Positions 1 through 64,000 of a stretch of 64,000 nucleotides of DNA are shown here, piece by piece (the first letter of the stretch is position 1; every line of letters begins with the position of its first letter). Source of the DNA: Bacteroidota bacterium (GTDB taxonomy: Bacteria > Bacteroidota > Ignavibacteria > Tepidaquicellales > Tepidaquicellaceae). Under the pieces are notes generated by a model that ran no database searches, had not been told where the DNA came from, and worked only from the letters and a program-made list of their open reading frames with translations. Location: NCBI GenBank assembly GCA_018266845.1, contig JAFDZO010000011.1, positions 186,001 to 250,000 on the forward strand, read 5' to 3'. The translations under genes were made by a program, and so were the position numbers.

Positions 1-311
1 TTGGCGTACTCGCTGCAATAATATAAAAGATTTGTGCTGTCTGCTCCCAGCACATCAACGCCATAACGTGAAAGCTGCTTTGAGTAGAATGCGCCCAAGT
101 CTTTTATTTTATACACTTTGAATTCAAAATTCTGCTTCTTTGAATTTTTTTCCGAGTAGTCATAAGAGTACACATAAGCCTGTACATCTTCGCCGGGCAG
201 ATAATAAAGGTTTGTGCTCACCTGAAAATTTATTTCTTTTTCGTCCTGAGCGTGAAGGATACCTGCGAGAAAAGTAAGGGAAAGAGCCAGAATAACGTAG
301 AGAGATTTCAT
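1..311 (-). CDS. N-terminus of a secreted macroglobulin-like protein (partial)
   Basis: The gene runs off the left edge, so only about 103 N-terminal residues are visible. It starts MKSLYVILALSLTFLAG, a clear signal peptide, with a likely cleavage after LHAQ. The mature part contains STNLYYLPGEDVQAYVYSYD, which resembles the first macroglobulin-type (MG1) beta-sandwich of bacterial alpha-2-macroglobulin-like and TonB-linked carboxypeptidase-regulatory proteins, where a 'xYxPGExV' strand is typical. The likely location is periplasm or cell surface. The thioester region, if present, lies outside the window, so the family call is an inference. A secreted beta-sandwich protein of another family is the alternative. 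Confidence 0.6.
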   Translation of the reverse strand, partial: MKSLYVILALSLTFLAGILHAQDEKEINFQVSTNLYYLPGEDVQAYVYSYDYSEKNSKKQNFEFKVYKIKDLGAFYSKQLSRYGVDVLGADSTNLLYYCSEYA

Positions 312-463
312 GAGCGTGGGATTATGATTTAATAAATTATGCGCTTTAATACAAGAAAACTTTTTAATATGAATTTAAAGCTTCTGATTTTTATATTCCA
401 ATAGTTTTTAAAAGTTCCCGAAAGTGTCTATTTTTTTATACAGAATTAAAAAATCACTTAATT

Positions 464-1165
464 ATGCTTTCCGATTTAATCAAAGAGCCGTTCCTGGGAT
501 TTTCTGAAGAAACTGTTAAGTTCTTCAAGTCTCTCAAAAATAAAAAAAACAATAATAAAATCTGGTTTGAGAAACATCGTGAGGAATATGATAATTATGT
601 AAAAGCTCCCATGCGAAATTTAATTGATACTATGGCTGTCGAACTTCCTAAGATTGACAAAGATTTTATTGTAAGCTACAAATCCATTTTTAGAATAAAC
701 CGCGATATAAGATTTTCAAAAGACAAAACTCCATATAAAGACTATTGCTCGGCGGCATTTTGTCTTGAAAGAATAAAGTCAGCGGAAATTCCGCATCTTT
801 ATTTTCATCTGCACCCTGATGAGCTTATAATCGCTGCCGGACAGTACAGCATGGACCCTGTGAATCTGAAAAAAATCCGTTACATAATTTTTTCCGAGTT
901 TGATAACTACCTTTCTATAATAGAAGACAGGAATTTTAAAAAACTGTATGGTGAAGTCAGGGGAATTAAACAGCAAAGACCTTCAAAAGATTATGCCGAA
1001 GTAACAGATGAAAAACTAATCGAGGTTTTGAAAATGAAACAATTTTATGTTTATAAAACTTATGAGCCAAAGCTCGCTTTCGACTCGTCTTTTATTGAAT
1101 TACTCTTAAAGCATGCTAAAGTGAGTCTGGATTTTAACAGATTCTTGTGGGAAGCGATAAAATGA
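464..1165 (+). CDS. DUF2461 family protein
   Basis: The 233-residue product has the layout of the DUF2461/TIGR02453 family. An N-terminal segment has FFKSLKNKKNNNKIWFEKHR, matching the 'L..NNN..WF...+..Y' signature. A central FRINRDIRFSKDKTPYKDY motif follows, then a FHLHPDELIIAAGQY strand. The usual length is 210-240, so it is complete. The biochemical role of the family is unknown. There is no signal peptide, so it is probably cytosolic. It stands alone, followed by a small inverted-repeat element. Confidence 0.85.
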   Translation: MLSDLIKEPFLGFSEETVKFFKSLKNKKNNNKIWFEKHREEYDNYVKAPMRNLIDTMAVELPKIDKDFIVSYKSIFRINRDIRFSKDKTPYKDYCSAAFCLERIKSAEIPHLYFHLHPDELIIAAGQYSMDPVNLKKIRYIIFSEFDNYLSIIEDRNFKKLYGEVRGIKQQRPSKDYAEVTDEKLIEVLKMKQFYVYKTYEPKLAFDSSFIELLLKHAKVSLDFNRFLWEAIK

Positions 1166-1170
1166 TTTTC

Positions 1171-1330
1171 GGAAACACAGATTGTTATGATGTTTATGAT
1201 AGCACTGATAGAAAAATTTCTTCTGACTTATTAAGACAGCTTTTTAAGATTACATAACTGGTTTTCTTATTAATGTTTATTAAATTAAAATATCTGTGCA
1301 ATCATATTTAATCATAATTATCTGTGTTCC
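1171..1330. repeat. Miniature inverted-repeat element, GGAACACAGAT family
   Basis: The left end begins GGAAACACAGATT, then ATGAT and TATGAT, then GCACTGATA. The right end is its approximate reverse complement, ending ATCATAATTATCTGTGTTCC. The two ends of about 40 bp enclose an AT-rich centre with no coding capacity. Two more loci in the window carry the same sequence. I see no convincing flanking target duplication. Confidence 0.6.
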
Positions 1331-1402
1331 TTAAAGAATTAGTGATTAATTTTACCTGTAAATCATTTCTTCTTATCTATATATTGAATAACAATTTTTT
1401 GA

Positions 1403-2725
1403 ATGGAAAAAGGAAATCTCCCTGCCGTTGTTAAAAGCGCGCCTATTGATACAATCATAAAACCTTTTAAAAGGTTTATGCACATTGAAGCATCGAGCGG
1501 AATTGTATTAATAATTGTAACTATTGTATCATTGCTGCTTGCCAACTCTTCACTCTATAATTTCTATCACCATCTGCTTGAAACCAAAATAATTATAGGC
1601 ATAGGTCAGTTTGCGCTTGACAAAGAAATAAGCCATTGGATAAATGACGGGCTAATGGCAATTTTTTTCTTTGTAGTAGGGCTTGAAATCAAACGCGAGA
1701 TAATTTCCGGCGAGCTTTCTTCATTTAAAAAATCATCCTTCCCTATTTTCGCAGCGCTTGGCGGAATGATATTTCCTGCTTTAATTTATTCAGCATTAAA
1801 CTGGGGAAACGCCTACGAAATGAAAGGCTGGGGAATTCCGATGGCAACGGATATTGCTTTTTCGCTCGGCATCCTTTCGCTGCTTGGGAATAAAGTCCCC
1901 CTTTCATTAAAAGTTTTTCTAACTGCCTTTGCAATCGTAGATGACCTCGGCGCCGTGATTGTTATAGCAATTTTTTACACTGCTGATTTATCTCTCATAG
2001 CTCTTTTTATAGGATTGGGAATTTTCGGACTAATGATAATATGCAATCTGCTGCACATAAGGCATCCGATAGTGTATTTAATATTGGGAATTTTCCTTTG
2101 GCTGGCTCTGTTAAAATCAGGTGTGCACGCTACTATTGCCGGAGTGCTTGCAGCGATGACAATTCCTACAAAAGCAAAAATAGATGTAAAAGATTTTGTC
2201 TCTAAATCAAAAAAAATATTAGATACTGTCAATGACAAGAAAACTTCAAACGAAGATATTACGAGCAACATAGAAGAGCTTGAAGATTATGCAGAAAAAG
2301 TGCTTCCTCCTTCAAACAGAATGGAACATGCCCTGCACCTTTGGGTAGCATTTTTCATCATGCCGGTCTTCGCTTTTGCAAATGCAGGAGTGCATCTCGA
2401 ACAAAACATTTTAACAGCTTTAACAAACAAAGTAACATTAGGAATTTTGTTAGGACTTTTCATCGGAAAGCAAATTGGAATTACCTTATTCTGTTATATA
2501 GCAGTTAAATCGAAAATAGCGCTGCTGCCCGCCGGAACAAACTGGAAAATGATTTACGGAGCAGCTTTATTAGGCGGGATAGGATTTACAATGTCGTTGT
2601 TTGTTTCTTCGCTTGCATTTGCAAATCCTGAAATTATTGCCGATTCAAAAATCGGAATTTTATCCGGCTCATTAATTTCAGCTTTTGCAGGATATTTTAT
2701 TTTGAAAAAAAGTTTTAAAAACTAA
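1403..2725 (+). CDS. nhaA: Na+/H+ antiporter NhaA
   Basis: This is a sodium/proton antiporter of the inner membrane, which exchanges Na+ (or Li+) for protons in pH and salt homeostasis. The 440-residue protein carries the NhaA hallmarks. AFAIVDDLGAVIVIAIFY contains the Asp-Asp pair that binds the cation. Upstream are the 'HWINDGLMAIFFFVVGLEIKRE' helix and 'GWGIPMATDIAFSLGILSLL', and the last segment 'GGIGFTMSLFVSSLAF' is present. An extra hydrophilic stretch near residues 255-300, rich in Lys/Glu, lengthens the central loop compared with E. coli NhaA (388 aa), as in many non-proteobacterial members. The next gene starts one base after the stop. Confidence 0.95.
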   Translation: MEKGNLPAVVKSAPIDTIIKPFKRFMHIEASSGIVLIIVTIVSLLLANSSLYNFYHHLLETKIIIGIGQFALDKEISHWINDGLMAIFFFVVGLEIKREIISGELSSFKKSSFPIFAALGGMIFPALIYSALNWGNAYEMKGWGIPMATDIAFSLGILSLLGNKVPLSLKVFLTAFAIVDDLGAVIVIAIFYTADLSLIALFIGLGIFGLMIICNLLHIRHPIVYLILGIFLWLALLKSGVHATIAGVLAAMTIPTKAKIDVKDFVSKSKKILDTVNDKKTSNEDITSNIEELEDYAEKVLPPSNRMEHALHLWVAFFIMPVFAFANAGVHLEQNILTALTNKVTLGILLGLFIGKQIGITLFCYIAVKSKIALLPAGTNWKMIYGAALLGGIGFTMSLFVSSLAFANPEIIADSKIGILSGSLISAFAGYFILKKSFKN

Positions 2726-2726
2726 A

Positions 2727-3455
2727 ATGAAAAAAATATTTTTATTTTTCCTTATCGTTTTTCTATATAAGGCTTCATACAGCCAGTATCTTCCTGAAGA
2801 AAGACCGGAGGATTTAAGAATTACATATACAGCCACAAAGGGCTTGATGAACTCCGGTGAGACAATTTACCTTTCCTTAGACAGCTGCTACTATGAAACT
2901 TCATATCAGGATATTGTAAACAGGTTCACTTTTTTTATTACAAACAAAGATATGAACGAGCTTTATGAGGTGTTTAATAAGTATGAAGTTGAGAAAATGT
3001 CTTCCAAAATGCTTGACCGCCCTGCCCCGGAAAGAATCGGCGACAATCTTTTAATTCAGTGGGGGGATTTTTATTCAATAAACATAGCTAATTCAGGCAA
3101 CTATATTTTATATGATAAATGGCTGGCAAACTGGAAAAAAGTTGTAAAGAATATCAGGAAATATGCCAAAACGCAAATAGATGACAGAGGCAGAAGCTTT
3201 ACAATAAAATTTGACGAAAGTATGTCAGGGAAGAAAGTAGCAATGTATCTTAACAATGAGTTTTTATATGATAACACTTTACCTGACATCGGCGGGCAGG
3301 GATTTGTTGTTACACTTGCCGCTGTTCCGGGAGATTATTATCTGAGAATAAGCATTAGTGAGCCGGTAACTTCAGAGCAATTCAAACTGCCGATAATAGA
3401 AGGGACAGAAATAAATTTAGCATTAAAAGGAAACCTCATTACGTTAAATCCTTGA
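2727..3455 (+). CDS. Secreted protein of unknown function
   Basis: I do not recognise this 242-residue protein. It opens MKKIFLFFLIVFLYKASYSQ, a signal peptide, so it is exported. The remainder is mixed alpha/beta with a C-terminal half that looks like a beta-sandwich (alternating hydrophobic strands from about residue 150 on, e.g. GDYYLRISISEP). It lies one base after nhaA, and its stop codon overlaps the TTG start of truA, so it is probably co-transcribed with its neighbours. No catalytic motif is visible. Confidence 0.7.
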   Translation: MKKIFLFFLIVFLYKASYSQYLPEERPEDLRITYTATKGLMNSGETIYLSLDSCYYETSYQDIVNRFTFFITNKDMNELYEVFNKYEVEKMSSKMLDRPAPERIGDNLLIQWGDFYSINIANSGNYILYDKWLANWKKVVKNIRKYAKTQIDDRGRSFTIKFDESMSGKKVAMYLNNEFLYDNTLPDIGGQGFVVTLAAVPGDYYLRISISEPVTSEQFKLPIIEGTEINLALKGNLITLNP

Positions 3456-4198
3456 GCAAGTATAAGTTTTATATCGAATATGACGGCACAGGCTACTCCG
3501 GCTGGCAAAAGCAAAAAAATGCAAAGTCAGTTCAGGAGACAATCATAAATGTCATACTTAGTATTTTTAAAGACTCAAAAGGAAAGAGCAGGTTTATTGA
3601 TTTTCAGGGAAGCGGAAGAACCGATGCTGGAGTGCACGCCTATGAACAGATTGCGCACTTAGAATGTGAAACTATGCTTGCCCCTGAAATACTAAAGATG
3701 AAAATAAATGACGGGCTGCCTTCATCAATAAATATTCTTGAAATAGAGAAAGCGGATTCAAGGTTTCACGCAAGACACTCGGCAAAATCCCGCCAGTATG
3801 TTTACAGGATTTCAAAAAGACGGAATGCTTTTGAGAAAAAATACTGCTGGTGGATAAAAGATAAGCTGAACGTAAATAAGATGAAGGATGCGGCAAAAGT
3901 GTTTATCGGCATGAACGATTTTATTTCATTTTCAGAGAAGAATAAAGAAGATAAATCCACAAAATGTCTCGTAGAAGACTTAAGCATTAGTGAGGATGAA
4001 AATTTTATATACATCAGAATCAAAGCATCTCATTTTTTATGGAAAATGGTGAGAAGAGTTACCGGAGTTCTTGCAGAAGCGGGCAGAGGCAGATTTAATG
4101 CAGAAGATATTAAAAAATTTCTCAAGCATTACAGTGATGAGCCTGCAAAATTCACAGCTCCCCCTTCGGGCTTGTTTCTCGAAAAAATTTACTATTAA
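3452..4198 (+). CDS. truA: tRNA pseudouridine(38-40) synthase TruA
   Basis: TruA isomerises uridines 38-40 in the anticodon arm of tRNAs. The 248 residues fit the family. They start YKFYIEYDGTGYSGWQKQ and contain the catalytic region GSGRTDAGVHAYEQ, whose Asp is the nucleophile. A later FHARHSAKSRQYVYRI segment and SHFLWKMVRRVTGVL complete the signature. The start is TTG, overlapping the TGA of the upstream gene (TTGA), which implies translational coupling. The stop likewise overlaps the next start (TAATG). Confidence 0.95.
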   Translation: MSKYKFYIEYDGTGYSGWQKQKNAKSVQETIINVILSIFKDSKGKSRFIDFQGSGRTDAGVHAYEQIAHLECETMLAPEILKMKINDGLPSSINILEIEKADSRFHARHSAKSRQYVYRISKRRNAFEKKYCWWIKDKLNVNKMKDAAKVFIGMNDFISFSEKNKEDKSTKCLVEDLSISEDENFIYIRIKASHFLWKMVRRVTGVLAEAGRGRFNAEDIKKFLKHYSDEPAKFTAPPSGLFLEKIYY

Positions 4199-5127
4199 TG
4201 GAACGGAAGCAAAAGAAAGTTGTCATTGCGGGCGCAACAGGTCTAATTGGAAGCCGGCTTTCTATGCAGCTTGCTAAATCTGACTATAAGGTTTCTGCTT
4301 TAGTCAGAAATCCCGAAAAAGCATTTGAAAGCCTTCAACATTATAACATAGAATTAATTGAATGGAGTATAGAAACAAGCGTAAACGTAACCGCAGAGTT
4401 TATTGACGGAGCAGACGGAGTAATTAACCTTGCAGGGGCTTCAGTTGCCGGAAAAAGATGGAATGACTCAGTTAAGCAAGAGCTTTATGATTCGAGAATT
4501 CTTTCAACAAGGCAGCTTGCAAATGCTATACGGATGTGCCAAAATATACCGGCTGTTTTTATTGTTTCTAACGGCACAGGGTTTTATGGAGATAGAAAAA
4601 ATGAAAAGCTCACAGAAGAGTCTTCAGCCGGAGGTGATTTTCTGGCAAAGCTTTGCGCAGACTGGGAAAAGGAAGCACTCGCGGTAAGTAATCTTTGCAG
4701 AGTCGTAAGCGTAAGAACAGGTGTGGTACTTGCTAAAGATGACGGCGCGCTGAAAGAGTTATCCAAACCATTCAAATACTTTTTAGGGGGATGGCTTGGC
4801 AGCGGCAAGCAGTGGTTTCCGTGGGTTCACATTGAGGACGTAATTAGCATCTTCAAATTTGCATTGGAAAATGATTCCATTAAAGGAGCAATCAATGCAG
4901 TTTCACCGGAGACGGTAACTAACAAAGAGTTTTGTAAGGATTTAGGAAAAGAAATGAACAAACCCTGCCTTTTCCCCGTTCCGGGATTTGTCTTAAAGCT
5001 GGCAGCAGGAGAGTTTGCTTTCTCATTGCTAACCGGGCAGAAAGTCATTCCCGAAAAATTGAAAAAAAATAATTTCGAATTTCGTTTTAATAAACTAAAA
5101 CCTGCTTTAGAGAATTTACTGCAATAA
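4198..5127 (+). CDS. TIGR01777 family NAD(P)-dependent epimerase (YfcH-like)
   Basis: This is a 309-residue extended SDR protein. The N-terminal Rossmann motif is GATGLIGSRL, followed by VINLAGASVAGKRW (the NLAG signature of this family) and the SNGTGFYGD active-site region, where Tyr is preserved. A C-terminal DUF1731-like segment has NFEFRFNKLKPALENLL. Members resemble cell-division inhibitor SulA homologues in old annotation, but the substrate is unknown. It sits inside a run of four genes whose stop and start codons overlap, so it is expressed together with truA and the downstream kinase-like gene. Confidence 0.88.
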   Translation: MERKQKKVVIAGATGLIGSRLSMQLAKSDYKVSALVRNPEKAFESLQHYNIELIEWSIETSVNVTAEFIDGADGVINLAGASVAGKRWNDSVKQELYDSRILSTRQLANAIRMCQNIPAVFIVSNGTGFYGDRKNEKLTEESSAGGDFLAKLCADWEKEALAVSNLCRVVSVRTGVVLAKDDGALKELSKPFKYFLGGWLGSGKQWFPWVHIEDVISIFKFALENDSIKGAINAVSPETVTNKEFCKDLGKEMNKPCLFPVPGFVLKLAAGEFAFSLLTGQKVIPEKLKKNNFEFRFNKLKPALENLLQ

Positions 5128-6128
5128 TGTCCTATCAAAATGAAATAATGACATACAGGTTTCAGGAGTTATTCTACAATTATTTCAACAAGAGCATTGA
5201 AAAAATTGAGCGCCTCAAAGCTGATGCTTCAAACAGAAAGATATACCGCCTAATTTCAGGATATACTTCATGTATTGGTGTTTTGAATGATAATATTCCA
5301 GAAAACAAAGCTTTTATTGGTTTTTCTAAGGGATTTAAAAAAGGCGGATTAAACGTGCCTGAAATTTATAATGTTTCAGATGACTGTGAGTTTTACATTC
5401 TGGAAGACCTTGGGAACGCCACTCTTTTTCATACTCAAAAAGACTCAAACAAAAGAGAGTTAACCATATTAAATTATTATCAATTAGCCCTAAAACATTT
5501 AAAAGAATTTCAATATAAAGGATTAGATTACATAGACCTGGGTTTATGCTACGAAACTAAGCAATTTGACCTGCAGCAAATCAAAATAGATGAGGAAAAA
5601 TTCTCCAAGCATTTTCTAACATTCTTTGATGACATTGGGAAATACAGCACCATTTTAAACAATGTATTTGAATACATAAACTCCGAACTTATTCTGGCAG
5701 ATTCAGAGTATTTTATGTTCAGGGATTTCCAGCCCAGAAATATTATGGTCAAAAATGACGACCTCTATTTCATTGACTATCAATCGGGTAGAAAAGGTCC
5801 CCTACAATACGACCTTGCCTCTTTTTTGTATTCGGGAAGCATAGATTTATCGGAAGAGGAAAGAGAGTTTCTTTTTAATTCCTACGTTAATGATGTTAGG
5901 TATAAAATTGATAAGAAAAGTTTTACCGAAAAATTTAAGTTCTTTGTACTAATAAGGATAATACAGGTTTTGGGAAGCTATGGTTACTCTTATAACCAAA
6001 AAAGAGAAAAAAAGTATTTGAGTAAAATTGAAAAAGCCCTGAACAATGCAAAAACATTGTTAGGGCAATTTGATGACAAAATTATTGACGAGTTTATTTA
6101 CAAACTAACCGAACGCAAGAGTTACTGA
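5127..6128 (+). CDS. Aminoglycoside-phosphotransferase-fold sugar kinase-like protein
   Basis: This 333-residue protein has the APH/choline kinase fold. The ATP-anchoring ILEDLGNATLF hinge is near residue 95, the catalytic Brenner-type loop is FRDFQPRNIMV, and the metal-binding motif is FIDYQSGRKGPLQYDLASFL. These loops resemble AmgK-type N-acetylhexosamine kinases of peptidoglycan recycling (RDxQxxNIM) more than true resistance enzymes. No MurU-like nucleotidyltransferase is adjacent, so the substrate is an inference. The start overlaps the upstream stop (TAATG). The 3' end overlaps the convergent lipoprotein gene by seven bases. Confidence 0.75.
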   Translation: MSYQNEIMTYRFQELFYNYFNKSIEKIERLKADASNRKIYRLISGYTSCIGVLNDNIPENKAFIGFSKGFKKGGLNVPEIYNVSDDCEFYILEDLGNATLFHTQKDSNKRELTILNYYQLALKHLKEFQYKGLDYIDLGLCYETKQFDLQQIKIDEEKFSKHFLTFFDDIGKYSTILNNVFEYINSELILADSEYFMFRDFQPRNIMVKNDDLYFIDYQSGRKGPLQYDLASFLYSGSIDLSEEEREFLFNSYVNDVRYKIDKKSFTEKFKFFVLIRIIQVLGSYGYSYNQKREKKYLSKIEKALNNAKTLLGQFDDKIIDEFIYKLTERKSY

Positions 6129-7141
6129 ACACTTGATGCCGAAGGCTCATAAGCGCCTCTTAACAGCTTTGCTTTTTCGCTTCCATCTGTTTTCATAATA
6201 TAAATCCAGCTTGTAATTACCGGCTCCATATCTTGAGGGTTCAGGCTTTTGCTTAAATCATCCTTTGTATAAGCAGAGAACAGTATGTACTTTCCATCGC
6301 TTGTAGGGAACGGGTCATACGAACTAATATTTTTGTCCGTTATATTCTTTAAAGATTTTGAAGCAATGCTATACAAATAAATGTTAGAAATCGGCTCGCG
6401 GGCAGTTTCAAAAAAATCCTGAGTATCGGCATCAAATAGAATCTCCTTTTTGCCGTTTACAAAATACCCCTTATTTGCGCTCGAAAAGTATATTTGCTTG
6501 TCCCCTGTGATACTTTTTAGAGGGATTGTCTGCAATATATTCCCCTTTAAATCCAGTTCAATAAAGTTTTGCATATCCTGACACAATATTGAATTTCCAT
6601 CAGGAGAAAATGTTGGGCAGAACAAATCTGTTTTGTATTTATCAGAAAGTATAAAAAAACCGGTATCGTCAATATTTACAACTGCTATATTCCATTTTTT
6701 ACCGGAAAAATTACAAAAAGCAATTTTCTTGCTGTCGGGCGAAAATGAAGCATCAAAGCTTTGCTTTCCTGTAGGCGACTTTAGCGTTTTCACCGATTTT
6801 GACTCCACGTCATAAAGAGCAATATTTCTAGAGCCGTCCTGATTGCTTTGAGTGTGAACAACCTTTTTCCCGTCGGGTGAAATTAGATTATCGTATCCTT
6901 TATAAAGATATTTTTCATCGGATAAATCGGAATTAACTAAATATACTCCGCCCTCTTTCTCAAAAGTCATTTTAAACTTGGGCAAATCTGCCGGAACTTT
7001 GTTTTGCGCATAACTCTGTACAGAATCAGATTTATTGAGCTTTGTATCACCTGATTTTTCTCCGCCGCTTTTTTGTTCCGTTTTAGAACCGCAGCTTGAT
7101 GCAATAAAAATGCAAAATAATGAAGCAAATATCTTTATCAT
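6122..7141 (-). CDS. PD40/TolB-like beta-propeller lipoprotein
   Basis: The N-terminus MIKIFASLFCIFIASSCGS is a lipoprotein signal with the lipobox Cys at about residue 17. After a polar linker come repeated blades with the WD40-like PD40 signature: LISPDGKKVVHTQ, DASFSPDSKKIAFC, PTFSPDGNSILCQ and DPFPTSDGKYILFSA. This is the TolB-type propeller architecture. It is probably membrane-anchored in the periplasm, where it may bind peptides or polysaccharide fragments. It is not TolB itself because the N-terminal TolB domain is missing. It lies seven bases downstream of the PPK2 gene. Confidence 0.8.
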   Translation of the reverse strand: MIKIFASLFCIFIASSCGSKTEQKSGGEKSGDTKLNKSDSVQSYAQNKVPADLPKFKMTFEKEGGVYLVNSDLSDEKYLYKGYDNLISPDGKKVVHTQSNQDGSRNIALYDVESKSVKTLKSPTGKQSFDASFSPDSKKIAFCNFSGKKWNIAVVNIDDTGFFILSDKYKTDLFCPTFSPDGNSILCQDMQNFIELDLKGNILQTIPLKSITGDKQIYFSSANKGYFVNGKKEILFDADTQDFFETAREPISNIYLYSIASKSLKNITDKNISSYDPFPTSDGKYILFSAYTKDDLSKSLNPQDMEPVITSWIYIMKTDGSEKAKLLRGAYEPSASSVQ

Positions 7142-7148
7142 AATTTTT

Positions 7149-7868
7149 TTAATCTTCTAAAAATTCCTTCATTTGTTTTACAAAAATTTTCATGATTTTC
7201 AGTCTCGCAAAATCTTTATCATCTGCTTCAATAATATTCCATCCTGCGAAAGAATTATTTGTCCGCTCAAACATATCATCGTAAGCTTTAACATATTCGT
7301 CCCATCTTTTCCTGTTTCTGTAGTCATCTTTTCCTATTTTGTATTTTTTTAACGGATTCTCTTCCCTTTCCTTAAATCTTTTTTCCTGCTCATCTTTAGA
7401 AATGTGAAGAAAAAATTTTATCAGCTTTGTATTATCCTGAGCAATAGTTTTCTCAAACTGGTTTATCTCATCATATGCTCTTTTCCACTCATCTTCCGAA
7501 CAGAATTTTTCTATTCTCTCCACCAGAACTCTTCCATACCATGTTCTGTCGAATATCACCATTTCGCCCATCGAAGGCATATTAACCCAAAACCTCCATA
7601 AGTAATGCTTTGATTTCTCCAATTCATTAGGCGCAGATGTCTGATACACTTTATATCTTCTGGGGTCGAGAGGGTTTGTAAGCCGCTTAATAGCTCCGCC
7701 CTTCCCTGCTGCATCCCAGCCTTCAAAGCAGACTACAGCCTTCTTATTTTTATCTCTTAACTTTAACTGGCATTTTAAAATTTCAAGCTCAAGGTCGTGC
7801 TTTTTAAGCTCGTCCGCGTATTCTTCTTTGCTGATTTTCTTGCTTAAATCAATTTCGGAAAGCTTCAT
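7149..7868 (-). CDS. Polyphosphate kinase 2 family phosphotransferase
   Basis: PPK2 enzymes use polyphosphate to phosphorylate nucleotides. The 239-residue protein has the Walker A-like FEGWDAAGKGGAIKRL, the conserved LDPRRYKVYQTSAPNELE, the lid region HYLWRFWVNMP and the Walker B region MVIFDRTWYGRVLVER. These features are closest to the single-domain units of polyphosphate:AMP phosphotransferases, but nucleotide preference cannot be read reliably from the sequence. The gene begins one base from the queF stop and is followed at once by the propeller lipoprotein, so the three are likely one transcript. Confidence 0.9.
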   Translation of the reverse strand: MKLSEIDLSKKISKEEYADELKKHDLELEILKCQLKLRDKNKKAVVCFEGWDAAGKGGAIKRLTNPLDPRRYKVYQTSAPNELEKSKHYLWRFWVNMPSMGEMVIFDRTWYGRVLVERIEKFCSEDEWKRAYDEINQFEKTIAQDNTKLIKFFLHISKDEQEKRFKEREENPLKKYKIGKDDYRNRKRWDEYVKAYDDMFERTNNSFAGWNIIEADDKDFARLKIMKIFVKQMKEFLED

Positions 7869-8249
7869 TTATTTTTTTCCGTAGGTTGAAATTATCTTTG
7901 ACTGCAAACTGCCTCTGACTGTAAAATCCCCTATTACTTCCATCCATTTAGGCTTTAGCAATTTCACCAAATCATCAAGAATTCTGTTAATTACATTCTC
8001 ATAAAAAATACCTTCGTTCCTGAATGATTGCAGGTAATATTTTAGCGATTTCAACTCTACACATTTTGTTTTTGCAACGTATGAGATGGTAATAACACCA
8101 AAATCAGGCTGCCCGGTTTTAGGACAAACAGATGTAAACTCATTAGCTCTATGAATAATGAGGTAATTTCTGTTAGGGAACGAATTATCGAACGTTTCAA
8201 GAAGCTTTGTTTTATTGGGGTCGGTTTTTATCGGATTAAATTTTTTCAT
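7869..8249 (-). CDS. queF: NADPH-dependent 7-cyano-7-deazaguanine reductase QueF
   Basis: QueF reduces preQ0 to preQ1 in queuosine biosynthesis. The short (YkvM-type, about 127 aa) form is seen here. FTSVCPKTGQPDFG holds the nucleophilic Cys and the conserved Asp. ELKSLKYYLQSFRNEGIFYE is the NADPH-binding QueF motif, and GDFTVRGSLQS lies near the C-terminus. I chose the MKKFNPIKTD start rather than an in-frame Met 13 codons upstream because the upstream stretch overlaps an intrinsic terminator and does not resemble QueF. No other queuosine gene is nearby. Confidence 0.93.
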   Translation of the reverse strand: MKKFNPIKTDPNKTKLLETFDNSFPNRNYLIIHRANEFTSVCPKTGQPDFGVITISYVAKTKCVELKSLKYYLQSFRNEGIFYENVINRILDDLVKLLKPKWMEVIGDFTVRGSLQSKIISTYGKK

Positions 8250-8273
8250 ATGTAATTTTAAAATATTTATATA

Positions 8274-8300
8274 TAAAAAAAATGCCATCCGAAGATGGCT
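8274..8300 (-). terminator. Rho-independent terminator after the DUF3098-like gene
   Basis: On the minus strand the sequence reads GCCATC-TTCG-GATGGC followed by a run of eight T. It is a six-pair stem with a UUCG tetraloop, placed 36 bases after the stop of the small membrane protein. It sits just upstream of queF, so the queF promoter must lie in or after it. Confidence 0.85.
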
Positions 8301-8335
8301 ATAAAACTAAAAAAATATTTGTAAGTAAGTCAGCA

Positions 8336-8626
8336 TTACATTCCGCTTGTACTGGGAACGTCGCCTGCGCCTTCTTCTGATGCAGAGTTATCTGTGTATA
8401 AAATCCCAAACGGAACAACTACAAGGTAACCCACGCAAAGTAAAATCGGAGCGACTATTGAAGGCAAAAATCCATCAACTGAATTTTCAGACATTAAAAC
8501 ATATCCTGCTACAATTATAGCAATTCCTATGGCAATGATGATATAATTCTTATTCGTAAGATTTATATGAAGGTGTTCAATTTTTCTCGTTTTTTTGCCT
8601 CTTACAGGCGCTTTAAGTTTTGCCAT
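8336..8626 (-). CDS. Small two-helix membrane protein, DUF3098-like
   Basis: This 96-residue protein has two hydrophobic helices. One is NYIIIAIGIAIIVAGYVLM at about residues 26-45. The other is FLPSIVAPILLCVGYLVVV at about 52-72. A basic N-terminal tail and an acidic C-terminal tail surround them. The spacing and the GY..L/PFGILY pattern resemble the DUF3098 family of Bacteroidota, which has no known function. It is transcribed alone and ends at a strong terminator. Confidence 0.65.
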   Translation of the reverse strand: MAKLKAPVRGKKTRKIEHLHINLTNKNYIIIAIGIAIIVAGYVLMSENSVDGFLPSIVAPILLCVGYLVVVPFGILYTDNSASEEGAGDVPSTSGM

Positions 8627-8691
8627 GCTGAAATAAAAATTTATAAAAAATTAAATTTATTGATAGAAAAGGAAATAATCTACTCACGAAT

Positions 8692-10071
8692 TTATCTATT
8701 TTTTACCTTAGACAGTTCATCGTAGAAATAAGCAACACTTAAAATTCCTCTCTGAAAATTTTTCAAATTCATGTGTTCATCGGGCGAGTGAGCATTTTCG
8801 TCAGGTAATCCAAAGCCGAGCAATACAGTATCGGAACCGAGTATTTGCTTAAACGTAGTAACAATCGGAATTGAACCGCCTTCTTTCATAAACACAGGCT
8901 CTTTTCCAAATCCCTTTTTAAGCGCCTCCACAGCGGCATTTATTGCAGGAGAATCAATTGGCGTAACTGCCGGCTTTCCATTATGACCGCCGATAACTTT
9001 TACTTTAACGGATTTTGGAGCAACTTTATAAACATAGTCTGTAAACAATTTTTCTATTTTGTCGGGGTCCTGATTTGGAACAAGACGCATTGAAATTTTT
9101 GCGCCTGCCTTTGAAGGAAGAACTGTTTTAGCTCCTTCTCCCTGAAATCCCCCCCAGATACCGTTGCAGTCTAATGTAGGTCGCGCCCATGTTCTCTCTA
9201 AAGTCGAGTATCCTTCCTCACCATGCAGTTCGTCAACTTCCAACCCTTTCTTGTATCTTTCTGCATCGAACGGAAGCCTTGCAAATTCTTCCCTCTCCTT
9301 TGGTGTTAACGGAACTACATCATCATAAAATCCGTCAATTAAAATCTTTCCGTGTTCATCTTTCAACTTGCAGATAATTTCGGCAAGAGCATTTATAGGG
9401 TTATGCACAGCCCCTCCGAAAGAACCTGAATGCAAATCTCTGTTTGGTCCTGTTACCTCAACCTGCATATAAGTTAAACCTCTTAAGCCATAACAAATAG
9501 AAGGCATATCGTAATCGTACATTGCAGTATCTGAAATAACAATGTAATCACATTTTAAAAGCTCTTTGTGCTCTTCGAGGAAAGCATCAAGGTTGCTGCT
9601 GCCAATCTCTTCCTCGCCTTCGCAGATAAATTTTATGTTTACGGGAAGAGATTTATTGTTAGCTAAATGTGCCTGAAGGGCTTTTACATGAATATAAACC
9701 TGCCCTTTATCGTCAACCGCTCCTCTGGCAAAAATATTATCACCGCGCACAGTTGCTTCAAACGGCGGGTTTGTCCAAAGATCTATTGGGTCAACTGGCT
9801 GAACATCATAGTGCCCGTAAACAAGCAAAGTCGGTTTATCATTTCCGGCATGAAGCCAGTCTCCATAAACAATAGGATGACCGGGAGTCGGGTAAACTTT
9901 AACGTTTTCAAGACCAATGGATTCAAACTGCCTTTTTACATATTCTGCGCAATCATTAACATCCTTTTTATTTTCAGGGTTCGTGCTAATTGAAGGAATT
10001 GCCAGAAATTCTTTTAACTCAGCAACGTATTTTTCCTTATTGGAATTTATGTATGAGATTACGTTTTCCAT
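8692..10071 (-). CDS. M20 family dipeptidase
   Basis: This is a zinc-dependent dipeptidase of the M20/M25/M40 family, 459 residues. The first metal motif is LLVYGHYDVQPVD near residue 85, with the catalytic Asp two residues after the His. It is followed by ARGAVDDKGQ and the catalytic EGEEEIGS. The dimerisation domain begins near LHSGSFGGAVHNP, and the C-terminal metal His is in GLPDENAHSPDEHM. The layout is that of CNDP/PepV-like cytosolic dipeptidases. There is no signal peptide. It probably hydrolyses dipeptides with broad specificity. It is a stand-alone reverse gene. Confidence 0.93.
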   Translation of the reverse strand: MENVISYINSNKEKYVAELKEFLAIPSISTNPENKKDVNDCAEYVKRQFESIGLENVKVYPTPGHPIVYGDWLHAGNDKPTLLVYGHYDVQPVDPIDLWTNPPFEATVRGDNIFARGAVDDKGQVYIHVKALQAHLANNKSLPVNIKFICEGEEEIGSSNLDAFLEEHKELLKCDYIVISDTAMYDYDMPSICYGLRGLTYMQVEVTGPNRDLHSGSFGGAVHNPINALAEIICKLKDEHGKILIDGFYDDVVPLTPKEREEFARLPFDAERYKKGLEVDELHGEEGYSTLERTWARPTLDCNGIWGGFQGEGAKTVLPSKAGAKISMRLVPNQDPDKIEKLFTDYVYKVAPKSVKVKVIGGHNGKPAVTPIDSPAINAAVEALKKGFGKEPVFMKEGGSIPIVTTFKQILGSDTVLLGFGLPDENAHSPDEHMNLKNFQRGILSVAYFYDELSKVKNR

Positions 10072-10134
10072 CTGTAATTTTTTGTGATAAAAATAAATTT
10101 ACTTAAAATTGAAATTAGTTGTTAGTCAGTTTAT

Positions 10135-11199
10135 TTATTGCATCTCCAGAAGCAGCATTTCACAGGAAAAACCGGGACCGAGAGACATCATCATTCCCTT
10201 CCCTTTTTTATAACCTTCTTTCAGAAACTTTTTCAAAACATACAACACCGTTACGCTCGACATATTGCCGTAGTTTTGTAAAATCTTTGTTGTGAACGAA
10301 AGTTTTTCTTTCTCTAAAGAAAGATTGTTTATGTAAGCTTCAATAACTTTCATTCCTCCGGGATGAATAACAAAATTTTGAATATCGTTTAAAGAAAGTC
10401 TGTTTTTATCTAAAAAACTAAAAAAATCTTTCTTTACCGCTGAACCGATTAACCCCGGAATATCTTTTGAAAAAACTACTTTGAACCCCTCATCAATAAA
10501 TTCCCATCCCATTACATCTTCCGAATCATAATAAAGTTTGCTTTCGGAGGAAAGCAGCTTAACCTCATTTACGAGCGGAAAGTGATTTCTTGAGTTTTCG
10601 CCTAACACCAATGCTGCTGCCATTCCGTCAGAGAAAAGTGAAGTAGCAATAAAATTGCTTTTACTTAAGTCATTCCTTATGAAGGTTAATGAACAAAGCT
10701 CCACACCTAAAAGCAATATTACCGCATCTGGATTTGCGTCGGCGGTTACTTTAGCTTTTGCAAGCGCTGATACACCGGCAGCACAGCCAAGTCCCCAAAC
10801 CGGAATTCTGTTAGCGTTTGAATTTAAGCGCAGCTTATTAATTATTATTGCATCAAGCGAAGGCGTTGTTAACCCCGTAGAAGTAAAATATATTATATCT
10901 GTAATATCTTCTTTTGAAATTTTAGAACCGGCGAGAATTTTTTCAATTATCAGCGCAGAGTATTCGAGCGAAATTTTTTGAAAGAGGTTATTTTTTTCAG
11001 CGAAGGATACGTCAGTTAAAAAGAAATCAACAGGAACACATAAATTCCTGCTGTGTATTCCGGTGTTATCAAAAACTTCCAGAAGACGGTTTATATTTTC
11101 AAAAGAATCCGAAAAGAGATTGGAAGCAAATTTTTTTAATTCGCCCTGCGGAAGTTTGTAAGGGAAATCAACTGTTTCAACTGCCGAAATATATGCCAA
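10135..11199 (-). CDS. Type III polyketide synthase (chalcone synthase family)
   Basis: This 354-residue thiolase-fold condensing enzyme carries the full type III PKS catalytic triad: Cys139 in VWGLGCAAG, His279 in FVIHPGG and Asn312 in NYGNMSS. The C-terminal SLGPGFSCEMLLLE corresponds to the GFGPG loop. Bacterial relatives make alkylpyrones, alkylresorcinols or phloroglucinols from acyl-CoA starters and malonyl-CoA. The usual partner genes (isoprenylcysteine-type methyltransferase, FAD oxidoreductase) are not adjacent, so the product is unknown. It is distinguished from FabH/KAS III by the TSTGL motif and the His/Asn context. Confidence 0.88.
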   Translation of the reverse strand: MAYISAVETVDFPYKLPQGELKKFASNLFSDSFENINRLLEVFDNTGIHSRNLCVPVDFFLTDVSFAEKNNLFQKISLEYSALIIEKILAGSKISKEDITDIIYFTSTGLTTPSLDAIIINKLRLNSNANRIPVWGLGCAAGVSALAKAKVTADANPDAVILLLGVELCSLTFIRNDLSKSNFIATSLFSDGMAAALVLGENSRNHFPLVNEVKLLSSESKLYYDSEDVMGWEFIDEGFKVVFSKDIPGLIGSAVKKDFFSFLDKNRLSLNDIQNFVIHPGGMKVIEAYINNLSLEKEKLSFTTKILQNYGNMSSVTVLYVLKKFLKEGYKKGKGMMMSLGPGFSCEMLLLEMQ

Positions 11200-11230
11200 G
11201 TAAATTCAAATTAATTCTAAAATTTCGTTC

Positions 11231-11488
11231 TTATCCTTTGAGAGCAAACTCTAACTGAACCTGTTTCAGCGTCTGCTCTATTTTTGCGGGGTCGGATGAA
11301 TAAAAAGTTTCAGTAAACTCCGCATCCCCTTTTTTAAACATAACCATTGTTCTCTGAGTAACTTCAGTGTGAATTCCCTTTGGGTCAGGCTGAGCAGTTG
11401 AGCCGTCAGTAATGGAAACAATTTCAATTCCCTGAGGCTTAAGAATTTGCTCGCTCAAATTCCTGATATTTTGCTCCATTGAATCCAT
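11231..11488 (-). CDS. Small hypothetical protein
   Basis: I do not recognise this 85-residue protein. It is soluble, begins with an amphipathic helix (MEQNIRNLSEQIL), has two or three strands with a conserved-looking TMVMFKKGDAEFTETFY stretch, and ends in a helix. It could be an alpha/beta fold of two helices and a small sheet. It lies six bases after the lipoprotein gene and just before the type III PKS, so it may share their transcript. Confidence 0.55.
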   Translation of the reverse strand: MDSMEQNIRNLSEQILKPQGIEIVSITDGSTAQPDPKGIHTEVTQRTMVMFKKGDAEFTETFYSSDPAKIEQTLKQVQLEFALKG

Positions 11489-11493
11489 AGTAA

Positions 11494-11955
11494 CTATTTT
11501 TTAAATAATTGCAGATTTCTTACGGCAAAAGATTGAGGCGTCGCGCCGTCACATTTCAAAGCATAACGATAATATGCCTGTATCTGATGGGAAGGCATTT
11601 TGGCTTCTACAAATTTTTCAGCCGGAGATACACTTAAATCTCTGAACAAATATATAGTGCTGATACCGCTTCCGGTTGAATCGTAAATCCATAGCTGATA
11701 GTCGGCAGTGTTGCCCGCCGAACCGTGATAATAGAAAGAAATAATTGTGCTGTCTCTATCCGTAAAATTAAGAGGTCCGCTTCCAAGAGAACCGGATTTA
11801 ATAATGCTGCCGGGCGCTGATGTATAAACCGAATCAAGAGCAACGCTGCCCATCTCTACCGGAACTAAAGTAAGCGGCGGGTAAACAGTTGTGCTTTGGT
11901 TACACCCAATGATACCTATACAGAAAAGCGCGCATAACGCAATTATTTTTTTCAT
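11494..11955 (-). CDS. Small lipoprotein
   Basis: This 153-residue protein starts MKKIIALCALFCIGIIGCNQ, a lipoprotein signal with lipobox IIGC. The mature domain is strand-rich (DSTIISFYYHGSAG, DYQLWIYDSTGSG) and looks like a single beta-sandwich. I cannot place it in a named family. It is probably anchored in the outer or inner membrane facing the periplasm. Confidence 0.65.
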   Translation of the reverse strand: MKKIIALCALFCIGIIGCNQSTTVYPPLTLVPVEMGSVALDSVYTSAPGSIIKSGSLGSGPLNFTDRDSTIISFYYHGSAGNTADYQLWIYDSTGSGISTIYLFRDLSVSPAEKFVEAKMPSHQIQAYYRYALKCDGATPQSFAVRNLQLFKK

Positions 11956-12022
11956 TCAAAAATTTGTTTAGTATAATATAAGTTAACCTATTGGCGAATA
12001 AGATTAAACAGAATAAAATCAG

Positions 12023-13204
12023 CTACGATACATTTAAGACGTAAGATTTCAGATACTTTGTTTCCGGCATCGAAGGCAATATGGGGTGGTCATAAGAAGT
12101 ATTCATCATTTCCAGAATTTTTATCTTCCTCCTTGCCTGTGAAGCAGATTTCATCAGCATAATTTCAAAATTTCTTTCATCAATATGATGCGAGCAGGAA
12201 AACGTGAACAATATGCCGTTCGGCTTTAGCAAACGCATTGCTTTGTTGTTTAATTCCTGATACCCCTTTAAAGCAGGGATTACGTTTTTCTTATTTTTGG
12301 TAAACGAAGGCGGGTCTAAAATAATAACATCAAATTTTTTGTTTTGCTGAAAAACGTCATCATAAAAATCAAAAACATCTTTACAAAGAAATTCTATATT
12401 TTTAAAATTGTTTAGCTTTGCATTATCAATGCAAGTTTTAACAGCATGCTCTGATGAATCTACAGCAATAACATTTTCAGCCTCTGCAAAAGCGGCATTC
12501 AAAGCGAATCCCCCTTCGTTGCAAAAGAGGTCTAAAACTGCATCCCCTTCGCGGACATAATTTCTTACCAGCTTTCTGTTTGCCGACTGGTCGAGATAAA
12601 ACCCTGTTTTCTGCCCTTCCACTAAATCAATTTTATACATAATATCATCTATTGCCAAAGTGAAGGTTTTATCGGCAGAATCAACATAATCCAATAAAAT
12701 TTTTTCTCTTTTCTCAAGTCCTTCCAATACTCGCAATTCGTTATCATTTTTCTCAATTATAAATTTTGCTTTAAAATTTTCCTTCAGGATTTCTACAATC
12801 TCATTTTTAAAAATTTCCATTCCGGCTGAAAAAATCTGAATAGAAAACCTGTCCTCGAATCTGTCAATAATTAATCCGGGAAGGTAATCACTTTCACTAT
12901 TTACTAAACGATAAATATTGTTAGTCCTGTTGACTTTCTTCCGTTGGGCATTTGCATTATTAATTCTTTTGTAGAAAAATTTCCTGTCAATATCTTCTTT
13001 AAAATCTGTGAGATGCCTGTAAGCAATAAGAGAGTGCTTATTATAAAACCCCTTTCCGAGATATTTATAATTGTAAGTATATAAATCAACAACTTCTCCG
13101 TTTTTAGTGAGGTCTTCTACTCTTTCAATTTCATTGCTGAAAATCCATTGATGCCCTAAAGCGAGCCTTCTCTCTTCATTTTTCTTTAAAATCAGTTTTG
13201 CCAT
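12023..13204 (-). CDS. RlmI-like class I SAM-dependent rRNA methyltransferase
   Basis: This is a PUA-plus-methyltransferase protein of about 393 residues. The PUA start is LILKKNEERRLALGHQWIFS. An EEHEH-like linker domain follows, then the Rossmann domain with VLDLFCNEGGFALNAAFAEA (motif I), IILDPPSFTKNKK (motif IV, DPPSF) and FTFSCSHHID. Family members methylate C5 of cytosines in 23S rRNA (RlmI, m5C1962 in E. coli). I chose ATG at MAKLILKK because it matches the family start. An upstream in-frame ATG would extend into the glycosyltransferase gene, which this start overlaps by 13 bases. Confidence 0.9.
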   Translation of the reverse strand: MAKLILKKNEERRLALGHQWIFSNEIERVEDLTKNGEVVDLYTYNYKYLGKGFYNKHSLIAYRHLTDFKEDIDRKFFYKRINNANAQRKKVNRTNNIYRLVNSESDYLPGLIIDRFEDRFSIQIFSAGMEIFKNEIVEILKENFKAKFIIEKNDNELRVLEGLEKREKILLDYVDSADKTFTLAIDDIMYKIDLVEGQKTGFYLDQSANRKLVRNYVREGDAVLDLFCNEGGFALNAAFAEAENVIAVDSSEHAVKTCIDNAKLNNFKNIEFLCKDVFDFYDDVFQQNKKFDVIILDPPSFTKNKKNVIPALKGYQELNNKAMRLLKPNGILFTFSCSHHIDERNFEIMLMKSASQARRKIKILEMMNTSYDHPILPSMPETKYLKSYVLNVS

Positions 13205-14139
13205 TCTATGTTTTCTATTTTTAATTCGTTCATACATTTAAAATGCCCTTTGGGGCAGCTGGAAAGTCCTATATGAGTGCAGGGTCTGCACTTTAAATCT
13301 TTGTTCTCGTAAACTTTGGAAGTACTTAGCTGAGGGAAAAAACCAAATTCTTTTACAGTTGAGCCAAAAAAAACACAAACTTTTTTTCCCAGCGCCTCCG
13401 CAAAGTGCATAATGGCGCTGTCGTTTGTAAGCACCAGCTCAGAGTGATGCAATAAATTTGCCAGTTCCTGAAAGCTTAACTTCCCGCATAAATTGACTGC
13501 GCCTGTTTCCTTCTCTATGTGCGTGCATATCTCCAAATCTCTTGCGCTGTTATCACCAATAAGTATTGCCTTCACTTTTAATGAGTTCAAAACTCCTGCA
13601 AACTTTTCTTTGGGGAAAGTTTTCGTAAAATGTCTCGATGAAGGCGCCGCAACAACGTAATTAAAATTATGATTTTTTTCTTTAGGAAAAGTTAACTCGG
13701 AAGCAGAAAATGTAAAATATTTTTCAGAGAAATTTTTTCCGGCAGATTTTATGTATTTGAGATAAACCGGAATTACAGTTTTGAATAAATTTATCTTAAA
13801 TTTTACAAGCAAGAATTTTTTAAAAGTATCTTTTTTGTATCGCCTAACATTTAACCCTGAAAATTTTGTAAGTAAAATCGAACGAAATTTTTTATGAATA
13901 TCCAGCACTAAATCGTAGCCTTCTTTAACAATCTTTTCTCTTACTATTGAAAGCGGTTCATTATTGAACTCAATTATTTTTGAAATCTTCGGGTTGAGTT
14001 CCAGTATGCCTTTATAAACTGATTTTGTAAGGAAGTGAATTTCTGCTTTAGGATACTCTTTTTTAAGAGCGTTTATCAATGGAAACGAAAGTATTATATC
14101 ACCGAGTGAAGAAAAACGTATTATCAAAATTTTATTCAT
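13192..14139 (-). CDS. Glycosyltransferase family 9 (heptosyltransferase-like)
   Basis: This 315-residue GT9 protein is of the kind that transfers ADP-heptose or another sugar to the lipopolysaccharide inner core. It starts ILIIRFSSLGDIILSFPLI, the classical GT9 N-terminus whose Asp is the catalytic base. The C-terminal domain has LVLTNDSAIMHFAEALGKKV (the nucleotide-sugar binding 'NDSG.MH' equivalent) and VFFGST. A Cys-rich tail (CRPCTHIGLSSCPKGHFKC) is typical of the subgroup. It is probably peripheral on the cytoplasmic face of the inner membrane. Confidence 0.88.
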   Translation of the reverse strand: MNKILIIRFSSLGDIILSFPLINALKKEYPKAEIHFLTKSVYKGILELNPKISKIIEFNNEPLSIVREKIVKEGYDLVLDIHKKFRSILLTKFSGLNVRRYKKDTFKKFLLVKFKINLFKTVIPVYLKYIKSAGKNFSEKYFTFSASELTFPKEKNHNFNYVVAAPSSRHFTKTFPKEKFAGVLNSLKVKAILIGDNSARDLEICTHIEKETGAVNLCGKLSFQELANLLHHSELVLTNDSAIMHFAEALGKKVCVFFGSTVKEFGFFPQLSTSKVYENKDLKCRPCTHIGLSSCPKGHFKCMNELKIENIEWQN

Positions 14140-14165
14140 ACTTCGTTCAAACGCGCAGCAAAAGG

Positions 14166-15857
14166 TCAGGAATTTTGCTTTTCCGTTTCCTGATTCAGCG
14201 GAGCAGCTTCAAAATTTGTTTCAATAAATTGATGTTCAAATCTCTCTATATCAATATTATCTTTGAGATGCTGTATGAAATCCATCCCATACTTATTAAG
14301 GAAGTAAACAATATTGAGGCTTCTTTCCTGAAGAGAGTGTTCAGGAAAAATTACCGATAAAATTTTGTTAAGCTGCTTTGTAACTATTTCGTTTTGATTA
14401 AGATACGAACTCATGAATTTATCTTTCAATACATTCAGCGAATCTTTATACTGCTGGTCTTTTTTCTCAAGTGTGTTTACAAGATTTTTATCAATTGCTT
14501 CGAGCTTTTGTTTAAGCTGATAAAAAACACTATTCACCTCATCGAGGTATTGTGAAAACAGCTCTTCAATATTTACCTCTGAAAATTTTTCCACCATTCT
14601 TCTGGCAGTATCTTTTGGGTGAAACAAATCCAGTATTTTAAGCTTATTTTTTTCAAGAAAAGTTTCAACCCGTTTCTCCACAATTGTTACCGACGTTCTG
14701 GGATAAACAAGGGGCATCGGAGTTTCAAAAAACTCATACGCATCTTTTACCTGAGCGAAGTAAGAAATTTCAGAAGGACCGCCGATGTAAGCGATTGTGG
14801 GAAGTATAGTATCCTGGCAAACAGGGCGGAGCAATACATTAGGGCTAAATAACTCAGGGTTCGCGTTTAGAATCAAAAACATTTCATCACGCGAAAATTT
14901 CTGCCGCGAATTTTTCAAGCCGTAGCTTTCTCCGTCTTTCGGTTCAATTAAATAACGGTTGCCATTGTGAGTATAGAACAGGTTTATCGGCTTCGGTTTA
15001 ATAACAGGATCATACTCATGCTCCATTTCGGCAGAAGAAAAAATTACTTTCTCGCATAACGCCGGATACGACGCAAGCTCTTTTTTAAAAATGGAAATCA
15101 GCGGACGCTTCAAATCTTTCTCAGAAGGGTCAATGAAAATTAATCCTTCATCTTTAAGATAATAATTCAGAAGGCGCGCAAAAGCGGTTTTTAAATCAAT
15201 ACCCGCTTTATAAGAACGGTTAATGTAATCAAAAACTGTATTACTAAAATCAGTTTCGTTTAAGTCAGAACGGATTTGAGATTTTAATTCTTCTATCTTA
15301 TCATCTAAAATAATTGTTCCGGCGGGCTTGAGGTATTTTTCCTGCTCACCTTCTTCTCCGAAGTACGAAACATTTCTTACTTCATTCTCTTTAGTTAAAA
15401 CGTTCACATTATTTACCTCAAGGAAATCATGGTCTTCGCACTCAAGCCAAAAAACAGGAACGAAATTGTAGTCCTTAAATTTTTGATTTAGCTTATTTGC
15501 AAGCTGAATTGCATTTATAGCTTTGAGGATTGTGTAAATAGGTCCCGTTAGCATTCCAACCTGCTGCCCGGTTACAATCGCAAACGTATTTGAGCTTTTT
15601 AGCTGCTCAATTTTTTCGTATGTTTTTTCGGATGAATTAAAAAACTTATTTTGCGTTACTAAAACCCTGCAAAGGTCTTCCCGGGAAAAATCAGTTTCCT
15701 TTAGGTAAGTGTTTTTCTTCTTAATTAAGGCATTTAAAAATTCGTTATCATCTCTGTAGTCATACTTATAGTAATTTTTTATCTTGTCAAAGTCATCAAT
15801 ATAGTCCAAAAATAGATTATTAAAATCAGGCAGATTATTGTATGGAAGTGTCTTCAA
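14166..15857 (-). CDS. bshC: Bacillithiol biosynthesis cysteine-adding enzyme BshC
   Basis: BshC adds cysteine to glucosaminyl-malate to finish bacillithiol, the main low-mass thiol of many Firmicutes and Bacteroidota. The 563-residue length matches. The signature FAIVTGQQVGMLTGPIYTIL lies near residue 95, followed by FVPVFWLECEDHDFLEVNN, both in the Rossmann-like core. A long coiled-coil near residues 430-500 and a helical C-terminus follow. bshA and bshB are not adjacent. It is the first gene transcribed from the repeat-rich gap on its right. Confidence 0.95.
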   Translation of the reverse strand: MKTLPYNNLPDFNNLFLDYIDDFDKIKNYYKYDYRDDNEFLNALIKKKNTYLKETDFSREDLCRVLVTQNKFFNSSEKTYEKIEQLKSSNTFAIVTGQQVGMLTGPIYTILKAINAIQLANKLNQKFKDYNFVPVFWLECEDHDFLEVNNVNVLTKENEVRNVSYFGEEGEQEKYLKPAGTIILDDKIEELKSQIRSDLNETDFSNTVFDYINRSYKAGIDLKTAFARLLNYYLKDEGLIFIDPSEKDLKRPLISIFKKELASYPALCEKVIFSSAEMEHEYDPVIKPKPINLFYTHNGNRYLIEPKDGESYGLKNSRQKFSRDEMFLILNANPELFSPNVLLRPVCQDTILPTIAYIGGPSEISYFAQVKDAYEFFETPMPLVYPRTSVTIVEKRVETFLEKNKLKILDLFHPKDTARRMVEKFSEVNIEELFSQYLDEVNSVFYQLKQKLEAIDKNLVNTLEKKDQQYKDSLNVLKDKFMSSYLNQNEIVTKQLNKILSVIFPEHSLQERSLNIVYFLNKYGMDFIQHLKDNIDIERFEHQFIETNFEAAPLNQETEKQNS

Positions 15858-15974
15858 TATTATTGATTTAAGTCGTAAAAATTAAGTATTAAAATTGAAA
15901 TAAAATAGGCAGTAGTAATTTCTATCCGCTCCTTTCACCACACAGGAAAAAATATTTCCCACTTGTAAATATGT

Positions 15975-16178
15975 ATTTAACCGCAAAGAACGCAAAATAT
16001 GACTGCAAAGTTCGCAAAGTTCTTAAAAACAAACTCAAAATATGAATTCCCAAACTCGAAATTGTTCAGTCAAAACAGACATTAAAGCGCAGTTAGTTTT
16101 ATGTTTGCGATATTTGGGAAAAACCATTTTACATTTTTTGCGTACTTTGCCAAAAACTTTTCATCTTTGCGGTTAAAT
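15975..16178. repeat. Inverted-repeat element, AACCGCAAAG family
   Basis: The left end reads ATTTAACCGCAAAGAACGCA and continues into TGCAAAGTTCGCAAAG. The right end, read in reverse complement, is ATTTAACCGCAAAGATGAAA followed by GGCAAAGTACGCAAA. The 204-bp unit is AT-rich in the middle and has no open frame. It has the same architecture (short inverted ends, no gene) as other elements in this window but an unrelated sequence. Confidence 0.6.
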
Positions 16179-16333
16179 TCAATTTTTGAGAAAAATTTTG
16201 TCGTGTGATAAAGCCACTCCTTTCACCGCGCAGGAAAAAATTTTCCTAAAAAATGTAACTTTACCGAAAAGAGTGCAAAATCTAAGCCTTGTATCTCAAT
16301 TTGCCATGCTGCTTACACTTGTTGTGCGTGTTT

Positions 16334-16361
16334 GTAGAGACGCAACACATTGCGTCTCTAC
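16334..16361. repeat. Perfect 12-bp palindrome, GTAGAGACGCAA
   Basis: GTAGAGACGCAA, a 4-base loop CACA, and TTGCGTCTCTAC form a perfect inverted repeat. It is far more stable than its AT-rich surroundings and is not followed by a T-run on either strand, so it looks like a REP-type dispersed palindrome rather than a terminator. Very similar GTAGAGACGC palindromes are familiar from other bacterial genomes (general knowledge, not searched here). Confidence 0.7.
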
Positions 16362-16656
16362 ATTTTAATAGGTGTGATAATAGTAATGCTATAGTAGTCC
16401 TCCATACGTTGTTCATTATTTTTTGTAAAAATTTTTGTCGTGTGATAAGACCGCTCCTTTTGCACACAGAGAAAAGCTAAACTTAAATATACATTATATC
16501 TTACAAATAAAATTTTTCATTTTAAAAGGGTATAAATATATGACTTTAAAATCTGAATATTTACCCATATATTATTATGGTAAATAAACAAAAATAGTCA
16601 TACTTTGGAAATGTAAAGTGTGTTCGCTCTTAGCCGGAACTACAAATTATTTTGCA

Positions 16657-16778
16657 GAAATGTAACAAAAAATTGATAAAGTAACATTTCTACAGAAAAC
16701 TAAATACTAATAAATCAATATTTAAAATTCAAAATGTTACAATAATGTTACTTTTGAGGATAGTAAAGAAAATGTAAC
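16657..16778. promoter_or_regulatory. Cluster of TGTAAC/GTTAC motifs upstream of the T9SS gene
   Basis: Within 122 bases there are five occurrences of AATGTAAC, AATGTTAC or their near reverse complements (starting near 16659, 16681, 16733, 16744 and 16771). The first two form an imperfect inverted repeat (GAAATGTAAC and GTAACATTTC). The cluster lies 130-250 bases before the start of the secreted beta-helix gene. It could be an operator array. AT-rich drift is the alternative. Confidence 0.35.
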
Positions 16779-16905
16779 AAACATTAAAAACGGCTGAAAA
16801 ATTTTCCGCAGTTTGATAAAACCGCTGCTGAAATTGCATATTGCATTTTTTTTCCACTTCAATAAACGAATTTTTTTCCAATCTTGCATACAATTAAAAT
16901 CAAGT

Positions 16906-18420
16906 ATGAGAAAAATATTTACAACGCTTTGCATAGCCTTATTTTGCGCGACTGCATTTGCAAATTATTCTACGCCGGGTTCCGGCAAAAGATGGAGTTT
17001 GGATAGCTTAGTTACATATTCAGCCGGAGACGTAACATTTTCGAACAATACATATCTGTTCAATGATACAATAACTATTTCTCAAAGCGACACACTTTTT
17101 ATTTTAAAAAATGCTACGATTAAATTTGCAGCCGGTGTTTTCGTTGATATAAATGGAGTAATGAGAGTCCTTCCGCCTGATTCCGTTAAAATCACTGCTC
17201 AGGATACAGCAGCAAAGTTTCTGGGACTAAAATTTGAGGATTTTTCAGATGGGTCTGTATTAAAGAAAACTATATTTGAATATGGCTGCGCCATAAGAAT
17301 GCTGACTTGCGATATACTCATTGACAGTTGTATTATACGGAACAACACACTAAACAGTTCATTTTCATCCAGCGGCGTTATTACTTTCTTTCAATCAAAT
17401 TCAACTGTCTCCCGGTGCAAAATCTACGGCAACAGAAGCGCTGCCTTGCAAAGCGGAGCTAATATTGCTTCGTCGGGGCAAATTCTTTTCAATGAAATTT
17501 ATGATAACGTTACAGCAAACGGTAATACTCCTCAAATAAATTGGGGAGCGACAAATACTACTCCGCCTATGATTATTAAAGGCAACTCTATCAGAGGCGG
17601 ATTGTACACAAACTCCGGGGGTATTTCTTTTCTGCCGATAGGTTCTGCAAATGTGATTATCGAAGACAACATCATTAAAAAGAATAGATACGGAATTGCT
17701 TTTGCAGCTTCAACAATCACGGCATACGTGAACAACAACATAATTGATTCTAACAACATACAAGGTTCGCCTTCACTTGGAGGCAGCGGAATAAACTTCA
17801 ACTCCCCTACCGCTATGAACGTCATCTGCGCCAGAAACAAAATAAGAGGAAATTTATGGGGTATTACAATTCAAGGAGGAGCAAAGCCAAACATCGGAAA
17901 TATAGTAAATTCAGATACGACAGATATTGGGCTTAATCAAATTTACTGGAATGGCAACAGCGGAAAAATTTATGACCTCTACAACAATACTCCTGACAGC
18001 ATCAAAGCCCAGAATAATTTTTGGGGAACGACAATATTAGATTCTGTGGAAGCGCATATTTTTCACAGACCGGACAGCACTACATTAGGGTTTGTGGATT
18101 ATCTGCCAATTAGAGTTGTTACTGAAACAGTAAGCCAGAACAGTTCTATTCTATTTAACGGATTTAAGTTATATGATGCTTTTCCGAATCCGTTTAATCC
18201 GGTTACAAATATATCATACGAAATCAGCCGGAAGATGCAGGTTACTCTGGGAGTTTATGATATGAACGGTAAGTTAGTTAGTAGTATATTCAGCGGTATC
18301 AAAGAGCCGGGAAAGTATGAAGAACATTTTAATGCAGCAGCTTTATCAAGCGGAATTTATTTTTATAGAATTGAATCAGAAGGATTTTCGGATACTAAAA
18401 AGCTTATACTACTAAAATAA
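16906..18420 (+). CDS. Secreted right-handed beta-helix protein with T9SS sorting tail
   Basis: The start MRKIFTTLCIALFCATAFAN gives a signal peptide. I prefer it to an in-frame ATG 31 codons upstream, which would bury the signal. Residues about 60-390 form repeated short strands of the parallel beta-helix type (IIKGNSIRGG, VIIEDNIIKKNRYGIAFA, NVICARNKIRGNLWGITI). The last 85 residues are a type A T9SS sorting domain (FPNPFNPVTNISYEI, VYDMNGKLVSSI, YFYRIESEGFSDTKKLILLK). The protein is therefore exported by Sec, passed through the type IX system and anchored or released at the surface. Ligand or polysaccharide specificity is unknown. Confidence 0.9.
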   Translation: MRKIFTTLCIALFCATAFANYSTPGSGKRWSLDSLVTYSAGDVTFSNNTYLFNDTITISQSDTLFILKNATIKFAAGVFVDINGVMRVLPPDSVKITAQDTAAKFLGLKFEDFSDGSVLKKTIFEYGCAIRMLTCDILIDSCIIRNNTLNSSFSSSGVITFFQSNSTVSRCKIYGNRSAALQSGANIASSGQILFNEIYDNVTANGNTPQINWGATNTTPPMIIKGNSIRGGLYTNSGGISFLPIGSANVIIEDNIIKKNRYGIAFAASTITAYVNNNIIDSNNIQGSPSLGGSGINFNSPTAMNVICARNKIRGNLWGITIQGGAKPNIGNIVNSDTTDIGLNQIYWNGNSGKIYDLYNNTPDSIKAQNNFWGTTILDSVEAHIFHRPDSTTLGFVDYLPIRVVTETVSQNSSILFNGFKLYDAFPNPFNPVTNISYEISRKMQVTLGVYDMNGKLVSSIFSGIKEPGKYEEHFNAAALSSGIYFYRIESEGFSDTKKLILLK

Positions 18421-18443
18421 ATCCTATTCTTTCAGAAAGACTA

Positions 18444-19664
18444 ATGGAAAATAAAAAAAGCGTTATCGCAATTATTGTCGTTGCTGCTTTGGGATATTTC
18501 GTAGATATATACGATTTAATTCTCTTCAGCATAGTAAGAATTGCATCTTTGAAATCACTTAATGTTCCTGACGGGCAGCTTCTTGATACTGGGGTATTAC
18601 TTCTGGATATGCAAATGGGAGGAATGCTGCTGGGTGGAATTATCTGGGGAGTTTTAGGAGATAAACGCGGAAGAATTTCTGTTTTATTCGGTTCAATTTT
18701 TCTGTATTCGCTTGCGAATATTTTAAACGGCTTTGTTCAAAATATAGAAATATACGCTCTGCTGAGATTCGTTGCCGGTATCGGACTTGCAGGAGAGTTA
18801 GGAGCGGGCATAACACTCGTGAGCGAAGTAATGCCGAAAACAAAACGCGGATACGGAACAATGATTGTTGCATCAATTGGCGTAATGGGAGCCGTAGCTG
18901 CGGCATTAATTGTAGAGTTAACCGAGTGGAGAACATCCTATATTATTGGCGGAATTATGGGATTTACAATTTTAGTTTTACGTTTTGGAGTATATGAATC
19001 CGGCATGTATAACTCCATAAAAGAAGCCTCTAATGTTGGAAGGGGTCAGTTTGTAAAGCTATTTACCGATAAAGGCAGATTTTTAAAATACATGTATTGC
19101 ATATTAATTGGTCTTCCGCTTTGGTTTGTTGTCGGAATTCTAATTACTTTTTCGCCTGAATTCGGAAAGGCATTTGGTATTACTGAACCGGTCTCGGCGG
19201 GAAAAGCAGTAATGTATTGTTACATCGGTCTTGTTATCGGAGATATTTTGAGCGGTTCATTAAGCCAGCTTTGGAAGTCAAGAAAAAAAACCTTGTACTA
19301 TTTTCTTGGAGCAACGCTTGCCTGCGTGTGCATATACCTTTTTTTGAACAGCTATGGAGTATATTACTTTTACACTATTTGCGTTTTGATAGGAACAGCA
19401 GTGGGATACTGGGCAATATTTGTTACGAATGCTTCGGAGCAATTCGGAATAAATCTTCGTTCAACAGTTACTACCACGGTCCCAAACTTTGTTCGGGGAA
19501 GCGTAATACCGCTTACATTAATATTTCAGGCTTTGAAGCCTTTAATGGGAATAAAATATGCTGCCTTTGCAATAGGAATTGTTACTATAACAATTGCTTT
19601 TTGGGCTGCAAGCAAACTTGAAGAAACTTTTCATAAGGACTTAAATTATACTGAAGTAACGTAG
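18444..19664 (+). CDS. MFS transporter (metabolite:H+ symporter type)
   Basis: This 406-residue major facilitator protein has about 12 hydrophobic helices. The loop 2-3 signature is GVLGDKRGRISVLFGSIFL, matching G-x-L-x-D-+-x-G-R. Helix 1 contains GYFVDIYDLILFSIVR, as in the sugar and carboxylate porter (MHS/SP) branches where the Asp couples protons. Helix 4-5 has FVAGIGLAGELGAGITLVSE. It resides in the inner membrane, and the substrate is not readable. It starts 24 bases after the T9SS gene. Confidence 0.85.
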   Translation: MENKKSVIAIIVVAALGYFVDIYDLILFSIVRIASLKSLNVPDGQLLDTGVLLLDMQMGGMLLGGIIWGVLGDKRGRISVLFGSIFLYSLANILNGFVQNIEIYALLRFVAGIGLAGELGAGITLVSEVMPKTKRGYGTMIVASIGVMGAVAAALIVELTEWRTSYIIGGIMGFTILVLRFGVYESGMYNSIKEASNVGRGQFVKLFTDKGRFLKYMYCILIGLPLWFVVGILITFSPEFGKAFGITEPVSAGKAVMYCYIGLVIGDILSGSLSQLWKSRKKTLYYFLGATLACVCIYLFLNSYGVYYFYTICVLIGTAVGYWAIFVTNASEQFGINLRSTVTTTVPNFVRGSVIPLTLIFQALKPLMGIKYAAFAIGIVTITIAFWAASKLEETFHKDLNYTEVT

Positions 19665-19674
19665 AAATATTTTT

Positions 19675-20670
19675 ATGAAATTAATCCACAATAACAATAT
19701 TACAGACGCAACACTCAATCTTGCATTGGAAGAATGGGCTGTAAGAAATCTTGATTTAGAAAATGATGACTATCTTTTATTTTATATAAACAGAAATGCA
19801 ATCATCATCGGAAAACATCAAAATACTATTGAGGAAATTAACACAGGATATGCAGCTGAGAACAATATTCAGGTAGTAAGAAGAATTTCCGGCGGCGGAG
19901 CTGTTTATCATGATGAAGGAAATTTGAATTTTAGCTTTCTCACCAAATTCTCACAACAGAGCATCCATAACTTTAAAAAATTTACTTTACCTGTAATAAG
20001 TACTTTGCAATCCTTAGGGGTAAATGCAGAGCTAAACGGAAGGAACGACATCACAGTTGACGGCAGAAAAATTTCCGGTAATGCGCAGTTCTCAAATACC
20101 AAAGCAATGTTCAGCCATGGCACTCTTTTATTTGATTCCCAATTAGAAAATGTTGTCGAAGCTTTAAATGTAAAGATGGATAAGATTGAGAGTAAGGGCA
20201 TAAAATCAATACGAAGCAGAGTGGGCAACATATCGGAATTCCTGACTGAAAAAATTTCAGTTTTAGAATTTAAAGAGAAATTAATTAAATCCATTTTCGG
20301 TTCAGCCGGGAATTACCCTGTGTATAATCTATCTGATAACGAATGGGAAGCAGTTTATGAACTCGCGAATTCTAAATATAGAAACTGGGATTGGAACTAT
20401 GGGCGTTCCCCGGAATTTAATATTCAAAAAATTAACCGGTTTGATTTCGGACAGATTGATGCCAGAATATTTGTAAAAGATGGCGTTATAAAAGATATAA
20501 AAATTTATGGGGATTTCTTAGCTCATGGCGATACGATTGAAATTGAATCAGCATTAAAAAATATTAAATTTAAGAAGGATGAGATTCAGGATGCTCTTGC
20601 AGGCGCTGATTTACATCACCACATTGGAGAGATTTCAATACAAGATTTTACAAATTTTTTACTTTCCTGA
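19675..20670 (+). CDS. lplA: Lipoate-protein ligase A
   Basis: LplA activates lipoate with ATP and attaches it to lipoyl domains of 2-oxoacid dehydrogenases and GcvH. The 331 residues include the N-terminal catalytic domain with VVRRISGGGAVYHDEGNLNF (the RRxSGGGAVxHD motif). A GRNDITVDGRKISGNAQ loop carries the catalytic Lys, followed by FSHGTLLFDSQLE. The C-terminal small domain is NRFDFGQIDARIFVKDGVI. The 3' end overlaps the convergent haemoglobin gene by 12 bases. Confidence 0.93.
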   Translation: MKLIHNNNITDATLNLALEEWAVRNLDLENDDYLLFYINRNAIIIGKHQNTIEEINTGYAAENNIQVVRRISGGGAVYHDEGNLNFSFLTKFSQQSIHNFKKFTLPVISTLQSLGVNAELNGRNDITVDGRKISGNAQFSNTKAMFSHGTLLFDSQLENVVEALNVKMDKIESKGIKSIRSRVGNISEFLTEKISVLEFKEKLIKSIFGSAGNYPVYNLSDNEWEAVYELANSKYRNWDWNYGRSPEFNIQKINRFDFGQIDARIFVKDGVIKDIKIYGDFLAHGDTIEIESALKNIKFKKDEIQDALAGADLHHHIGEISIQDFTNFLLS

Positions 20671-21048
20671 TATTTCGATTTTCTGAGTAATTTTGCTTTG
20701 CATTAGCTTCGCAATGGTTTCGGCTTTAGAAATTGCTTCTGCAGCTTTTAGCCCTGTAAAATTTTCATTGACAGTTTCTTTCCATAGTTTTATCCATCTC
20801 TCAAAATGAACTTCCTCCAGTTTGGAAAGCTTGTTTAATTCTATATGCTTTATCATTGGGTTTCCTTTGTAAGAAGATTTTCCCAAAAGAACTGTCTCCC
20901 AGAAAGAAACCATGATGGGTATATGCAAATCCCAGTTAAAATTTACAACTATTGTAAAAAACTTTCCGATTAAATCATCGGCAACAACCTTTTTATAAAA
21001 TTCAACGATGAGAAACTCAATGTCGCTTGTAGTATTAAGCTCTTTCAT
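20659..21048 (-). CDS. Group III truncated haemoglobin
   Basis: This 129-residue 2-over-2 globin is of the group III (P) type. The typical pattern is visible: FYKKVVADDLIGKFFT at the B/C region, HIPIMVSFWETVLLGKSSYK at the E region, GNPMIKHIELNKL, then HFERWIKLWKETV, where the first His is the likely proximal haem ligand. Family roles are proposed in oxygen or NO chemistry under microaerobic conditions. It is the last of three closely packed genes (3-17 bases apart) with the cupin and YjbR-like proteins, which suggests a common stress role. Confidence 0.9.
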   Translation of the reverse strand: MKELNTTSDIEFLIVEFYKKVVADDLIGKFFTIVVNFNWDLHIPIMVSFWETVLLGKSSYKGNPMIKHIELNKLSKLEEVHFERWIKLWKETVNENFTGLKAAEAISKAETIAKLMQSKITQKIEISGK

Positions 21049-21051
21049 AGG

Positions 21052-21354
21052 CTATCCTTGAGTTAATAAGCATAAACTGTCTTGCACTGCCTCAACTGAA
21101 TGCACTATGTTAACAGGAATATTAACTTCGCCATATTGCTTTATAGTTTCAGCTTTACCGCTCTCCTGATATATTATCTCCCCCTCCAGCACAGTCAGTT
21201 TTGAAGGCAAGTGAGCTTTATGTTCCTTCAGCTTCATACCTGATTTAAGTCCGATTGCCAGTACTTTAAAACCTGTTCCCGAGTGCAAGGCTTTTGCCAC
21301 GGGTCTCTCCGAAGTTTTTAACTCTTCTAATACATGCTTTATTATCATATACAC
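21052..21354 (-). CDS. Small cupin-domain protein
   Basis: This is a 100-residue single-domain cupin. The first cupin motif appears as GMKLKEHKAHLPSKLTVLEG and the second as GEVNIPVNIVHSVEA. The EH.AH and VHS histidines are likely metal ligands. It has no DNA-binding domain. It lies three bases upstream of the truncated haemoglobin, a pairing that suggests a redox or NO-related function by inference. No substrate can be proposed. Confidence 0.8.
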   Translation of the reverse strand: MYMIIKHVLEELKTSERPVAKALHSGTGFKVLAIGLKSGMKLKEHKAHLPSKLTVLEGEIIYQESGKAETIKQYGEVNIPVNIVHSVEAVQDSLCLLTQG

Positions 21355-21371
21355 TCTTTAATTTTTTGCAT

Positions 21372-21689
21372 TCACTTTTTATTAACTACTGAGTCGTAAG
21401 CTTCTTTTAATGCGGTATGTAATATTGATTTTTTTACCTTGGTTAAATCAAACATAGTTGCGCCCTTAGTGCCCCAAAAACCCTTAACCGGGTAAATAAA
21501 AGCCGGATTTGAGGCGGCGTAAACACTTTGGGCAAATTCGGGTAATTTAATCATTGCAAGGTTCTCTTTTGGACGGAGAGTCATAAAAATTTTTTTATTG
21601 ACTCTGAACGATGGTATGCCGAAATGCTCCTGCTCAACGGCATCTGGAAAGCCTAAAGCAAGTTTTCTGCATGTTTCAATATCAACCAT
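21372..21689 (-). CDS. MmcQ/YjbR family protein
   Basis: This 105-residue protein begins MVDIETCRKLALGFPDAVEQEHFG, the classic start of the MmcQ/YjbR (DUF419) family with a CyaY-like fold. It continues with PSFRVNKKIFMTLRPKENLAMIKL and ends with a GTKGATMFDLTKV segment. The family is called DNA-binding in databases, but no activity is established. It is the promoter-proximal gene of the group with the cupin and haemoglobin. A strong inverted repeat sits just upstream of it. Confidence 0.85.
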   Translation of the reverse strand: MVDIETCRKLALGFPDAVEQEHFGIPSFRVNKKIFMTLRPKENLAMIKLPEFAQSVYAASNPAFIYPVKGFWGTKGATMFDLTKVKKSILHTALKEAYDSVVNKK

Positions 21690-21706
21690 AATAGATTTGT
21701 ATGGCT

Positions 21707-21739
21707 AACTCTCCGTTGAAAATTCCGCAACAGAGAGTT
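21707..21739. promoter_or_regulatory. 12-bp inverted repeat upstream of the YjbR-cupin-globin group
   Basis: AACTCTCCGTTG and CAACAGAGAGTT are inverted copies with one mismatch and a 9-base spacer. The repeat lies 18 bases before the YjbR-like start and 25 bases after the arginine decarboxylase stop. There is no T-run on the minus strand, so it is a weak terminator at best. An operator for the three-gene group is the alternative. Confidence 0.5.
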
Positions 21740-21763
21740 TAAAAATAAATACAACTCAAAGAG

Positions 21764-22309
21764 TTACGGAATCATAACTGCCGCTGAAATAACTGTAGTC
21801 CAAAGACCATTCTTATCACCTTCGGCAGATTGGGTTACGTTAAAAGTTTTAAAAATTTTCCCGCTCTGTTTATAAACATTCTCTCTTTCATTCCACGCAG
21901 TTTCAGGATCGAACTCAACTCCTAAAGTGGTTGCAAGCATTGTGGCAGCAAGGTCTTCGGCATATTCACCTGCAACTTTTTCGGTTTCTCCAAATGGATG
22001 ATGCTCTGAAATGTATCCGTAATGGCTGTCATCAGATGGAAGAGCAACTCCGATTGATGTCGCTACTAATCTGTTCGGCTCGTTGGTGAAATTTCTCGCC
22101 ATAACACAGAATGTTATTGAGCCTGGCTCAAGCAATTGGATTCCCTGCTCTTTAGTTAGACGCTTGCAGCCCGCAGGATAAATGCTTGATACCATAACAA
22201 GGTTGCATTTTTCAATTCCTGCCTGCCTTAATGCAAGCTCAAATGACTGTAGATAATCCTTATGTCTTCCGACACCTTTTGTAAAAAATATTTTTGTTGG
22301 CTTGAACAA
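21764..22309 (-). CDS. pdaD: Pyruvoyl-dependent arginine decarboxylase
   Basis: PvlArgDC converts arginine to agmatine, the first step of polyamine synthesis in archaea, Chlamydia and many Bacteroidota. The 181-residue proenzyme has the self-cleavage site in [19 protein letters not shown]. Cleavage between the two serines (41 and 42) would generate the pyruvoyl group on the second. [20 protein letters not shown] and [17 protein letters not shown] complete the family signature. It should form a trimer of alpha-beta pairs. It is not linked to other polyamine genes. Confidence 0.93.
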
Positions 22310-22455
22310 TTTTCGTTCTCCGTTATTTGCTTATTGTAAAAAAACTTAATTTACTAAAAAAAAATAAAATATATTATAAATTTTGTATTACTTTTTTTGC
22401 CGGTTTTTCCGTTTCAAGACGTGCAGGAAATTAATTCTTATTTTCTGCATTCCTT

Positions 22456-23652
22456 TCAATTCACTTTGAGGAATTTTCTTTTTCCCACTTTCAGAGTGAA
22501 TTTTTTATCTTTCTCAATTAAAAAATTTACATCGCCTACCTTTTCACCATCAATACTTACCGCCCCCGCTTCAATTAGTTTTCTTGCAGCAGAGTTTGAA
22601 TCAGCCATCTTATTTACGACAATAAGGTTGATAAGCTTAATATCTTCTCTAAGCATTGTCTCTGGAATATCATCAGGGATTTCCTTCTTAATGAAAATTT
22701 TATCAAATTCTTCGACTGCCCTTTCCGCAGTCGGTTCATCGTAGTATAACTTTACAATTTCAAATCCCAATTTACGTTTATAATCTCTTGGGCTTTCTGC
22801 AATTTTTTCTGTCAGTTCTTTTAATTCACCTACACTAATTTGCGTACCGAGTTCAAAATATTTATAAATCAAGTTATCCGGTATTCTCATTGTCTTCCCG
22901 AAAATATCTTTCGGATCTTCGCTTATTCCAATTGCATTATCTAATGATTTGCTCATCTTTTCGCTGCCGTCTATTCCCTCAAGCAAAGGCATTGTGATAA
23001 CTATCTGCGGCTCTCTGCCAAAACGCTTCTGCACATCTCTTCCCATCAGATTATTGAATTTCTGGTCTGTACCTCCAAGTTCGACATCGGAGTTAATTGC
23101 ATAGGAATCATATCCCTGCATCAACGGATACAGCATTTCGTGAAAAGCGATTTCTGCCTGCTCGTTAAGCCTGTTTGTAAAATCATCCCGTTCAAGAATT
23201 CTCTGAACAGTAAATTTTGACATCAGCTCAATTAAATTTTGAAGATTTAATTTAGCAAGCCAGTCAGAGTTATACAAAATTTTCGTTTTATCCTTGTCGA
23301 GAATTTTAACCGCCTGATCGTAATATGTTTTTCCGTTCTCACTTGCTTCTTCGTAGGTTAGCTGCGGTCTTGTTTTCTTTTTTCCGGTAGGGTCGCCAAT
23401 CATTCCTGTGTAATCACCGATAATCAAAATTGCCGTATGACCGAGTTCCTGAAACTGTCTCAATTTGTTTAAAACAACTGCATGACCAATATGCAAATCC
23501 GGGCGCGAAGGGTCGCAGCCGAGCTTTATATTCAATGGAATTTTTTTCGCAATAGATTTCTCTATTTTTTTAACAAGTTCATCTTCAGGAATTATTTCAA
23601 CTGTCCCGCGTTTTATTACATCTATCTGCTCATTTAAAGAAGGGAAATTCAT
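22456..23652 (-). CDS. tyrS: Tyrosyl-tRNA synthetase
   Basis: This class I aminoacyl-tRNA synthetase of 398 residues is of the TyrZ-like branch. The nucleotide-binding motif is PDLHIGHAVVLNKLRQFQ near residue 50. The tyrosine-binding region is YPLMQGYDSYAINSDVELGG, with Asp/Gln contacts. The mobile loop is SEKMSKSLDNAIG (KMSKS). The C-terminal S4-like RNA-binding domain spans about residues 345-398 (RKLIEAGAVSIDGEKVGD). It starts immediately before smpB's stop, so the two genes are co-transcribed. Confidence 0.96.
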   Translation of the reverse strand: MNFPSLNEQIDVIKRGTVEIIPEDELVKKIEKSIAKKIPLNIKLGCDPSRPDLHIGHAVVLNKLRQFQELGHTAILIIGDYTGMIGDPTGKKKTRPQLTYEEASENGKTYYDQAVKILDKDKTKILYNSDWLAKLNLQNLIELMSKFTVQRILERDDFTNRLNEQAEIAFHEMLYPLMQGYDSYAINSDVELGGTDQKFNNLMGRDVQKRFGREPQIVITMPLLEGIDGSEKMSKSLDNAIGISEDPKDIFGKTMRIPDNLIYKYFELGTQISVGELKELTEKIAESPRDYKRKLGFEIVKLYYDEPTAERAVEEFDKIFIKKEIPDDIPETMLREDIKLINLIVVNKMADSNSAARKLIEAGAVSIDGEKVGDVNFLIEKDKKFTLKVGKRKFLKVN

Positions 23653-24108
23653 TTACAGTTTTATTCTTTTAAGTTTTAAATCAGTTTCTCTTTGTTTCAC
23701 TGATTCGCGTTTATCATAAAGTTTTTTTCCTCTGCCGATTCCCAGTTCTACTTTCACCAATGAATTTTTAAAATACATTTTAAGAGGAATTAGCGTCAGA
23801 CCTTTTTCGGTTAATGCTTCCTTTATTTTTTTTATTTCTCTTTTGTTTAAAAGAAGCTTTCTGTTTCTGTCAGGCACATGGTTATTTATATTTCCGTACT
23901 TGTATTCGTTAATTGTAGCGCCAATCAGCCACACTTCATCTTTAATTACTCTTGCATAAGCTTCGCCAATGCTTACTTTCGCTTCACGAAGTGATTTTAC
24001 TTCAGTTCCTTCAAGCGAAATCCCTGCTTCAAATCTTTCAAGAATAAAGTATTCGAAAGTAGCTTTACGATTATTGGTAATTATTTTAATTTTATCGTTA
24101 TCAGACAT
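23653..24108 (-). CDS. smpB: SsrA-binding protein SmpB
   Basis: SmpB binds tmRNA and delivers it to stalled ribosomes for trans-translation. The 151-residue beta-barrel protein has ISLEGTEVKSLREAKVSIGEAY, DHRF-type NHVPDRNRKLLLNKREIKK and the basic C-terminal tail YDKRESVKQRETDLKLKR that enters the decoding centre. Its stop is one base before the tyrS start. tmRNA itself is not in this window. Confidence 0.96.
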   Translation of the reverse strand: MSDNDKIKIITNNRKATFEYFILERFEAGISLEGTEVKSLREAKVSIGEAYARVIKDEVWLIGATINEYKYGNINNHVPDRNRKLLLNKREIKKIKEALTEKGLTLIPLKMYFKNSLVKVELGIGRGKKLYDKRESVKQRETDLKLKRIKL

Positions 24109-24220
24109 AGCAACACAAATTTTCTGTACTACAAATTATTCTATTGGGAATAAAAAAGCCGACAGGTTAAATAAATTACCCATATTTGAGAGTTTAATCA
24201 ATTTATAAATCTCTACTACA

Positions 24221-24865
24221 ATGAAATATATTCAATTACCTGTGAATCCTTTTTCTATGAACTGCTATTTTTATTTTGATGAAGTATCAAAGGAAGGTGT
24301 CATTTTTGACCCTGCCGCTTATGATGAATACGAAATGGAAAACATCAGACAAATTATTAAAGACCATAGCATCAAAATAAAATATATTATTAATACACAT
24401 GGGCATATAGATCACATCCTCGGCAATAAGTTTGCGAAGGATTATTTTGATGTTCCAATTTTAATGAATGAGAAGGATATGGTATTTTATAAAAATACAG
24501 AAAAGCAAAAAAAAATGTACGGGCTTGATTTTCCTGCGCTCCCTCCGGTTGACGAATTCATAGATGAAAACAGCAATATTTCCGTAGGAGATATTGAGTT
24601 TAAGATTCTTCATACCCCCGGACATTCGCCCGGGAGCTTAACCTTTATTGATGATAAATACAAAAATATTATCTGCGGCGATGTAATTTTTAAGGACTCG
24701 ATTGGAAGAACGGATTTACCATTTGGAGACTACCATGAACTAATGAATTCTATTGATAATATTTTACTTCCAAATGTAAAAGACGATTACACATTGCTTC
24801 CCGGACATATGGATATTACAACGGTAGGAAGAGAAAAACAGCTAAACCCATTTATTGCAGAATAA
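24221..24865 (+). CDS. MBL-fold hydrolase (glyoxalase II-like)
   Basis: This 214-residue metallo-beta-lactamase-fold protein has the metal-binding motif NTHGHIDHILG (HxHxDH), the third ligand region HTPGHSPGSLTFI, the bridging Asp in ICGDVIF and the final His in LLPGHMD. The compact size and SIGRTDLPFGD signature place it in the YcbL/hydroxyacylglutathione hydrolase-like group, probably a thioester hydrolase. It is cytosolic. It converges on the next gene with no gap. Confidence 0.88.
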   Translation: MKYIQLPVNPFSMNCYFYFDEVSKEGVIFDPAAYDEYEMENIRQIIKDHSIKIKYIINTHGHIDHILGNKFAKDYFDVPILMNEKDMVFYKNTEKQKKMYGLDFPALPPVDEFIDENSNISVGDIEFKILHTPGHSPGSLTFIDDKYKNIICGDVIFKDSIGRTDLPFGDYHELMNSIDNILLPNVKDDYTLLPGHMDITTVGREKQLNPFIAE

Positions 24866-25384
24866 CTAATTGTTCGGTTTAAAATTCTTGGCGATTTTAT
24901 CAAACTCTTTTTCGGCTGAAGAATAATTTGATGCCGTTGTGATAAACCTCAGCATATAAGTATAATTCTGTTTGCCGGAATTTTGAGTTCTGTAATAGAA
25001 AATTTTCTCGCCGAATTCATTATCTTTATAAACAGCGCTCCTGCCTTCAACATCGCCGACTGTAAAGTTCGTATATCCTCCCGAAATTTTCGGAATGTTT
25101 AGAGTCATATCTTTTTCGAGAGTATAGATTAAGTCATCAAGACTTTTAATTGATTCAACCTTAAATGCAAGCAGCATTATTGCATCTTTACCGTCTTTCT
25201 TATCAAAGGTGTATGATATAGCATCCTTGTTTGTTGTCTCTTCTGTTTTGGATTTTTTCCAGTCTGAACTGAGAGAGATTTTAAAAGCATAGTTGTTATC
25301 GGAAACGTCTGCTGATTGCGAATATATATTACCAACAAAAAATAACGAGAGAAAAAATATTATTGTCTGTAAACTTTTTTTCAT
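24866..25384 (-). CDS. Secreted protein, PsbP-like fold
   Basis: This 172-residue protein begins MKKSLQTIIFFLSLFFVGNI with a likely cut after YSQ. The mature part (YAFKISLSSDWKKSKTE, AIMLLAFKVESIKSLDDLI, YYRTQNSGKQNYTYMLRF, EKEFDKIAKNFKPNN) resembles the PsbP/Mog1/DUF1795 alpha-beta fold that starts 'F.I..P..W'. The function is unknown. It lies 26 bases downstream of the M48 peptidase and is probably co-transcribed with it. Confidence 0.65.
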   Translation of the reverse strand: MKKSLQTIIFFLSLFFVGNIYSQSADVSDNNYAFKISLSSDWKKSKTEETTNKDAISYTFDKKDGKDAIMLLAFKVESIKSLDDLIYTLEKDMTLNIPKISGGYTNFTVGDVEGRSAVYKDNEFGEKIFYYRTQNSGKQNYTYMLRFITTASNYSSAEKEFDKIAKNFKPNN

Positions 25385-25410
25385 TATTTCTAAAAATTTT
25401 TTTAAAAAAT

Positions 25411-26265
25411 TTATTGTAATTTTGCTTTAATTTCCTGATACCTTTCAGGATACAGCCCTTTTGTTGAATCAGGACGCGGATTAATCTTTGCAAGCTCTTC
25501 AAATACATTATCAATTCTATCCTGCGGTAAAGGATGAGTAGCAAACAGCCTGTCTAAACTTCCGGGAGTCGTCCCCTTCTTCTTCTGTTCTTCACGTATT
25601 TTATTGAAGAAAAATATTATGCTTCCCGGGTAATATTGGGAAGACCTTAAATACTTAATCGAATAATCATCTGCTTCAGTTTCATCAGCCCGGCTGTTTG
25701 CAAGGAAGCCAAGCCCGACAAAAAGATTTGCCGCAATTTCGGCAACCTGATTAGGATTATTCCCAAGCACTAACGAAAGAATAGCGCTGACTCCGTAATA
25801 TGATGTCAGGCGCTGAGTCATATGTCTTCTTTCAGCATGAGCAATTTCATGCGCAAGCACTCCGGCAAGCGATGCTTCATTATCAACAAATTTTATCAGC
25901 CCTGTATAAACATAAATGTAACCGCCGGGAACGCAAAACGCATTAACAGTGCTATCGTCCTCAATTACTTCAAACTGATAAGGAAAAACGTTTTTATATT
26001 TTATTAATGAAGAATAATTCAAAATTCCCCTGCCGATTCCCGAGACATAACTTCTAACATCATCGTGCCCTTGCAATATCGGAAACTGCCTTCTATCGTT
26101 CCTAATTTGTTTATCTAAATCCCTCCCTATGCTTACATCGTCGTTTACGGAAAAAATATTTGCACCGCAGCTATAAAAAACCGATACTAAGCAAAGAGTA
26201 GAAATGGATAAAATTAAATAGGATAAATTTTTATATGCTTTTATTTTTTCCGTAATTTTTTTCAT
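25411..26265 (-). CDS. M48 family metalloprotease lipoprotein (BepA/LoiP-like)
   Basis: This 284-residue periplasmic zinc protease has a lipoprotein signal ending VSVFYSCGAN (lipobox Cys about residue 33). The catalytic motif is GVLAHEIAHAERRHMTQRL (HExxH) and the third ligand region is SRADETEADDYSIKYL. A C-terminal ATHPLPQDRIDNV signature is typical of the M48B/C outer-membrane quality-control proteases. A preceding NAFCVPGGYIYVYTGLI strand is also conserved. It is likely involved in outer-membrane protein assembly or turnover. Confidence 0.9.
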   Translation of the reverse strand: MKKITEKIKAYKNLSYLILSISTLCLVSVFYSCGANIFSVNDDVSIGRDLDKQIRNDRRQFPILQGHDDVRSYVSGIGRGILNYSSLIKYKNVFPYQFEVIEDDSTVNAFCVPGGYIYVYTGLIKFVDNEASLAGVLAHEIAHAERRHMTQRLTSYYGVSAILSLVLGNNPNQVAEIAANLFVGLGFLANSRADETEADDYSIKYLRSSQYYPGSIIFFFNKIREEQKKKGTTPGSLDRLFATHPLPQDRIDNVFEELAKINPRPDSTKGLYPERYQEIKAKLQ

Positions 26266-26341
26266 TTATATCCTATATAGTTATATTCAAATAAATAGAA
26301 ATTGTTCCTCATCAATTACAATAACATTTACAATAACATTC

Positions 26342-27124
26342 TTACTTTCCGGTAAACTTTGGCTTTCGTTTTTCTAAAAAAGCAGCAACTCCTTCTTTAA
26401 AATCCGCTGAATTTCCGGCGCTCTCCTGATGCTTTGCTTCGAGTTCGAGAATCTCATCCAGAGACTGATACGCTGCTTTTCGTAATAAGTCTTTTATTAA
26501 ACCTATTGCAAAGGTCGGCTTTGCTGCAAAGTTATTCGCTGTCTGTTCGGTAATCTTCTTTAGCAATGCGCCGCTGCTAACAACTTTGTTTACCAATCCA
26601 AGTTCTTTTGCCTCTTTAGCGGTAACTTTATCACCGGATGCGCACAGTTCAAACGCTTTTGCATATCCTAATATTTTTAAAAGATAAAACGATGAACCGC
26701 TATCCGGCACTAAACCAACATTGATAAAAACTTCTATCAATGTCGCGCTCTCAACAGCGATTCTGTAATCACTGGCTAAAGCAAGTGATAGCCCTGCGCC
26801 TGCTGCAACGCCGTTAAGCGAGGCAATGACAGGCTTGGGTAGCCCCGTAATGAGCTTTATCAATGGATTATATCTTTTATCTAATGCTTCTTTAAATGTA
26901 GATTTTTTATCGGTAAAATCTTTCAAATCCTGACCGGAACAAAATGCTTTTCCGGCTCCGGTAATTACAACACACCTTACGTCATCGGATACAGCTTCAT
27001 TTCTAAAAGCATCTTGAAGTTCATAGGTCATTTCATCATTAAAAGCATTATAAACATCGGGTCTGTTTAAAGTAATATAAAGTACAGAATCTTTTTTTTC
27101 AGTTAAAATTGAGTTATACGCCAT
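26342..27124 (-). CDS. Enoyl-CoA hydratase/isomerase family protein (PaaG-like)
   Basis: This 260-residue crotonase-fold enzyme has the CoA-binding GKAFCSGQDLKDF, the oxyanion hole region ASLNGVAAGAGLSLALASDY and VFINVGLVPDSGSSFYLLKI. In this region an Asp (PDSG), rather than the Glu of true hydratases, points to a PaaG-type isomerase. AKEAKELGLVNKVV follows. It may act in fatty-acid or aromatic acyl-CoA degradation. No paa genes are nearby, so the reaction is inferred from family only. Confidence 0.85.
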   Translation of the reverse strand: MAYNSILTEKKDSVLYITLNRPDVYNAFNDEMTYELQDAFRNEAVSDDVRCVVITGAGKAFCSGQDLKDFTDKKSTFKEALDKRYNPLIKLITGLPKPVIASLNGVAAGAGLSLALASDYRIAVESATLIEVFINVGLVPDSGSSFYLLKILGYAKAFELCASGDKVTAKEAKELGLVNKVVSSGALLKKITEQTANNFAAKPTFAIGLIKDLLRKAAYQSLDEILELEAKHQESAGNSADFKEGVAAFLEKRKPKFTGK

Positions 27125-27205
27125 TAATTTTCAGATAAGATTTTACCAAAAATATAAATGAAATACATTTGCGTTAAAAGTCCATTAGTGAGATATTTCA
27201 CTTTG

Positions 27206-29761
27206 TTAGCGCTGATTTATTATTATTGAATTCAGCGCCTTATCAATCCTTGCCTCACACTCTTTTACGTGAAAAGAATCTATATCATTTGCGCTTCTAT
27301 ATCCCGCTAAATCTCTCTTGAGTTCGTTAAGAGATTTATACGCCAAAGAGCGCGCATCTTCCGGCATTCCCATGGGAGGATTTACAAGCATCTCAATTAA
27401 TATATCCAGATGCGATTTTTGAAGTGCTCTTCTGTTCTTTGAAATTGAATTTCTACCCCTAACTTCTTTCCAGATAGCTGAAAATAGGAAATCGTTTAAC
27501 TCATTCAGGGTTAAAACATCAGATGAAAGATTTTCCTGCTCAAGCATTCTTTTCATTATAAGCGGGTGATACAGCCTGTAAAGAGTATTCAATTGAATTA
27601 TATTAATAATATCATTAAGAGGAAAATCCATCCTTAATCTCAAACCCGGCGGAGGCTGGAGCATTTTTAAAAAATCCTTACTAAAGCTTAAGTAATCTTC
27701 TGCATTAAAAGCATACGTATTTAAAAAATTTAAAGCGTCAATTTGCTCTTCCCGTGAGACCGGAATAACAGGATACCTGCCTCCGGCAACATCACCCTGC
27801 TTCATTTTAGTAAGATACGCACCGCCAATATATTTTGATACGACCATTGTATTTGAAAAATAATCAAAAAGCAGGCTGCTAAAAACAGCGCTTAACTGAG
27901 AATAACTTTCATTATACAGCGGGAAATATTTTTCAATTTTTCTAAAAAGATTTGTATCAATCAGCATTTTATCCTTTGCAAACTGTAAGGGAGAGTTGCC
28001 TAAATCAAAAGTCTGCGTCAAAGGGTCAATACTCGTCGGACCAAAAAGGTTTATAGCATCTTCATCAGTTCCGTAAACGAGACGCGGGTCGGAGGACTTT
28101 GAAGCGATTGCTATCAGATAAGGAATTTCGTCGTCTGAATTTTTTACATTCGGAAAAATTTTATAACCGTATTCTATCGCAAAATAATCATACATACCAA
28201 TAGCCGGCGACCAGTAAGTTCCCTGCTTTTCGCCCGCAGGTGAAATATTCGCAGGATTATAATCCATTACAGATGACCCGTTGCCCCATTGATTGGTGAA
28301 TTCCGGGTTTCTGATTTCATCGAATGTATATGCAGTGGATGCCTTAAAATTATGCCTTAACCCCAGTGTATGCCCCACTTCATGAACAACTAATTCCGTA
28401 AGATAACTGTATATGTATTCTTTAGGAATTTCATTCACATCGGAGATATTATTGTCTATCACAAACTTAACAGCGCCAATTAATGCCTGATTTTGTGAAT
28501 ACTCTGAATGCCTGCAAAGATAAAATTTTCTTTTGTTAATTTTTTCCAATACCTGAATTACCTTATCGCCGTCAAAATTTGAATTGTATAACTGCTCCTT
28601 TGCGTTGAGCAGACTGAAAAGAGTTCTTTCATCCTGAGTAAACCGCAAAGCCTCTGAGTTAATTAACACAGAACTGTTTAAGATTTCTCCAGTGAACGGA
28701 TTTGAAATAGATGGTCCTATCCCTGCAATTCCTGAAACAGAAAATGACTGCCAGCGCAAAACATTGTAGCGGATATCATCTGAATCCCACTGAACAGAAT
28801 CAGGCTGTATATTACACTGCAATGCGTTTTTAAAGCCTATTTTTTCGAACGCTTTATTCCAAAGCAATACTCCTTTTTTTATGGCATCTCTGTACTCTAT
28901 CGGAGTTGCCCTGTCAATCCAATATACAATCGGCTTCACCGGTTCAGATAATTCATCGTTAGGATTTTTCTTTTGCAAATTCCATCTAGAAACATATTTA
29001 ACAAGTTCGCTCTTCCTTATGGGGTTGCTGTAATCTTTTACTGATGTTTCGAAATATCCTACTCTTACATCCGAGTATCGCGGTATATAGATACCAGCTG
29101 AATCGGGAGTCAAATCAATCAGCGAATATCTAACTTTAAAATTAATAGAGCGCGAATCCGGTATTGCGCCGACGGGAGTTGAAGTTGTATTAAAAACATA
29201 ATTGACGGTAATCTCTACATTTTTAGGAAAAGTCTTTACCTGCTCAATAAAAGTTAATTCAGAGTTTATTGAATAGTATCCTCCTACAAGCTGCTGAAAT
29301 AAAAACTGAAGATTAGCAACATCGGAGGTAAAAAAAGAGTTAATCTTCGTTAAAAATTTTGAGCTGTCTTTGCTAAAACCTTCTATCTTTAAAGGACCAA
29401 ATCTGGATGTTACGTATTGATTATAATTTGTAAACTTGTTCGTATCAGGCAGAATAAGCTCGTTGATTTTTACAATATCTAAATTGTCATTTCTTCTCTC
29501 GAGCTTAAACGTCATTTCACCGATAGTTAAGCCTGCAAAGAATCCCAATTCGTCTATAGAAGTTAAATTGGTCATCTTTAGAAGATAAAGCTTCTTATCA
29601 AATCCTTTCTGATGTTCCAGAAAAAACTCGCCTTTGTCTCTATAAGTAGTAAATAAGCCGTCTGTTTTTTGAGTGCGGGAAATCACGCTTTCGTAACCTT
29701 CCTGAGCATAGCTATAAATGCAGGAAATTATTAACAATAGTACAATAAGTATTTTTTTCAT
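27206..29761 (-). CDS. Large secreted zinc-dependent metalloprotease (DUF5117/DUF4953 type)
   Basis: This 851-residue protein has a signal peptide (MKKILIVLLLIISCIYSYAQ). An N-terminal DUF5117-like region (FFLEHQKGFDKKLYLLKM) comes first, followed by DUF4953-like catalytic sequence. The metzincin-type zinc motif is VVHEVGHTLGLRHNFKAS (HExxHxxGxxH), followed by a SSVMDYNPANISP Met-turn. The family is widespread in Bacteroidota. It probably acts in the periplasm or outside the cell. No T9SS tail is visible, and substrates are unknown. Its length fits the family. Confidence 0.9.
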   Translation of the reverse strand: MKKILIVLLLIISCIYSYAQEGYESVISRTQKTDGLFTTYRDKGEFFLEHQKGFDKKLYLLKMTNLTSIDELGFFAGLTIGEMTFKLERRNDNLDIVKINELILPDTNKFTNYNQYVTSRFGPLKIEGFSKDSSKFLTKINSFFTSDVANLQFLFQQLVGGYYSINSELTFIEQVKTFPKNVEITVNYVFNTTSTPVGAIPDSRSINFKVRYSLIDLTPDSAGIYIPRYSDVRVGYFETSVKDYSNPIRKSELVKYVSRWNLQKKNPNDELSEPVKPIVYWIDRATPIEYRDAIKKGVLLWNKAFEKIGFKNALQCNIQPDSVQWDSDDIRYNVLRWQSFSVSGIAGIGPSISNPFTGEILNSSVLINSEALRFTQDERTLFSLLNAKEQLYNSNFDGDKVIQVLEKINKRKFYLCRHSEYSQNQALIGAVKFVIDNNISDVNEIPKEYIYSYLTELVVHEVGHTLGLRHNFKASTAYTFDEIRNPEFTNQWGNGSSVMDYNPANISPAGEKQGTYWSPAIGMYDYFAIEYGYKIFPNVKNSDDEIPYLIAIASKSSDPRLVYGTDEDAINLFGPTSIDPLTQTFDLGNSPLQFAKDKMLIDTNLFRKIEKYFPLYNESYSQLSAVFSSLLFDYFSNTMVVSKYIGGAYLTKMKQGDVAGGRYPVIPVSREEQIDALNFLNTYAFNAEDYLSFSKDFLKMLQPPPGLRLRMDFPLNDIINIIQLNTLYRLYHPLIMKRMLEQENLSSDVLTLNELNDFLFSAIWKEVRGRNSISKNRRALQKSHLDILIEMLVNPPMGMPEDARSLAYKSLNELKRDLAGYRSANDIDSFHVKECEARIDKALNSIIINQR

Positions 29762-29785
29762 TTATTTATTATTTACTGAATAATT

Positions 29786-30232
29786 TTATTCAAGAACTTC
29801 TTTTGTTTTTTTGTGCCTGAAGTCAAATTGACCGGCTATCATTTTGCGTATGAAAAGCGCATGCGCAATTTTCCCGACAACTCCAAAAGGCAAATCATAC
29901 TCCAGTTTGTCGGTCATTAAAGTTTTACCTTCCTTTTCTTCAAAGCAGTGTCTGTGATACCAATACTTAAAAGGTCCTTTCAGCTGCAAATCACCAATTA
30001 CGCTAAACTCATCAAATTCTGCCAGCATTACTCTCCATAATGAACTGAAAAAACCGAATTGCGTTACTCTAAGTTCAACAACTGAATTCAGCTTCAGCGG
30101 CAAATCAATTTTGAGTATATCTACCTTTATGGAAGGAGGCGAAATTTTTTTCAAGTTGTTTGTATCGCTATGAAATACAAATGCTTTTTCAACAGGACAA
30201 TCAATAATTACACTCTTCTCAAAATAATACAT
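29786..30232 (-). CDS. SRPBCC family ligand-binding protein
   Basis: This is a START/Bet v1-like domain. From MYYFEKSVIIDCPVEKAFVF the sequence follows the family pattern, including FHSDTNNLKKISPP and a C-terminal helix IAHALFIRKMIAGQFDFRHK. I chose the ATG at MYYFEK (148 aa). An in-frame ATG 23 codons upstream would add a Lys/Phe-rich extension and leave only 26 bases to the divergent gene. Related proteins are fused to or placed beside epimerases. The ligand is unknown. Confidence 0.72.
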   Translation of the reverse strand: MYYFEKSVIIDCPVEKAFVFHSDTNNLKKISPPSIKVDILKIDLPLKLNSVVELRVTQFGFFSSLWRVMLAEFDEFSVIGDLQLKGPFKYWYHRHCFEEKEGKTLMTDKLEYDLPFGVVGKIAHALFIRKMIAGQFDFRHKKTKEVLE

Positions 30233-30327
30233 TATTTTATCGTATTTTTTTGAAATAAATTTGATAAAATTAACAAAAAACTTCTTAATATAATTACTCA
30301 AATCAGCCCGTTCAATTACAATAAATT

Positions 30328-31158
30328 ATGCTTCCTTTAAAAGTACTTATGTGCGAGCCGAAGTATTTTGATATAAATTACATCGGCAATGAATATATGA
30401 CAAATCTTAATGCGGATTTTGACAAGCATCTTGCATTGAATCAATGGAACAGCCTTAAATCAATCTATGAAAATCTTGGACTTGAGGTAAGAACAATTAC
30501 TCCGGCAGAAAATTTAGTTGATATGGTCTTTACGGCGAATCAATCTCTGCCTTTTCTCAGTATTGACGGCGTTAAAAAAGTTGTGCTTAGTAAAATGCGG
30601 AATGAACAGCGGAAAAATGAAGTTCCGTTCTTTAAAGATTTTTATTTGAAAGAAGGTTACGAAGTTATCGAGCTTCCCGAAAATATTTCTTATTTCGAGT
30701 CTATGGGAGACGCAATAATTGACTACAATAGAAAAATAATTTTCGGAGGATTCGGCTATAGAACCCATGAGAATGTTTACGATTTTCTGAAGGAAGTTAC
30801 AGGATATGAAACAGTAAAAGTAAACTTAATGAATAAGTTTTTTTATCATCTCGATACGTGTTTTTCTTTGTTGAACTCCGAAACAGCTTTAATATGTCCT
30901 GAAGCATTCAGCGGAGAAGATTTTAAAAAGTTAACTCAGTACTTTAATGAAATAATTACTGTCAGCGCAGAAGAAAACAAAAATTCGTTTGCATGTAATT
31001 GCCATTGCCCTGACGGCAGAAATGTTGTTATTGAAAAAAAAGCGAATTCAACTGCATTTCTTCTTACAGAAAACGGATTTAATGTTATTGAAACTGATAC
31101 CTCCGAGTTTATGAAATCCGGCGGAAGCGTTTTCTGTATGAAAATGATGTACTTTTGA
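30328..31158 (+). CDS. Amidinotransferase/dimethylarginine dimethylaminohydrolase family enzyme
   Basis: This 276-residue protein of the guanidino-group modifying pentein superfamily shows the catalytic elements: Glu124 and Asp128 in YFESMGDAI, His174 in FFYHLDTCFSLL, and Cys270 in GGSVFCMKM at the extreme C-terminus. The NTDD-type start VLMCEPKYFDINYI with VDMVFTANQSLPFL is typical of DDAH and citrullinase-like branches. It may hydrolyse arginine, a methylarginine or another guanidine to citrulline or ornithine. It lies 10 bases before a carbamoyltransferase gene. Confidence 0.85.
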   Translation: MLPLKVLMCEPKYFDINYIGNEYMTNLNADFDKHLALNQWNSLKSIYENLGLEVRTITPAENLVDMVFTANQSLPFLSIDGVKKVVLSKMRNEQRKNEVPFFKDFYLKEGYEVIELPENISYFESMGDAIIDYNRKIIFGGFGYRTHENVYDFLKEVTGYETVKVNLMNKFFYHLDTCFSLLNSETALICPEAFSGEDFKKLTQYFNEIITVSAEENKNSFACNCHCPDGRNVVIEKKANSTAFLLTENGFNVIETDTSEFMKSGGSVFCMKMMYF

Positions 31159-31168
31159 TTTATCAAAA

Positions 31169-32227
31169 ATGAGAAATTTCAAATATAGCTGGGAAGAGTA
31201 CCAAAAGCTCCCCATATCTAAAAAGAAAAAACTATTAATCCGAAATTCCGAACTATCGTATTTAATTTTTGCTCAACAGTTTGAGAGAAAAGTTCTTGAA
31301 AAACTTTTCACGCTTGCCGATAAAATCAGGTTTCTTTCAAAGTCAAAAGAAGGCGCTGATAAGCTCCAGACACTTCTTTCTCATAAGCGGGCAACATTGT
31401 TTTTTTCGCAGCCGTCAACCAGAACCTTTAAATCTTTTTACAATGCCTGCCATATTCTCGGAATAAAAACCACTGAGCTAAGAGACGGAGCTTCATCATC
31501 GCAAAAAAAAGGAGAATCCCCCGAAGATACTATTCTTACTTTTGCCTCCTATACAGATTTAATCATAATGCGAAATAATGAAGAATGGCTTGCTGAAAAA
31601 GCATCGTGGCTTCTTAATAAAAAAAACAGAGTGGTAAAAGTTATCAATGCAGGTTCGGGAAAAGACCAGCACCCTACACAGGCGCTGCTGGATGCCTACA
31701 CTCTTCATCAGGCATTTTCAAAGGCAAAATCAGGGAAGAAAACGATTGTAATTGCAGGAGATTTAAAAAGAGGAAGAGCTGCGCGCTCACTAATTTACAT
31801 TCTTAAAAATTTTAAGGATGTAAAATTACTTTTAATTTCACCTGAACCTCTTAAAATAGAAAACGATGTCAGGAAATTTTTGCTAAAGAATTATATTGAA
31901 TTTATTGAAACGGATAAGTTCAAAGAAAATTTGAAGAAGGCAGACGTAATTTATATGACACGGATTCAGGATGAATACGATGTAAGCAACGAATCCAAGG
32001 AGATTGACTATTCAACATTTCACTTAAAAAAATCTTACCTGAAGCTGATAAAAAAAGACGCTGTAATAATGCACCCCCTTCCCCGAAGAGATGAAGTAGA
32101 TATTGAAATTGACGATGATGAACGCGCATGGTATTGGAAGCAAGAACGCAACGGAATGTGGGCGCGCGCTTCACTAATAGCTTACATGTTCGGAATAGAA
32201 AATGATATTATGAAAATTAACTTTTAA
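31169..32227 (+). CDS. Aspartate carbamoyltransferase-like protein
   Basis: This 352-residue transcarbamylase has the carbamoyl-phosphate motif FFSQPSTRTFKSF, the ATCase-type SSQKKGESPEDTILTF loop with its active-site Lys, VINAGSGKDQHPTQALLDAY, AGDLKRGRAARSL and MHPLPRRDEVDIEIDDDE. These segments follow PyrB rather than ornithine enzymes, which carry an SMG loop and HCLP. Substitutions such as DLKRGRAARSL for the usual DLKYGRTVHSL make it divergent. It probably makes N-carbamoyl-aspartate for pyrimidines, since pyrE is 20 kb away. A variant amino-acid substrate remains possible given the neighbouring guanidine enzyme and aminotransferase. Confidence 0.78.
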   Translation: MRNFKYSWEEYQKLPISKKKKLLIRNSELSYLIFAQQFERKVLEKLFTLADKIRFLSKSKEGADKLQTLLSHKRATLFFSQPSTRTFKSFYNACHILGIKTTELRDGASSSQKKGESPEDTILTFASYTDLIIMRNNEEWLAEKASWLLNKKNRVVKVINAGSGKDQHPTQALLDAYTLHQAFSKAKSGKKTIVIAGDLKRGRAARSLIYILKNFKDVKLLLISPEPLKIENDVRKFLLKNYIEFIETDKFKENLKKADVIYMTRIQDEYDVSNESKEIDYSTFHLKKSYLKLIKKDAVIMHPLPRRDEVDIEIDDDERAWYWKQERNGMWARASLIAYMFGIENDIMKINF

Positions 32228-33386
32228 TACTATCCTCAAAAGCAGTCAAAAATAAATCTGCCTGCTCTTCGTTTAAAATTAAAGGAGGCAAAAGCCTGAC
32301 ACAGCTTATATTAGTAAGATTTACAAGAACTTTTCTTTCAAAGAGTTTTTCAACGAGCACTTCAGGAATTACGTTTCCCAATTCAATGCCTAACATCAAG
32401 CCCGCGCCTCTTACATCTTTTATTTTATCAGGATACTGATTTTGCAAGACCAGCATTCCTCTTTTAAGATACAGCCCGATAGTTTCAGCATTTTTCATCG
32501 CATAGCTTTCAATCTCTTCAAGCGCAGCCACGCCTGCTGCGCATGCGACAGGATTTCCACCAAATGTTGTGCCGTGGTCGCCTGCATGGAAACATTCATT
32601 CAAATATTCTTTTGCCATCAGCGCTGAAACAGGCAGCCCTCCGCCTATGCCTTTAGCCGTTACGCAAATATCTACATTGCATTTGTAATGATGGATTGAC
32701 AAAAATTTTCCTGTTCTTCCGGCTCCGCATTGAATGCAGTCGGCAATTATTAGAAATCCATATTTTTCTTTAAGCTCATTTAAAGCATCCACAAAAGAGC
32801 AGTCAGCAGAATAAATGCCCCCTTCTCCCTGAATAAACTCAAGAAAAACCGCTGCCGTATTTTCATTTACTGTTCTTCGTAAGTCATCAATTGAGTTATA
32901 AATGAGATGATGAACTCCGGGAAGAAACGGCTCAAAGCCTCTTCTATATTTATCCTTTGTAGTAAGGGATAAGCTGCCGTAAGTTCTTCCATGAAAACCG
33001 CCCTTGAAGGAAATCAATTCTCTTTTCGTATCTGAATTAAAGTGCTTCCGTACCAGTTTTATTGCGCCCTCAATAGCTTCTGTACCGGTTGAAGAAAGAA
33101 ATATTCTGTTGAAGCCGGAAAGACTAAGAAGCTTTTCTGCAAACTCAATCTGTGATTCCTGATAAAAATTATTCGAGAGGTGGCTGAACTTATTTATTTG
33201 CGAAATTATCGCCTCGTTTACTTTTTTGTTGTTATACCCAAGCACGTTTACGGCAAGCCCCCCGAACATATCGAGGAATTTACCCTTATCAGTGTATAAA
33301 AAAACGCCTTCCCCTTTTTCTACATTTAGAGGAAGACGTTTATAAGTCTGAAAAAAATACTTTTTTTCTTTTTCTGCTATGTCCAA
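32217..33386 (-). CDS. Class III aminotransferase, acetylornithine aminotransferase-like
   Basis: This 389-residue PLP enzyme has the family layout: SSTGTEAIEGAIKLVRKHF, SFKGGFHGRTYGSLSLT, the cofactor Asp in LIIADCIQCGAGRTGKF, the Schiff-base Lys in VTAKGIGGGLPVSALMA and GTTFGGNPVACAAG. These fit ArgD/ornithine aminotransferases. The usual D-E-V-Q around the cofactor Asp is D-C-I-Q here. The likely role is N-acetylornithine and 2-oxoglutarate exchange in arginine synthesis, or the reverse in degradation. It converges on the carbamoyltransferase gene with an 11-base overlap. Confidence 0.85.
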   Translation of the reverse strand: MDIAEKEKKYFFQTYKRLPLNVEKGEGVFLYTDKGKFLDMFGGLAVNVLGYNNKKVNEAIISQINKFSHLSNNFYQESQIEFAEKLLSLSGFNRIFLSSTGTEAIEGAIKLVRKHFNSDTKRELISFKGGFHGRTYGSLSLTTKDKYRRGFEPFLPGVHHLIYNSIDDLRRTVNENTAAVFLEFIQGEGGIYSADCSFVDALNELKEKYGFLIIADCIQCGAGRTGKFLSIHHYKCNVDICVTAKGIGGGLPVSALMAKEYLNECFHAGDHGTTFGGNPVACAAGVAALEEIESYAMKNAETIGLYLKRGMLVLQNQYPDKIKDVRGAGLMLGIELGNVIPEVLVEKLFERKVLVNLTNISCVRLLPPLILNEEQADLFLTAFEDSIKS

Positions 33387-33389
33387 TTT

Positions 33390-34034
33390 TTAACTTTCTT
33401 TTTCCTCCGGGTACAGCTCCTTTTGTTTGCTTAAAGATTTTAACAATCTCGCGAGAAAATCTATCTGCTCATCAAGCTGTTCTTCGGATTTATTATTTAC
33501 CAAAACAAAATCAGAAAGCTCAAGCTTCTGCTTATCGTCAATCTGATATTTCATAATATTTTCTACTTCAGATTTCTTAGCGCCGTCTCTAATCATTATT
33601 CTCTCCACTCTCGTCTTCTTATTCGCATATATCATTATTATGTAATCCAAATCTTTATCAAGCCCGCTTTCAAATACAAGCGCAGACTCAACAAGCACTA
33701 TGTCATAAATACTCTTTTTCGATTCCTTAATTATGTAATCTATAACAAGCGGGTGAACTATTTTATTTATCTTGGCATAATTTTTCTTATTCGCAAATAT
33801 TACTTCACGAAGTTTAGACAAATTTATTTTTCCCTGATAATTTAAAATTCCCTCACCAAATTCTTTTACAATATTTTTCAGCAGGGTTTTATTGCTGGCA
33901 TAAAGATTTTTTGCAATGGTATCTGCATAGAAAACTTTAAATCCCTTTTTGGAAAGCTTATTGCATACAAATGTTTTGCCCGAACCTATACCGCCTGTAA
34001 TTCCGACAAGAAGCTTTGTTTTTTGTTTCTTCAT
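33390..34034 (-). CDS. coaE: Dephospho-CoA kinase
   Basis: CoaE phosphorylates the 3'-hydroxyl of dephospho-CoA in the last step of CoA synthesis. The 214 residues show the P-loop GITGGIGSGKTFVCNKL, then KVFYADTIAKNLY, the substrate region INKIVHPLVIDYI and the lid segment RVERIMIRDGAKKSEVENIM. The end is Lys/Glu-rich. It is separated by three bases from the aminotransferase and by 36 from rny, so it may share a transcript with rny upstream. Confidence 0.94.
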   Translation of the reverse strand: MKKQKTKLLVGITGGIGSGKTFVCNKLSKKGFKVFYADTIAKNLYASNKTLLKNIVKEFGEGILNYQGKINLSKLREVIFANKKNYAKINKIVHPLVIDYIIKESKKSIYDIVLVESALVFESGLDKDLDYIIMIYANKKTRVERIMIRDGAKKSEVENIMKYQIDDKQKLELSDFVLVNNKSEEQLDEQIDFLARLLKSLSKQKELYPEEKES

Positions 34035-34070
34035 TATTGAAATTGGAATGATAGCAGTAAGTTAAAAAAA

Positions 34071-35732
34071 CTATTTCGCATATGCAATTGACCTTCTCTC
34101 TCTAATGACGTTCACTTTTATCTGTCCGGGATATTCCATTTCTTCCTGAATTTTCTTTGCAATATCATCAGCCAATTGGTCCTGAAGAATATCGCTTATT
34201 TTTTCCTGCTCAACAATTACTCTTACTTCACGTCCCGCCTGAATTGCATAAGTCTTTGCAACACCTTCAAATGATTTTGCTATATTTTCCAATGTCTCGA
34301 GTCTCTTTGAGTATGCTTCAACGGATTCCCTTCTTGCTCCCGGTCTTGCTCCGCTGATGGAGTCAGCTGCCTGAACAATCACTGCAATAGGATGCTCCAT
34401 CGGCATTTCATCATGGTGCGCTCCGATAGCATTGCAGATAATCGGATGCTCTTTACATCTTTTTGCAACTTCATAGCCGAGTATTGCGTGAGGTCCTTCA
34501 ATGCTTCTGTCAATCGTTTTACCGACATCATGCAGAAGTCCTGCGCGTTTTGCCATGTAAGCATCTAAGCCAAGCTCAGCAGCCATAATGCCTGCTAAGT
34601 AACCAACTTCTATAGAGTGGTTCAATACATTCTGTCCGTAACTGGAGCGATATTTCATTCTACCGATAAGTGTAATCAAATCTCTGTGCATTCCCTGAAT
34701 GCCCATTTCAACAAGAGTATTTTCACCTACCCGAATAATCTCTTCGCTTAGTTCTTTTTCAACTTTCGTAACAATTTCTTCTATTCTTGCAGGATGAATT
34801 CTACCATCTGCAATAAGTCTTTCCATCGAAACTCTTGCAATTTCCCGTCTGAACGGGTCAAAGCCGGAAATGATAATTGCTTCAGGTGTATCGTCAACAA
34901 TTATATCAACGCCGGTAGCTGCTTCAAATGCGCGGATGTTACGCCCTTCTTTGCCGATTATTCTTCCCTTTAATTCATCTGAAGTAATTTGAAGAACAGA
35001 AACTGTAGTTTCAACTGAATGGTCTGAAGCAGTTCTCTGAATGCTCTGAATGATAAGATTTTTTGCAATGCGGTTTGCTTCAAGCTTGGTTTCATCGCGG
35101 ACTTCCTGCAGCTTCTGCGCAGAGTCGAGCTTTACCTGCTGAAGCAAACTGTCAAAAAGAATTTTCTTCGCTTCTTCTTCCGTGAGTGCCGATATTCTTT
35201 GCAGCTTATCTTTTTGCTGAGAAATTACATTTGTAGTTTCTTCCTTTAATGCTTCAATTTCTTTTTCTTTTTCGGAAAGCTTTTCAATTTTATTTGTAAG
35301 CTCTTTTTCAAGCTGCTCGGCTTTCTTCTCTTTGTTAGTTAGTTCATTCTTCGCCTGGTCAACTTTCTCTTTTTCAGATTTTAGCTTTTTCTCATCTTCA
35401 ATAACACCTCTTTCCCGCTCTTTTACCTGCTCGTCAAATTCCTGCTTCTTTTTGTAGAACTGATCTTTTACTTCGAGTAGTTTTTCCTTCTTTAAATTCT
35501 GCGCTGCTTTCTCTGCATCAATAAGTAAGTTCTTTACTCTTTTTTCACCATCAGCAACTGCTTCGGTAGCTTTCTTTTCGGCATCTTTGAGAATTTTCTC
35601 AGCAACAGTTTCCGCGTCGCCGATTTTGCTTTTATTTATTTTTGAATGCAAAACCCAGCCGAGGAAAAATACCAAGAAACTGATAGCAATTATTAACGGA
35701 ATCAGAACGTATAATTCATATACTATTTCCAT
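34071..35732 (-). CDS. rny: Ribonuclease Y
   Basis: RNase Y is a membrane-anchored endoribonuclease that starts mRNA decay. The 553-residue protein has an N-terminal membrane helix (VLIPLIIAISFLVFFLGWVL), a long Lys/Glu-rich coiled coil at about residues 40-215, a KH RNA-binding domain (LKGRIIGKEGRNIRAFE) and the HD hydrolase domain (AGLLHDVGKTIDRSIEGPHA, with NAIGAHHDEMP). The tail IQVNVIRER-like IKVNVIRERRSIAYAK is typical. It lies directly downstream of the 6S-like RNA and zapA. Confidence 0.96.
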   Translation of the reverse strand: MEIVYELYVLIPLIIAISFLVFFLGWVLHSKINKSKIGDAETVAEKILKDAEKKATEAVADGEKRVKNLLIDAEKAAQNLKKEKLLEVKDQFYKKKQEFDEQVKERERGVIEDEKKLKSEKEKVDQAKNELTNKEKKAEQLEKELTNKIEKLSEKEKEIEALKEETTNVISQQKDKLQRISALTEEEAKKILFDSLLQQVKLDSAQKLQEVRDETKLEANRIAKNLIIQSIQRTASDHSVETTVSVLQITSDELKGRIIGKEGRNIRAFEAATGVDIIVDDTPEAIIISGFDPFRREIARVSMERLIADGRIHPARIEEIVTKVEKELSEEIIRVGENTLVEMGIQGMHRDLITLIGRMKYRSSYGQNVLNHSIEVGYLAGIMAAELGLDAYMAKRAGLLHDVGKTIDRSIEGPHAILGYEVAKRCKEHPIICNAIGAHHDEMPMEHPIAVIVQAADSISGARPGARRESVEAYSKRLETLENIAKSFEGVAKTYAIQAGREVRVIVEQEKISDILQDQLADDIAKKIQEEMEYPGQIKVNVIRERRSIAYAK

Positions 35733-35808
35733 TATACCTCCCTAAAAATATTCTGCTAGTGTACATTTTGTTTTTTGATTTATAAAAATTTTTTGAACAT
35801 AAAAAAAA

Positions 35809-36041
35809 CCGCACAGACAAATCCTTAGCCAAAGCTTATAAGAAAACCCGTTCGAAGTGTACGGTGGGTGGTGCCACAATGTCGTTTACTTCCACTGCCC
35901 GGTTTGCTCCGGCTGACCGGAATCCGAATTCTTTCTTGCGAAAGATGAGGCCTGTAATTGACATTTTTTTATGAGCTTGCCTCCCATTTCTTATAAAAAA
36001 TGTTGGTTTTTTATAATGGTTTGACTAAGGTGTCTGTGCGG
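35809..36041 (-). ncRNA. ssrS: 6S RNA-like structured transcript between zapA and rny
   Basis: The 233-base segment is closed by a perfect 11-bp stem (CCGCACAGACA with TGTCTGTGCGG). A second stem continues it: on the minus strand CCTTAGTCAAA pairs with TTTGGCTAAGG through one G-U. That wobble works only in a minus-strand RNA, and a T8 run follows the closing stem only on that strand. The long rod with internal bulges, and the position between zapA and rny, match 6S RNA, which binds sigma-70-type RNA polymerase. The gap of 351 bases contains nothing else apart from short leaders. I cannot check a covariance model. Confidence 0.75.
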
Positions 36042-36083
36042 TTTTAAAAACCTGCTTTTTATATAAAGAACTTGTGAAAAAAA

Positions 36084-36383
36084 TTAGAGATACTGGTCAA
36101 TCAAATTAGAAAGTTCATCTATGTTTTGATTGTATTCTCTTAATGAGTCCAGATAGTCTTCTTCAATTTTGTTTCTAATACCTTTTTCCTTAAAATAATC
36201 CTCCGCTATATTCAACGAAGAAACTACAGCAATAGTTTCCTCAGTTTGATTTGGCGACTCAGAGTTGATTCTGTTCATTATGTTATCAACATAATTGGCA
36301 ATTTTTTCCACCTTTGCAGTGTCTTCACCCTGCAAATTATATTCGCTGTTAAAAATCCTTACCCTGACTTCTTTAGGATTCAT
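36084..36383 (-). CDS. zapA: Cell division protein ZapA
   Basis: ZapA binds FtsZ and stabilises the Z-ring. The 99-residue protein starts KEVRVRIFNSEYNLQGEDTA, the ZapA N-terminal strand-turn-strand, and continues with KVEKIANYVDNIMNRINSES, then a coiled-coil with VSSLNIAEDYFKEK. The C-terminal Glu/Asn-rich helix would form the dimeric coil. It is followed by the 6S-like RNA, as in many bacteria, and preceded by a coiled-coil gene. Confidence 0.88.
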   Translation of the reverse strand: MNPKEVRVRIFNSEYNLQGEDTAKVEKIANYVDNIMNRINSESPNQTEETIAVVSSLNIAEDYFKEKGIRNKIEEDYLDSLREYNQNIDELSNLIDQYL

Positions 36384-36415
36384 AAGTTTTAGGTTTTGTT
36401 CTTAGTCAAACTGCT

Positions 36416-36793
36416 TTAATTTTCCTGGTCATATTGGTCCAGGTGTACATCAATCCTTGAAATTAACTCTTTTATACGTGAACGGACAATTTCTTTATCC
36501 TGTATTGACGATTTTGTATTTTTCTCTGTGAGTAAAACGTTTTTTAAATCAGAAATTTCTTTATCTTTGGTTATTGACTGTGAATTTGCATGCGTAACCT
36601 GCAATTTCAAATCCGTTACTTTCTGGTTCAGCTCTTTTACAGTATCACGAAGCTCCCTGTTTTCCTCTTCATATTTATCGAGTTTTGTCAATAATAATCT
36701 AACTTTTGTAAGCAACCCCTGAATAGATACTCTTAACGAATTTTTTGCCTCGTTAATGTTGTCTATAGCGCTGTCAGAAAACGGTTTTGACAT
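36416..36793 (-). CDS. Coiled-coil protein between pheT and zapA
   Basis: This 125-residue protein is almost entirely heptad-like. Residues about 20-100 (LLTKVRLLLTKLDKYEEENR, ELRDTVKELNQKVTDLKLQV) form a predicted coiled coil, and the C-terminal segment RIKELISRIDVHLDQYDQ is conserved-looking. It has no catalytic motif. Its place directly before zapA suggests a divisome accessory role comparable to ZapB, by position only. Confidence 0.7.
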   Translation of the reverse strand: MSKPFSDSAIDNINEAKNSLRVSIQGLLTKVRLLLTKLDKYEEENRELRDTVKELNQKVTDLKLQVTHANSQSITKDKEISDLKNVLLTEKNTKSSIQDKEIVRSRIKELISRIDVHLDQYDQEN

Positions 36794-36818
36794 AATTTGT
36801 TTTTTCGTTTGTGCCTGC

Positions 36819-39218
36819 TTATGCTCTTAACTGAGCTTTAAGTTCCTTCTCAAGATTCTTTACAATCTTACTGATAATAGGGTTAATTTCCTCATCAGTA
36901 AGGGTTTTCTCAAAAGAAGAAAATTCTAATGAAAAAGCAAGACTTTTGTTATTGCCGAGTTTTTTATCCTCGTATAAATCAAAAAGGTGCAGCCCCGTTA
37001 AGAGCTTGCCGCCGCTTTTTGAAATGATGTCCTTAATATCCTTAAAAACAACGTTTTTTTCAACAACAAAAGACAAGTCTCTTTTTACAGGCGGAAACTT
37101 AGAAATCGGCTCATACACATTACCGGTTTTCACTGCTTTATAAAGTGTTTGCAGATTAAATTCAGCTATATAAACAGGTTTCTCTATTTCAACGTTAAGT
37201 AACTTTAAAGTCTTGCTTTCAACTTTAAATAATTCCCCTGCATAATTATCTCTTGTTTCATACTTAATTTTAATTCCCTCTGGGGAAGTAAACGAAGTAC
37301 TATTTTTCATTTGTATATTGAGGGATTGCAAAAACATATTAACTTCCCCTTTTAAATCAAATAAATCAAAATCCCTCTCTTTGCCGTCAAAGGAGGTCAA
37401 ATCATAGTTTCCGCATATTCCAATACATAATCTGTCTTCTTCTCTAAAATACTTTCCCTCGTCAAAAAACACCTTTCCGGTTTCGTACATTTTAAGCGAA
37501 ATATCTTTGCCTAAATGATTTTGGTTATTCTTTATTACGTTCAGCATTCCGTAATAAAGATTCACGCGCATGGAATTCATTTCGCTCGAACCGGGATTTG
37601 CAATTTTTACGGGATTTATATTGAATATTTTAAGCTTGTCGTCTTCTTGCTGAGAGCTTGTGAGAATTTCATTAAATCCTCTGCCGTAAAAATAATTCTT
37701 AACCTTCTGCTGAAAATCAAGATAGCCCTGATTGTAATTTGATTCAGAAATACTAAACCTGAAAGTGCTGTCTTGAGGAATATTATCATAACCGTAAATG
37801 CGCGCAATATCTTCAATTAAATCTATTTCCGAGCTTATGTCATTCCTTCTAAACTCAGGTACTTTGAACACTAAATTATCTCCGTTATCCCTTAAATACT
37901 CTATCTCAATTTTAGCTAATAGACTAATTATGTCTTCTTTGCTAACCGATAGTCCTAAAAAGCTATTAACCTTATTTATTTTAAGCTCAATTTCTACATT
38001 AGAAAATGCTTGAGGATAGTTATCTACACACCCTTTCAAAATTTTCCCTCCGCCTAATTCCGAAATCAATTCGCAAGCCCTATCTGAAGCATATTCGACC
38101 ATTTCAACATCAGTTCCCCTCTCAAATCTATGCGAAGCATCGGATGCCAGTCCGAGCTTTTTCGCATTCAAACGGATTGCCACCGAATCAAAATATGCCG
38201 TCTCGAGCAGCACATTCTTTGTAGTTTCAGTTATCTCCGAATTCTCGCCGCCCATAATTCCCGCAATGCTCAAATATCTTTCTGCATCGCATATCATTAA
38301 CGATTTGTCGTTTAAAACTCTTTCTTTGGAATCAAGTGTTGTGAACTTATCACCTTCATTCGCCGTTTTTACAATTATTTTCTTTCCTAAAATCTTATCG
38401 TAATCAAAAGCATGCATCGGCTGACCTGTTTCCATCATAACGTAATTTGTAATATCTACAATATTATTTCTCGGACGCAGACCTATGGCAGTTAGTTTCT
38501 TTTTCAGCCATTCAGGAGACTCTTTTACTTCTACATCCTTTATGATTCTTGCTCTGAATCTTTTGCAATAATCGCTGTTATCTATCTGCACTTCAACGTA
38601 GTTATGCGCATTTTCCTCTTCCTCTTTCAAACTAACCTCCGGCAGCTCACATTTATATCCGTATGCGGCGGCTATTTCCCTTGCCACACCGATATGCGAT
38701 AGCAAATCGCCTCTGTTAGGGGTAACCCCTATTTCATAAACGTAATCATCTGCGCCGATATATTCCGCAAAATCCTGCCCTATCTTTGCCTTTTCATCCA
38801 GCACCATTATTCCGTTATGGTCTTCGCTCAGGTTAAGTTCCTTAGCCGAGCAAATCATTCCCTCTGAAAGAACGCCCCTCAATTTTGCCTTCTTTATTTC
38901 AAACTCTCCGTTAGGCACAATCGCGCCGACCTTTGCAACGCAAACTAACTGCCCCGCATCTACGTTGGGAGCGCCGCAAACAATGCTCAATAAATTGCCT
39001 GTACCGGCATCAACTTTACAAACGCTTAGCTTATCTGCATCGGGATGCTTAGTTTTTTCAACAACTTTCCCGACGACAAAATTTTTGAATTTCTCACCTT
39101 CAAATTCTATACTCTCAATATCAAGCCCTGCGGCTATCATTTTTTCGTTTAATTCTTTTATGGAGTTGTATTCAAATCCGGGAATTAACTCTTTTACCCA
39201 ATTTAAACTGAATTTCAT
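36819..39218 (-). CDS. pheT: Phenylalanyl-tRNA synthetase beta subunit
   Basis: PheT forms the (alpha-beta)2 synthetase with PheS. The 799-residue chain has the N-terminal EMAP-like tRNA-binding domain (FVVGKVVEKTKHPDADKLSV). The B3/B4 editing domain has RNNIVDITNYVMMETGQPMHAFD and SIAGIMGGENSEITE. The B5 domain follows (KINKVNSFLGLSVS), then the catalytic-like core with DLIEDIARIYGYDNIP, and a C-terminal anticodon-binding domain ending FSSFEKTLTDEEINPII. pheS is not in the window. It heads the pheT - coiled coil - zapA - 6S - rny run. Confidence 0.96.
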   Translation of the reverse strand: MKFSLNWVKELIPGFEYNSIKELNEKMIAAGLDIESIEFEGEKFKNFVVGKVVEKTKHPDADKLSVCKVDAGTGNLLSIVCGAPNVDAGQLVCVAKVGAIVPNGEFEIKKAKLRGVLSEGMICSAKELNLSEDHNGIMVLDEKAKIGQDFAEYIGADDYVYEIGVTPNRGDLLSHIGVAREIAAAYGYKCELPEVSLKEEEENAHNYVEVQIDNSDYCKRFRARIIKDVEVKESPEWLKKKLTAIGLRPRNNIVDITNYVMMETGQPMHAFDYDKILGKKIIVKTANEGDKFTTLDSKERVLNDKSLMICDAERYLSIAGIMGGENSEITETTKNVLLETAYFDSVAIRLNAKKLGLASDASHRFERGTDVEMVEYASDRACELISELGGGKILKGCVDNYPQAFSNVEIELKINKVNSFLGLSVSKEDIISLLAKIEIEYLRDNGDNLVFKVPEFRRNDISSEIDLIEDIARIYGYDNIPQDSTFRFSISESNYNQGYLDFQQKVKNYFYGRGFNEILTSSQQEDDKLKIFNINPVKIANPGSSEMNSMRVNLYYGMLNVIKNNQNHLGKDISLKMYETGKVFFDEGKYFREEDRLCIGICGNYDLTSFDGKERDFDLFDLKGEVNMFLQSLNIQMKNSTSFTSPEGIKIKYETRDNYAGELFKVESKTLKLLNVEIEKPVYIAEFNLQTLYKAVKTGNVYEPISKFPPVKRDLSFVVEKNVVFKDIKDIISKSGGKLLTGLHLFDLYEDKKLGNNKSLAFSLEFSSFEKTLTDEEINPIISKIVKNLEKELKAQLRA

Positions 39219-39239
39219 ATCTTTTTATGATTTAAAACC

Positions 39240-39396
39240 GGAACACAGATTTTTATGATAATTATGATGTCACAGATAAATTACATTATAATTATTTGAA
39301 CAAATACTGTGTACTTAAAATAATTTTAATAAAACGGAACACCAATTTTCAATAATTAATCTGTGTAATCATATAAATCAAAATCATCTGTGTTCC
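39240..39396. repeat. Miniature inverted-repeat element, GGAACACAGAT family
   Basis: The left end starts GGAACACAGATTTTTATGAT and continues to TGTCACAGATA. The right end is the approximate reverse complement, finishing AAAATCATCTGTGTTCC. The roughly 39-bp ends enclose an AT-rich centre. The ends resemble those of the element after the DUF2461 gene and the half copy inside the element before the rhodanese gene. It lies upstream of pheT and may contribute to its leader. Confidence 0.6.
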
Positions 39397-39403
39397 TGAT
39401 TAA

Positions 39404-39439
39404 ACAAAAAAACCCGGACAAAACACTCTTCATCCGGGC
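39404..39439 (-). terminator. Terminator of the Lys-rich protein gene
   Basis: On the minus strand AGCCCGGA, a loop of about 14 bases and TCCGGGTTTTTTTG form a GC stem followed by a T-run. It lies about 27 bases after the stop of the Lys-rich secreted protein. Confidence 0.8.
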
Positions 39440-39465
39440 TTTCATTTGCTGGTTAAAAAATTAAA

Positions 39466-39963
39466 TTACTTGTCACCGTCTTTTTTCGGTTCTTTCTTTA
39501 TCGGTTCAGGATTCTCTCTCTTATACTGTCTGTCTGATTTTTGCTCGGTGCCGCTATTATTGTTGTCATAAGATTTCGGCGGAGTATATGTCTGGTTTGT
39601 CGGAGGTGTATATACTCTCGGTGTTCTTGTGTGACGGCTTGAAGTACGTCTGTTGTGTTTTCTCTTTGAACCTTTTCTTCCTTTTTTCTTGGAAGTTTTG
39701 CCGGATTTCTTACCGGTTCTTTTGTTTGTCTTCTTGCCGGTCTTTTTAGAAGTCTTCTTTGAAGTCTTCTTGCCTGAACCTTTTTTCTTTGAATTTTTTT
39801 TACCGGTGCTCTTGTTCTTACTGGTTTTACCGCTTTTTTTCTTTTTAGAGGTCTGTGTGGTCTTTTTTCTAGGCTTCGCCTCGAGGTTCGAAAACTCACC
39901 AAACACACCACCAAAAGCGAAGGCGCATAAGAAAGCCATAACCAGCATTTGACGCTTTGTCAT
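39466..39963 (-). CDS. Secreted lysine-rich low-complexity protein
   Basis: This 165-residue protein has a signal peptide (MLVMAFLCAFAFGGVFGEFS). After it comes an extremely basic segment at about residues 30-115 built of KKTSKKTSKKTGKKT-like repeats of Lys with Ser, Thr and Gly. A Pro/Tyr segment (TPRVYTPPTNQTYTPPKSY) and a charged tail follow. The composition resembles histone H1 C-tails, yet the signal peptide predicts export. It may bind surface polysaccharide, DNA or cell wall. There is no known family. Codon use in the repeat is varied, so it is a protein under selection rather than a recent simple expansion. Confidence 0.75.
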   Translation of the reverse strand: MTKRQMLVMAFLCAFAFGGVFGEFSNLEAKPRKKTTQTSKKKKSGKTSKNKSTGKKNSKKKGSGKKTSKKTSKKTGKKTNKRTGKKSGKTSKKKGRKGSKRKHNRRTSSRHTRTPRVYTPPTNQTYTPPKSYDNNNSGTEQKSDRQYKRENPEPIKKEPKKDGDK

Positions 39964-40075
39964 CTAATTCTCCTTTTTTATTTTAAGTGGATAATAAATT
40001 TAAACGTTATGAATTTTAAAAACAATGAAATTAATACCTTTCTACAAAGGAATTACTTTAATATTTTTGTATAAA

Positions 40076-41179
40076 ATGAATATAGATAATAAAAATAAAA
40101 CCGTTATTGTGGCAATGAGCGGCGGAGTTGACTCATCCGTAGCCGCAGCGCTCTTAAAAGATGAGGGCTATAATCTTATCGGCATTACCATGAAGACCTG
40201 GGGCTTCGATGATATTCCCGAAAAAGATTCCGGCTGCTGCTCGCTTGAAACGATTTACTCTGCCAAAAACGTTGCTTACAATCTGGGCTTTGAACATTAT
40301 ACTCTTGATTTTACGGAAAAGTTCAATGAAACTGTAATAGAAAACTTTATTTCTGAATATATTAAGGGACATACTCCAAATCCCTGCGTTTTGTGCAATA
40401 AAACAATCAAATGGGGGGCGCTTTTAGAAAAAGCAGAATCTCTCGGCGCTGACTTTATTGCAACCGGACATTATGCTAAAATTATAAAAAATGATACTAC
40501 GGGAAGATATAATATCGGAGTTTCTGAAGATCTGGTAAAAGACCAGTCTTATGCTTTATGGAGAGTTTCACAGCATGCGCTGAGCAAGACAATTTTCCCT
40601 ATAGGAAAATATAAAAAGACTTATATCCGCGAAGTAGCGGCAAGTATGAATTTAAAATCGGCTAATACACCTGACTCTCAGGAAATCTGCTTTGTTCCCG
40701 ATGATGATTACAGGAAATTAATTGAAATCAGGCTACCTGATTTCACAAAAAAAATCAGCAAGGGCGATATAGTTTATAAAGATAAAAAAGTCGGTACACA
40801 CTCGGGTTATATAAATTATACTATAGGGCAAAGACGAGGACTTAATATTGCACTCGGTCATCCTATATATGTAACAAAAATAGATGCAGAAAATAATGTC
40901 ATTGTTGTTGATGATGTTGAAGGTTTAAGCAATACAGCCTTTATGACTAATGAAATAAATTTAATGACAGTCGAAAAGCTGACTGAACCTGCAAAAGCTG
41001 TAGTTAAAATTCGTTATAAAGATAAAGGAAGTCCTGCAACCATTTATCAGGAAGGCGAAGATGCAGTTAAAGTAGTATTCGAGGCTCCGCAAAAGGCAAT
41101 AACGCCCGGACAATCGGCAGTATTTTACGACGGCGAAAACGTCATCGGCGGTGGAATTATTCAGAATATTTTGTATTAG
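40076..41179 (+). CDS. mnmA: tRNA 2-thiouridine(34) synthase MnmA
   Basis: MnmA adds sulfur to U34 of Lys, Glu and Gln tRNAs. The PP-loop is VAMSGGVDSSVAAALLKDEG. The first catalytic Cys is in PNPCVLCNKTIKWG and the second in SQEICFVPDDDY. ATGHYAKI and YTIGQRRGLNIALGHPIYV complete the family set. I chose ATG at MNIDNKNK (367 aa), as the longer frame adds 17 residues with no family match. It stands alone between repeat-bearing gaps. Confidence 0.94.
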   Translation: MNIDNKNKTVIVAMSGGVDSSVAAALLKDEGYNLIGITMKTWGFDDIPEKDSGCCSLETIYSAKNVAYNLGFEHYTLDFTEKFNETVIENFISEYIKGHTPNPCVLCNKTIKWGALLEKAESLGADFIATGHYAKIIKNDTTGRYNIGVSEDLVKDQSYALWRVSQHALSKTIFPIGKYKKTYIREVAASMNLKSANTPDSQEICFVPDDDYRKLIEIRLPDFTKKISKGDIVYKDKKVGTHSGYINYTIGQRRGLNIALGHPIYVTKIDAENNVIVVDDVEGLSNTAFMTNEINLMTVEKLTEPAKAVVKIRYKDKGSPATIYQEGEDAVKVVFEAPQKAITPGQSAVFYDGENVIGGGIIQNILY

Positions 41180-41195
41180 AAATTTAATGTGACTC

Positions 41196-41475
41196 TTTAA
41201 CCACAGATTACACGGATTTTATTCACAGAGAACACAGAAGTGTATTAATATTTTTATATAATAATCTTTTCCTCTTTCCCAACATCCTCGTTGGGAAAGA
41301 AAGTTAGAAAATAATTAGTAGCTTCCCGCTCCTTACTAAGAAGCGGCACTAAAGGGGGCGGTTAAAGCGAGCTTTCTACAATCTTTTAATTACCTCTTCT
41401 TCGGAAGGATATTGAAACAAAAAAAAATCTTTTTGTGCTCTCAGTGATAAATCATCTGTGTAATCTGTGGTTAAA
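41196..41475. repeat. Compound inverted-repeat element, CCACAGATTACACGG family
   Basis: The ends TTTAACCACAGATTACACGG and, in reverse complement, TTTAACCACAGATTACACAG are inverted copies of about 40 bases enclosing 200 bases. Inside lie a 10-bp palindrome (CTTTCCCAAC-ATCCTC-GTTGGGAAAG, 41274-41299) and a separate repeat described next. No frame longer than about 30 codons looks coding. The element fills the 310-base gap between mnmA and pta. Confidence 0.6.
41321..41365. repeat. Divergent copy of the CCCCTCCTT/AAGGAGGGG palindrome family
   Basis: GCTTCCCGCTCCTTACTAAG followed by AAGCGGCACTAAAGGGGGCG and GTTAA has the same architecture as the repeats around the DUF559 gene (GTTCCCCTCC..GGAGGGGTTAGGGGTGGTTAA), with substitutions concentrated in the GC stem. 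It is nested in the larger element above. Confidence 0.5.
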
Positions 41476-41489
41476 TAACAAAGCAAACA

Positions 41490-42455
41490 ATGAACCTTTA
41501 CAAACAACTCGAACAGAACGCTAAAAAAAATAATCGCACAATTATTTTTCCCGAATCATACGATGCGCGCGTTCTTGACGCAGTAAAATATATTCTTCAG
41601 AAAAAAATTGCCAAAGTAATTCTAATCCGCACAGATGAAAAAATAAAAATTGATGACCACAACGATTTAGATATTATTGACATAGATTTTTATAAACAAT
41701 ACCTGCAAGGATATTACGGCTCAAGAAAATTAAAGCAAAAAGATATTACAATTGAGCAGGCAGAAAAGGAGCTAAGCTCCCCTCTCGCATTCGGTAACAT
41801 ACTCCTGAAAAATAATTTTGCTGACGGACTTATAGCGGGAAGCGTTTATACGACAACTGACGTGCTGAGAAATGCTATGCGTATTATCGGACTCAAAGAA
41901 GGAAACAAAACAGTCTCATCGTTTTTTCTTTTCACTTTCCCTAAAGAAAGTATTCATCGAAATAAAATTTTTGCCTATGGAGATTGCGGAGTTTTGCCAA
42001 ATCCTACTGCTGAACAATTATCGGATATTGCAATACAAACTTCGGAAAATTTTGAAAAACTTACGGGTATAACTCCACGCACAGCATTTTTATCATTCTC
42101 CACAAAAGGAAGCGCAAAGGATGATTCCCTGAATAAAGTAATCGAAGCATATAAAATTACGAAAGAAAGAAAGAGGGATTTAGTCTGCGATGGCGAGCTG
42201 CAATTCGATGCAGCATTTGTTCCTAAAGTTGCCGATAGAAAAAATAAAGACGGAGCAATTCAAGGTGATGCAAATGTTTTTATTTTTCCTGACTTGAATG
42301 CAGGAAACATTGCATATAAAATTACAGAAAGAATCGGCGGAGCTTTTGCAACCGGACCAATTGTACAAGGTCTTGCAAAACCTGTAATGGATTTATCCCG
42401 CGGATGTAATGCTGATGATATAGTAAATATGACAAGAGTAATTTCTAATTTATGA
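41490..42455 (+). CDS. pta: Phosphate acetyltransferase
   Basis: Pta interconverts acetyl-CoA and acetyl phosphate. The 321-residue chain is the catalytic PTA_PTB domain alone. It starts IIFPESYDARVLDAVKYIL, contains FADGLIAGSVYTTTDVLRNA, the substrate loop GVLPNPTAEQLSDIAI, ARTAFLSFSTKGSAK-like PRTAFLSFSTKGSAKDD and the C-terminal NVFIFPDLNAGNIAYKITER with GPIVQGLAKPVMDLSRGCN. No ackA is adjacent. It is bracketed by two inverted-repeat elements. Confidence 0.94.
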   Translation: MNLYKQLEQNAKKNNRTIIFPESYDARVLDAVKYILQKKIAKVILIRTDEKIKIDDHNDLDIIDIDFYKQYLQGYYGSRKLKQKDITIEQAEKELSSPLAFGNILLKNNFADGLIAGSVYTTTDVLRNAMRIIGLKEGNKTVSSFFLFTFPKESIHRNKIFAYGDCGVLPNPTAEQLSDIAIQTSENFEKLTGITPRTAFLSFSTKGSAKDDSLNKVIEAYKITKERKRDLVCDGELQFDAAFVPKVADRKNKDGAIQGDANVFIFPDLNAGNIAYKITERIGGAFATGPIVQGLAKPVMDLSRGCNADDIVNMTRVISNL

Positions 42456-42588
42456 TTTAAGATATTAGATTTAAGATTTCTTAAAATACTTATTTCATAA
42501 CTCTTATATTTTAATTTATCTGTGTCATCACTTTCATCATAAAAATCTGTGTTCCAAAATCTTAAATCATAAATCTTAATTCTTAAAT
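42452..42588. repeat. Nested inverted-repeat element containing a GGAACACAGAT half copy
   Basis: The outer ends are ATGATTTAAGATATTAGATT and the inverted AATCTTAAATCATAAATCTT. Between them, at 42518-42555, is ATCTGTGTCATCACTTTCAT continuing to AAAAATCTGTGTTCC, the reverse complement of the GGAACACAGAT family. The unit overlaps the pta stop and ends just before the rhodanese start, so it fills the whole gap. Confidence 0.5.
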
Positions 42589-42591
42589 AAA

Positions 42592-42945
42592 ATGACTTTT
42601 CACGAACTCTGCGCAGAAGTAAAAAAAGAAATAAAAGAATGCTCAATCGAAGATGTTAAAAAGATGCACTCCGATAAAGAAGACTTTGTATTAGTTGATA
42701 CAAGAGAGGAAAGCGAATTTGCTGCGGGCAAAATAAAAGGCGCAATTCACATCGGCAAAGGTATTATTGAGCGCGATATACATCTTCACGTTCCCGATAA
42801 AGACAAAAAAATTGTGCTTTATTGCGGCGGCGGATTCCGCTCAGCTTTAGCTGCTCACAACCTCCAGAAAATGGGCTACACAAATGTAATTTCTATGGAC
42901 GGCGGCTGGAGAGGATGGAACGAATCTCAAGGAGAAATAGAATAG
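42592..42945 (+). CDS. Rhodanese-like sulfurtransferase
   Basis: This 117-residue single rhodanese domain has the start DFVLVDTREESEFAAGKIKG, the active-site Cys in VLYCGGGFRSALAA (Cys followed by a five-residue loop and Arg) and the end NVISMDGGWRGWNE. It is cytosolic. It may transfer sulfane sulfur to an unidentified acceptor or detoxify cyanide or sulfide. It is followed by a tandem palindrome array. Confidence 0.9.
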   Translation: MTFHELCAEVKKEIKECSIEDVKKMHSDKEDFVLVDTREESEFAAGKIKGAIHIGKGIIERDIHLHVPDKDKKIVLYCGGGFRSALAAHNLQKMGYTNVISMDGGWRGWNESQGEIE

Positions 42946-43015
42946 CCTTACCCGCTATGAAACAGAATTTATCCCGTTAGAATCGGGAGTTTCGTAATGT
43001 TCAAAAAAAGTGGAT

Positions 43016-43198
43016 TCGTTACGAAGCTCACGCTTTGTAGCGTGAAAGTGAATTCGTTACGAAGCTCACGCTTTGTAACGTGAAAGTGAACTCGTTACGA
43101 AGCTCCTGCTTCGTAACGTGAAGGTAAACTCGTTACGAAGCTCCTGCTTCGTAACGTGAAGGTAAACTCGTTACGAAGCTCCTGCTTCGTAACGATAC
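43016..43198. repeat. Tandem array of five 38-bp palindromic repeats
   Basis: Five units start with TCGTTACGAAGCTC at 43016, 43054, 43092, 43130 and 43168; the last is truncated at about 31 bases. Each contains a hairpin such as CGTTACGAAGC-TCCT-GCTTCGTAACG. Units 3 and 4 are identical over 38 bases, while units 1 and 2 differ (CACGCTTTGTARCGTG). A further single relative is at 46270-46295. There are no unique spacers. The array lies between convergent genes. Confidence 0.9.
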
Positions 43199-43201
43199 AA
43201 A

Positions 43202-43591
43202 TTACTTTTTCCTATTCACCCTCTTATTTTCCTCCTCCTCATCATCTTCATCGGCAAGATGGAACTTATGAAGTTCTCTATGCCAGAACGGCGAAATGAG
43301 AAAAGTTATACCTGAAAGAAAAAGCACTCCGCAGAAAATAGCATAGCAGCCGGCGAAAATTTTCACGGCATCATTTTTCGGTTGAGATACAGGACCCATC
43401 CCGCCTAAAATCATGCAAGCTTCTAGGAATGAATCCACCCATCCCAGTTCCCCAAGATAATGGTAGCCAATCATCCCTATAAAAAGAGAAACCACAAGCA
43501 GAATTAAAAAAATTACTAAGTTTCTTATTACCCTGCTTCGGAATGCTTTTTGAGAAATTAATTTTTGTTTTTTATTTTCATACATTTTCAC
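43202..43591 (-). CDS. Two-helix membrane protein with a pore-like re-entrant loop
   Basis: This 129-residue protein has two strong membrane helices, LVIFLILLVVSLFIGMIGYH (about 26-45) and IFAGCYAIFCGVLFLSGITF (about 79-98). Between them lies the hydrophobic loop WVDSFLEACMILGGMGPV, in the position of the pore helix and filter of two-helix K+ channels. A canonical TVGYGD filter is absent (LGGMGP instead), so channel activity is uncertain. The C-terminus is acidic then basic. I know no characterised homologue. Confidence 0.65.
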   Translation of the reverse strand: MKMYENKKQKLISQKAFRSRVIRNLVIFLILLVVSLFIGMIGYHYLGELGWVDSFLEACMILGGMGPVSQPKNDAVKIFAGCYAIFCGVLFLSGITFLISPFWHRELHKFHLADEDDEEEENKRVNRKK

Positions 43592-43634
43592 ATATTGTAA
43601 CTTAGAAAAAGGAACCTAAAAATAAATAAAATAT

Positions 43635-44276
43635 ATGAAATTTAATTTACAATTCTTGAGAGGAAAAACATTTCTAAGAGGTATAGTCTTACTTTTATTA
43701 GCCGGAACTTTTGCCACAGTTAATTTCGGATGCTCTGCGGTTGATACTTTTACAAATTTACAGCGCCTGCAATTTAAACTCGGCTCGGTAAACAACTTTA
43801 ATGCAGCAGGAGTAAATGTTTCGAACTTAACCAGCTTCAGCCAAATCGGAATTTTAGATATTGCGAACCTGACAGCAAATGTTACTCAAGGAAAATTGCC
43901 CGTTGGTTTTACTCTTAATCTCATTGCAAAGAATCCGAATACGGCAGGAGGCTCGGCAAATTCTTCATCCCTTCTGAAAAGAATGGAATGGAATCTTTAT
44001 ATTGATGACACACCTACAATCAACGGCGTATTGAACAACATAGTTGTGCCGGGTACGGGACAGGAATCAACTATCCCAATGGCAGTTAGCATGGATTTGA
44101 TGCAATACATTAAAGGGCAGGGACTGGAAAATTTAGTGAACCTTGCTCTGGCTATAGGCGGAAGGAACGGCTCGTCTTCAAGATTATCTTTGAGGGCAAA
44201 GCCGACTGTGGAAATTTTTGGAATTCCGGTAACCTCACCTGAGATTACAATCGTCAGCCACCAGTTTTCAAACTAA
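43635..44276 (+). CDS. LEA type 2-like lipoprotein
   Basis: This 213-residue protein has a lipoprotein-like signal ending TFATVNFGCSAV. The mature domain follows the LEA14/WHy pattern: FTLNLIAKNPNT (a 'V.N..' strand), SLLKRMEWNLYIDDTPTING, then STIPMAVSMDL and a final strand RLSLRAKPTVEIFGIPVTSP. This is a fibronectin-like beta sandwich facing the periplasm. Its function is unknown. It is divergent from the membrane protein gene with a 43-base gap. Confidence 0.7.
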   Translation: MKFNLQFLRGKTFLRGIVLLLLAGTFATVNFGCSAVDTFTNLQRLQFKLGSVNNFNAAGVNVSNLTSFSQIGILDIANLTANVTQGKLPVGFTLNLIAKNPNTAGGSANSSSLLKRMEWNLYIDDTPTINGVLNNIVVPGTGQESTIPMAVSMDLMQYIKGQGLENLVNLALAIGGRNGSSSRLSLRAKPTVEIFGIPVTSPEITIVSHQFSN

Positions 44277-44434
44277 GGGTTTTATTAATAATTTTGACTG
44301 TCTTGCAAAATTTAAACAATGTTAATACAATAATATATTTTCGCGAGAAAATTTTCCCAAAATAAGCATCTGTTTAAACAAGAAATTGAAACAATTAGTC
44401 CAAATTTAAGCGTAAGTTAATAATAGTAATAGCA

Positions 44435-44458
44435 AAAACCCCGTGAAAACGGGGTTTT
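44435..44458. terminator. Bidirectional terminator hairpin
   Basis: AAAACCCCGT-GAAA-ACGGGGTTTT is a perfect 10-bp stem with a GNRA-like loop and A/T runs on both sides. It sits 13 bases after the MlaF-like gene on the minus strand and 158 bases after the LEA-like gene on the plus strand, so it can serve both, mainly the former. Confidence 0.85.
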
Positions 44459-44471
44459 CTCTAAAAAGCCC

Positions 44472-45263
44472 TTACTTCCCTTTAGCTTGCCGTTCGTGCT
44501 CTACTTCAAGCTCACGCTCCACCGCTTCGTGCGCTTCTTTATCAGTTCGAGCTAAAAACTCCCTTATTACCTTATCCTGAGTTTCCACAAGCTGCTGCGG
44601 CGTTCCGAAGAAATACGTTTTCCCCTCGTGCATCATTGCCACATGGTCGGCAACATCATACACGCTGAAAATATCGTGCGTTACCACAATAGATGTTACC
44701 TTGAGCTTTGTTGCAAGCTCTTTTATCAGGTCGTCTATCTGGTCGCTCATCACGGGGTCAAGTCCGGTAGTCGGCTCATCGTATAAAATGTATTCGGGAT
44801 TAGTCGAAATCGCCCTTGCCAGCGATACGCGTTTTTTCATCCCGCCCGATAAATCAGAGGGCTTCATCCGCTCTATTCCCGGCAGCCCCACCATCTCAAG
44901 TTTTTCCGCGACGATTTTATCAATCTCCTTCTGAGATAGCCGTTCGTTTTCCTTCAGCGCAAGCCCTACGTTTTCGCCCACGTCCATCGAATCGAACAGC
45001 GCCGCGCCCTGAAACAAAAATCCGATTTTCTTTCTCATTTCATAAATATCTTTTTCCTTCATCGCCGCCATGCTTCTTCCCTCGAACAGAATATCTCCGC
45101 TGTCAGGTCTCAGCAGCCCGACAATATGCTTCAGCATAACCGATTTTCCGCAGCCGCTCCGCCCTATAATAACAAGTGTCTTCCCCGTTTCGATATTCAT
45201 ATCAACGCCCCTCAAAACCTGCTTCGACCCGAAACTCTTTGTAATGTTTTTTATTTCAATCAT
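44472..45263 (-). CDS. ABC transporter ATPase, MlaF-like
   Basis: This 263-residue ABC ATPase has Walker A GRSGCGKSVMLKHIVGL, Q-loop GFLFQGAALFDSM, signature LSGGMKKRVSLARAI, Walker B YILYDEPTTGLDP and H-loop VVTHDI. The FQGAALFDSMDVGENV and DLSGGMKKR wording is typical of MlaF/Ttg2A, the ATPase of the MCE phospholipid transport system. The permease (MlaE) and MCE protein are not next to it; upstream is the repeat island. The C-terminal tail is rich in Glu. Confidence 0.88.
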   Translation of the reverse strand: MIEIKNITKSFGSKQVLRGVDMNIETGKTLVIIGRSGCGKSVMLKHIVGLLRPDSGDILFEGRSMAAMKEKDIYEMRKKIGFLFQGAALFDSMDVGENVGLALKENERLSQKEIDKIVAEKLEMVGLPGIERMKPSDLSGGMKKRVSLARAISTNPEYILYDEPTTGLDPVMSDQIDDLIKELATKLKVTSIVVTHDIFSVYDVADHVAMMHEGKTYFFGTPQQLVETQDKVIREFLARTDKEAHEAVERELEVEHERQAKGK

Positions 45264-45365
45264 AGGTGAATAAAATAAGGAAAAGCTTTTCTACTTTATA
45301 GGGAGAAAAATATATTGAGGAGAACCCTTATTATTTGAGAAAAATATTTTGTAAATTAATAATCT

Positions 45366-45404
45366 GTTCCCCTCCTTTTCAAGGAGGGGTTAGGGGTGGT
45401 TTAA
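45366..45404. repeat. CCCCTCCTT/AAGGAGGGG palindrome, forward copy
   Basis: GTTCCCCTCCTTTTCAAGGA followed by GGGGTTAGGGGTGGTTTAA forms an 8-bp GC stem with a G-rich tail. The same unit recurs in both orientations across the island. Confidence 0.85.
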
Positions 45405-45429
45405 TGAGTAACAGTTTTCTCAGCATTCG

Positions 45430-45471
45430 TTAAACCCCCTCTAACTCCCCCTTAGCAAAGGGGGAGAACAG
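45430..45471. repeat. CCCCTCCTT family, inverted variant
   Basis: TTAAACCCCCTCTAACTCCC then CCTTAGCAAAGGGGGAGAAC is the reverse-orientation unit in a CCCCC variant. A degenerate half copy (TTTTGAAGGAGAGGACAGGG then GTGGTTAAT) follows at about 45512-45540. Confidence 0.8.
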
Positions 45472-45546
45472 TTAATTTCTTTTCTAATTAGCTAGAAGTA
45501 GTTTATAATACTTTTGAAGGAGAGGACAGGGGTGGTTAATCAATAT

Positions 45547-46076
45547 GTTCCCCTCCTTTTCAAGCTAACATGTATCAGAGTCCCGCTTTAGCGGGAGAGG
45601 GGTTAGGGGTGGTTAATAAAATCTAAAAATTATGAAGCTTTTCAACAAAACAATTCTCAAAGAAAAAAGACAAGCGCTCAGAAACAACGCAACCTTATCT
45701 GAAAAAATTTTATGGAGTAAATTAAAGAAAGGAAATCCGTTTAATTTAAAATTCAGAAGACAATATAGTATCGGAAATTACATTGTGGATTTTTATTGTC
45801 CTGAATTAAAATTAGCGATTGAGATTGACGGCGATTCACACTTTCAGGAAGGCGCAGATAAAAAAGATTTTACAAGAACTAATTTTCTTGAAAGAGAAGG
45901 AATAAATTTAATTAGATTTACAAACAATGATGTTAAGAAAAATTTGCAGCAGGTTTTGGAAGAGATAAATAGAGAAGTTGAGTTGTTAAAACAAGGCAGT
46001 CATTAATTAAACCACTCCTAACTCCTTTCCCGCTAAAGCGGGACTCTCATAAGTCTTAGCTTTCAAGGAGAGGAAC
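45547..46076. mobile_element. Candidate mobile element: DUF559 gene between ~70-bp terminal inverted repeats
   Basis: The left end (45547-45617) reads GTTCCCCTCCTTTTCAAGCT, then AGAGTCCCGCTTTAGCGGGA, then GAGGGGTTAGGGGTGGTTAA. The right end (46006-46076) in reverse complement reads GTTCCTCTCCTTGAAAGCTA, AGAGTCCCGCTTTAGCGGGA, AAGGAGTTAGGAGTGGTTTA. The ends are about four fifths identical by eye. The gene begins 14 bases inside the left end and its stop codon touches the right end. AATAT flanks both sides (45542-45546 and 46077-46081), a possible 5-bp target duplication, weak because it is AT-only. There is no DDE or tyrosine transposase inside. Confidence 0.6.
45632..46006 (+). CDS. DUF559 (Vsr-like PD-(D/E)XK) nuclease
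   Basis: This 124-residue protein has the DUF559 architecture: an N-terminal basic helix (RQALRNNATLSEKILWSKLK), the strand FRRQYSIGNYIVDFYCPE carrying the catalytic Asp, the second strand LKLAIEIDGDSHFQEG with Glu-x-Asp-Gly, and a final NLIRFTNNDVKKNLQQVLEE. The fold is shared with the Vsr mismatch endonuclease, where these acidic residues bind Mg2+. It is exactly contained between inverted repeats. I infer that it recognises or cuts the hairpin repeats. A restriction or repair function unrelated to them is the alternative. Confidence 0.88.
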   Translation: MKLFNKTILKEKRQALRNNATLSEKILWSKLKKGNPFNLKFRRQYSIGNYIVDFYCPELKLAIEIDGDSHFQEGADKKDFTRTNFLEREGINLIRFTNNDVKKNLQQVLEEINREVELLKQGSH

Positions 46077-46131
46077 AATATCAGATTATTGAAGATTGAG
46101 ACATCATAATTTCAAAACTTTATTGGGGTAT

Positions 46132-46194
46132 GTTCTCCCCCTTACCAAGAGCCTGTCCCGCACTTGTTGCGGGAGGGAGTTAGAGGGGGTATAA
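46132..46194. repeat. CCCCTCCTT family copy with an inserted hairpin
   Basis: GTTCTCCCCCTTACCAAGAG is followed by an insert containing CCCGCACTTGTTGCGGG and then AGGGAGTTAGAGGGGGTATA. It is a forward-orientation variant in which the loop has been expanded by a second hairpin, as in the two ends of the DUF559 element. Confidence 0.75.
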
Positions 46195-46212
46195 CGAATA
46201 ATTATAATAAAC

Positions 46213-46254
46213 ATTAAACCACCCCTAACCCCTCCTTGCTAAGGAGGGGAACAA
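46213..46254. repeat. CCCCTCCTT family, inverted copy
   Basis: ATTAAACCACCCCTAACCCC then TCCTTGCTAAGGAGGGGAAC is a well-preserved reverse-orientation unit with an 8-9 bp stem. Confidence 0.85.
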
Positions 46255-46269
46255 CGTCTTAAATCTTCT

Positions 46270-46295
46270 CGTTGCGATGCTCCGGCTTCGCAACG
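46270..46295. repeat. Single REP-like palindrome related to the 38-bp array
   Basis: CGTTGCGATGC-TCCG-GCTTCGCAACG is an inverted repeat with one mismatch. It resembles the core of the tandem array at 43016 (CGTTACGAAGC..GCTTCGTAACG). Confidence 0.7.
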
Positions 46296-46324
46296 TTTAT
46301 TTCCACGCATCAAATCTATTTCTA

Positions 46325-46371
46325 AGTGGGAAACGGGGCTCAAACCTGTGACATTCAGAGCCACAATCTGA
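46325..46371 (-). pseudogene. 3' fragment of a tRNA-His gene
   Basis: On the minus strand TCAGA-TTGTGGC-TCTGA is a complete anticodon arm with anticodon GTG in a canonical seven-base loop. It continues through a short variable region to ACAGG-TTTGAGC-CCCGT, a T-arm with one stem mismatch and T in place of C in the loop, and then TTCCCAC as the acceptor 3' strand. The 5' half (acceptor strand and D-arm) is missing and no CCA follows. Fragments running from the anticodon to the 3' end are what site-specific integration into tRNA genes typically leaves. It lies in the repeat island. Confidence 0.6.
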
Positions 46372-46427
46372 CGGTTATAAAAATAGTTGGATTCTAAATA
46401 TTGTAGTATTTTAATGACTATGAATAT

Positions 46428-46519
46428 GTTCTCCCCCTTACCAAGGGGGAGACAGAGGGGGTTTATCGACTTTTCAAACATTTAACCACCCCTAACCCCT
46501 CCTTGCTAAGGAGAGGAAC
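46428..46519. repeat. Two CCCCTCCTT family copies in opposite orientation
   Basis: GTTCTCCCCCTTACCAAGGG..GAGGGGGTTTA (46428-46465) is a forward variant, and TTTAACCACCCCTAACCCCT..CTAAGGAGAGGAAC (46481-46519) an inverted copy. Together they form a head-to-head pair 15 bases apart. Confidence 0.8.
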
Positions 46520-46584
46520 AGAGTCAGAGACTTTCATCTCTGTTTCATTCTGAGAGTAAATTATTTAGAAATCCCTCTACATAA

Positions 46585-46621
46585 CAAAAAAACTCCATCC
46601 TGCTTTTTGCAAAATGGAGTT
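46585..46621 (-). terminator. Intrinsic terminator of the candidate RNA
   Basis: AACTCCAT and ATGGAGTT pair over eight bases, with TGC..GCA extending the stem inside the loop. On the minus strand the stem is followed by TTTTTTTG. No protein gene ends nearby on that strand. Confidence 0.65.
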
Positions 46622-46735
46622 AAGTGCCGCTCCCTCTAAAAAATCTTCAGAGGAAATCCAATCAGTACTTCGCCAGGCAAATAAATATTGCAGTACCGAT
46701 TTTTTTGCCAAGGGTAATAATCCGCCGCTCCTTAT
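46585..46735 (-). ncRNA. Candidate structured small RNA (or dispersed element)
   Basis: On the minus strand, after about 30 unpaired bases, three hairpins follow one another. The first is CGGTACT..AGTACTG with an inner GCAA..TTGC. The second is CCTCT..AGAGG. The third is a terminator, AACTCCAT..ATGGAGTT followed by seven T. Two TAATTTTG boxes at 46757-46781 fit the Bacteroidota -7 consensus TAnnTTTG, though no -33 TTTG is well placed. A 60-codon frame crosses the segment but ends with the terminator and has no family. I do not recognise the RNA. A repeat family with a fixed secondary structure is the alternative. Confidence 0.4.
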
Positions 46736-46968
46736 ACATCTTCTTGCGTGAAACAGCAAAATTACTACTTATACAAAATTACATTTTTATTTTTCTATTT
46801 TAAAATTTATCAGGGAAGTATTTTGATTAATTCAGGGTATTTTATTTTTGATTTGTGAGGTACGGAGTATTGAGTTGCAGGTATTGAGTATTGAGCAAAT
46901 CCGGTTTTAGCCGGTGTATCGGTTAGTTTGTCAGCCATCCCCTGCCCCAGTTGTTAAGTTTTACTTTA

Positions 46969-47068
46969 CTCCATCCCAAACCCCCGTTTGGGACGGCAAT
47001 AAACTCGTAAACAACTTATGCCTGTGATTATTACTCCGTCCCAAACCCCCGTTTGGGACGGCAATAAA
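46969..47068. repeat. Two 35-bp direct repeats each with a CCCAAAC/GTTTGGG hairpin
   Basis: CTCCATCCCAAACCCCCGTT followed by TGGGACGGCAATAAA occurs at 46969 and again, with a single A-to-G change, at 47034. Each copy folds as TCCCAAAC-CCCC-GTTTGGGA. They are 30 bases apart. The rest of the gap between 46800 and 47150 shows only AT-rich sequence and short TATTGAG repeats, and no gene. Confidence 0.8.
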
Positions 47069-47153
47069 AATACCGGGTAAAAAATCTATATATTCTCAGA
47101 ACTTAACAGCTCTGCTTAACAAAGAGGAGGAAATGGGAAAAAAATTATTGATT

Positions 47154-47183
47154 ACCGGCTTGCCGGTCCCGCCTTGGCGGGAC
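47154..47183. terminator. Double palindrome downstream of the helicase gene
   Basis: ACCGGC-TT-GCCGGT and GTCCCGCC-TT-GGCGGGAC overlap by two bases. On the minus strand they follow the helicase stop by about 20 bases and are succeeded by AATCAATAATTTTTTTCCC, so a stacked terminator is plausible. A REP-like function is also possible. Confidence 0.55.
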
Positions 47184-47202
47184 TAATTGCGCGAAGCGAA
47201 AG

Positions 47203-49017
47203 TTATCTCTTCGGTTTTGCAACTTCAAGATTTACATTAACGCCTTTAATGCGTTTATTGTTCATCTGCTCGATTACATCTCTTGAGTATTTCTTTTCAA
47301 TTTCAATAAAGCTGAAGCTATCGAGCATGCTTATCTCGCCGATTGCCTTTGCAGGAACAGTTGTCTCCCCTGCTATTGCGCCGACAATATCCTTAGGCTG
47401 AATTTTGTCTTTCTTGCCGCCGTTGAAAAACAATCGCACCATATTGCCCGATGAAGAGCCTCTGCTGTGGTCGCCGCCTCTGTCTCTATCTCTTCCGCGG
47501 TCGCTTCTTCCGTCGCGTCTGCCGTCTCTATCGCCGTAGTTAGCGCCTTCGCGGTTGCCTCTGTTTTCGTTTCTGTCTCTCTTGTCGCCCCTTTTGCCGT
47601 CTCGTCTATCGCCTCTTTTGCCGTCCCTTCTGTCATCGCGTCTGTCTCCGCCTCTTCTGCCCTCACCTCTTTCATCCCTTGAAGAAAAGTTTTTCAGCTC
47701 ATCTTTTTCGGGAAGCTCGGTCTGGGTTTTTAAAATCATGTTCAGCACACCGGAAGCAATATCTATTGTATCGTATTCATCGTTCATAAGTTTTTCGATA
47801 AGCGGTCTTACCTTAGAGGCATCCTGCCTTATTTCTTCAATTGATTCTTTTATTTCGGTAATCATCTGAGTATCTCTTATTTCTTTCACGTCGGAGATAG
47901 TCGGAATATCCTGCTTAACAATTTTCGTTTTTGTGTAGCGTTCTATATCGCGCAGCTTGTAAAACTCCTTGCCTGAAATAAAAGTAAATGCCTGTCCTTT
48001 TCTTCCTGCGCGGGCAGTTCTGCCTATGCGGTGAACGTAATACTCTTCATCCTGCGGCATATCGTAATTGAAAACTGCATCAATATCGTCAACGTCAATT
48101 CCGCGTGCGGCTACATCGGTAGCGACAAGAATTTCAATCTTGCCGGAACGGAACTTTGCCATTACTCTATCGCGGAAAAGCTGCTTCATATCTCCGTGCA
48201 ATCCCTCTGCTGCATAACCCCTTGCCTGAAGGTGAGATACAAGCTCATCAACTGCGCGTTTTGTATTGCAGAATACAAGCGATAAAACAGGATTGTGAAT
48301 ATCGAGCAAGCGGGTAAGCACTTCAAGCTTCATTGAGTTGCGAAGCTCGTAAAAATATTGATTGATGTTCGGAACGGTAAGCTCTTTATGAACAACTTTT
48401 ACAAGCTCAGGCTCCTGCTGATATTTTTTTGTAAGCTGCATTATCGGCGGAGGCATCGTAGCGGAAAAGAAAATCGTCTGCCTTTCTTCAGGTATGGATT
48501 TTAATATCTCTTCAATGTCGTCTCTGAATCCCATGTTGAGCATTTCATCGGCTTCATCCAGCACAATCATTTTCACGTGTGAAAGGTCGGCTGTTTTTCT
48601 GTTAATGTGGTCAATCATTCTTCCTGGAGTAGCGATGATAATCTGAACGCCTGCCTTAAGCGAGCGGATTTGTCTATCGATTGACTGCCCTCCGTAAATG
48701 GGAAGTATGTGAATACCTTTTTTATATTTAATAAGCTTTGCCATTTCCTCGGCGACCTGTATAGCAAGTTCGCGCGTGGGGCATAGCACAAGCGCCTGAG
48801 TTTTTTTGGAGTGCGCGTCAATGAACTCGGCGATGGGAATTCCGAAAGAAGCGGTTTTTCCCGTTCCGGTCTGCGCCTGTCCGATGACATCTCTGCCTTC
48901 AAGTATAAATGGAATTGCTGCCGACTGGATTGGTGTTGCTTCTTCAAAGCCCATTTCGGCAATGGCTTTTTGTGTTTCTTTAGATAAAGATAATTCTTCG
49001 AATTTTAATGTTTGCAT
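47203..49017 (-). CDS. DEAD-box RNA helicase with RG-rich linker and DbpA-type RNA-binding domain
   Basis: This 604-residue ATP-dependent RNA helicase of the DeaD/CsdA type is involved in ribosome assembly and cold adaptation. Motifs in order are Q-motif ATPIQSAAIPF, I AQTGTGKTASFG, Ia PTRELAIQV, II VLDEADEML, III FFSATM, V ATDVAARGIDV and VI HRIGRTARAGRKG. A long Arg/Gly/Asp-rich linker (about residues 445-520, such as RRDGKRGDRRDGKRGDKRD) leads to a C-terminal DbpA-like RRM (MVRLFFNGGKKDKIQPKDIV). The 280-base upstream gap holds its leader and one hairpin (ATTTGCC..GGCAAAT), possibly a cold-shock leader. Confidence 0.94.
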   Translation of the reverse strand: MQTLKFEELSLSKETQKAIAEMGFEEATPIQSAAIPFILEGRDVIGQAQTGTGKTASFGIPIAEFIDAHSKKTQALVLCPTRELAIQVAEEMAKLIKYKKGIHILPIYGGQSIDRQIRSLKAGVQIIIATPGRMIDHINRKTADLSHVKMIVLDEADEMLNMGFRDDIEEILKSIPEERQTIFFSATMPPPIMQLTKKYQQEPELVKVVHKELTVPNINQYFYELRNSMKLEVLTRLLDIHNPVLSLVFCNTKRAVDELVSHLQARGYAAEGLHGDMKQLFRDRVMAKFRSGKIEILVATDVAARGIDVDDIDAVFNYDMPQDEEYYVHRIGRTARAGRKGQAFTFISGKEFYKLRDIERYTKTKIVKQDIPTISDVKEIRDTQMITEIKESIEEIRQDASKVRPLIEKLMNDEYDTIDIASGVLNMILKTQTELPEKDELKNFSSRDERGEGRRGGDRRDDRRDGKRGDRRDGKRGDKRDRNENRGNREGANYGDRDGRRDGRSDRGRDRDRGGDHSRGSSSGNMVRLFFNGGKKDKIQPKDIVGAIAGETTVPAKAIGEISMLDSFSFIEIEKKYSRDVIEQMNNKRIKGVNVNLEVAKPKR

Positions 49018-49297
49018 TTATTTCGTGCGTTGTATTAATTTGTATAAGTAATCTGAAAATAAATTTCGCGGGATTTGCCTTCGCCGGCAAATAACTATGG
49101 AATGGCTAAATTTATAGCGGATTTAATTATTGTAAAATAAAGAAAATAAATGAAAATAGATAGGACATCTGCATTACGAATGAATGATTGAGCATTTAAC
49201 ATTAAAACATAAATAAGTATTTTCGTGGAATTATTTATTGAATGTAAGGTTTACATTATAAGGTTATAAATAAATTTTATATAGGAAAGAGCCCTAA

Positions 49298-51022
49298 ATG
49301 AAAAAATTAAGACTGCCAATAATTTTAGCGTTTATATTTGTACTAATAAACGAGTCGCAAGCAATGAATGAAAAAAACTATTTAGAAGATGAAAAATTCA
49401 AAATAGTCTTTGTCTCTTCGTCCTGGTCTTTAAAATCCGACTGGCTTGATGAAATAAAAAATAAATGGGGAGCAACGGGAGTTTCCCTTTTTATACCATG
49501 GATTCAAAATGAACCGGTCGAAGGTAAATTCGATTTTAGGAGGCTTGACTCCAATCTAAGTCTGATTAAAAATCAAGGTCTTGATATAAACATTAGAATT
49601 CCGATGGGTTTTGAATACCCTGAATGGATTACAAAAAACGCAGACAATAAGTTTTCAAAGAATGACTATCAGCTAAATAAGCAGGGCGAAATTTTCAAGA
49701 CGGATTACGTTCCTACAGGAGTTTTAAATTTTGCATCCGAGACTTCTAAAAATTGCATGCTAAACTACTTAACTGCAATAGTCAAACATTTTAACGAACT
49801 AAGAGAATCAGGATATGATATCAAAGAAATTGTTCCTTCGGTTGACCCTGATGCAGAATTTGAATATACTTCCGGTTTTATGCTGGGATATTCGAGTTTT
49901 GAGAAAAATTTATTCAGAAATTATTTAACTAGAAAATATAACAATGATGTTAATTTATTAAATTTTAAGTGGAAAGCTTCTTTCAAAAATTTCGAAGAAA
50001 TAGACCCTGCAATTTACAACTGGGAAAAAGCTTCTCTACAAAATTATAATATTTCAGCAGGTCGTTATGATTGGATGAAATTTAGAACAGCTTCTCTTAA
50101 GAGCTTTATTGACGAATGCGCACAAGTAATCCACAGCTATAATTTCAAAATGGGATTACAGCTTGGCTCAATATGTGATGAATATATAGAATATAGAGGA
50201 TGGTACGACCCGACTTCCCTTCTTGAAAATGTAGATGCGGTAAGAGTGGCTGATATAGCAGAGTACAGACCTAACTTTAATTTCTCCGCAGATTACCTTC
50301 GCACACTTTGCAATTACTGGAGTGAAAGGAAGAATAAAAAAATAAGTTTTTCGAGCGAATCAAATTGGGCAGGATATCCCAAACCTCATGGATATTCACC
50401 GGAAAGATTGTGTTCCGACTGGGACTCTCAATTAAAATCATACTATGAAAAAGGTTCAGATGCCCATTACGTTATGGGATGGTATCTGGATTGGAATACA
50501 CTAAATAAAATAAAAGCATTCGGAGAAGGAGAATATAAAAATTGGCGTACTACTTTAAATGAATTTAGTAACAAAAATAGAATTAAGGTAAAATATGATA
50601 AAGCAGTTTATTTAAGTTCCGACTACGCTTTTTATTTTGGTAACATACATACGGATACAACTATTGATAAAAATTATTATTTGAAATTTAAATTATACAA
50701 TTCAATAGTGCCTCGATTTCAATATAAAGAAAACGAAAGAAATTATGATAATCATTCGGACATTTTAACGAACTACATTCTTGAAAACTCTCCTGAGGTT
50801 TTAAATAATTATAGCACTTTTAGCTTTACACTGAGCAGTGAAGTAATCCCAAATACTGCCTATGCAAATTTAATTGCTGCAAATTATACTGCAAAGTTTA
50901 TGAACGGAACAGAATGGTCATCAAGTTCGGGGAGTACTCAAACTGTAGTTAATCCCGGAAAATATAATGAATACAAAAACACAAGAAACAATAAGATACT
51001 CATTAATAAAATGTTCAAATGA
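49298..51022 (+). CDS. Secreted glycoside hydrolase-like protein (GH42-like barrel)
   Basis: This 574-residue protein has a signal peptide (LPIILAFIFVLINESQA). The following barrel-like sequence includes WGATGVSLFIPWIQNEPVEG and DFRRLDSNLSLIKNQGLDIN, resembling the start of GH42 and related clan GH-A enzymes ('W..EP..G.FDF..LD'). Possible catalytic acids are the Glu in DPDAEFEY and the Glu in SFSSESNWAGYPK. There is no T9SS tail, no carbohydrate-binding module and no sugar transporter beside it. A catalytically inactive or differently specific homologue is possible. A 280-base gap with AT-rich promoter-like sequence precedes it. Confidence 0.6.
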   Translation: MKKLRLPIILAFIFVLINESQAMNEKNYLEDEKFKIVFVSSSWSLKSDWLDEIKNKWGATGVSLFIPWIQNEPVEGKFDFRRLDSNLSLIKNQGLDINIRIPMGFEYPEWITKNADNKFSKNDYQLNKQGEIFKTDYVPTGVLNFASETSKNCMLNYLTAIVKHFNELRESGYDIKEIVPSVDPDAEFEYTSGFMLGYSSFEKNLFRNYLTRKYNNDVNLLNFKWKASFKNFEEIDPAIYNWEKASLQNYNISAGRYDWMKFRTASLKSFIDECAQVIHSYNFKMGLQLGSICDEYIEYRGWYDPTSLLENVDAVRVADIAEYRPNFNFSADYLRTLCNYWSERKNKKISFSSESNWAGYPKPHGYSPERLCSDWDSQLKSYYEKGSDAHYVMGWYLDWNTLNKIKAFGEGEYKNWRTTLNEFSNKNRIKVKYDKAVYLSSDYAFYFGNIHTDTTIDKNYYLKFKLYNSIVPRFQYKENERNYDNHSDILTNYILENSPEVLNNYSTFSFTLSSEVIPNTAYANLIAANYTAKFMNGTEWSSSSGSTQTVVNPGKYNEYKNTRNNKILINKMFK

Positions 51023-51104
51023 GGAAATATAATATCTTGTGAGTGAAATTGTATTACATTTTTCATTTGTTTTCAATTGGGTATTTTAAGTATTTACTAA
51101 AAGC

Positions 51105-51920
51105 TTGGATACCAAAAAACTAAAGAAAAGACCGATAGGCGTATTTGATTCCGGTATCGGCGGATTGACGGTTGCGAAGTCGCTGTTCGATATTCTTCCG
51201 AATGAAGATATTATTTATCTTGGAGATTCTGCGCGATTACCCTATGGAACGAAGTCAAAGGAAACGATAATTTTATATTCAATCGAGTGCCTTAAATTTC
51301 TCCTGAAGAAAAATGTAAAGTGCATCGTTATTGCATGCAACACTGCTTCGGCAAATGCTCTGCCGTTTCTTCAGAAGATAACAAAGATTCCTGTTATCGG
51401 CGTGATTGCTCCGGGCGCTGAAGCCGCAGTGAACAAATCGAAGAGCGAACGAATAGGCGTGATTGCAACGATGAGCACGGTACAGACTGACTCATATAAA
51501 AAGGAAATTCATAAAAAGAATAAAGGGGCAAAGGTTTTTTCGAAGGCATGCTCGCTATTTGTACAACTTGCAGAAGACGGATGGACGGACAATAAAATTG
51601 CCGAGCTTGTTGCGAAGGAATATCTGAGTGAATTCAAAAGTCTTGATATAGATACTCTTATTTTAGGATGCACACACTACCCTATTTTAAAAAGCACCAT
51701 ACAGAAAGTTTTAGGCAGAAAGATAAAATTGATTGATTCAGGCGAAGAGACTGCAAAGCAGGTGAAGGAGATTTTGATTAACAAAGAATTATTAAATCCG
51801 CAGAAAAAAGCAGGTGAACATAAGTTTTTCGTAACGGATTTTCAGAATAAGTTTAAAGAGATAAGCGAGAGATTTTTAGGAAGAAAGCTGGGAAAAGTTC
51901 AGAAAATAAAACTGACTTAA
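51105..51920 (+). CDS. murI: Glutamate racemase
   Basis: MurI makes D-glutamate for peptidoglycan. The 271-residue protein begins RPIGVFDSGIGGLTVAKSL and continues with IYLGDSARLPYGTKS. The two catalytic Cys lie in VIACNTASANALPF and TLILGCTHYPILKS. The final segment FFVTDFQNKFKEISERFLG is normal. The start is TTG (TTGGATACC), eight bases after the last in-frame stop. It is a single gene followed by a small inverted-repeat element. Confidence 0.95.
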   Translation: MDTKKLKKRPIGVFDSGIGGLTVAKSLFDILPNEDIIYLGDSARLPYGTKSKETIILYSIECLKFLLKKNVKCIVIACNTASANALPFLQKITKIPVIGVIAPGAEAAVNKSKSERIGVIATMSTVQTDSYKKEIHKKNKGAKVFSKACSLFVQLAEDGWTDNKIAELVAKEYLSEFKSLDIDTLILGCTHYPILKSTIQKVLGRKIKLIDSGEETAKQVKEILINKELLNPQKKAGEHKFFVTDFQNKFKEISERFLGRKLGKVQKIKLT

Positions 51921-51926
51921 ATAATA

Positions 51927-52023
51927 AACTAAACACGAAAACACAAAAGACACAAAATTCCACAAAATATTTTTTGAATTTTTGTTTAGTGTATTTAGTG
52001 ATTTTAGAGTTTTAGTGTTAAAT
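51927..52023. repeat. Short inverted-repeat element, AACACGAAAACAC family
   Basis: AAACTAAACACGAAAACACA and, inverted at the right end, TTTAACACTAAAACTCTAAA form imperfect ends of about 35 bases with an AT-rich centre. It occupies the gap between murI and pyrE and has no coding capacity. The sequence differs from the other families but the design is the same. Confidence 0.5.
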
Positions 52024-52030
52024 TATAACA

Positions 52031-52612
52031 ATGGATAAGCAGGAAGTTTTAGAAATTTTCAAAAAAGCAGACGCATATCTCGAAGGGCATTTTGTGCTTA
52101 CATCTGGCTATCACAGTCCGCAGTATTTTCAGAAATCAAAAGTTTTTCAATATCCTGAATTTAATTCTGCTCTTGCAAAGGGCATAATAGAAAAATTTAA
52201 GGATAAAAAAATTGACGTTGTGCTTTCCCCTGCTGTTGGCGCTATTGTACTTGGGGCAGAAGTTGCGCGCCAGCTTGGTGTAAGATTTATTTTCGCCGAA
52301 AGAGAAAATGGAATCATGAGCATTCGCCGCGGATTTGAACTTCACGAAAATGAAAACGTTCTTGTCGTTGAAGATATTATCACAACGGGAGGAAGCGTGC
52401 AGGAAGTAATTGACATGTTGAAAAATTATCCCGTGAAAGTGAATATAACAGGAGTAGGTTACGTAATTGACAGGCAGAGCGGAGTGGATTTTGGAGTTGA
52501 GCAGCATGCTCTTGCAACAGTTGAGGTTATAAAATTTAAGCCGGAGGAAGTGCCTGAATGGCTTGAAAAAATTCCAATCACAAAACCCGGCAGCAGATAT
52601 TTAAAATCATAA
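52031..52612 (+). CDS. pyrE: Orotate phosphoribosyltransferase
   Basis: PyrE joins orotate and PRPP to give OMP in pyrimidine synthesis. The 193-residue enzyme has the substrate region FVLTSGYHSPQYFQKSKVF, AVGAIVLGAEVARQLGVRF and FAERENGIMSIRRGFEL. The PRPP-binding motif is VLVVEDIITTGGSVQEV. It is four bases ahead of the MscS-like gene. The carbamoyltransferase-like gene at 31169 may serve the same pathway. Confidence 0.95.
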   Translation: MDKQEVLEIFKKADAYLEGHFVLTSGYHSPQYFQKSKVFQYPEFNSALAKGIIEKFKDKKIDVVLSPAVGAIVLGAEVARQLGVRFIFAERENGIMSIRRGFELHENENVLVVEDIITTGGSVQEVIDMLKNYPVKVNITGVGYVIDRQSGVDFGVEQHALATVEVIKFKPEEVPEWLEKIPITKPGSRYLKS

Positions 52613-52616
52613 AAAA

Positions 52617-53651
52617 ATGATAGACGATATTTATAATTTTATTCAGCCGATAAAATATAATTTTTTAATCGCGATAATTATTTTTGCATCTTCATTCGTT
52701 TTCGCAAACCTTACTGCATTTATTATCAATAAATATCTGTCGAAAAAATCTCTTCTAAAGCAAAAATTTTTCTCTGCGCGTTTTATCAGAATTATTCTTC
52801 CTTTCATAGGATTATTGGTATCGGTTAAGTACATCCGTTTATCACTAAAGGCAAAACAAATTTTTTCTTATGAGCCTTCATTTGTTATTATCGAAAATAT
52901 AATCTTTGTTTGCGCAGTAGGTTTTGCAGGAATTATTTTTTTTAAGGCAATTGTTTTTTTATTTCATAAGTGGGTAAAGAAGTCATCTTCTGATAAAGAT
53001 ATTGACGCAAATTTTTCTTCGCTGCTTTCAAAAATTTTAAAGCTTGTAATATTCATCATTGCTTTAATAATAGTGTTGGACAGGTTCGGCGTAAACATAA
53101 ATTCATTTATAGTTTCGCTGGGTATCGGCTCACTTGCCGTTGCGCTTGCCGCGCAAGAAACACTGGCGAACATAATTGCGGGAATTGTGCTTTTAATTGA
53201 CCGCCCTTTTATCATTGGAGATGTAATAAAAACAAACAGCGGAGCAATCGGCACTGTTCAATTAATAGGTATCCGTTCTTGCAGGATTATTACATTAGAC
53301 GGAAAACTTTTAATTCTCCCAAATACTGAACTGACAAAATCCAGCGTTACAAACCTGAGCTATAATGAAGCTAACTATAAAATCAGATTCAGCTTCAATG
53401 TACCCTATCAAATTAAACTCGAAGATTTACAAAAAAACCTCTCTGAAAAATTTTCTAAGACTGAAAAAATATTAAAAGACCCGCCTCCTGCATTTATCTT
53501 TTCAAAGTTTAATCCTCAAAATTATGAAATAATACTTTTGTGTTACTGCAGAAACGAAGATAAAGGCACTTTAACTGAAAACCTCGCTAGAGAAAAAGTA
53601 CTGGAAACTTTAGTAGAATTTGGAATGCCTAAATACACTGTTCCTAACTAA
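52617..53651 (+). CDS. MscS family mechanosensitive channel
   Basis: This 344-residue inner-membrane channel has helices near residues 15-40, 55-70, 85-110 and the pore-lining TM3 region NSFIVSLGIGSLAVALAAQE. This TM3 region is rich in Gly and Ala, followed by TLANIIAGIVLLIDRPFIIGD, the start of the beta domain. The C-terminal vestibule has ILPNTELTKSSVTNLS. It likely opens under membrane tension during osmotic downshock. It follows pyrE at four bases. Confidence 0.92.
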   Translation: MIDDIYNFIQPIKYNFLIAIIIFASSFVFANLTAFIINKYLSKKSLLKQKFFSARFIRIILPFIGLLVSVKYIRLSLKAKQIFSYEPSFVIIENIIFVCAVGFAGIIFFKAIVFLFHKWVKKSSSDKDIDANFSSLLSKILKLVIFIIALIIVLDRFGVNINSFIVSLGIGSLAVALAAQETLANIIAGIVLLIDRPFIIGDVIKTNSGAIGTVQLIGIRSCRIITLDGKLLILPNTELTKSSVTNLSYNEANYKIRFSFNVPYQIKLEDLQKNLSEKFSKTEKILKDPPPAFIFSKFNPQNYEIILLCYCRNEDKGTLTENLAREKVLETLVEFGMPKYTVPN

Positions 53652-53728
53652 TTTTTTTCCATTTTAGAAGAACTAATAAATAGGTATATTTGTAGTTTAT
53701 TTCAAAATTTATCCGGCAATCTTAATTA

Positions 53729-54874
53729 ATGGATTTTAACCTATCAGAAAGAGAACTAGAAGTTCGAAAATTAGCAAGAGATTTTGCTAATAATGAAATT
53801 GCTCCCGTAATTGCAAAGTTTGATGAGTCAGAAGAATTTCCTATGGAAATTGCGCAGAAGATGGGTGAGCTTGGCTTCCTCGGAATTATCTTCCCGGAAG
53901 AATACGGCGGCGCAGGATTTACTACGACAGAATACGCTCTTATTATCGAAGAAATTTCAAAGATAGACCCGTCTGTAGGCTTAACTGTTGCTTCACACAA
54001 CGGACTTTGCTCGAACCATATTTACTCATACTCAAACGAAGCATTAAAGAAAAAATATATGCCTGATTTGACTTCAGGCAAAAGTCTCGGAGCATGGGGG
54101 CTTACCGAAGCTGTTTCAGGAAGTGATGCTGCAGGTATGGCAACGACGGCAGATAAAAAAGACGGGCACTATGTTTTGAACGGAAGCAAGATGTTTATCA
54201 CTCAGGGAACAGTCGGCGGAACATATGTAGTAACTGCAATCACAGATAAGGCAAAAGGCAAGAAAGGTATTTCTGCTTTTGTATTGGAAAAAGGAATGAA
54301 GGGTTTTACAACTGCTCCGATAAAACATAAACTTGGAATGCGTTCGTCAGATACGGCTGAATTGATTTTTGATAATGTTGAAGTGCCTGCCGAAAATTTA
54401 ATCGGTGATGAAGGCGCAGGATTTAATCAGGCAATGGAAATTTTGAACGGCGGCAGAATTGCCATCGCAGCATTATCAGTCGGTATTGCGCAAGGCGCAT
54501 TAGACCTCGCCTTAAAATATTCAAAAGAAAGAAAACAGTTCGGAAAATCACTATCGGAGTTTCAGGGAATACAGTTCAAGCTTTCTGATTTAGCAGTTGA
54601 AGTAGAAGCAGCAAGGCTCCTTACTTTAAGAGCAGCCAAATTGAAAGATGAAAAGAAACCATTTGCAATGGAAGCATCAATGGCAAAATATTTTGCATCT
54701 GAAGCAGCATGCAAGGCAACAACTGAATCATTGCAAATTCACGGCGGCTATGGATATATGAAGGAATTTATAATTGAAAAACTTTACAGAGATGTAAAGC
54801 TTTTAACAATCGGTGAAGGAACATCAGAAGTGCAGAAGATGATTATTGCCAGAAATCTTTTACAAATGTATTAA
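53729..54874 (+). CDS. Acyl-CoA dehydrogenase
   Basis: This 381-residue FAD enzyme of the short/branched-chain type carries out the first step of beta-oxidation or amino-acid catabolism. Motifs are GAWGLTEAVSGSDAAGMATT and GSKMFITQGTVGGTYVVTA (FAD and substrate contacts), YSKERKQFGKSLSEFQG, and ESLQIHGGYGYMKEFIIEKL. The catalytic Glu is probably the one in LTIGEGTSEVQKM. It has its own promoter gap and a good terminator. No ETF gene is adjacent. Confidence 0.93.
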   Translation: MDFNLSERELEVRKLARDFANNEIAPVIAKFDESEEFPMEIAQKMGELGFLGIIFPEEYGGAGFTTTEYALIIEEISKIDPSVGLTVASHNGLCSNHIYSYSNEALKKKYMPDLTSGKSLGAWGLTEAVSGSDAAGMATTADKKDGHYVLNGSKMFITQGTVGGTYVVTAITDKAKGKKGISAFVLEKGMKGFTTAPIKHKLGMRSSDTAELIFDNVEVPAENLIGDEGAGFNQAMEILNGGRIAIAALSVGIAQGALDLALKYSKERKQFGKSLSEFQGIQFKLSDLAVEVEAARLLTLRAAKLKDEKKPFAMEASMAKYFASEAACKATTESLQIHGGYGYMKEFIIEKLYRDVKLLTIGEGTSEVQKMIIARNLLQMY

Positions 54875-54900
54875 TAAAATTTTTACTTTTATTATCAAAG

Positions 54901-54930
54901 CCTGGCAGATTTTTATTTGTCAGGTTTTTT
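54901..54930 (+). terminator. Terminator after acyl-CoA dehydrogenase
   Basis: CCTGGCA and TGTCAGG pair over seven bases (one G-U) around a T-rich loop and are followed by TTTTTTATTTT, 27 bases after the stop codon. Confidence 0.75.
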
Positions 54931-54957
54931 ATTTTAGAGAAAAAACAAATTTACTCT

Positions 54958-55038
54958 AATACCGAAACCCCTGTTTCGGTATTTGCATACGCGCAAATTT
55001 CAAGTATAATAGACATTGCGAAACAGGGGTTTCGCAAT
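54958..55038. repeat. Inverted pair of REP-like palindromes upstream of ftsY
   Basis: AATACCGAAAC-CCCT-GTTTCGGTATT (54958-54983) and ATTGCGAAAC-AGGG-GTTTCGCAAT (55015-55038) share the 16-base core CGAAACCCCTGTTTCG in opposite orientations, 30 bases apart. This is the arrangement of a BIME doublet. It fills the ftsY leader, ending 14 bases before the start codon. Confidence 0.75.
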
Positions 55039-55052
55039 GAGGAACAAATAAC

Positions 55053-55997
55053 ATGGGATTTTTTGATAAGTTCAAATTTTCAAAATTAAAAGAAGGTTTA
55101 ACAAAAACCAAAGATGATTTATTCGGCAAAGTAAACCGTTTAATAAAAGCTAAGGGAAAGATAGACGATGACTTCTTAGCGCAGCTTGAAGAAATTTTTA
55201 TCTCATCGGATATCGGGTATGATACGGCAGAGGTTTTAATCACAAACATTAAAGAAAGAACAAGCAAAGATAAATACGAAACTGAAGAAGAGCTTAACGG
55301 GTTAATACAGGATGAGCTAAAGAAAATTTTCGCGCAGAGTACGTCGGAGTTTAAGACGTTCGACTTTAACATTACGAAGAAGCCTTATGTGATTATGATT
55401 GTTGGCGTGAATGGAGTCGGAAAGACAACATCCATCGGCAAGCTTGCATACAATTTTAAGAATGCAGGTAAGTCAGTTGTTATCGGTTCGGCTGATACAT
55501 TCAGGGCAGCTGCAAATGACCAGCTTGAAATCTGGGCAAAGAGAGCCGGAGTGGATATAATTCAGAATCCTAAAAGCAGCGACCCGGCAGCAGTGGCATT
55601 TGATACGGTAAAATCGGCAGTAACAAAAGGAACGGACATTGTTATCATTGATACAGCAGGAAGGCTTCACAATAAATCTCACCTGATGGAAGAACTGAAG
55701 AAGATTAAAAGAGTAATACAAAAAATTACGCCTGATATTCCGAATGAAATATTTTTAGTGATAGATGCAACGACGGGACAGAACGGATTGAATCAGGCAA
55801 AGGAATTTTCAAAAGCGATGGAAGGATTAACAGGAATAATTTTAACTAAACTTGACGGAACTGCTAAGGGCGGAATTGTGATAAAGATAAGCCAGGAGAT
55901 GGGAGTGCCTGTGAGGTTTATAGGTGTAGGCGAGCAAATTGACGACTTACAGGAATTCGACAGTGAAAATTTTATCAAAGCATTGTTTGAAAAATAA
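55053..55997 (+). CDS. ftsY: Signal recognition particle receptor FtsY
   Basis: FtsY is the SRP receptor GTPase that docks ribosome-nascent chains at the membrane. The 314-residue protein is the NG domain only, with no acidic A domain. The N domain is GFFDKFKFSKLKEGLTKTKD. The G motifs are VGVNGVGKTTSIGKLAYNF, ADTFRAAANDQLEIWAKR, IIDTAGRLHNKSHLMEEL, LTKLDGTAKGG and RFIGVGEQIDDLQEFD. It is followed at 17 bases by mutL. Confidence 0.96.
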   Translation: MGFFDKFKFSKLKEGLTKTKDDLFGKVNRLIKAKGKIDDDFLAQLEEIFISSDIGYDTAEVLITNIKERTSKDKYETEEELNGLIQDELKKIFAQSTSEFKTFDFNITKKPYVIMIVGVNGVGKTTSIGKLAYNFKNAGKSVVIGSADTFRAAANDQLEIWAKRAGVDIIQNPKSSDPAAVAFDTVKSAVTKGTDIVIIDTAGRLHNKSHLMEELKKIKRVIQKITPDIPNEIFLVIDATTGQNGLNQAKEFSKAMEGLTGIILTKLDGTAKGGIVIKISQEMGVPVRFIGVGEQIDDLQEFDSENFIKALFEK

Positions 55998-56014
55998 ATA
56001 TTGAGTGCGAAGAA

Positions 56015-57847
56015 TTGTCCGATAAAATAAAAATATTACCCCCTTCCCTATCCAATAAAATTGCTGCGGGTGAAGTTGTATCCAGACCGGAATCTGTTGT
56101 GAAAGAGCTTATGGAAAACTCAATCGATGCCGGAGCGGAAAACATCTGCCTCATTATAAAAGAAGCGGGCAAAAATTTAATTCAGGTTATAGATGACGGT
56201 ATAGGAATGACGGAAGCCGATGCTTTGATGAGCTTTGAGAGACACTCCACAAGTAAGATTGCAACTTATGATGACCTTGAGGCGATAAAAACGCTTGGCT
56301 TCAGAGGAGAGGCGCTGGCTTCTATAGCTTCTATTGCACATGTAGAGCTTAAGACAAAAACGGAAAATGAAGATGTGGGGACCTTCATAAAAATTGACGG
56401 CGGTGAGTTTAAGGAAGTAACGAAAATTTCCGCGGAGCGCGGTTCCTCTTTTACGATTAAAAATTTATTTTACAATACTCCGGGGAGAAGAAATTTTTTA
56501 AAGTCGAACCAGACGGAGTTCAAACACATATACGAGACTTTTATAAAGCTTGCCATTTCACATCCGCACATAGGATTTAAATTTATCAATAACGAAGATA
56601 CGATTTTTGATTTGCCAAGGCAGGAACTTCTTGAAAGAATAGTTGATTTATTCGGAACGCCGTTTTCGGAATCACTGATAAAAGTTCATTCCGAAAATCA
56701 ATATATAAAAATCAACGGATATATATCTAAGCCAAACTTCACGAAGAAATCAAAACAAGACCAGTATTTTTATCTCAATGAAAGATTTTTCACAAGCAAA
56801 AATCTTAACTTCGCTGTCTATTCAGGTTACGATGATTTGATTGATAAGGGAGATTATCCATCATTCTTTTTATTTATAGAAACTGACCCAAAGAAAGTGG
56901 ATGTGAATGTTCATCCTTCCAAGCTTGAAGTGAAGTTTGAGGAAGAAGGCGCAGTTTTTGGCTTTATTAGAAATTCGGTTAAGAATGCTTTGCGCGAAGC
57001 TGATTTAGTTTTCAATGTTGGATTTAACAAGCAGGAGAATATTCAGGGAACGGATAAAGAAGAGACATTTTATTATAAATCCCCTGTTTCAGGAGAGCCG
57101 AAAAATTATTCGGGAAATTTTTCACAAAGCAAATCTTTTACATTTGAGAAAGAGCCTGCGAAGATAACCTCAATTTTTGAAGCGTCAAGAATTGTAGAGG
57201 AAACAGGAAACGAGTTAAATTTATCGGAAGAGCCGCAAACACAGTCCAACATTATTGAGCATAAGCGAAACGAAGAGACAAGCTTTAATGTATGGCAATA
57301 CAGGTTAAAATATATCATGTGTCAGACTGAAAGCGGACTTATGATAATTGATATGCACGCCGCGCATGAGAGAATATTGTATGAGAGAGCGCTGCTAATG
57401 CTTGAGTCGCAGTCGTCATTTGCGCAGCAGCTTTTGATTCCTATAAAATTTAAACTGACAAAAATAGATTTTCAGATTGCTATGGAATTAAAGCAGGAGC
57501 TTTTCAATCTCGGCTTTAATTTTAAAGAAGGCAAAGATGAAACTATTGAGTTGTATGGACTTCCTGCCGATGTGAAGCCCGGCAATGAAAACAAAATTTT
57601 TCAGGAACTAATTGACCAGTACAAAGAATACGAAATGAAGTTGAATCTTGAGAAGCGTGATAACCTGGCGAAGTCATTTGCCTGCCACAGCGCAGTTAGA
57701 ACCGGCGATGCACTAAAAAAAGAAGAAATGATAAGATTAATTGACGATTTATTTGCATGCAAGATGCCTTATGTGTGTCCCCATGGCAGACCAACCGTGA
57801 TAAGGATTACTACCGAAGAATTAGACAGCAGATTTTCGAGAACGTAA
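56015..57847 (+). CDS. mutL: DNA mismatch repair protein MutL
   Basis: This 610-residue GHKL ATPase couples MutS recognition to strand removal. The N-terminal motifs are IAAGEVVSRPESVVKELMEN, SIDAGAENICL, DDGIGMTEADALMSFERHST and KTLGFRGEALASIASI. VNVHPSKLEVKF follows. A poorly conserved linker (about 340-425) precedes the C-terminal dimerisation domain with DMHAAHERILYERAL and the CPHGRPT motif. The QhAHExxxYE-like DMHAAHERILYE suggests a retained metal-binding endonuclease variant, though the usual DQHA is DMHA. The start is TTG. Confidence 0.96.
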   Translation: MSDKIKILPPSLSNKIAAGEVVSRPESVVKELMENSIDAGAENICLIIKEAGKNLIQVIDDGIGMTEADALMSFERHSTSKIATYDDLEAIKTLGFRGEALASIASIAHVELKTKTENEDVGTFIKIDGGEFKEVTKISAERGSSFTIKNLFYNTPGRRNFLKSNQTEFKHIYETFIKLAISHPHIGFKFINNEDTIFDLPRQELLERIVDLFGTPFSESLIKVHSENQYIKINGYISKPNFTKKSKQDQYFYLNERFFTSKNLNFAVYSGYDDLIDKGDYPSFFLFIETDPKKVDVNVHPSKLEVKFEEEGAVFGFIRNSVKNALREADLVFNVGFNKQENIQGTDKEETFYYKSPVSGEPKNYSGNFSQSKSFTFEKEPAKITSIFEASRIVEETGNELNLSEEPQTQSNIIEHKRNEETSFNVWQYRLKYIMCQTESGLMIIDMHAAHERILYERALLMLESQSSFAQQLLIPIKFKLTKIDFQIAMELKQELFNLGFNFKEGKDETIELYGLPADVKPGNENKIFQELIDQYKEYEMKLNLEKRDNLAKSFACHSAVRTGDALKKEEMIRLIDDLFACKMPYVCPHGRPTVIRITTEELDSRFSRT

Positions 57848-57856
57848 AATCAAATT

Positions 57857-58921
57857 ATGTTCAACATCAATCCCGACATAAAAAAATCACCAACACTACC
57901 TTCTTCTTTTTACAGAGACGAAAAATATTTCGAAGATTCCAAAGAAAAAATTTTTACAAAGACCTGGCAGTTTATAGGCGATACAGATTTAGTAAAAGTG
58001 CCGGGACAGGTTTATCCTTTCACTCTTCTTGACGGATATTTAAACGAACCATTACTTTTAACACGAGACTACGATGATAATATTAATTGCCTGTCAAATA
58101 TTTGCACGCACAGAGCAAATATAGTTTGTGACGGAGTGGATAATGTAAAATCGCTCCGCTGCCGTTATCATGGCAGACAGTTTGAGTTGAACGGACTGTT
58201 TAAATTTATGCCGGAGTTTGAAGGCTGTGAAAACTTCCCTTCAGATAAGGACAATCTGCCAAAAATCCCTTTTGAAATTTTTAATAATTTTATTTTTACA
58301 TCGTTAAATCCTTATGCACCTTTCGAAGATTTTTTTAAAGAAATAAAAGAAAGACTTTACTGGTTTCCTTTTCATAAACTTAGATTAGATACCTCACGCT
58401 CTAAGGATTATCTTGTCAAAGCGCACTGGGCTTTGTACTGCGAAAACTATCTGGAAGGGTTTCACATTCCTTATGTTCATAAGGGGTTGAACGATGTTTT
58501 GGACTATTCAAATTACACGCAGGAAATTTATAAGTATTGTAATCTTCAGGTAGGAATGGCAAAATCCGGCGAAGTAATATTCGATGAATCGCCCGAAAAA
58601 AATATTGCTGCATATTACTATTGGGTATTCCCTAATATGATGTTTAATTTTTATCCATGGGGACTTTCAATAAATATTGTAAAGCCGATAGAAAAAAACC
58701 TAACCAAAGTTTCTTTTCTCACGTATATATCCGATGAAAGCAAATACGATACAGGAGCAGGCTCTTCCTTAGATAGAGTAGAGCGCGAAGATGAGGCAAT
58801 TGTAGAAAATGTTCAAAAAGGCATTAACTCAAGTTTATACAAGGCAGGAAGGTTTTCTCCTTCGCGTGAAACTGGGGTGCATCATTTTCATCTTCTCATT
58901 GATGAGTTTATGTCGAAATAA
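57857..58921 (+). CDS. Rieske-type aromatic ring/choline-like oxygenase alpha subunit
   Basis: This 354-residue non-haem iron oxygenase has the [2Fe-2S] Rieske site in NICTHRANIVC and LRCRYHGRQFELNG (CxH..CxxH). The mononuclear iron site is in CENYLEGFHIPYVHKGLND (two His). The length and the RYHG motif place it among carnitine/choline monooxygenase-like and related ring-hydroxylating enzymes. A reductase is not adjacent. Substrate not readable. It starts 10 bases after mutL, so the two are probably co-transcribed although functionally unrelated. Confidence 0.88.
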   Translation: MFNINPDIKKSPTLPSSFYRDEKYFEDSKEKIFTKTWQFIGDTDLVKVPGQVYPFTLLDGYLNEPLLLTRDYDDNINCLSNICTHRANIVCDGVDNVKSLRCRYHGRQFELNGLFKFMPEFEGCENFPSDKDNLPKIPFEIFNNFIFTSLNPYAPFEDFFKEIKERLYWFPFHKLRLDTSRSKDYLVKAHWALYCENYLEGFHIPYVHKGLNDVLDYSNYTQEIYKYCNLQVGMAKSGEVIFDESPEKNIAAYYYWVFPNMMFNFYPWGLSINIVKPIEKNLTKVSFLTYISDESKYDTGAGSSLDRVEREDEAIVENVQKGINSSLYKAGRFSPSRETGVHHFHLLIDEFMSK

Positions 58922-58985
58922 TTCTAAATTGAATTTGGAAAACAATAAACATATTTTTAGAAAACAGTTAACTTAAATTAATATT

Positions 58986-59291
58986 ATGGAGACACCTATA
59001 TTCAGCAGCCAGCCCATAGATGTAGTATTTTTAGTATTCAGTTTGTTTTTTCCCAGAATCTCTATTATAGGGTTTTTCTTTTTTGATTCGCTTCCGGCAA
59101 CTACACTAAATAACCTACTAAGCGTACTCCTGACCGTTTTTTTCCCGCGAATTCTGGTCATCATTATGATAGCACAGCATATGGGCACACAGAATCCATG
59201 GTTTTGGATTCACATTGTTGTCGCGCTTCTTGTATATTTATCCGGCAGTAAATGGAGTAAAAGAAGATTCGGAAAAGGCAGAAAGGATTAA
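58986..59291 (+). CDS. Small membrane protein
   Basis: This 101-residue protein has three hydrophobic segments (VVFLVFSLFFPRISIIGFFF, LLSVLLTVFFPRILVIIMIA, WFWIHIVVALLVYLSG) and a basic C-terminus (KWSKRRFGKGRKD). The repeated FFPRI is notable: segments 1 and 2 look like a duplication. I cannot assign a function. Confidence 0.65.
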   Translation: METPIFSSQPIDVVFLVFSLFFPRISIIGFFFFDSLPATTLNNLLSVLLTVFFPRILVIIMIAQHMGTQNPWFWIHIVVALLVYLSGSKWSKRRFGKGRKD

Positions 59292-59408
59292 TGAATCCGT
59301 TTCATTTCCTGATAATTTTACCCAATTTTATTTCGTTATTCCCATACTGACAGATTAAACCTTTATGGTTTAAATTTGTCTAACTCTTATTCCACTAAAC
59401 ACAGCCTA

Positions 59409-61874
59409 ATGAAAAAGTACATAGCTCTTGTATTGTTTTTGCTTTCATCAATTCAAGTTTTCTCTCAGGATAATCCGCAGGATAAATTCACACCGGAAAT
59501 GCGTGAGAAATTTAAAAATTTCAAAGGCACAATTACAGGATTTGTAATTGATAAAGACACTAAAGCCCCAATTGCGGCTGTTACCGTCCAGATTTTCAAG
59601 CAGAAGGATTCCTCTTTAGCGGGAGGTATTGAAACCGATGCTGCGGGCAAGTTTATCCTCAACAATGTAAAAGCCGGAAGATATAAACTTGTTGCAAGCT
59701 TTGCCGGGTACAAAAAAGCAGTTATGACAGATATTATGCTCACTCCGCAAACGCCTGAACTTGTCCTTGATACGATTAAAATGTCAACAGGGGTAACAAC
59801 TGAACAGATAGATGTTACAGCAGAGAAATCATTCATTGAATTTAAGCCCGATAAAAAAGTGTTTAATGTCGAAAAAGGAATGTCAACTACGGGCGGTAAT
59901 GCAATTGATGTTTTAAAAAATATTCCCGGAGTTACCGTTGATCAGGATAACAATATCAGCTTCCGCGGCAGCGGGAACATAAAAGTTATGATTGACGGAA
60001 GACCATTCGGATTAAACAGCTCTAATATATCTACAATACTTGAGCAAATGCCGGCTGATAAAATTTCTTCTATAGAATTGATGACAAACCCAACTGCGAA
60101 GTTTGACGCAGAAGGCTCATCGGGTGTGATAAATATCGTTCTGAAGAAAAACGACATGTCGGGTATGAACGGAAGTGTTTCAGCAAGTATTGGTAACGGT
60201 GATAAGTACAACAGCTCTTTAACTTTAAACAAAAAAACTAAGGATTATAACCTTAGCGGCAGCTATGATATGAGGTTGTTTAATATGACTATGAACGGCT
60301 TCAACAGCAGGGAGCTTTTTGGAAGCAGCACAATTACAGATATATCGCAGAGAAACGAAAACAATATGCGAATGGAAGCGCATAATGTAAGAACAGGATT
60401 CGATTGGACTTTAAATCAGAAACAAAATCTCGGATTAAATTTTTCTTTTAACAGCCGTTCGAGAAACCGCAACGGAAATTCGTTTTCCTCAGTTTTTAGC
60501 GGCTCTGCATTAACGAGTGATTATCTTACGAGAGAATATAATTTGAACGACGGAAAAACTTACAGTGTCGGAGCTAATTTCTTAAACAAGTTTGATAACC
60601 CAAAACACACCCTGACGGGTGATTTCAGCTACACTCATACGGATGGAAACGTAACCTTAAACAGCTTTAACGATTATACCATACCCGCAACCCCTGAATC
60701 GAAAATGAATCAATTTAATACAGATAAAAATGATGAAGTAAGTTTTCAGCTTGATTATGTAAATCCTTCTTCCGAAGATAGAAAGTTTGAAGCCGGAGCG
60801 AAATCAATCTACAGAAAAATAAATGACGATAACAGAACGGAAAACTACAGCTACTCTTCCAATAGTTTCGTAACAGATACTTCGCTTTCAAATATATTCA
60901 ACTATCAGGAAATTATTAACTCTGCGTATATTGCATACACTGATAAAATCGGCAATTTCGGATACCAAATCGGCTTGCGTGGAGAGCAGACAAATACGAA
61001 GGGCGAGCAGATTACGCAAAATTCAAGTTTCACAAAGAGTTATTTCAGTCTTTTCCCTAATATAAGCCTTTCACAAAAGCTTGGCTTAACGGAAGAGCTT
61101 CAGCTAAGTTATTCAAGAAGAATAAGAAGACCGGATATAGGAGACTTGAACCCATTCCTTAATACATCAGACCCGCTAAACTATCAATCAGGAAATCCTG
61201 ATTTGGACCCTGAGTTTATTAACTCTCTTGAACTTAACTTTGTAAAATATTTTACATCGGCAATAATTACGCCTTCTCTTTATTTCAGGCAGACCAATGA
61301 TAAAATTTCAAGAGTAAGAATACCCTACGACAGCGTAATTACGTTAGCAACACAGAAGAATTTTTCCAGTTCGCGTTCTTATGGCTTTGAAGTTACTGTA
61401 AATGCGACTCCATATAAAATCTGGATGCTGAACGGAACAATCGGATACTCCAAAACAGAAAATGATGCAACAAACCTTACCGGACAAACAAGCTCTGCTT
61501 ATTCCTGGAACGGAAGACTTTTTACTTCGCTAAATCTGCCGGAGGATTTTGGAATTCAGGCTACTTATTTCTATACCGGAGCAAATCTTTCTGCTCAAGG
61601 TCGAATAGACCCGTTTAGCAATGCAGAACTAAGTTTGAAAAAAGATTTTCTTAGCAAGCAGCTTTCGGTAAGCCTAAGAATATCGGATATTTTCAACTCG
61701 CAAAAGTTTCACGGAACTATATCGGATGCAACATTCTATGATGAGTTTGAAAGAAAGAGAGATTCAAGAACTGTATTTCTTAGCGTAACTTATAAGTTCG
61801 GCTCTGAAATGAGCAGAGACAGAAAGAAAAGAAGAGATAATAATGAACCGGTTGATATGCCTGACGGATTTTGA
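59409..61874 (+). CDS. TonB-dependent receptor-like outer-membrane protein
   Basis: This protein has about 821 residues from MKKYIALVLFLLSSIQVFSQ, a signal peptide; I chose it over an ATG 11 codons upstream. An N-terminal carboxypeptidase-regulatory-like domain (GTITGFVIDKDTKAPIAAVT, FAGYKKAVMTDIML) is followed by a plug (TGGNAIDVLKNIPGVTVDQD, NNISFRGSGNIKVMIDGRPF) and a 22-strand-type barrel of the OMP_b-brl_3 class (YSRRIRRPDIGDLNPFL, YQSGNPDLDPEFINSLEL). There is no SusD partner, so it is more likely a metal, peptide or siderophore-type receptor. The C-terminal Lys/Arg-rich tail is unusual. Confidence 0.88.
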   Translation: MKKYIALVLFLLSSIQVFSQDNPQDKFTPEMREKFKNFKGTITGFVIDKDTKAPIAAVTVQIFKQKDSSLAGGIETDAAGKFILNNVKAGRYKLVASFAGYKKAVMTDIMLTPQTPELVLDTIKMSTGVTTEQIDVTAEKSFIEFKPDKKVFNVEKGMSTTGGNAIDVLKNIPGVTVDQDNNISFRGSGNIKVMIDGRPFGLNSSNISTILEQMPADKISSIELMTNPTAKFDAEGSSGVINIVLKKNDMSGMNGSVSASIGNGDKYNSSLTLNKKTKDYNLSGSYDMRLFNMTMNGFNSRELFGSSTITDISQRNENNMRMEAHNVRTGFDWTLNQKQNLGLNFSFNSRSRNRNGNSFSSVFSGSALTSDYLTREYNLNDGKTYSVGANFLNKFDNPKHTLTGDFSYTHTDGNVTLNSFNDYTIPATPESKMNQFNTDKNDEVSFQLDYVNPSSEDRKFEAGAKSIYRKINDDNRTENYSYSSNSFVTDTSLSNIFNYQEIINSAYIAYTDKIGNFGYQIGLRGEQTNTKGEQITQNSSFTKSYFSLFPNISLSQKLGLTEELQLSYSRRIRRPDIGDLNPFLNTSDPLNYQSGNPDLDPEFINSLELNFVKYFTSAIITPSLYFRQTNDKISRVRIPYDSVITLATQKNFSSSRSYGFEVTVNATPYKIWMLNGTIGYSKTENDATNLTGQTSSAYSWNGRLFTSLNLPEDFGIQATYFYTGANLSAQGRIDPFSNAELSLKKDFLSKQLSVSLRISDIFNSQKFHGTISDATFYDEFERKRDSRTVFLSVTYKFGSEMSRDRKKRRDNNEPVDMPDGF

Positions 61875-61877
61875 TTT

Positions 61878-62753
61878 TTATTTTGCTAAAAAATCCTTTA
61901 TGCTGATAACATAAAGTTTACCGCCTTCTTGCTTATATAATTCATCGGTAATATACAGTTCATCAGGCGTTACATAGCATATTCCTTCTTTTTGAGAAAT
62001 TTCAGGAAGAAATATTTCTACATATTCTGATTTGGTAAGAGGTACACCTTCTTTGATTTTAAACAGCCAGAATTTATTATTAGAGAGAAGCACAAACGAT
62101 TTGTAATCCGGGGAAATATCGGCAGATGTAATCCAGTCCGCAAAAAAAGGTCCCGTCCCGATATAAATACTGTCAATTAATCTTGCTGTATAATCACCCG
62201 CTTTTGCAGGAAGTGTATATACTCTTAAAAAACCGGAATAAGGTTCAGTCCTGTTCTTTGAGAAAAGATAAATAGAATCTTTATAACAGAATGCAGATTC
62301 CATATCAAAGTTTCTTTTTTCCTTCGAGGGCGGAAATTCCTTTTGGTCGGGATAACTGAACTTTATGACTTCGGCATCTACAGTATCGTTGAAAAGATTT
62401 GTCGGATTAGGAATTTTATAAATTCTTAAATTTTTCCTTTCGTTGTCATTATTGCCAAAATCACAGATATAAAAATTTCCTTTATCATCCTGTCTTATTT
62501 CTTCCCAATCTATATTAACTGCATTGCGGATAACTACAGTCCTAAGAATATTTCCAAGAGTATCGAAACGATAAATTTCCGGCTCGCCGCCGCTGTCATT
62601 AAAGCTCCAAAGCTCTCCCCTGCTATTAATTTCTATTCCCGAAGATTCATCAATTTTAGCAGGCAGCCTGCATACCTCACGGAAATACAATTCCTGCGCA
62701 AATATACAAACAGGTAAAAATATTATTAGTATTAGGAAAATTTTTTTTAGCAT
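61878..62753 (-). CDS. Secreted beta-propeller-like protein
   Basis: I chose ATG at MLKKIFLILIIFLPVCIFAQ (291 aa), because the longer frame places 35 residues before an obvious signal peptide. The mature part has propeller-like strands: ESSGIEINSRGELWSFNDSG, IDWEEIRQDDKGNFYICDFG and ADISPDYKSFVLLSNNKFWL. Similar sequences are annotated as SdiA-regulated or esterase-like phytase propellers. I cannot assign an activity. It converges with the TonB receptor at a 4-base gap. Confidence 0.72.
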   Translation of the reverse strand: MLKKIFLILIIFLPVCIFAQELYFREVCRLPAKIDESSGIEINSRGELWSFNDSGGEPEIYRFDTLGNILRTVVIRNAVNIDWEEIRQDDKGNFYICDFGNNDNERKNLRIYKIPNPTNLFNDTVDAEVIKFSYPDQKEFPPSKEKRNFDMESAFCYKDSIYLFSKNRTEPYSGFLRVYTLPAKAGDYTARLIDSIYIGTGPFFADWITSADISPDYKSFVLLSNNKFWLFKIKEGVPLTKSEYVEIFLPEISQKEGICYVTPDELYITDELYKQEGGKLYVISIKDFLAK

Positions 62754-62949
62754 GAAGAAACAAATATAACGATAATAAAGAGAAAATTGACTGAATAAAA
62801 ATCCCCTGCCTTTCGGAAATTTTCTGCGGGCGAAAACGCCCCGCAAATCCGCAAACAAATTTACTATTCCATTTCAAGGGGGAAATTAAAAAATTGTAAA
62901 ACTTTTCCTCAATCGCTAAATTTAATTCTTTAAAAATTACCCCTAACTA

Positions 62950-64000
62950 ATGGCTAAAATTCTTATAGTAGATGATGATAATGTAACCTTGAGCATCTTA
63001 AAGCAGGTTTTATACAAAGCAAATCATGATGTTACAACGGCGATTGACGGAGAAGAAGCCATTCAGCATGTCAAAAGCACAGGATTTGATATTATAGTTA
63101 CTGATTTCAATATGCCCGGTATGAACGGCATCGAGCTTACGAAAGAAATTCTCAAGATAAATCAGCAGGCAATAATAATACTTATCACTGCTTACATTTC
63201 TGTAAAGGCAGCGCTTGAGTCAATAAAGCTCGGCGCATTCGATTATCTCACAAAACCCGTTGACAAAGAGGAGCTTCTGCTCAGCATCGAGAGAGGTCTT
63301 GAAAGACTAAAGCTGCTTGAGGAAAATTCACAGCTTAAAAAAACATCAAAGCCGGCTCCGCAGAAAGTAGAATTTAAGTTTGAAACGAAAAGCGAAGAAG
63401 TTAAAAAGATTTTAGCTGAAGCTGCCGAAGTTGCCATGTCCGACTCCACTGTTCTAATCACCGGCTCTAACGGTACGGGTAAGGAAGTGCTTGCGGAGTT
63501 CATCCACAAAAACAGCAAGAGGAATAAAAGCACATTCGTCGTAGTGAACTGCGCCGCAATACCCGAACAGCTACTTGAATCCGAATTATTCGGACACTCA
63601 AAAGGTTCGTTCACCGGGGCAATCCGCGATCATAAAGGATATTTTGAAGTTGCCAATAACGGCACAATATTTCTTGATGAAATCGGAGACCTTGATACAC
63701 CGCTGCAAGTAAAGCTTCTCCGCGTGCTTCAGACAAAACAATTTTCAAGAGTCGGAGACCCTAAATTAATCACCACAAATGTAAGGATAATAGCCGCTAC
63801 AAACAGAAATCTGAAGCAGTTAATTAAGGAAGGCACTTTCAGGGAAGACCTGTATTACAGAATTAACGTTTTTGAATATCATCTGCCCGATTTAAAAGAC
63901 AGGCAGGACGATATAATTTTTTATTTCGAAAAATTCATCAAAGATTATTCAGCAGAAAACGGCAAAAAAATTAAAGAAGTTTCTTCGGAAGTCAAAAAGC
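62950..64000 (+). CDS. NtrC-type sigma-54 response regulator (partial)
   Basis: The gene runs off the right edge after 350 codons. The receiver domain is ILIVDDDNVTLSILKQVLYK with phospho-Asp in IIVTDFNMPGMNG and Lys in FDYLTKPVDKEEL. It is followed by the AAA+ domain with Walker A VLITGSNGTGKEVLAEFIHK, the sigma-54 contact loop LFGHSKGSFTGAIRDHKG, Walker B GTIFLDEIGDLDTPL and sensor I RIIAATNRNL. The contact loop reads GSFTGA instead of GAFTGA. The C-terminal Fis-type DNA-binding domain lies outside. Its kinase is not visible in the window. Confidence 0.92.
   Translation, partial: MAKILIVDDDNVTLSILKQVLYKANHDVTTAIDGEEAIQHVKSTGFDIIVTDFNMPGMNGIELTKEILKINQQAIIILITAYISVKAALESIKLGAFDYLTKPVDKEELLLSIERGLERLKLLEENSQLKKTSKPAPQKVEFKFETKSEEVKKILAEAAEVAMSDSTVLITGSNGTGKEVLAEFIHKNSKRNKSTFVVVNCAAIPEQLLESELFGHSKGSFTGAIRDHKGYFEVANNGTIFLDEIGDLDTPLQVKLLRVLQTKQFSRVGDPKLITTNVRIIAATNRNLKQLIKEGTFREDLYYRINVFEYHLPDLKDRQDDIIFYFEKFIKDYSAENGKKIKEVSSEVKK

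Follow-up and report, generated by a model that had tools for sequence, protein, structure and literature searches.

A small gene encoding a DUF559 nuclease lies between two long inverted repeats in the genome of a bacterium of the Bacteroidota. This raises the question of whether the gene and its repeats constitute a mobile element, as an initial annotation had proposed, and if so what part the nuclease might play in its movement. We have analysed the locus within a window of 64,000 nt (i.e. the whole stretch of DNA examined), together with the remainder of its genome, 395 genomes of the phylum, and loci from other phyla.

Inverted repeats enclosing the DUF559 gene

The gene is enclosed by inverted arms at 45543-45614 and 46010-46081, each of 72 nt, that are 78% complementary and separated by 395 nt. 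The flank-to-flank inverted-repeat score is 88, compared with a maximum of 23 among 1,201 control segments taken from the same window; part of the score is owed to additional units that lie in symmetrical, nested positions beyond the 72-nt arms. The initial annotation had described matching ends of about 70 bases containing an identical internal hairpin, and both features are present. The sequence CCCGCTTTAGCGGG occurs without change in both arms, inside an expanded first loop (loop 1). The placement of the gene is also as had been described, starting just inside the left end and stopping at the right; the ATG is ~16 nt inward of the left unit and the TAA abuts the right unit. DNA folding of the left arm alone gave a z of -1.7, the expanded loop weakening a simple hairpin. 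Comparison with Rfam gave chance matches only, far below gathering scores.

The flanking 5-bp duplication of AATAT that had been proposed is not supported. A 5-mer shared at a fixed place has p ~0.0013, yet only three to four of its five bases lie beyond the unit proper; the T with which the left AATAT ends, and the A with which the right AATAT begins, belong to the unit itself. We do not accept the duplication because comparable units start TGTT, and hence end ...AACA on the other strand, so that the inner bases of the AATAT are conserved unit ends.

Each 72-nt arm is a single copy of a dispersed repeat unit. The canonical unit is TGTT-CCCCTCCTT-loop-AAGGAGGGG-TTA-GGGGTGGTT-TAA, and a second type is TGTT-CTCCCCCTT-loop-AAGGGGGAG-TTA-GAGGGGGTTTAA. 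There is thus a pyrimidine arm, a complementary purine arm and a third block, where GGGGTGGTT is the exact mirror of the purine arm AAGGAGGGG with A replaced by T. A mirrored third block of this kind is the signature of the class II intrastrand-triplex (BoxC/PIT/TM) motifs. Formation of a triplex in vitro has been demonstrated for the E. coli motif (PMC4666352).

Counting remnants, the units number at least nine in 45364-46520, where they are placed symmetrically about the DUF559 gene (Table 1). Their order is W(+), B(-), arm(+), gene, arm(-), B(+), W(-), followed by a further B(+), W(-) pair. A three-block scan of the window found five units, all inside 45368-46516, and both of the gene-flanking arms have the expanded loop 1.

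Table 1. The DUF559 gene and the repeat units around it, in window coordinates
Feature	Position	Strand	Description
Solo triplex unit, type W	45365..45403	+	TGTTCCCCTCCTTTTCAAGGAGGGGTTAGGGGTGGTTTAA; scan match 45368-45402; outer left partner of 46213-46253
Triplex unit, type B	45432..45472	-	TCTCCCCCTTTGCTAAGGGGGAGTTAGAGGGGGTTTAA; inverted partner of 46130-46191
Type-W remnant	45513..45540	+	AAGGAGAGGACAGGGGTGGTTAA; lacks the pyrimidine arm
Left end unit	45544..45616	+	Triplex-type palindrome TGTT-CCCCTCC...-GAGGGG-TTA-GGGGTGGTTAA; extra CCCGCTTTAGCGGG hairpin in loop 1
DUF559 (PF04480, YcjD-like) nuclease gene	45632..46006	+	124 aa; Vsr/EDxHD fold; conserved E24, Q44, D53, E64, D66, H70, D79, R95
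Right end unit	46008..46081	-	Left unit inverted, with identical extra hairpin
Type-B unit with inserted hairpin	46130..46191	+	TGTTCTCCCCCTTACC...GGGAGTTAGAGGGGGTATAA
Solo triplex unit, type W	46213..46253	-	Scan match 46216-46250
Solo triplex unit, type B	46426..46465	+	Scan match 46430-46464
Solo triplex unit, type W	46481..46520	-	Scan match 46484-46516

The units of the source genome were counted by pattern searches. The sequence TTAGGGGTGGTT has eight exact sites in the 3.53 Mb, four of which lie within 1.1 kb of the DUF559 gene of the window. The complete arm also occurs solo, with no gene, at three other places in the genome, with 94%, 90% and 80% identity. A second DUF559 gene of this genome (L002, G000:C28:18426-21731) follows immediately upon a unit from another palindrome family (CTCCCCTCGAGGGGAGTACTTTCGCGAAGCGAAAGGGAGGGGTGTT) that likewise contains an additional hairpin. 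Copies related to the palindrome family beside this second gene (CTCCCCTCGAGGGGAG...GGGAGGGGTGTT) are found elsewhere as inverted doublets (L008-L010). The window further contains a tandem array at 43007-43194, comprising 4.9 copies of a 38-bp palindromic unit (AAAGTGAACTCGTTACGAAGCTCACGCTTCGTAACGTG), and this is a repeat family distinct from the triplex units.

The DUF559 protein

The enclosed open reading frame matches DUF559 (Pfam PF04480) with E = 1.8e-31 and 108.7 bits against a curated cut-off of 20.6. No transposase was found inside the unit by examination of its open reading frames and by profile comparison. The residues E24, Q44, D53, E64, H70, D79 and R95 are identical across 74 free copies of DUF559 and 39 that are embedded in host proteins.

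The predicted structure of the window protein has a pLDDT of 88.6. Used in a fold search, it matched 3hrl (a member of the same family) with Z = 15.9, the catalytic domain of I-Bth0305I with Z = 12.3 (2.8 Å over 96 residues) and Vsr with Z = 9.7, while TnsA and Holliday-junction resolvases came next with Z of 6-7. On the predicted model, therefore, the nearest solved fold outside the DUF559 family is that of a homing endonuclease, I-Bth0305I. Together with conservation of E24, D53, E64, D66, H70 and D79 this places the protein in the EDxHD/Vsr type, an assignment made by fold and not by residue-by-residue motif. This is in keeping with earlier work. YcjD has been related to Vsr (PMC1189080), a 2022 genome paper places a DUF559 gene in the EDxHD family (PMC9403480), and the DUF559 protein VsrA of Caulobacter has been studied as, and proposed to act like, a Vsr-type nuclease (PMC12907096).

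Association of the units with DUF559 genes

A match to DUF559 was found in 222 of the 395 genomes of the phylum, the weakest of which may be distant relatives. Its distribution is patchy, with several copies per genome. Flank inverted-repeat scores of 20 or more were obtained for 52% of 98 DUF559 loci, compared with 3.3% of 8,064 control segments drawn from these loci; at 40 or more the figures are 12% and none. When small open reading frames were taken as the control, 36% of DUF559 loci scored 25 or more, against 2.9%.

Whether DUF559 genes elsewhere have such flanks was checked directly, and most do. A triplex unit lies no more than 400 bp away in 79 of 100 DUF559 loci of the phylum, and on both sides in 55 of them; about one-fifth of the loci are without a scored unit. 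The density of units is 2.49/kb near DUF559 and 0.038/kb elsewhere in the same loci (i.e. a 65-fold difference), and 0.0006/kb in shuffled sequence. Orientation relative to the gene is mixed, with the third block directed toward it in 86 cases and away from it in 113. Nor are the repeats equally common where DUF559 is lacking. One strict form of the motif occurs in 22 genomes, 19 of which have DUF559, compared with 203 of the 373 motif-free genomes (Fisher p = 0.003).

The association is not confined to the phylum. A single scan across genomes of bacteria and archaea yielded 80 DUF559 loci, of which 71 were scored. A triplex unit is present at 49 of the 71, and at 25 of the 27 that lie outside the Bacteroidota. 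The latter span cyanobacteria (Planktothrix and Nostoc), Chloroflexota, Gammaproteobacteria, Planctomycetota and Patescibacteria, and the set includes one archaeal locus, from a Methanophagales MAG. These comparisons show the gene, together with its pair of end units, as a module that recurs in many phyla. Within the Bacteroidota part of the set, 20 of 44 loci have no scored unit, many of them from Pedobacter. The Pedobacter genes L271, L273, L276 and L283 are of this kind, and are possibly domesticated copies, or have end units of another design.

In E. coli K-12 the DUF559 gene ycjD is followed by a BoxC unit, CCCTCGCCCCTCTGGGGAGAGGGTTAGGGTGAGGGG, and the triplex units of E. coli occur as inverted pairs too. 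Most of the ycjD query was matched in 3,333 of 5,375 complete E. coli genomes (~60%). The strains without ycjD do not provide a clean empty site; in those examined a TetR/RND efflux operon occupies the place between fabI and sapF (L079-L080, L075-L077). The solo BoxC between tkt and ypfG was likewise rejected, the alternative alleles carrying one or more REP sequences (L231-L235 compared with L078). We note that two unrelated families of palindrome, BoxC and REP, thus alternate at one place. Relatives of DUF559 are also present in plasmid and phage records.

The exchange of BoxC and REP alleles would be consistent with the palindromes being moved by something else, i.e. a REP-type Y1 transposase or replication slippage, with DUF559 as a cargo that is tolerated, or selected for lying between two units. 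Y1_Tnp genes exist in the source genome, where solo units outnumber DUF559 genes, and three genomes contain the motif with no DUF559. Yet a unit was found at just one of 25 Y1 transposase loci (p = 2e-12), and beside none of the four Y1_Tnp genes of the source genome, compared with 79% of DUF559 genes. Moreover, the catalytic residues are invariant even in DUF559 domains buried within MetH or LeuRS (see below). We consider this explanation unlikely.

DUF559 modules within host proteins

In at least 37 of the 100 DUF559 loci the gene is read in frame within an open reading frame longer than 250 aa. From reading their sequences, we take the hosts to be MetH (in the linker before the cobalamin-binding block), LeuRS (at two sites), RecG, a methylmalonyl-CoA mutase-like protein (MCM), HsdR, HsdM and other restriction enzymes. 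The embedded DUF559 is flanked on both sides by translated palindromes, for example SPSPQPSPSGRGS and PLPLGEDLGEGK. In two HsdR genes (L091 and L096) there are in-frame insertions of the repeat only (translated as SPTGRGQGEG and SPNGRGLDDG), and the same enzyme carries a DUF559 module at another site.

MetH provides the clearest comparison of filled and empty alleles. In one large genus it is interrupted in 11 of 92 genomes and uninterrupted in most. The uninterrupted linkers have the sequence EASKQAGDKQGNGKILMATVKGD, while an interrupted example has CGCCCCCCAGCCCCCGAAGGGGG to the left of DUF559 and CCCCCTTCGGGGGCGGGGGGGGC to the right. The ends of the insert are CGCCCCCC-AG-CCCCC-GAA-GGGGG and CCCCC-TTC-GGGGG-CG-GGGGGGGC. 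In the tree of the host protein the interrupted MetH of one genome (G324) is nested deep among uninterrupted ones, and its DNA is ~90% identical to the empty alleles as far as the junction on either side. The insert thus has the look of a recent acquisition, at a position that other copies have used as well; a single gain would be a simpler history than some five losses. No co-conversion tract was seen beside this insert, the flanks matching the empty alleles to the junction, and no target duplication was seen at the MetH junctions.

At the intergenic, MetH and E. coli sites examined, neither a clean target-site duplication nor an empty site exact to the base was found. Synteny with G395, the one congener found, was rejected as an empty site since what lies upstream of the ABC gene is not the same there. 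For the intergenic site L154 element-free alleles exist in its genus, too diverged to give base-exact ends.

In the tree of DUF559 itself, 17 of 18 MetH inserts fall in one clade, with a single exception. The inserts in RecG, LeuRS site 2, MCM and HsdM also form site-specific clades, while the HsdR inserts at one site do not form one clade. The insert clades and the HsdR exception therefore indicate that the module entered host genes many times and was then mostly inherited; on these trees, much of the in-gene set is inherited and not freshly moved. For the MetH inserts dN is ~0.28 and dS ~1.55 (the latter near saturation), giving a ratio of ~0.18, and thus they are under purifying selection.

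These insertions bear on a second explanation, whereby DUF559 processes triplex or cruciform DNA, either as a repair nuclease like Vsr or as a structure-specific one, the gene is kept beside its substrate by selection or regulation, and the module is immobile. The Vsr fold, the proposal of a Vsr-type role for Caulobacter VsrA (PMC12907096) and the link, in E. coli, between the repeats and local instability of the genome (PMC4666352) would all be in accord with this. But complete modules in the linkers of unrelated essential proteins, with congeners differing in their presence, are unexpected for a resident repair gene, as are the patchy distribution and the several copies per genome. We regard it as distinctly unlikely. 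Both this reading and that of a nuclease carried as cargo, though possible, account less well for the modules found in proteins and for the contrast with Y1 genes.

It might also be argued that the in-gene copies arise by intein-like homing at fixed sites, by a mechanism unrelated to that of the intergenic copies, the repeats of which would be fortuitous. The site-specific clades, the recent gain at the same MetH site and the homing-endonuclease fold point in that direction. However, free and in-gene copies have the same triplex-type ends, the site clades are interspersed with free copies in the tree, and the HsdR copies are not a single clade. By inspection, the translated palindromes alone lie between host sequence and DUF559, with no splicing domain seen. 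We regard a separate mechanism for the in-gene copies as very improbable. Finally, although the units are clustered in this intergenic region, the idea that a nuclease gene in a repeat-rich genome happened to fall between two copies is refuted by the window-segment, phylum-locus and motif-density controls, none of the 1,201 window segments reaching 88 and enrichment over controls being found in ~170 loci across phyla.

A probable mobile element with triplex-type ends

We think it probable that this is a small autonomous mobile element, in which a DUF559 gene lies between inverted palindromes capable of forming intrastrand triplexes, with a homing-type nuclease acting there. The core of the original proposal, i.e. 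a compact mobile element comprising DUF559 and palindromic ends, is thus upheld by the enrichment at the flanks, the solo units and the in-frame inserts compared with uninterrupted relatives, while the AATAT duplication falls away. From the genomes compared, the mobility of the module is well supported. The end units disperse alone, and the module enters intergenic DNA and, in frame, the linkers of host proteins.

The cutting by DUF559, its choice of target and the repair pathway we infer as follows. The nuclease would recognize the structured end units, either as a hairpin or as a hairpin with the third G-rich strand, when exposed during replication. It would then cut or nick at the end units or at similar target sites, and host break repair would copy or rejoin the unit, giving homing-like or break-repair spread. 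The solo units would be a non-autonomous form that the nuclease moves in trans, standing to it as REP sequences stand to RAYTs. In some frames the compact ends contain no stop codon, which would allow the module to survive inside proteins. Homing-like break repair would fit at least as well as the REP/RAYT analogy, since the nearest fold to DUF559 outside its family is that of a homing endonuclease.

BoxC/PIT/TM repeats have been known since the 1990s, with neither their origin nor the enzyme that moves them being known (PMC4666352). The survey of Holder et al. 2015 reported them from >260 genomes, connected them with local instability, and stated that no mobility function had been seen nearby, whether transposase, integrase or another (PMC4666352). 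The end units described here share their three-block design, of a pyrimidine arm, a purine arm with a TTA-type loop, and a mirror purine block; unlike these orphan repeats as known, there is a linked DUF559 gene. On balance we lean towards the view that DUF559 is the long-missing mobility enzyme of the BoxC/PIT/TM repeats. The element would then represent a distinct class, in which a Vsr-fold nuclease recognizes its own triplex-forming ends, autonomous and solo copies spread by break repair, and the module settles repeatedly in frame in essential proteins.

The element resembles several other systems in part. As in REP/RAYT systems, short palindromes occur both as scattered solo copies and in inverted orientation on either side of one small gene. 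However, the protein between the palindromes is a DUF559 protein with a PD-(D/E)XK/Vsr fold, unlike the Y1/HUH transposases of RAYTs, and Y1_Tnp genes are without these flanks. It differs from a classical insertion sequence in having no transposase, in the overlap of AATAT with the unit ends, and in the lack of a duplication at the MetH junctions. EDxHD/Vsr-like homing endonucleases such as I-Bth0305I share the fold, and the insert recently gained at a site used by relatives is a further likeness; unlike I-Bth0305I, there is no intron or intein host and no extra DNA-binding domain, and the element has instead palindromic ends of its own and non-autonomous units that are scattered alone. Rickettsia palindromic elements are palindromes that lie in frame inside protein genes without stopping translation, and they are not known to have a coding partner. 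The in-protein modules are like them in this respect, but carry a nuclease inside.

Our search of the literature (with preprints and most subscription journals outside its scope) found no publication joining DUF559 to triplex repeats. The parts are already known; as far as the literature searched shows, the system that they form is new.

A link between the two would give a testable role both to the orphan repeats and to a small nuclease present in over half of the sampled genomes of the phylum. If true, this would be a unit that spreads itself, and the signal by which it is recognized may be the structure of the DNA. Such a link would also account for the PSPQPSPSGRG and PLPLGEGLGEG stretches that recur in predicted proteins, and for the unusual presence of nuclease domains inside MetH, LeuRS, RecG and restriction enzymes. 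DUF559 would also be a source of compact, possibly structure-directed, nucleases for study.
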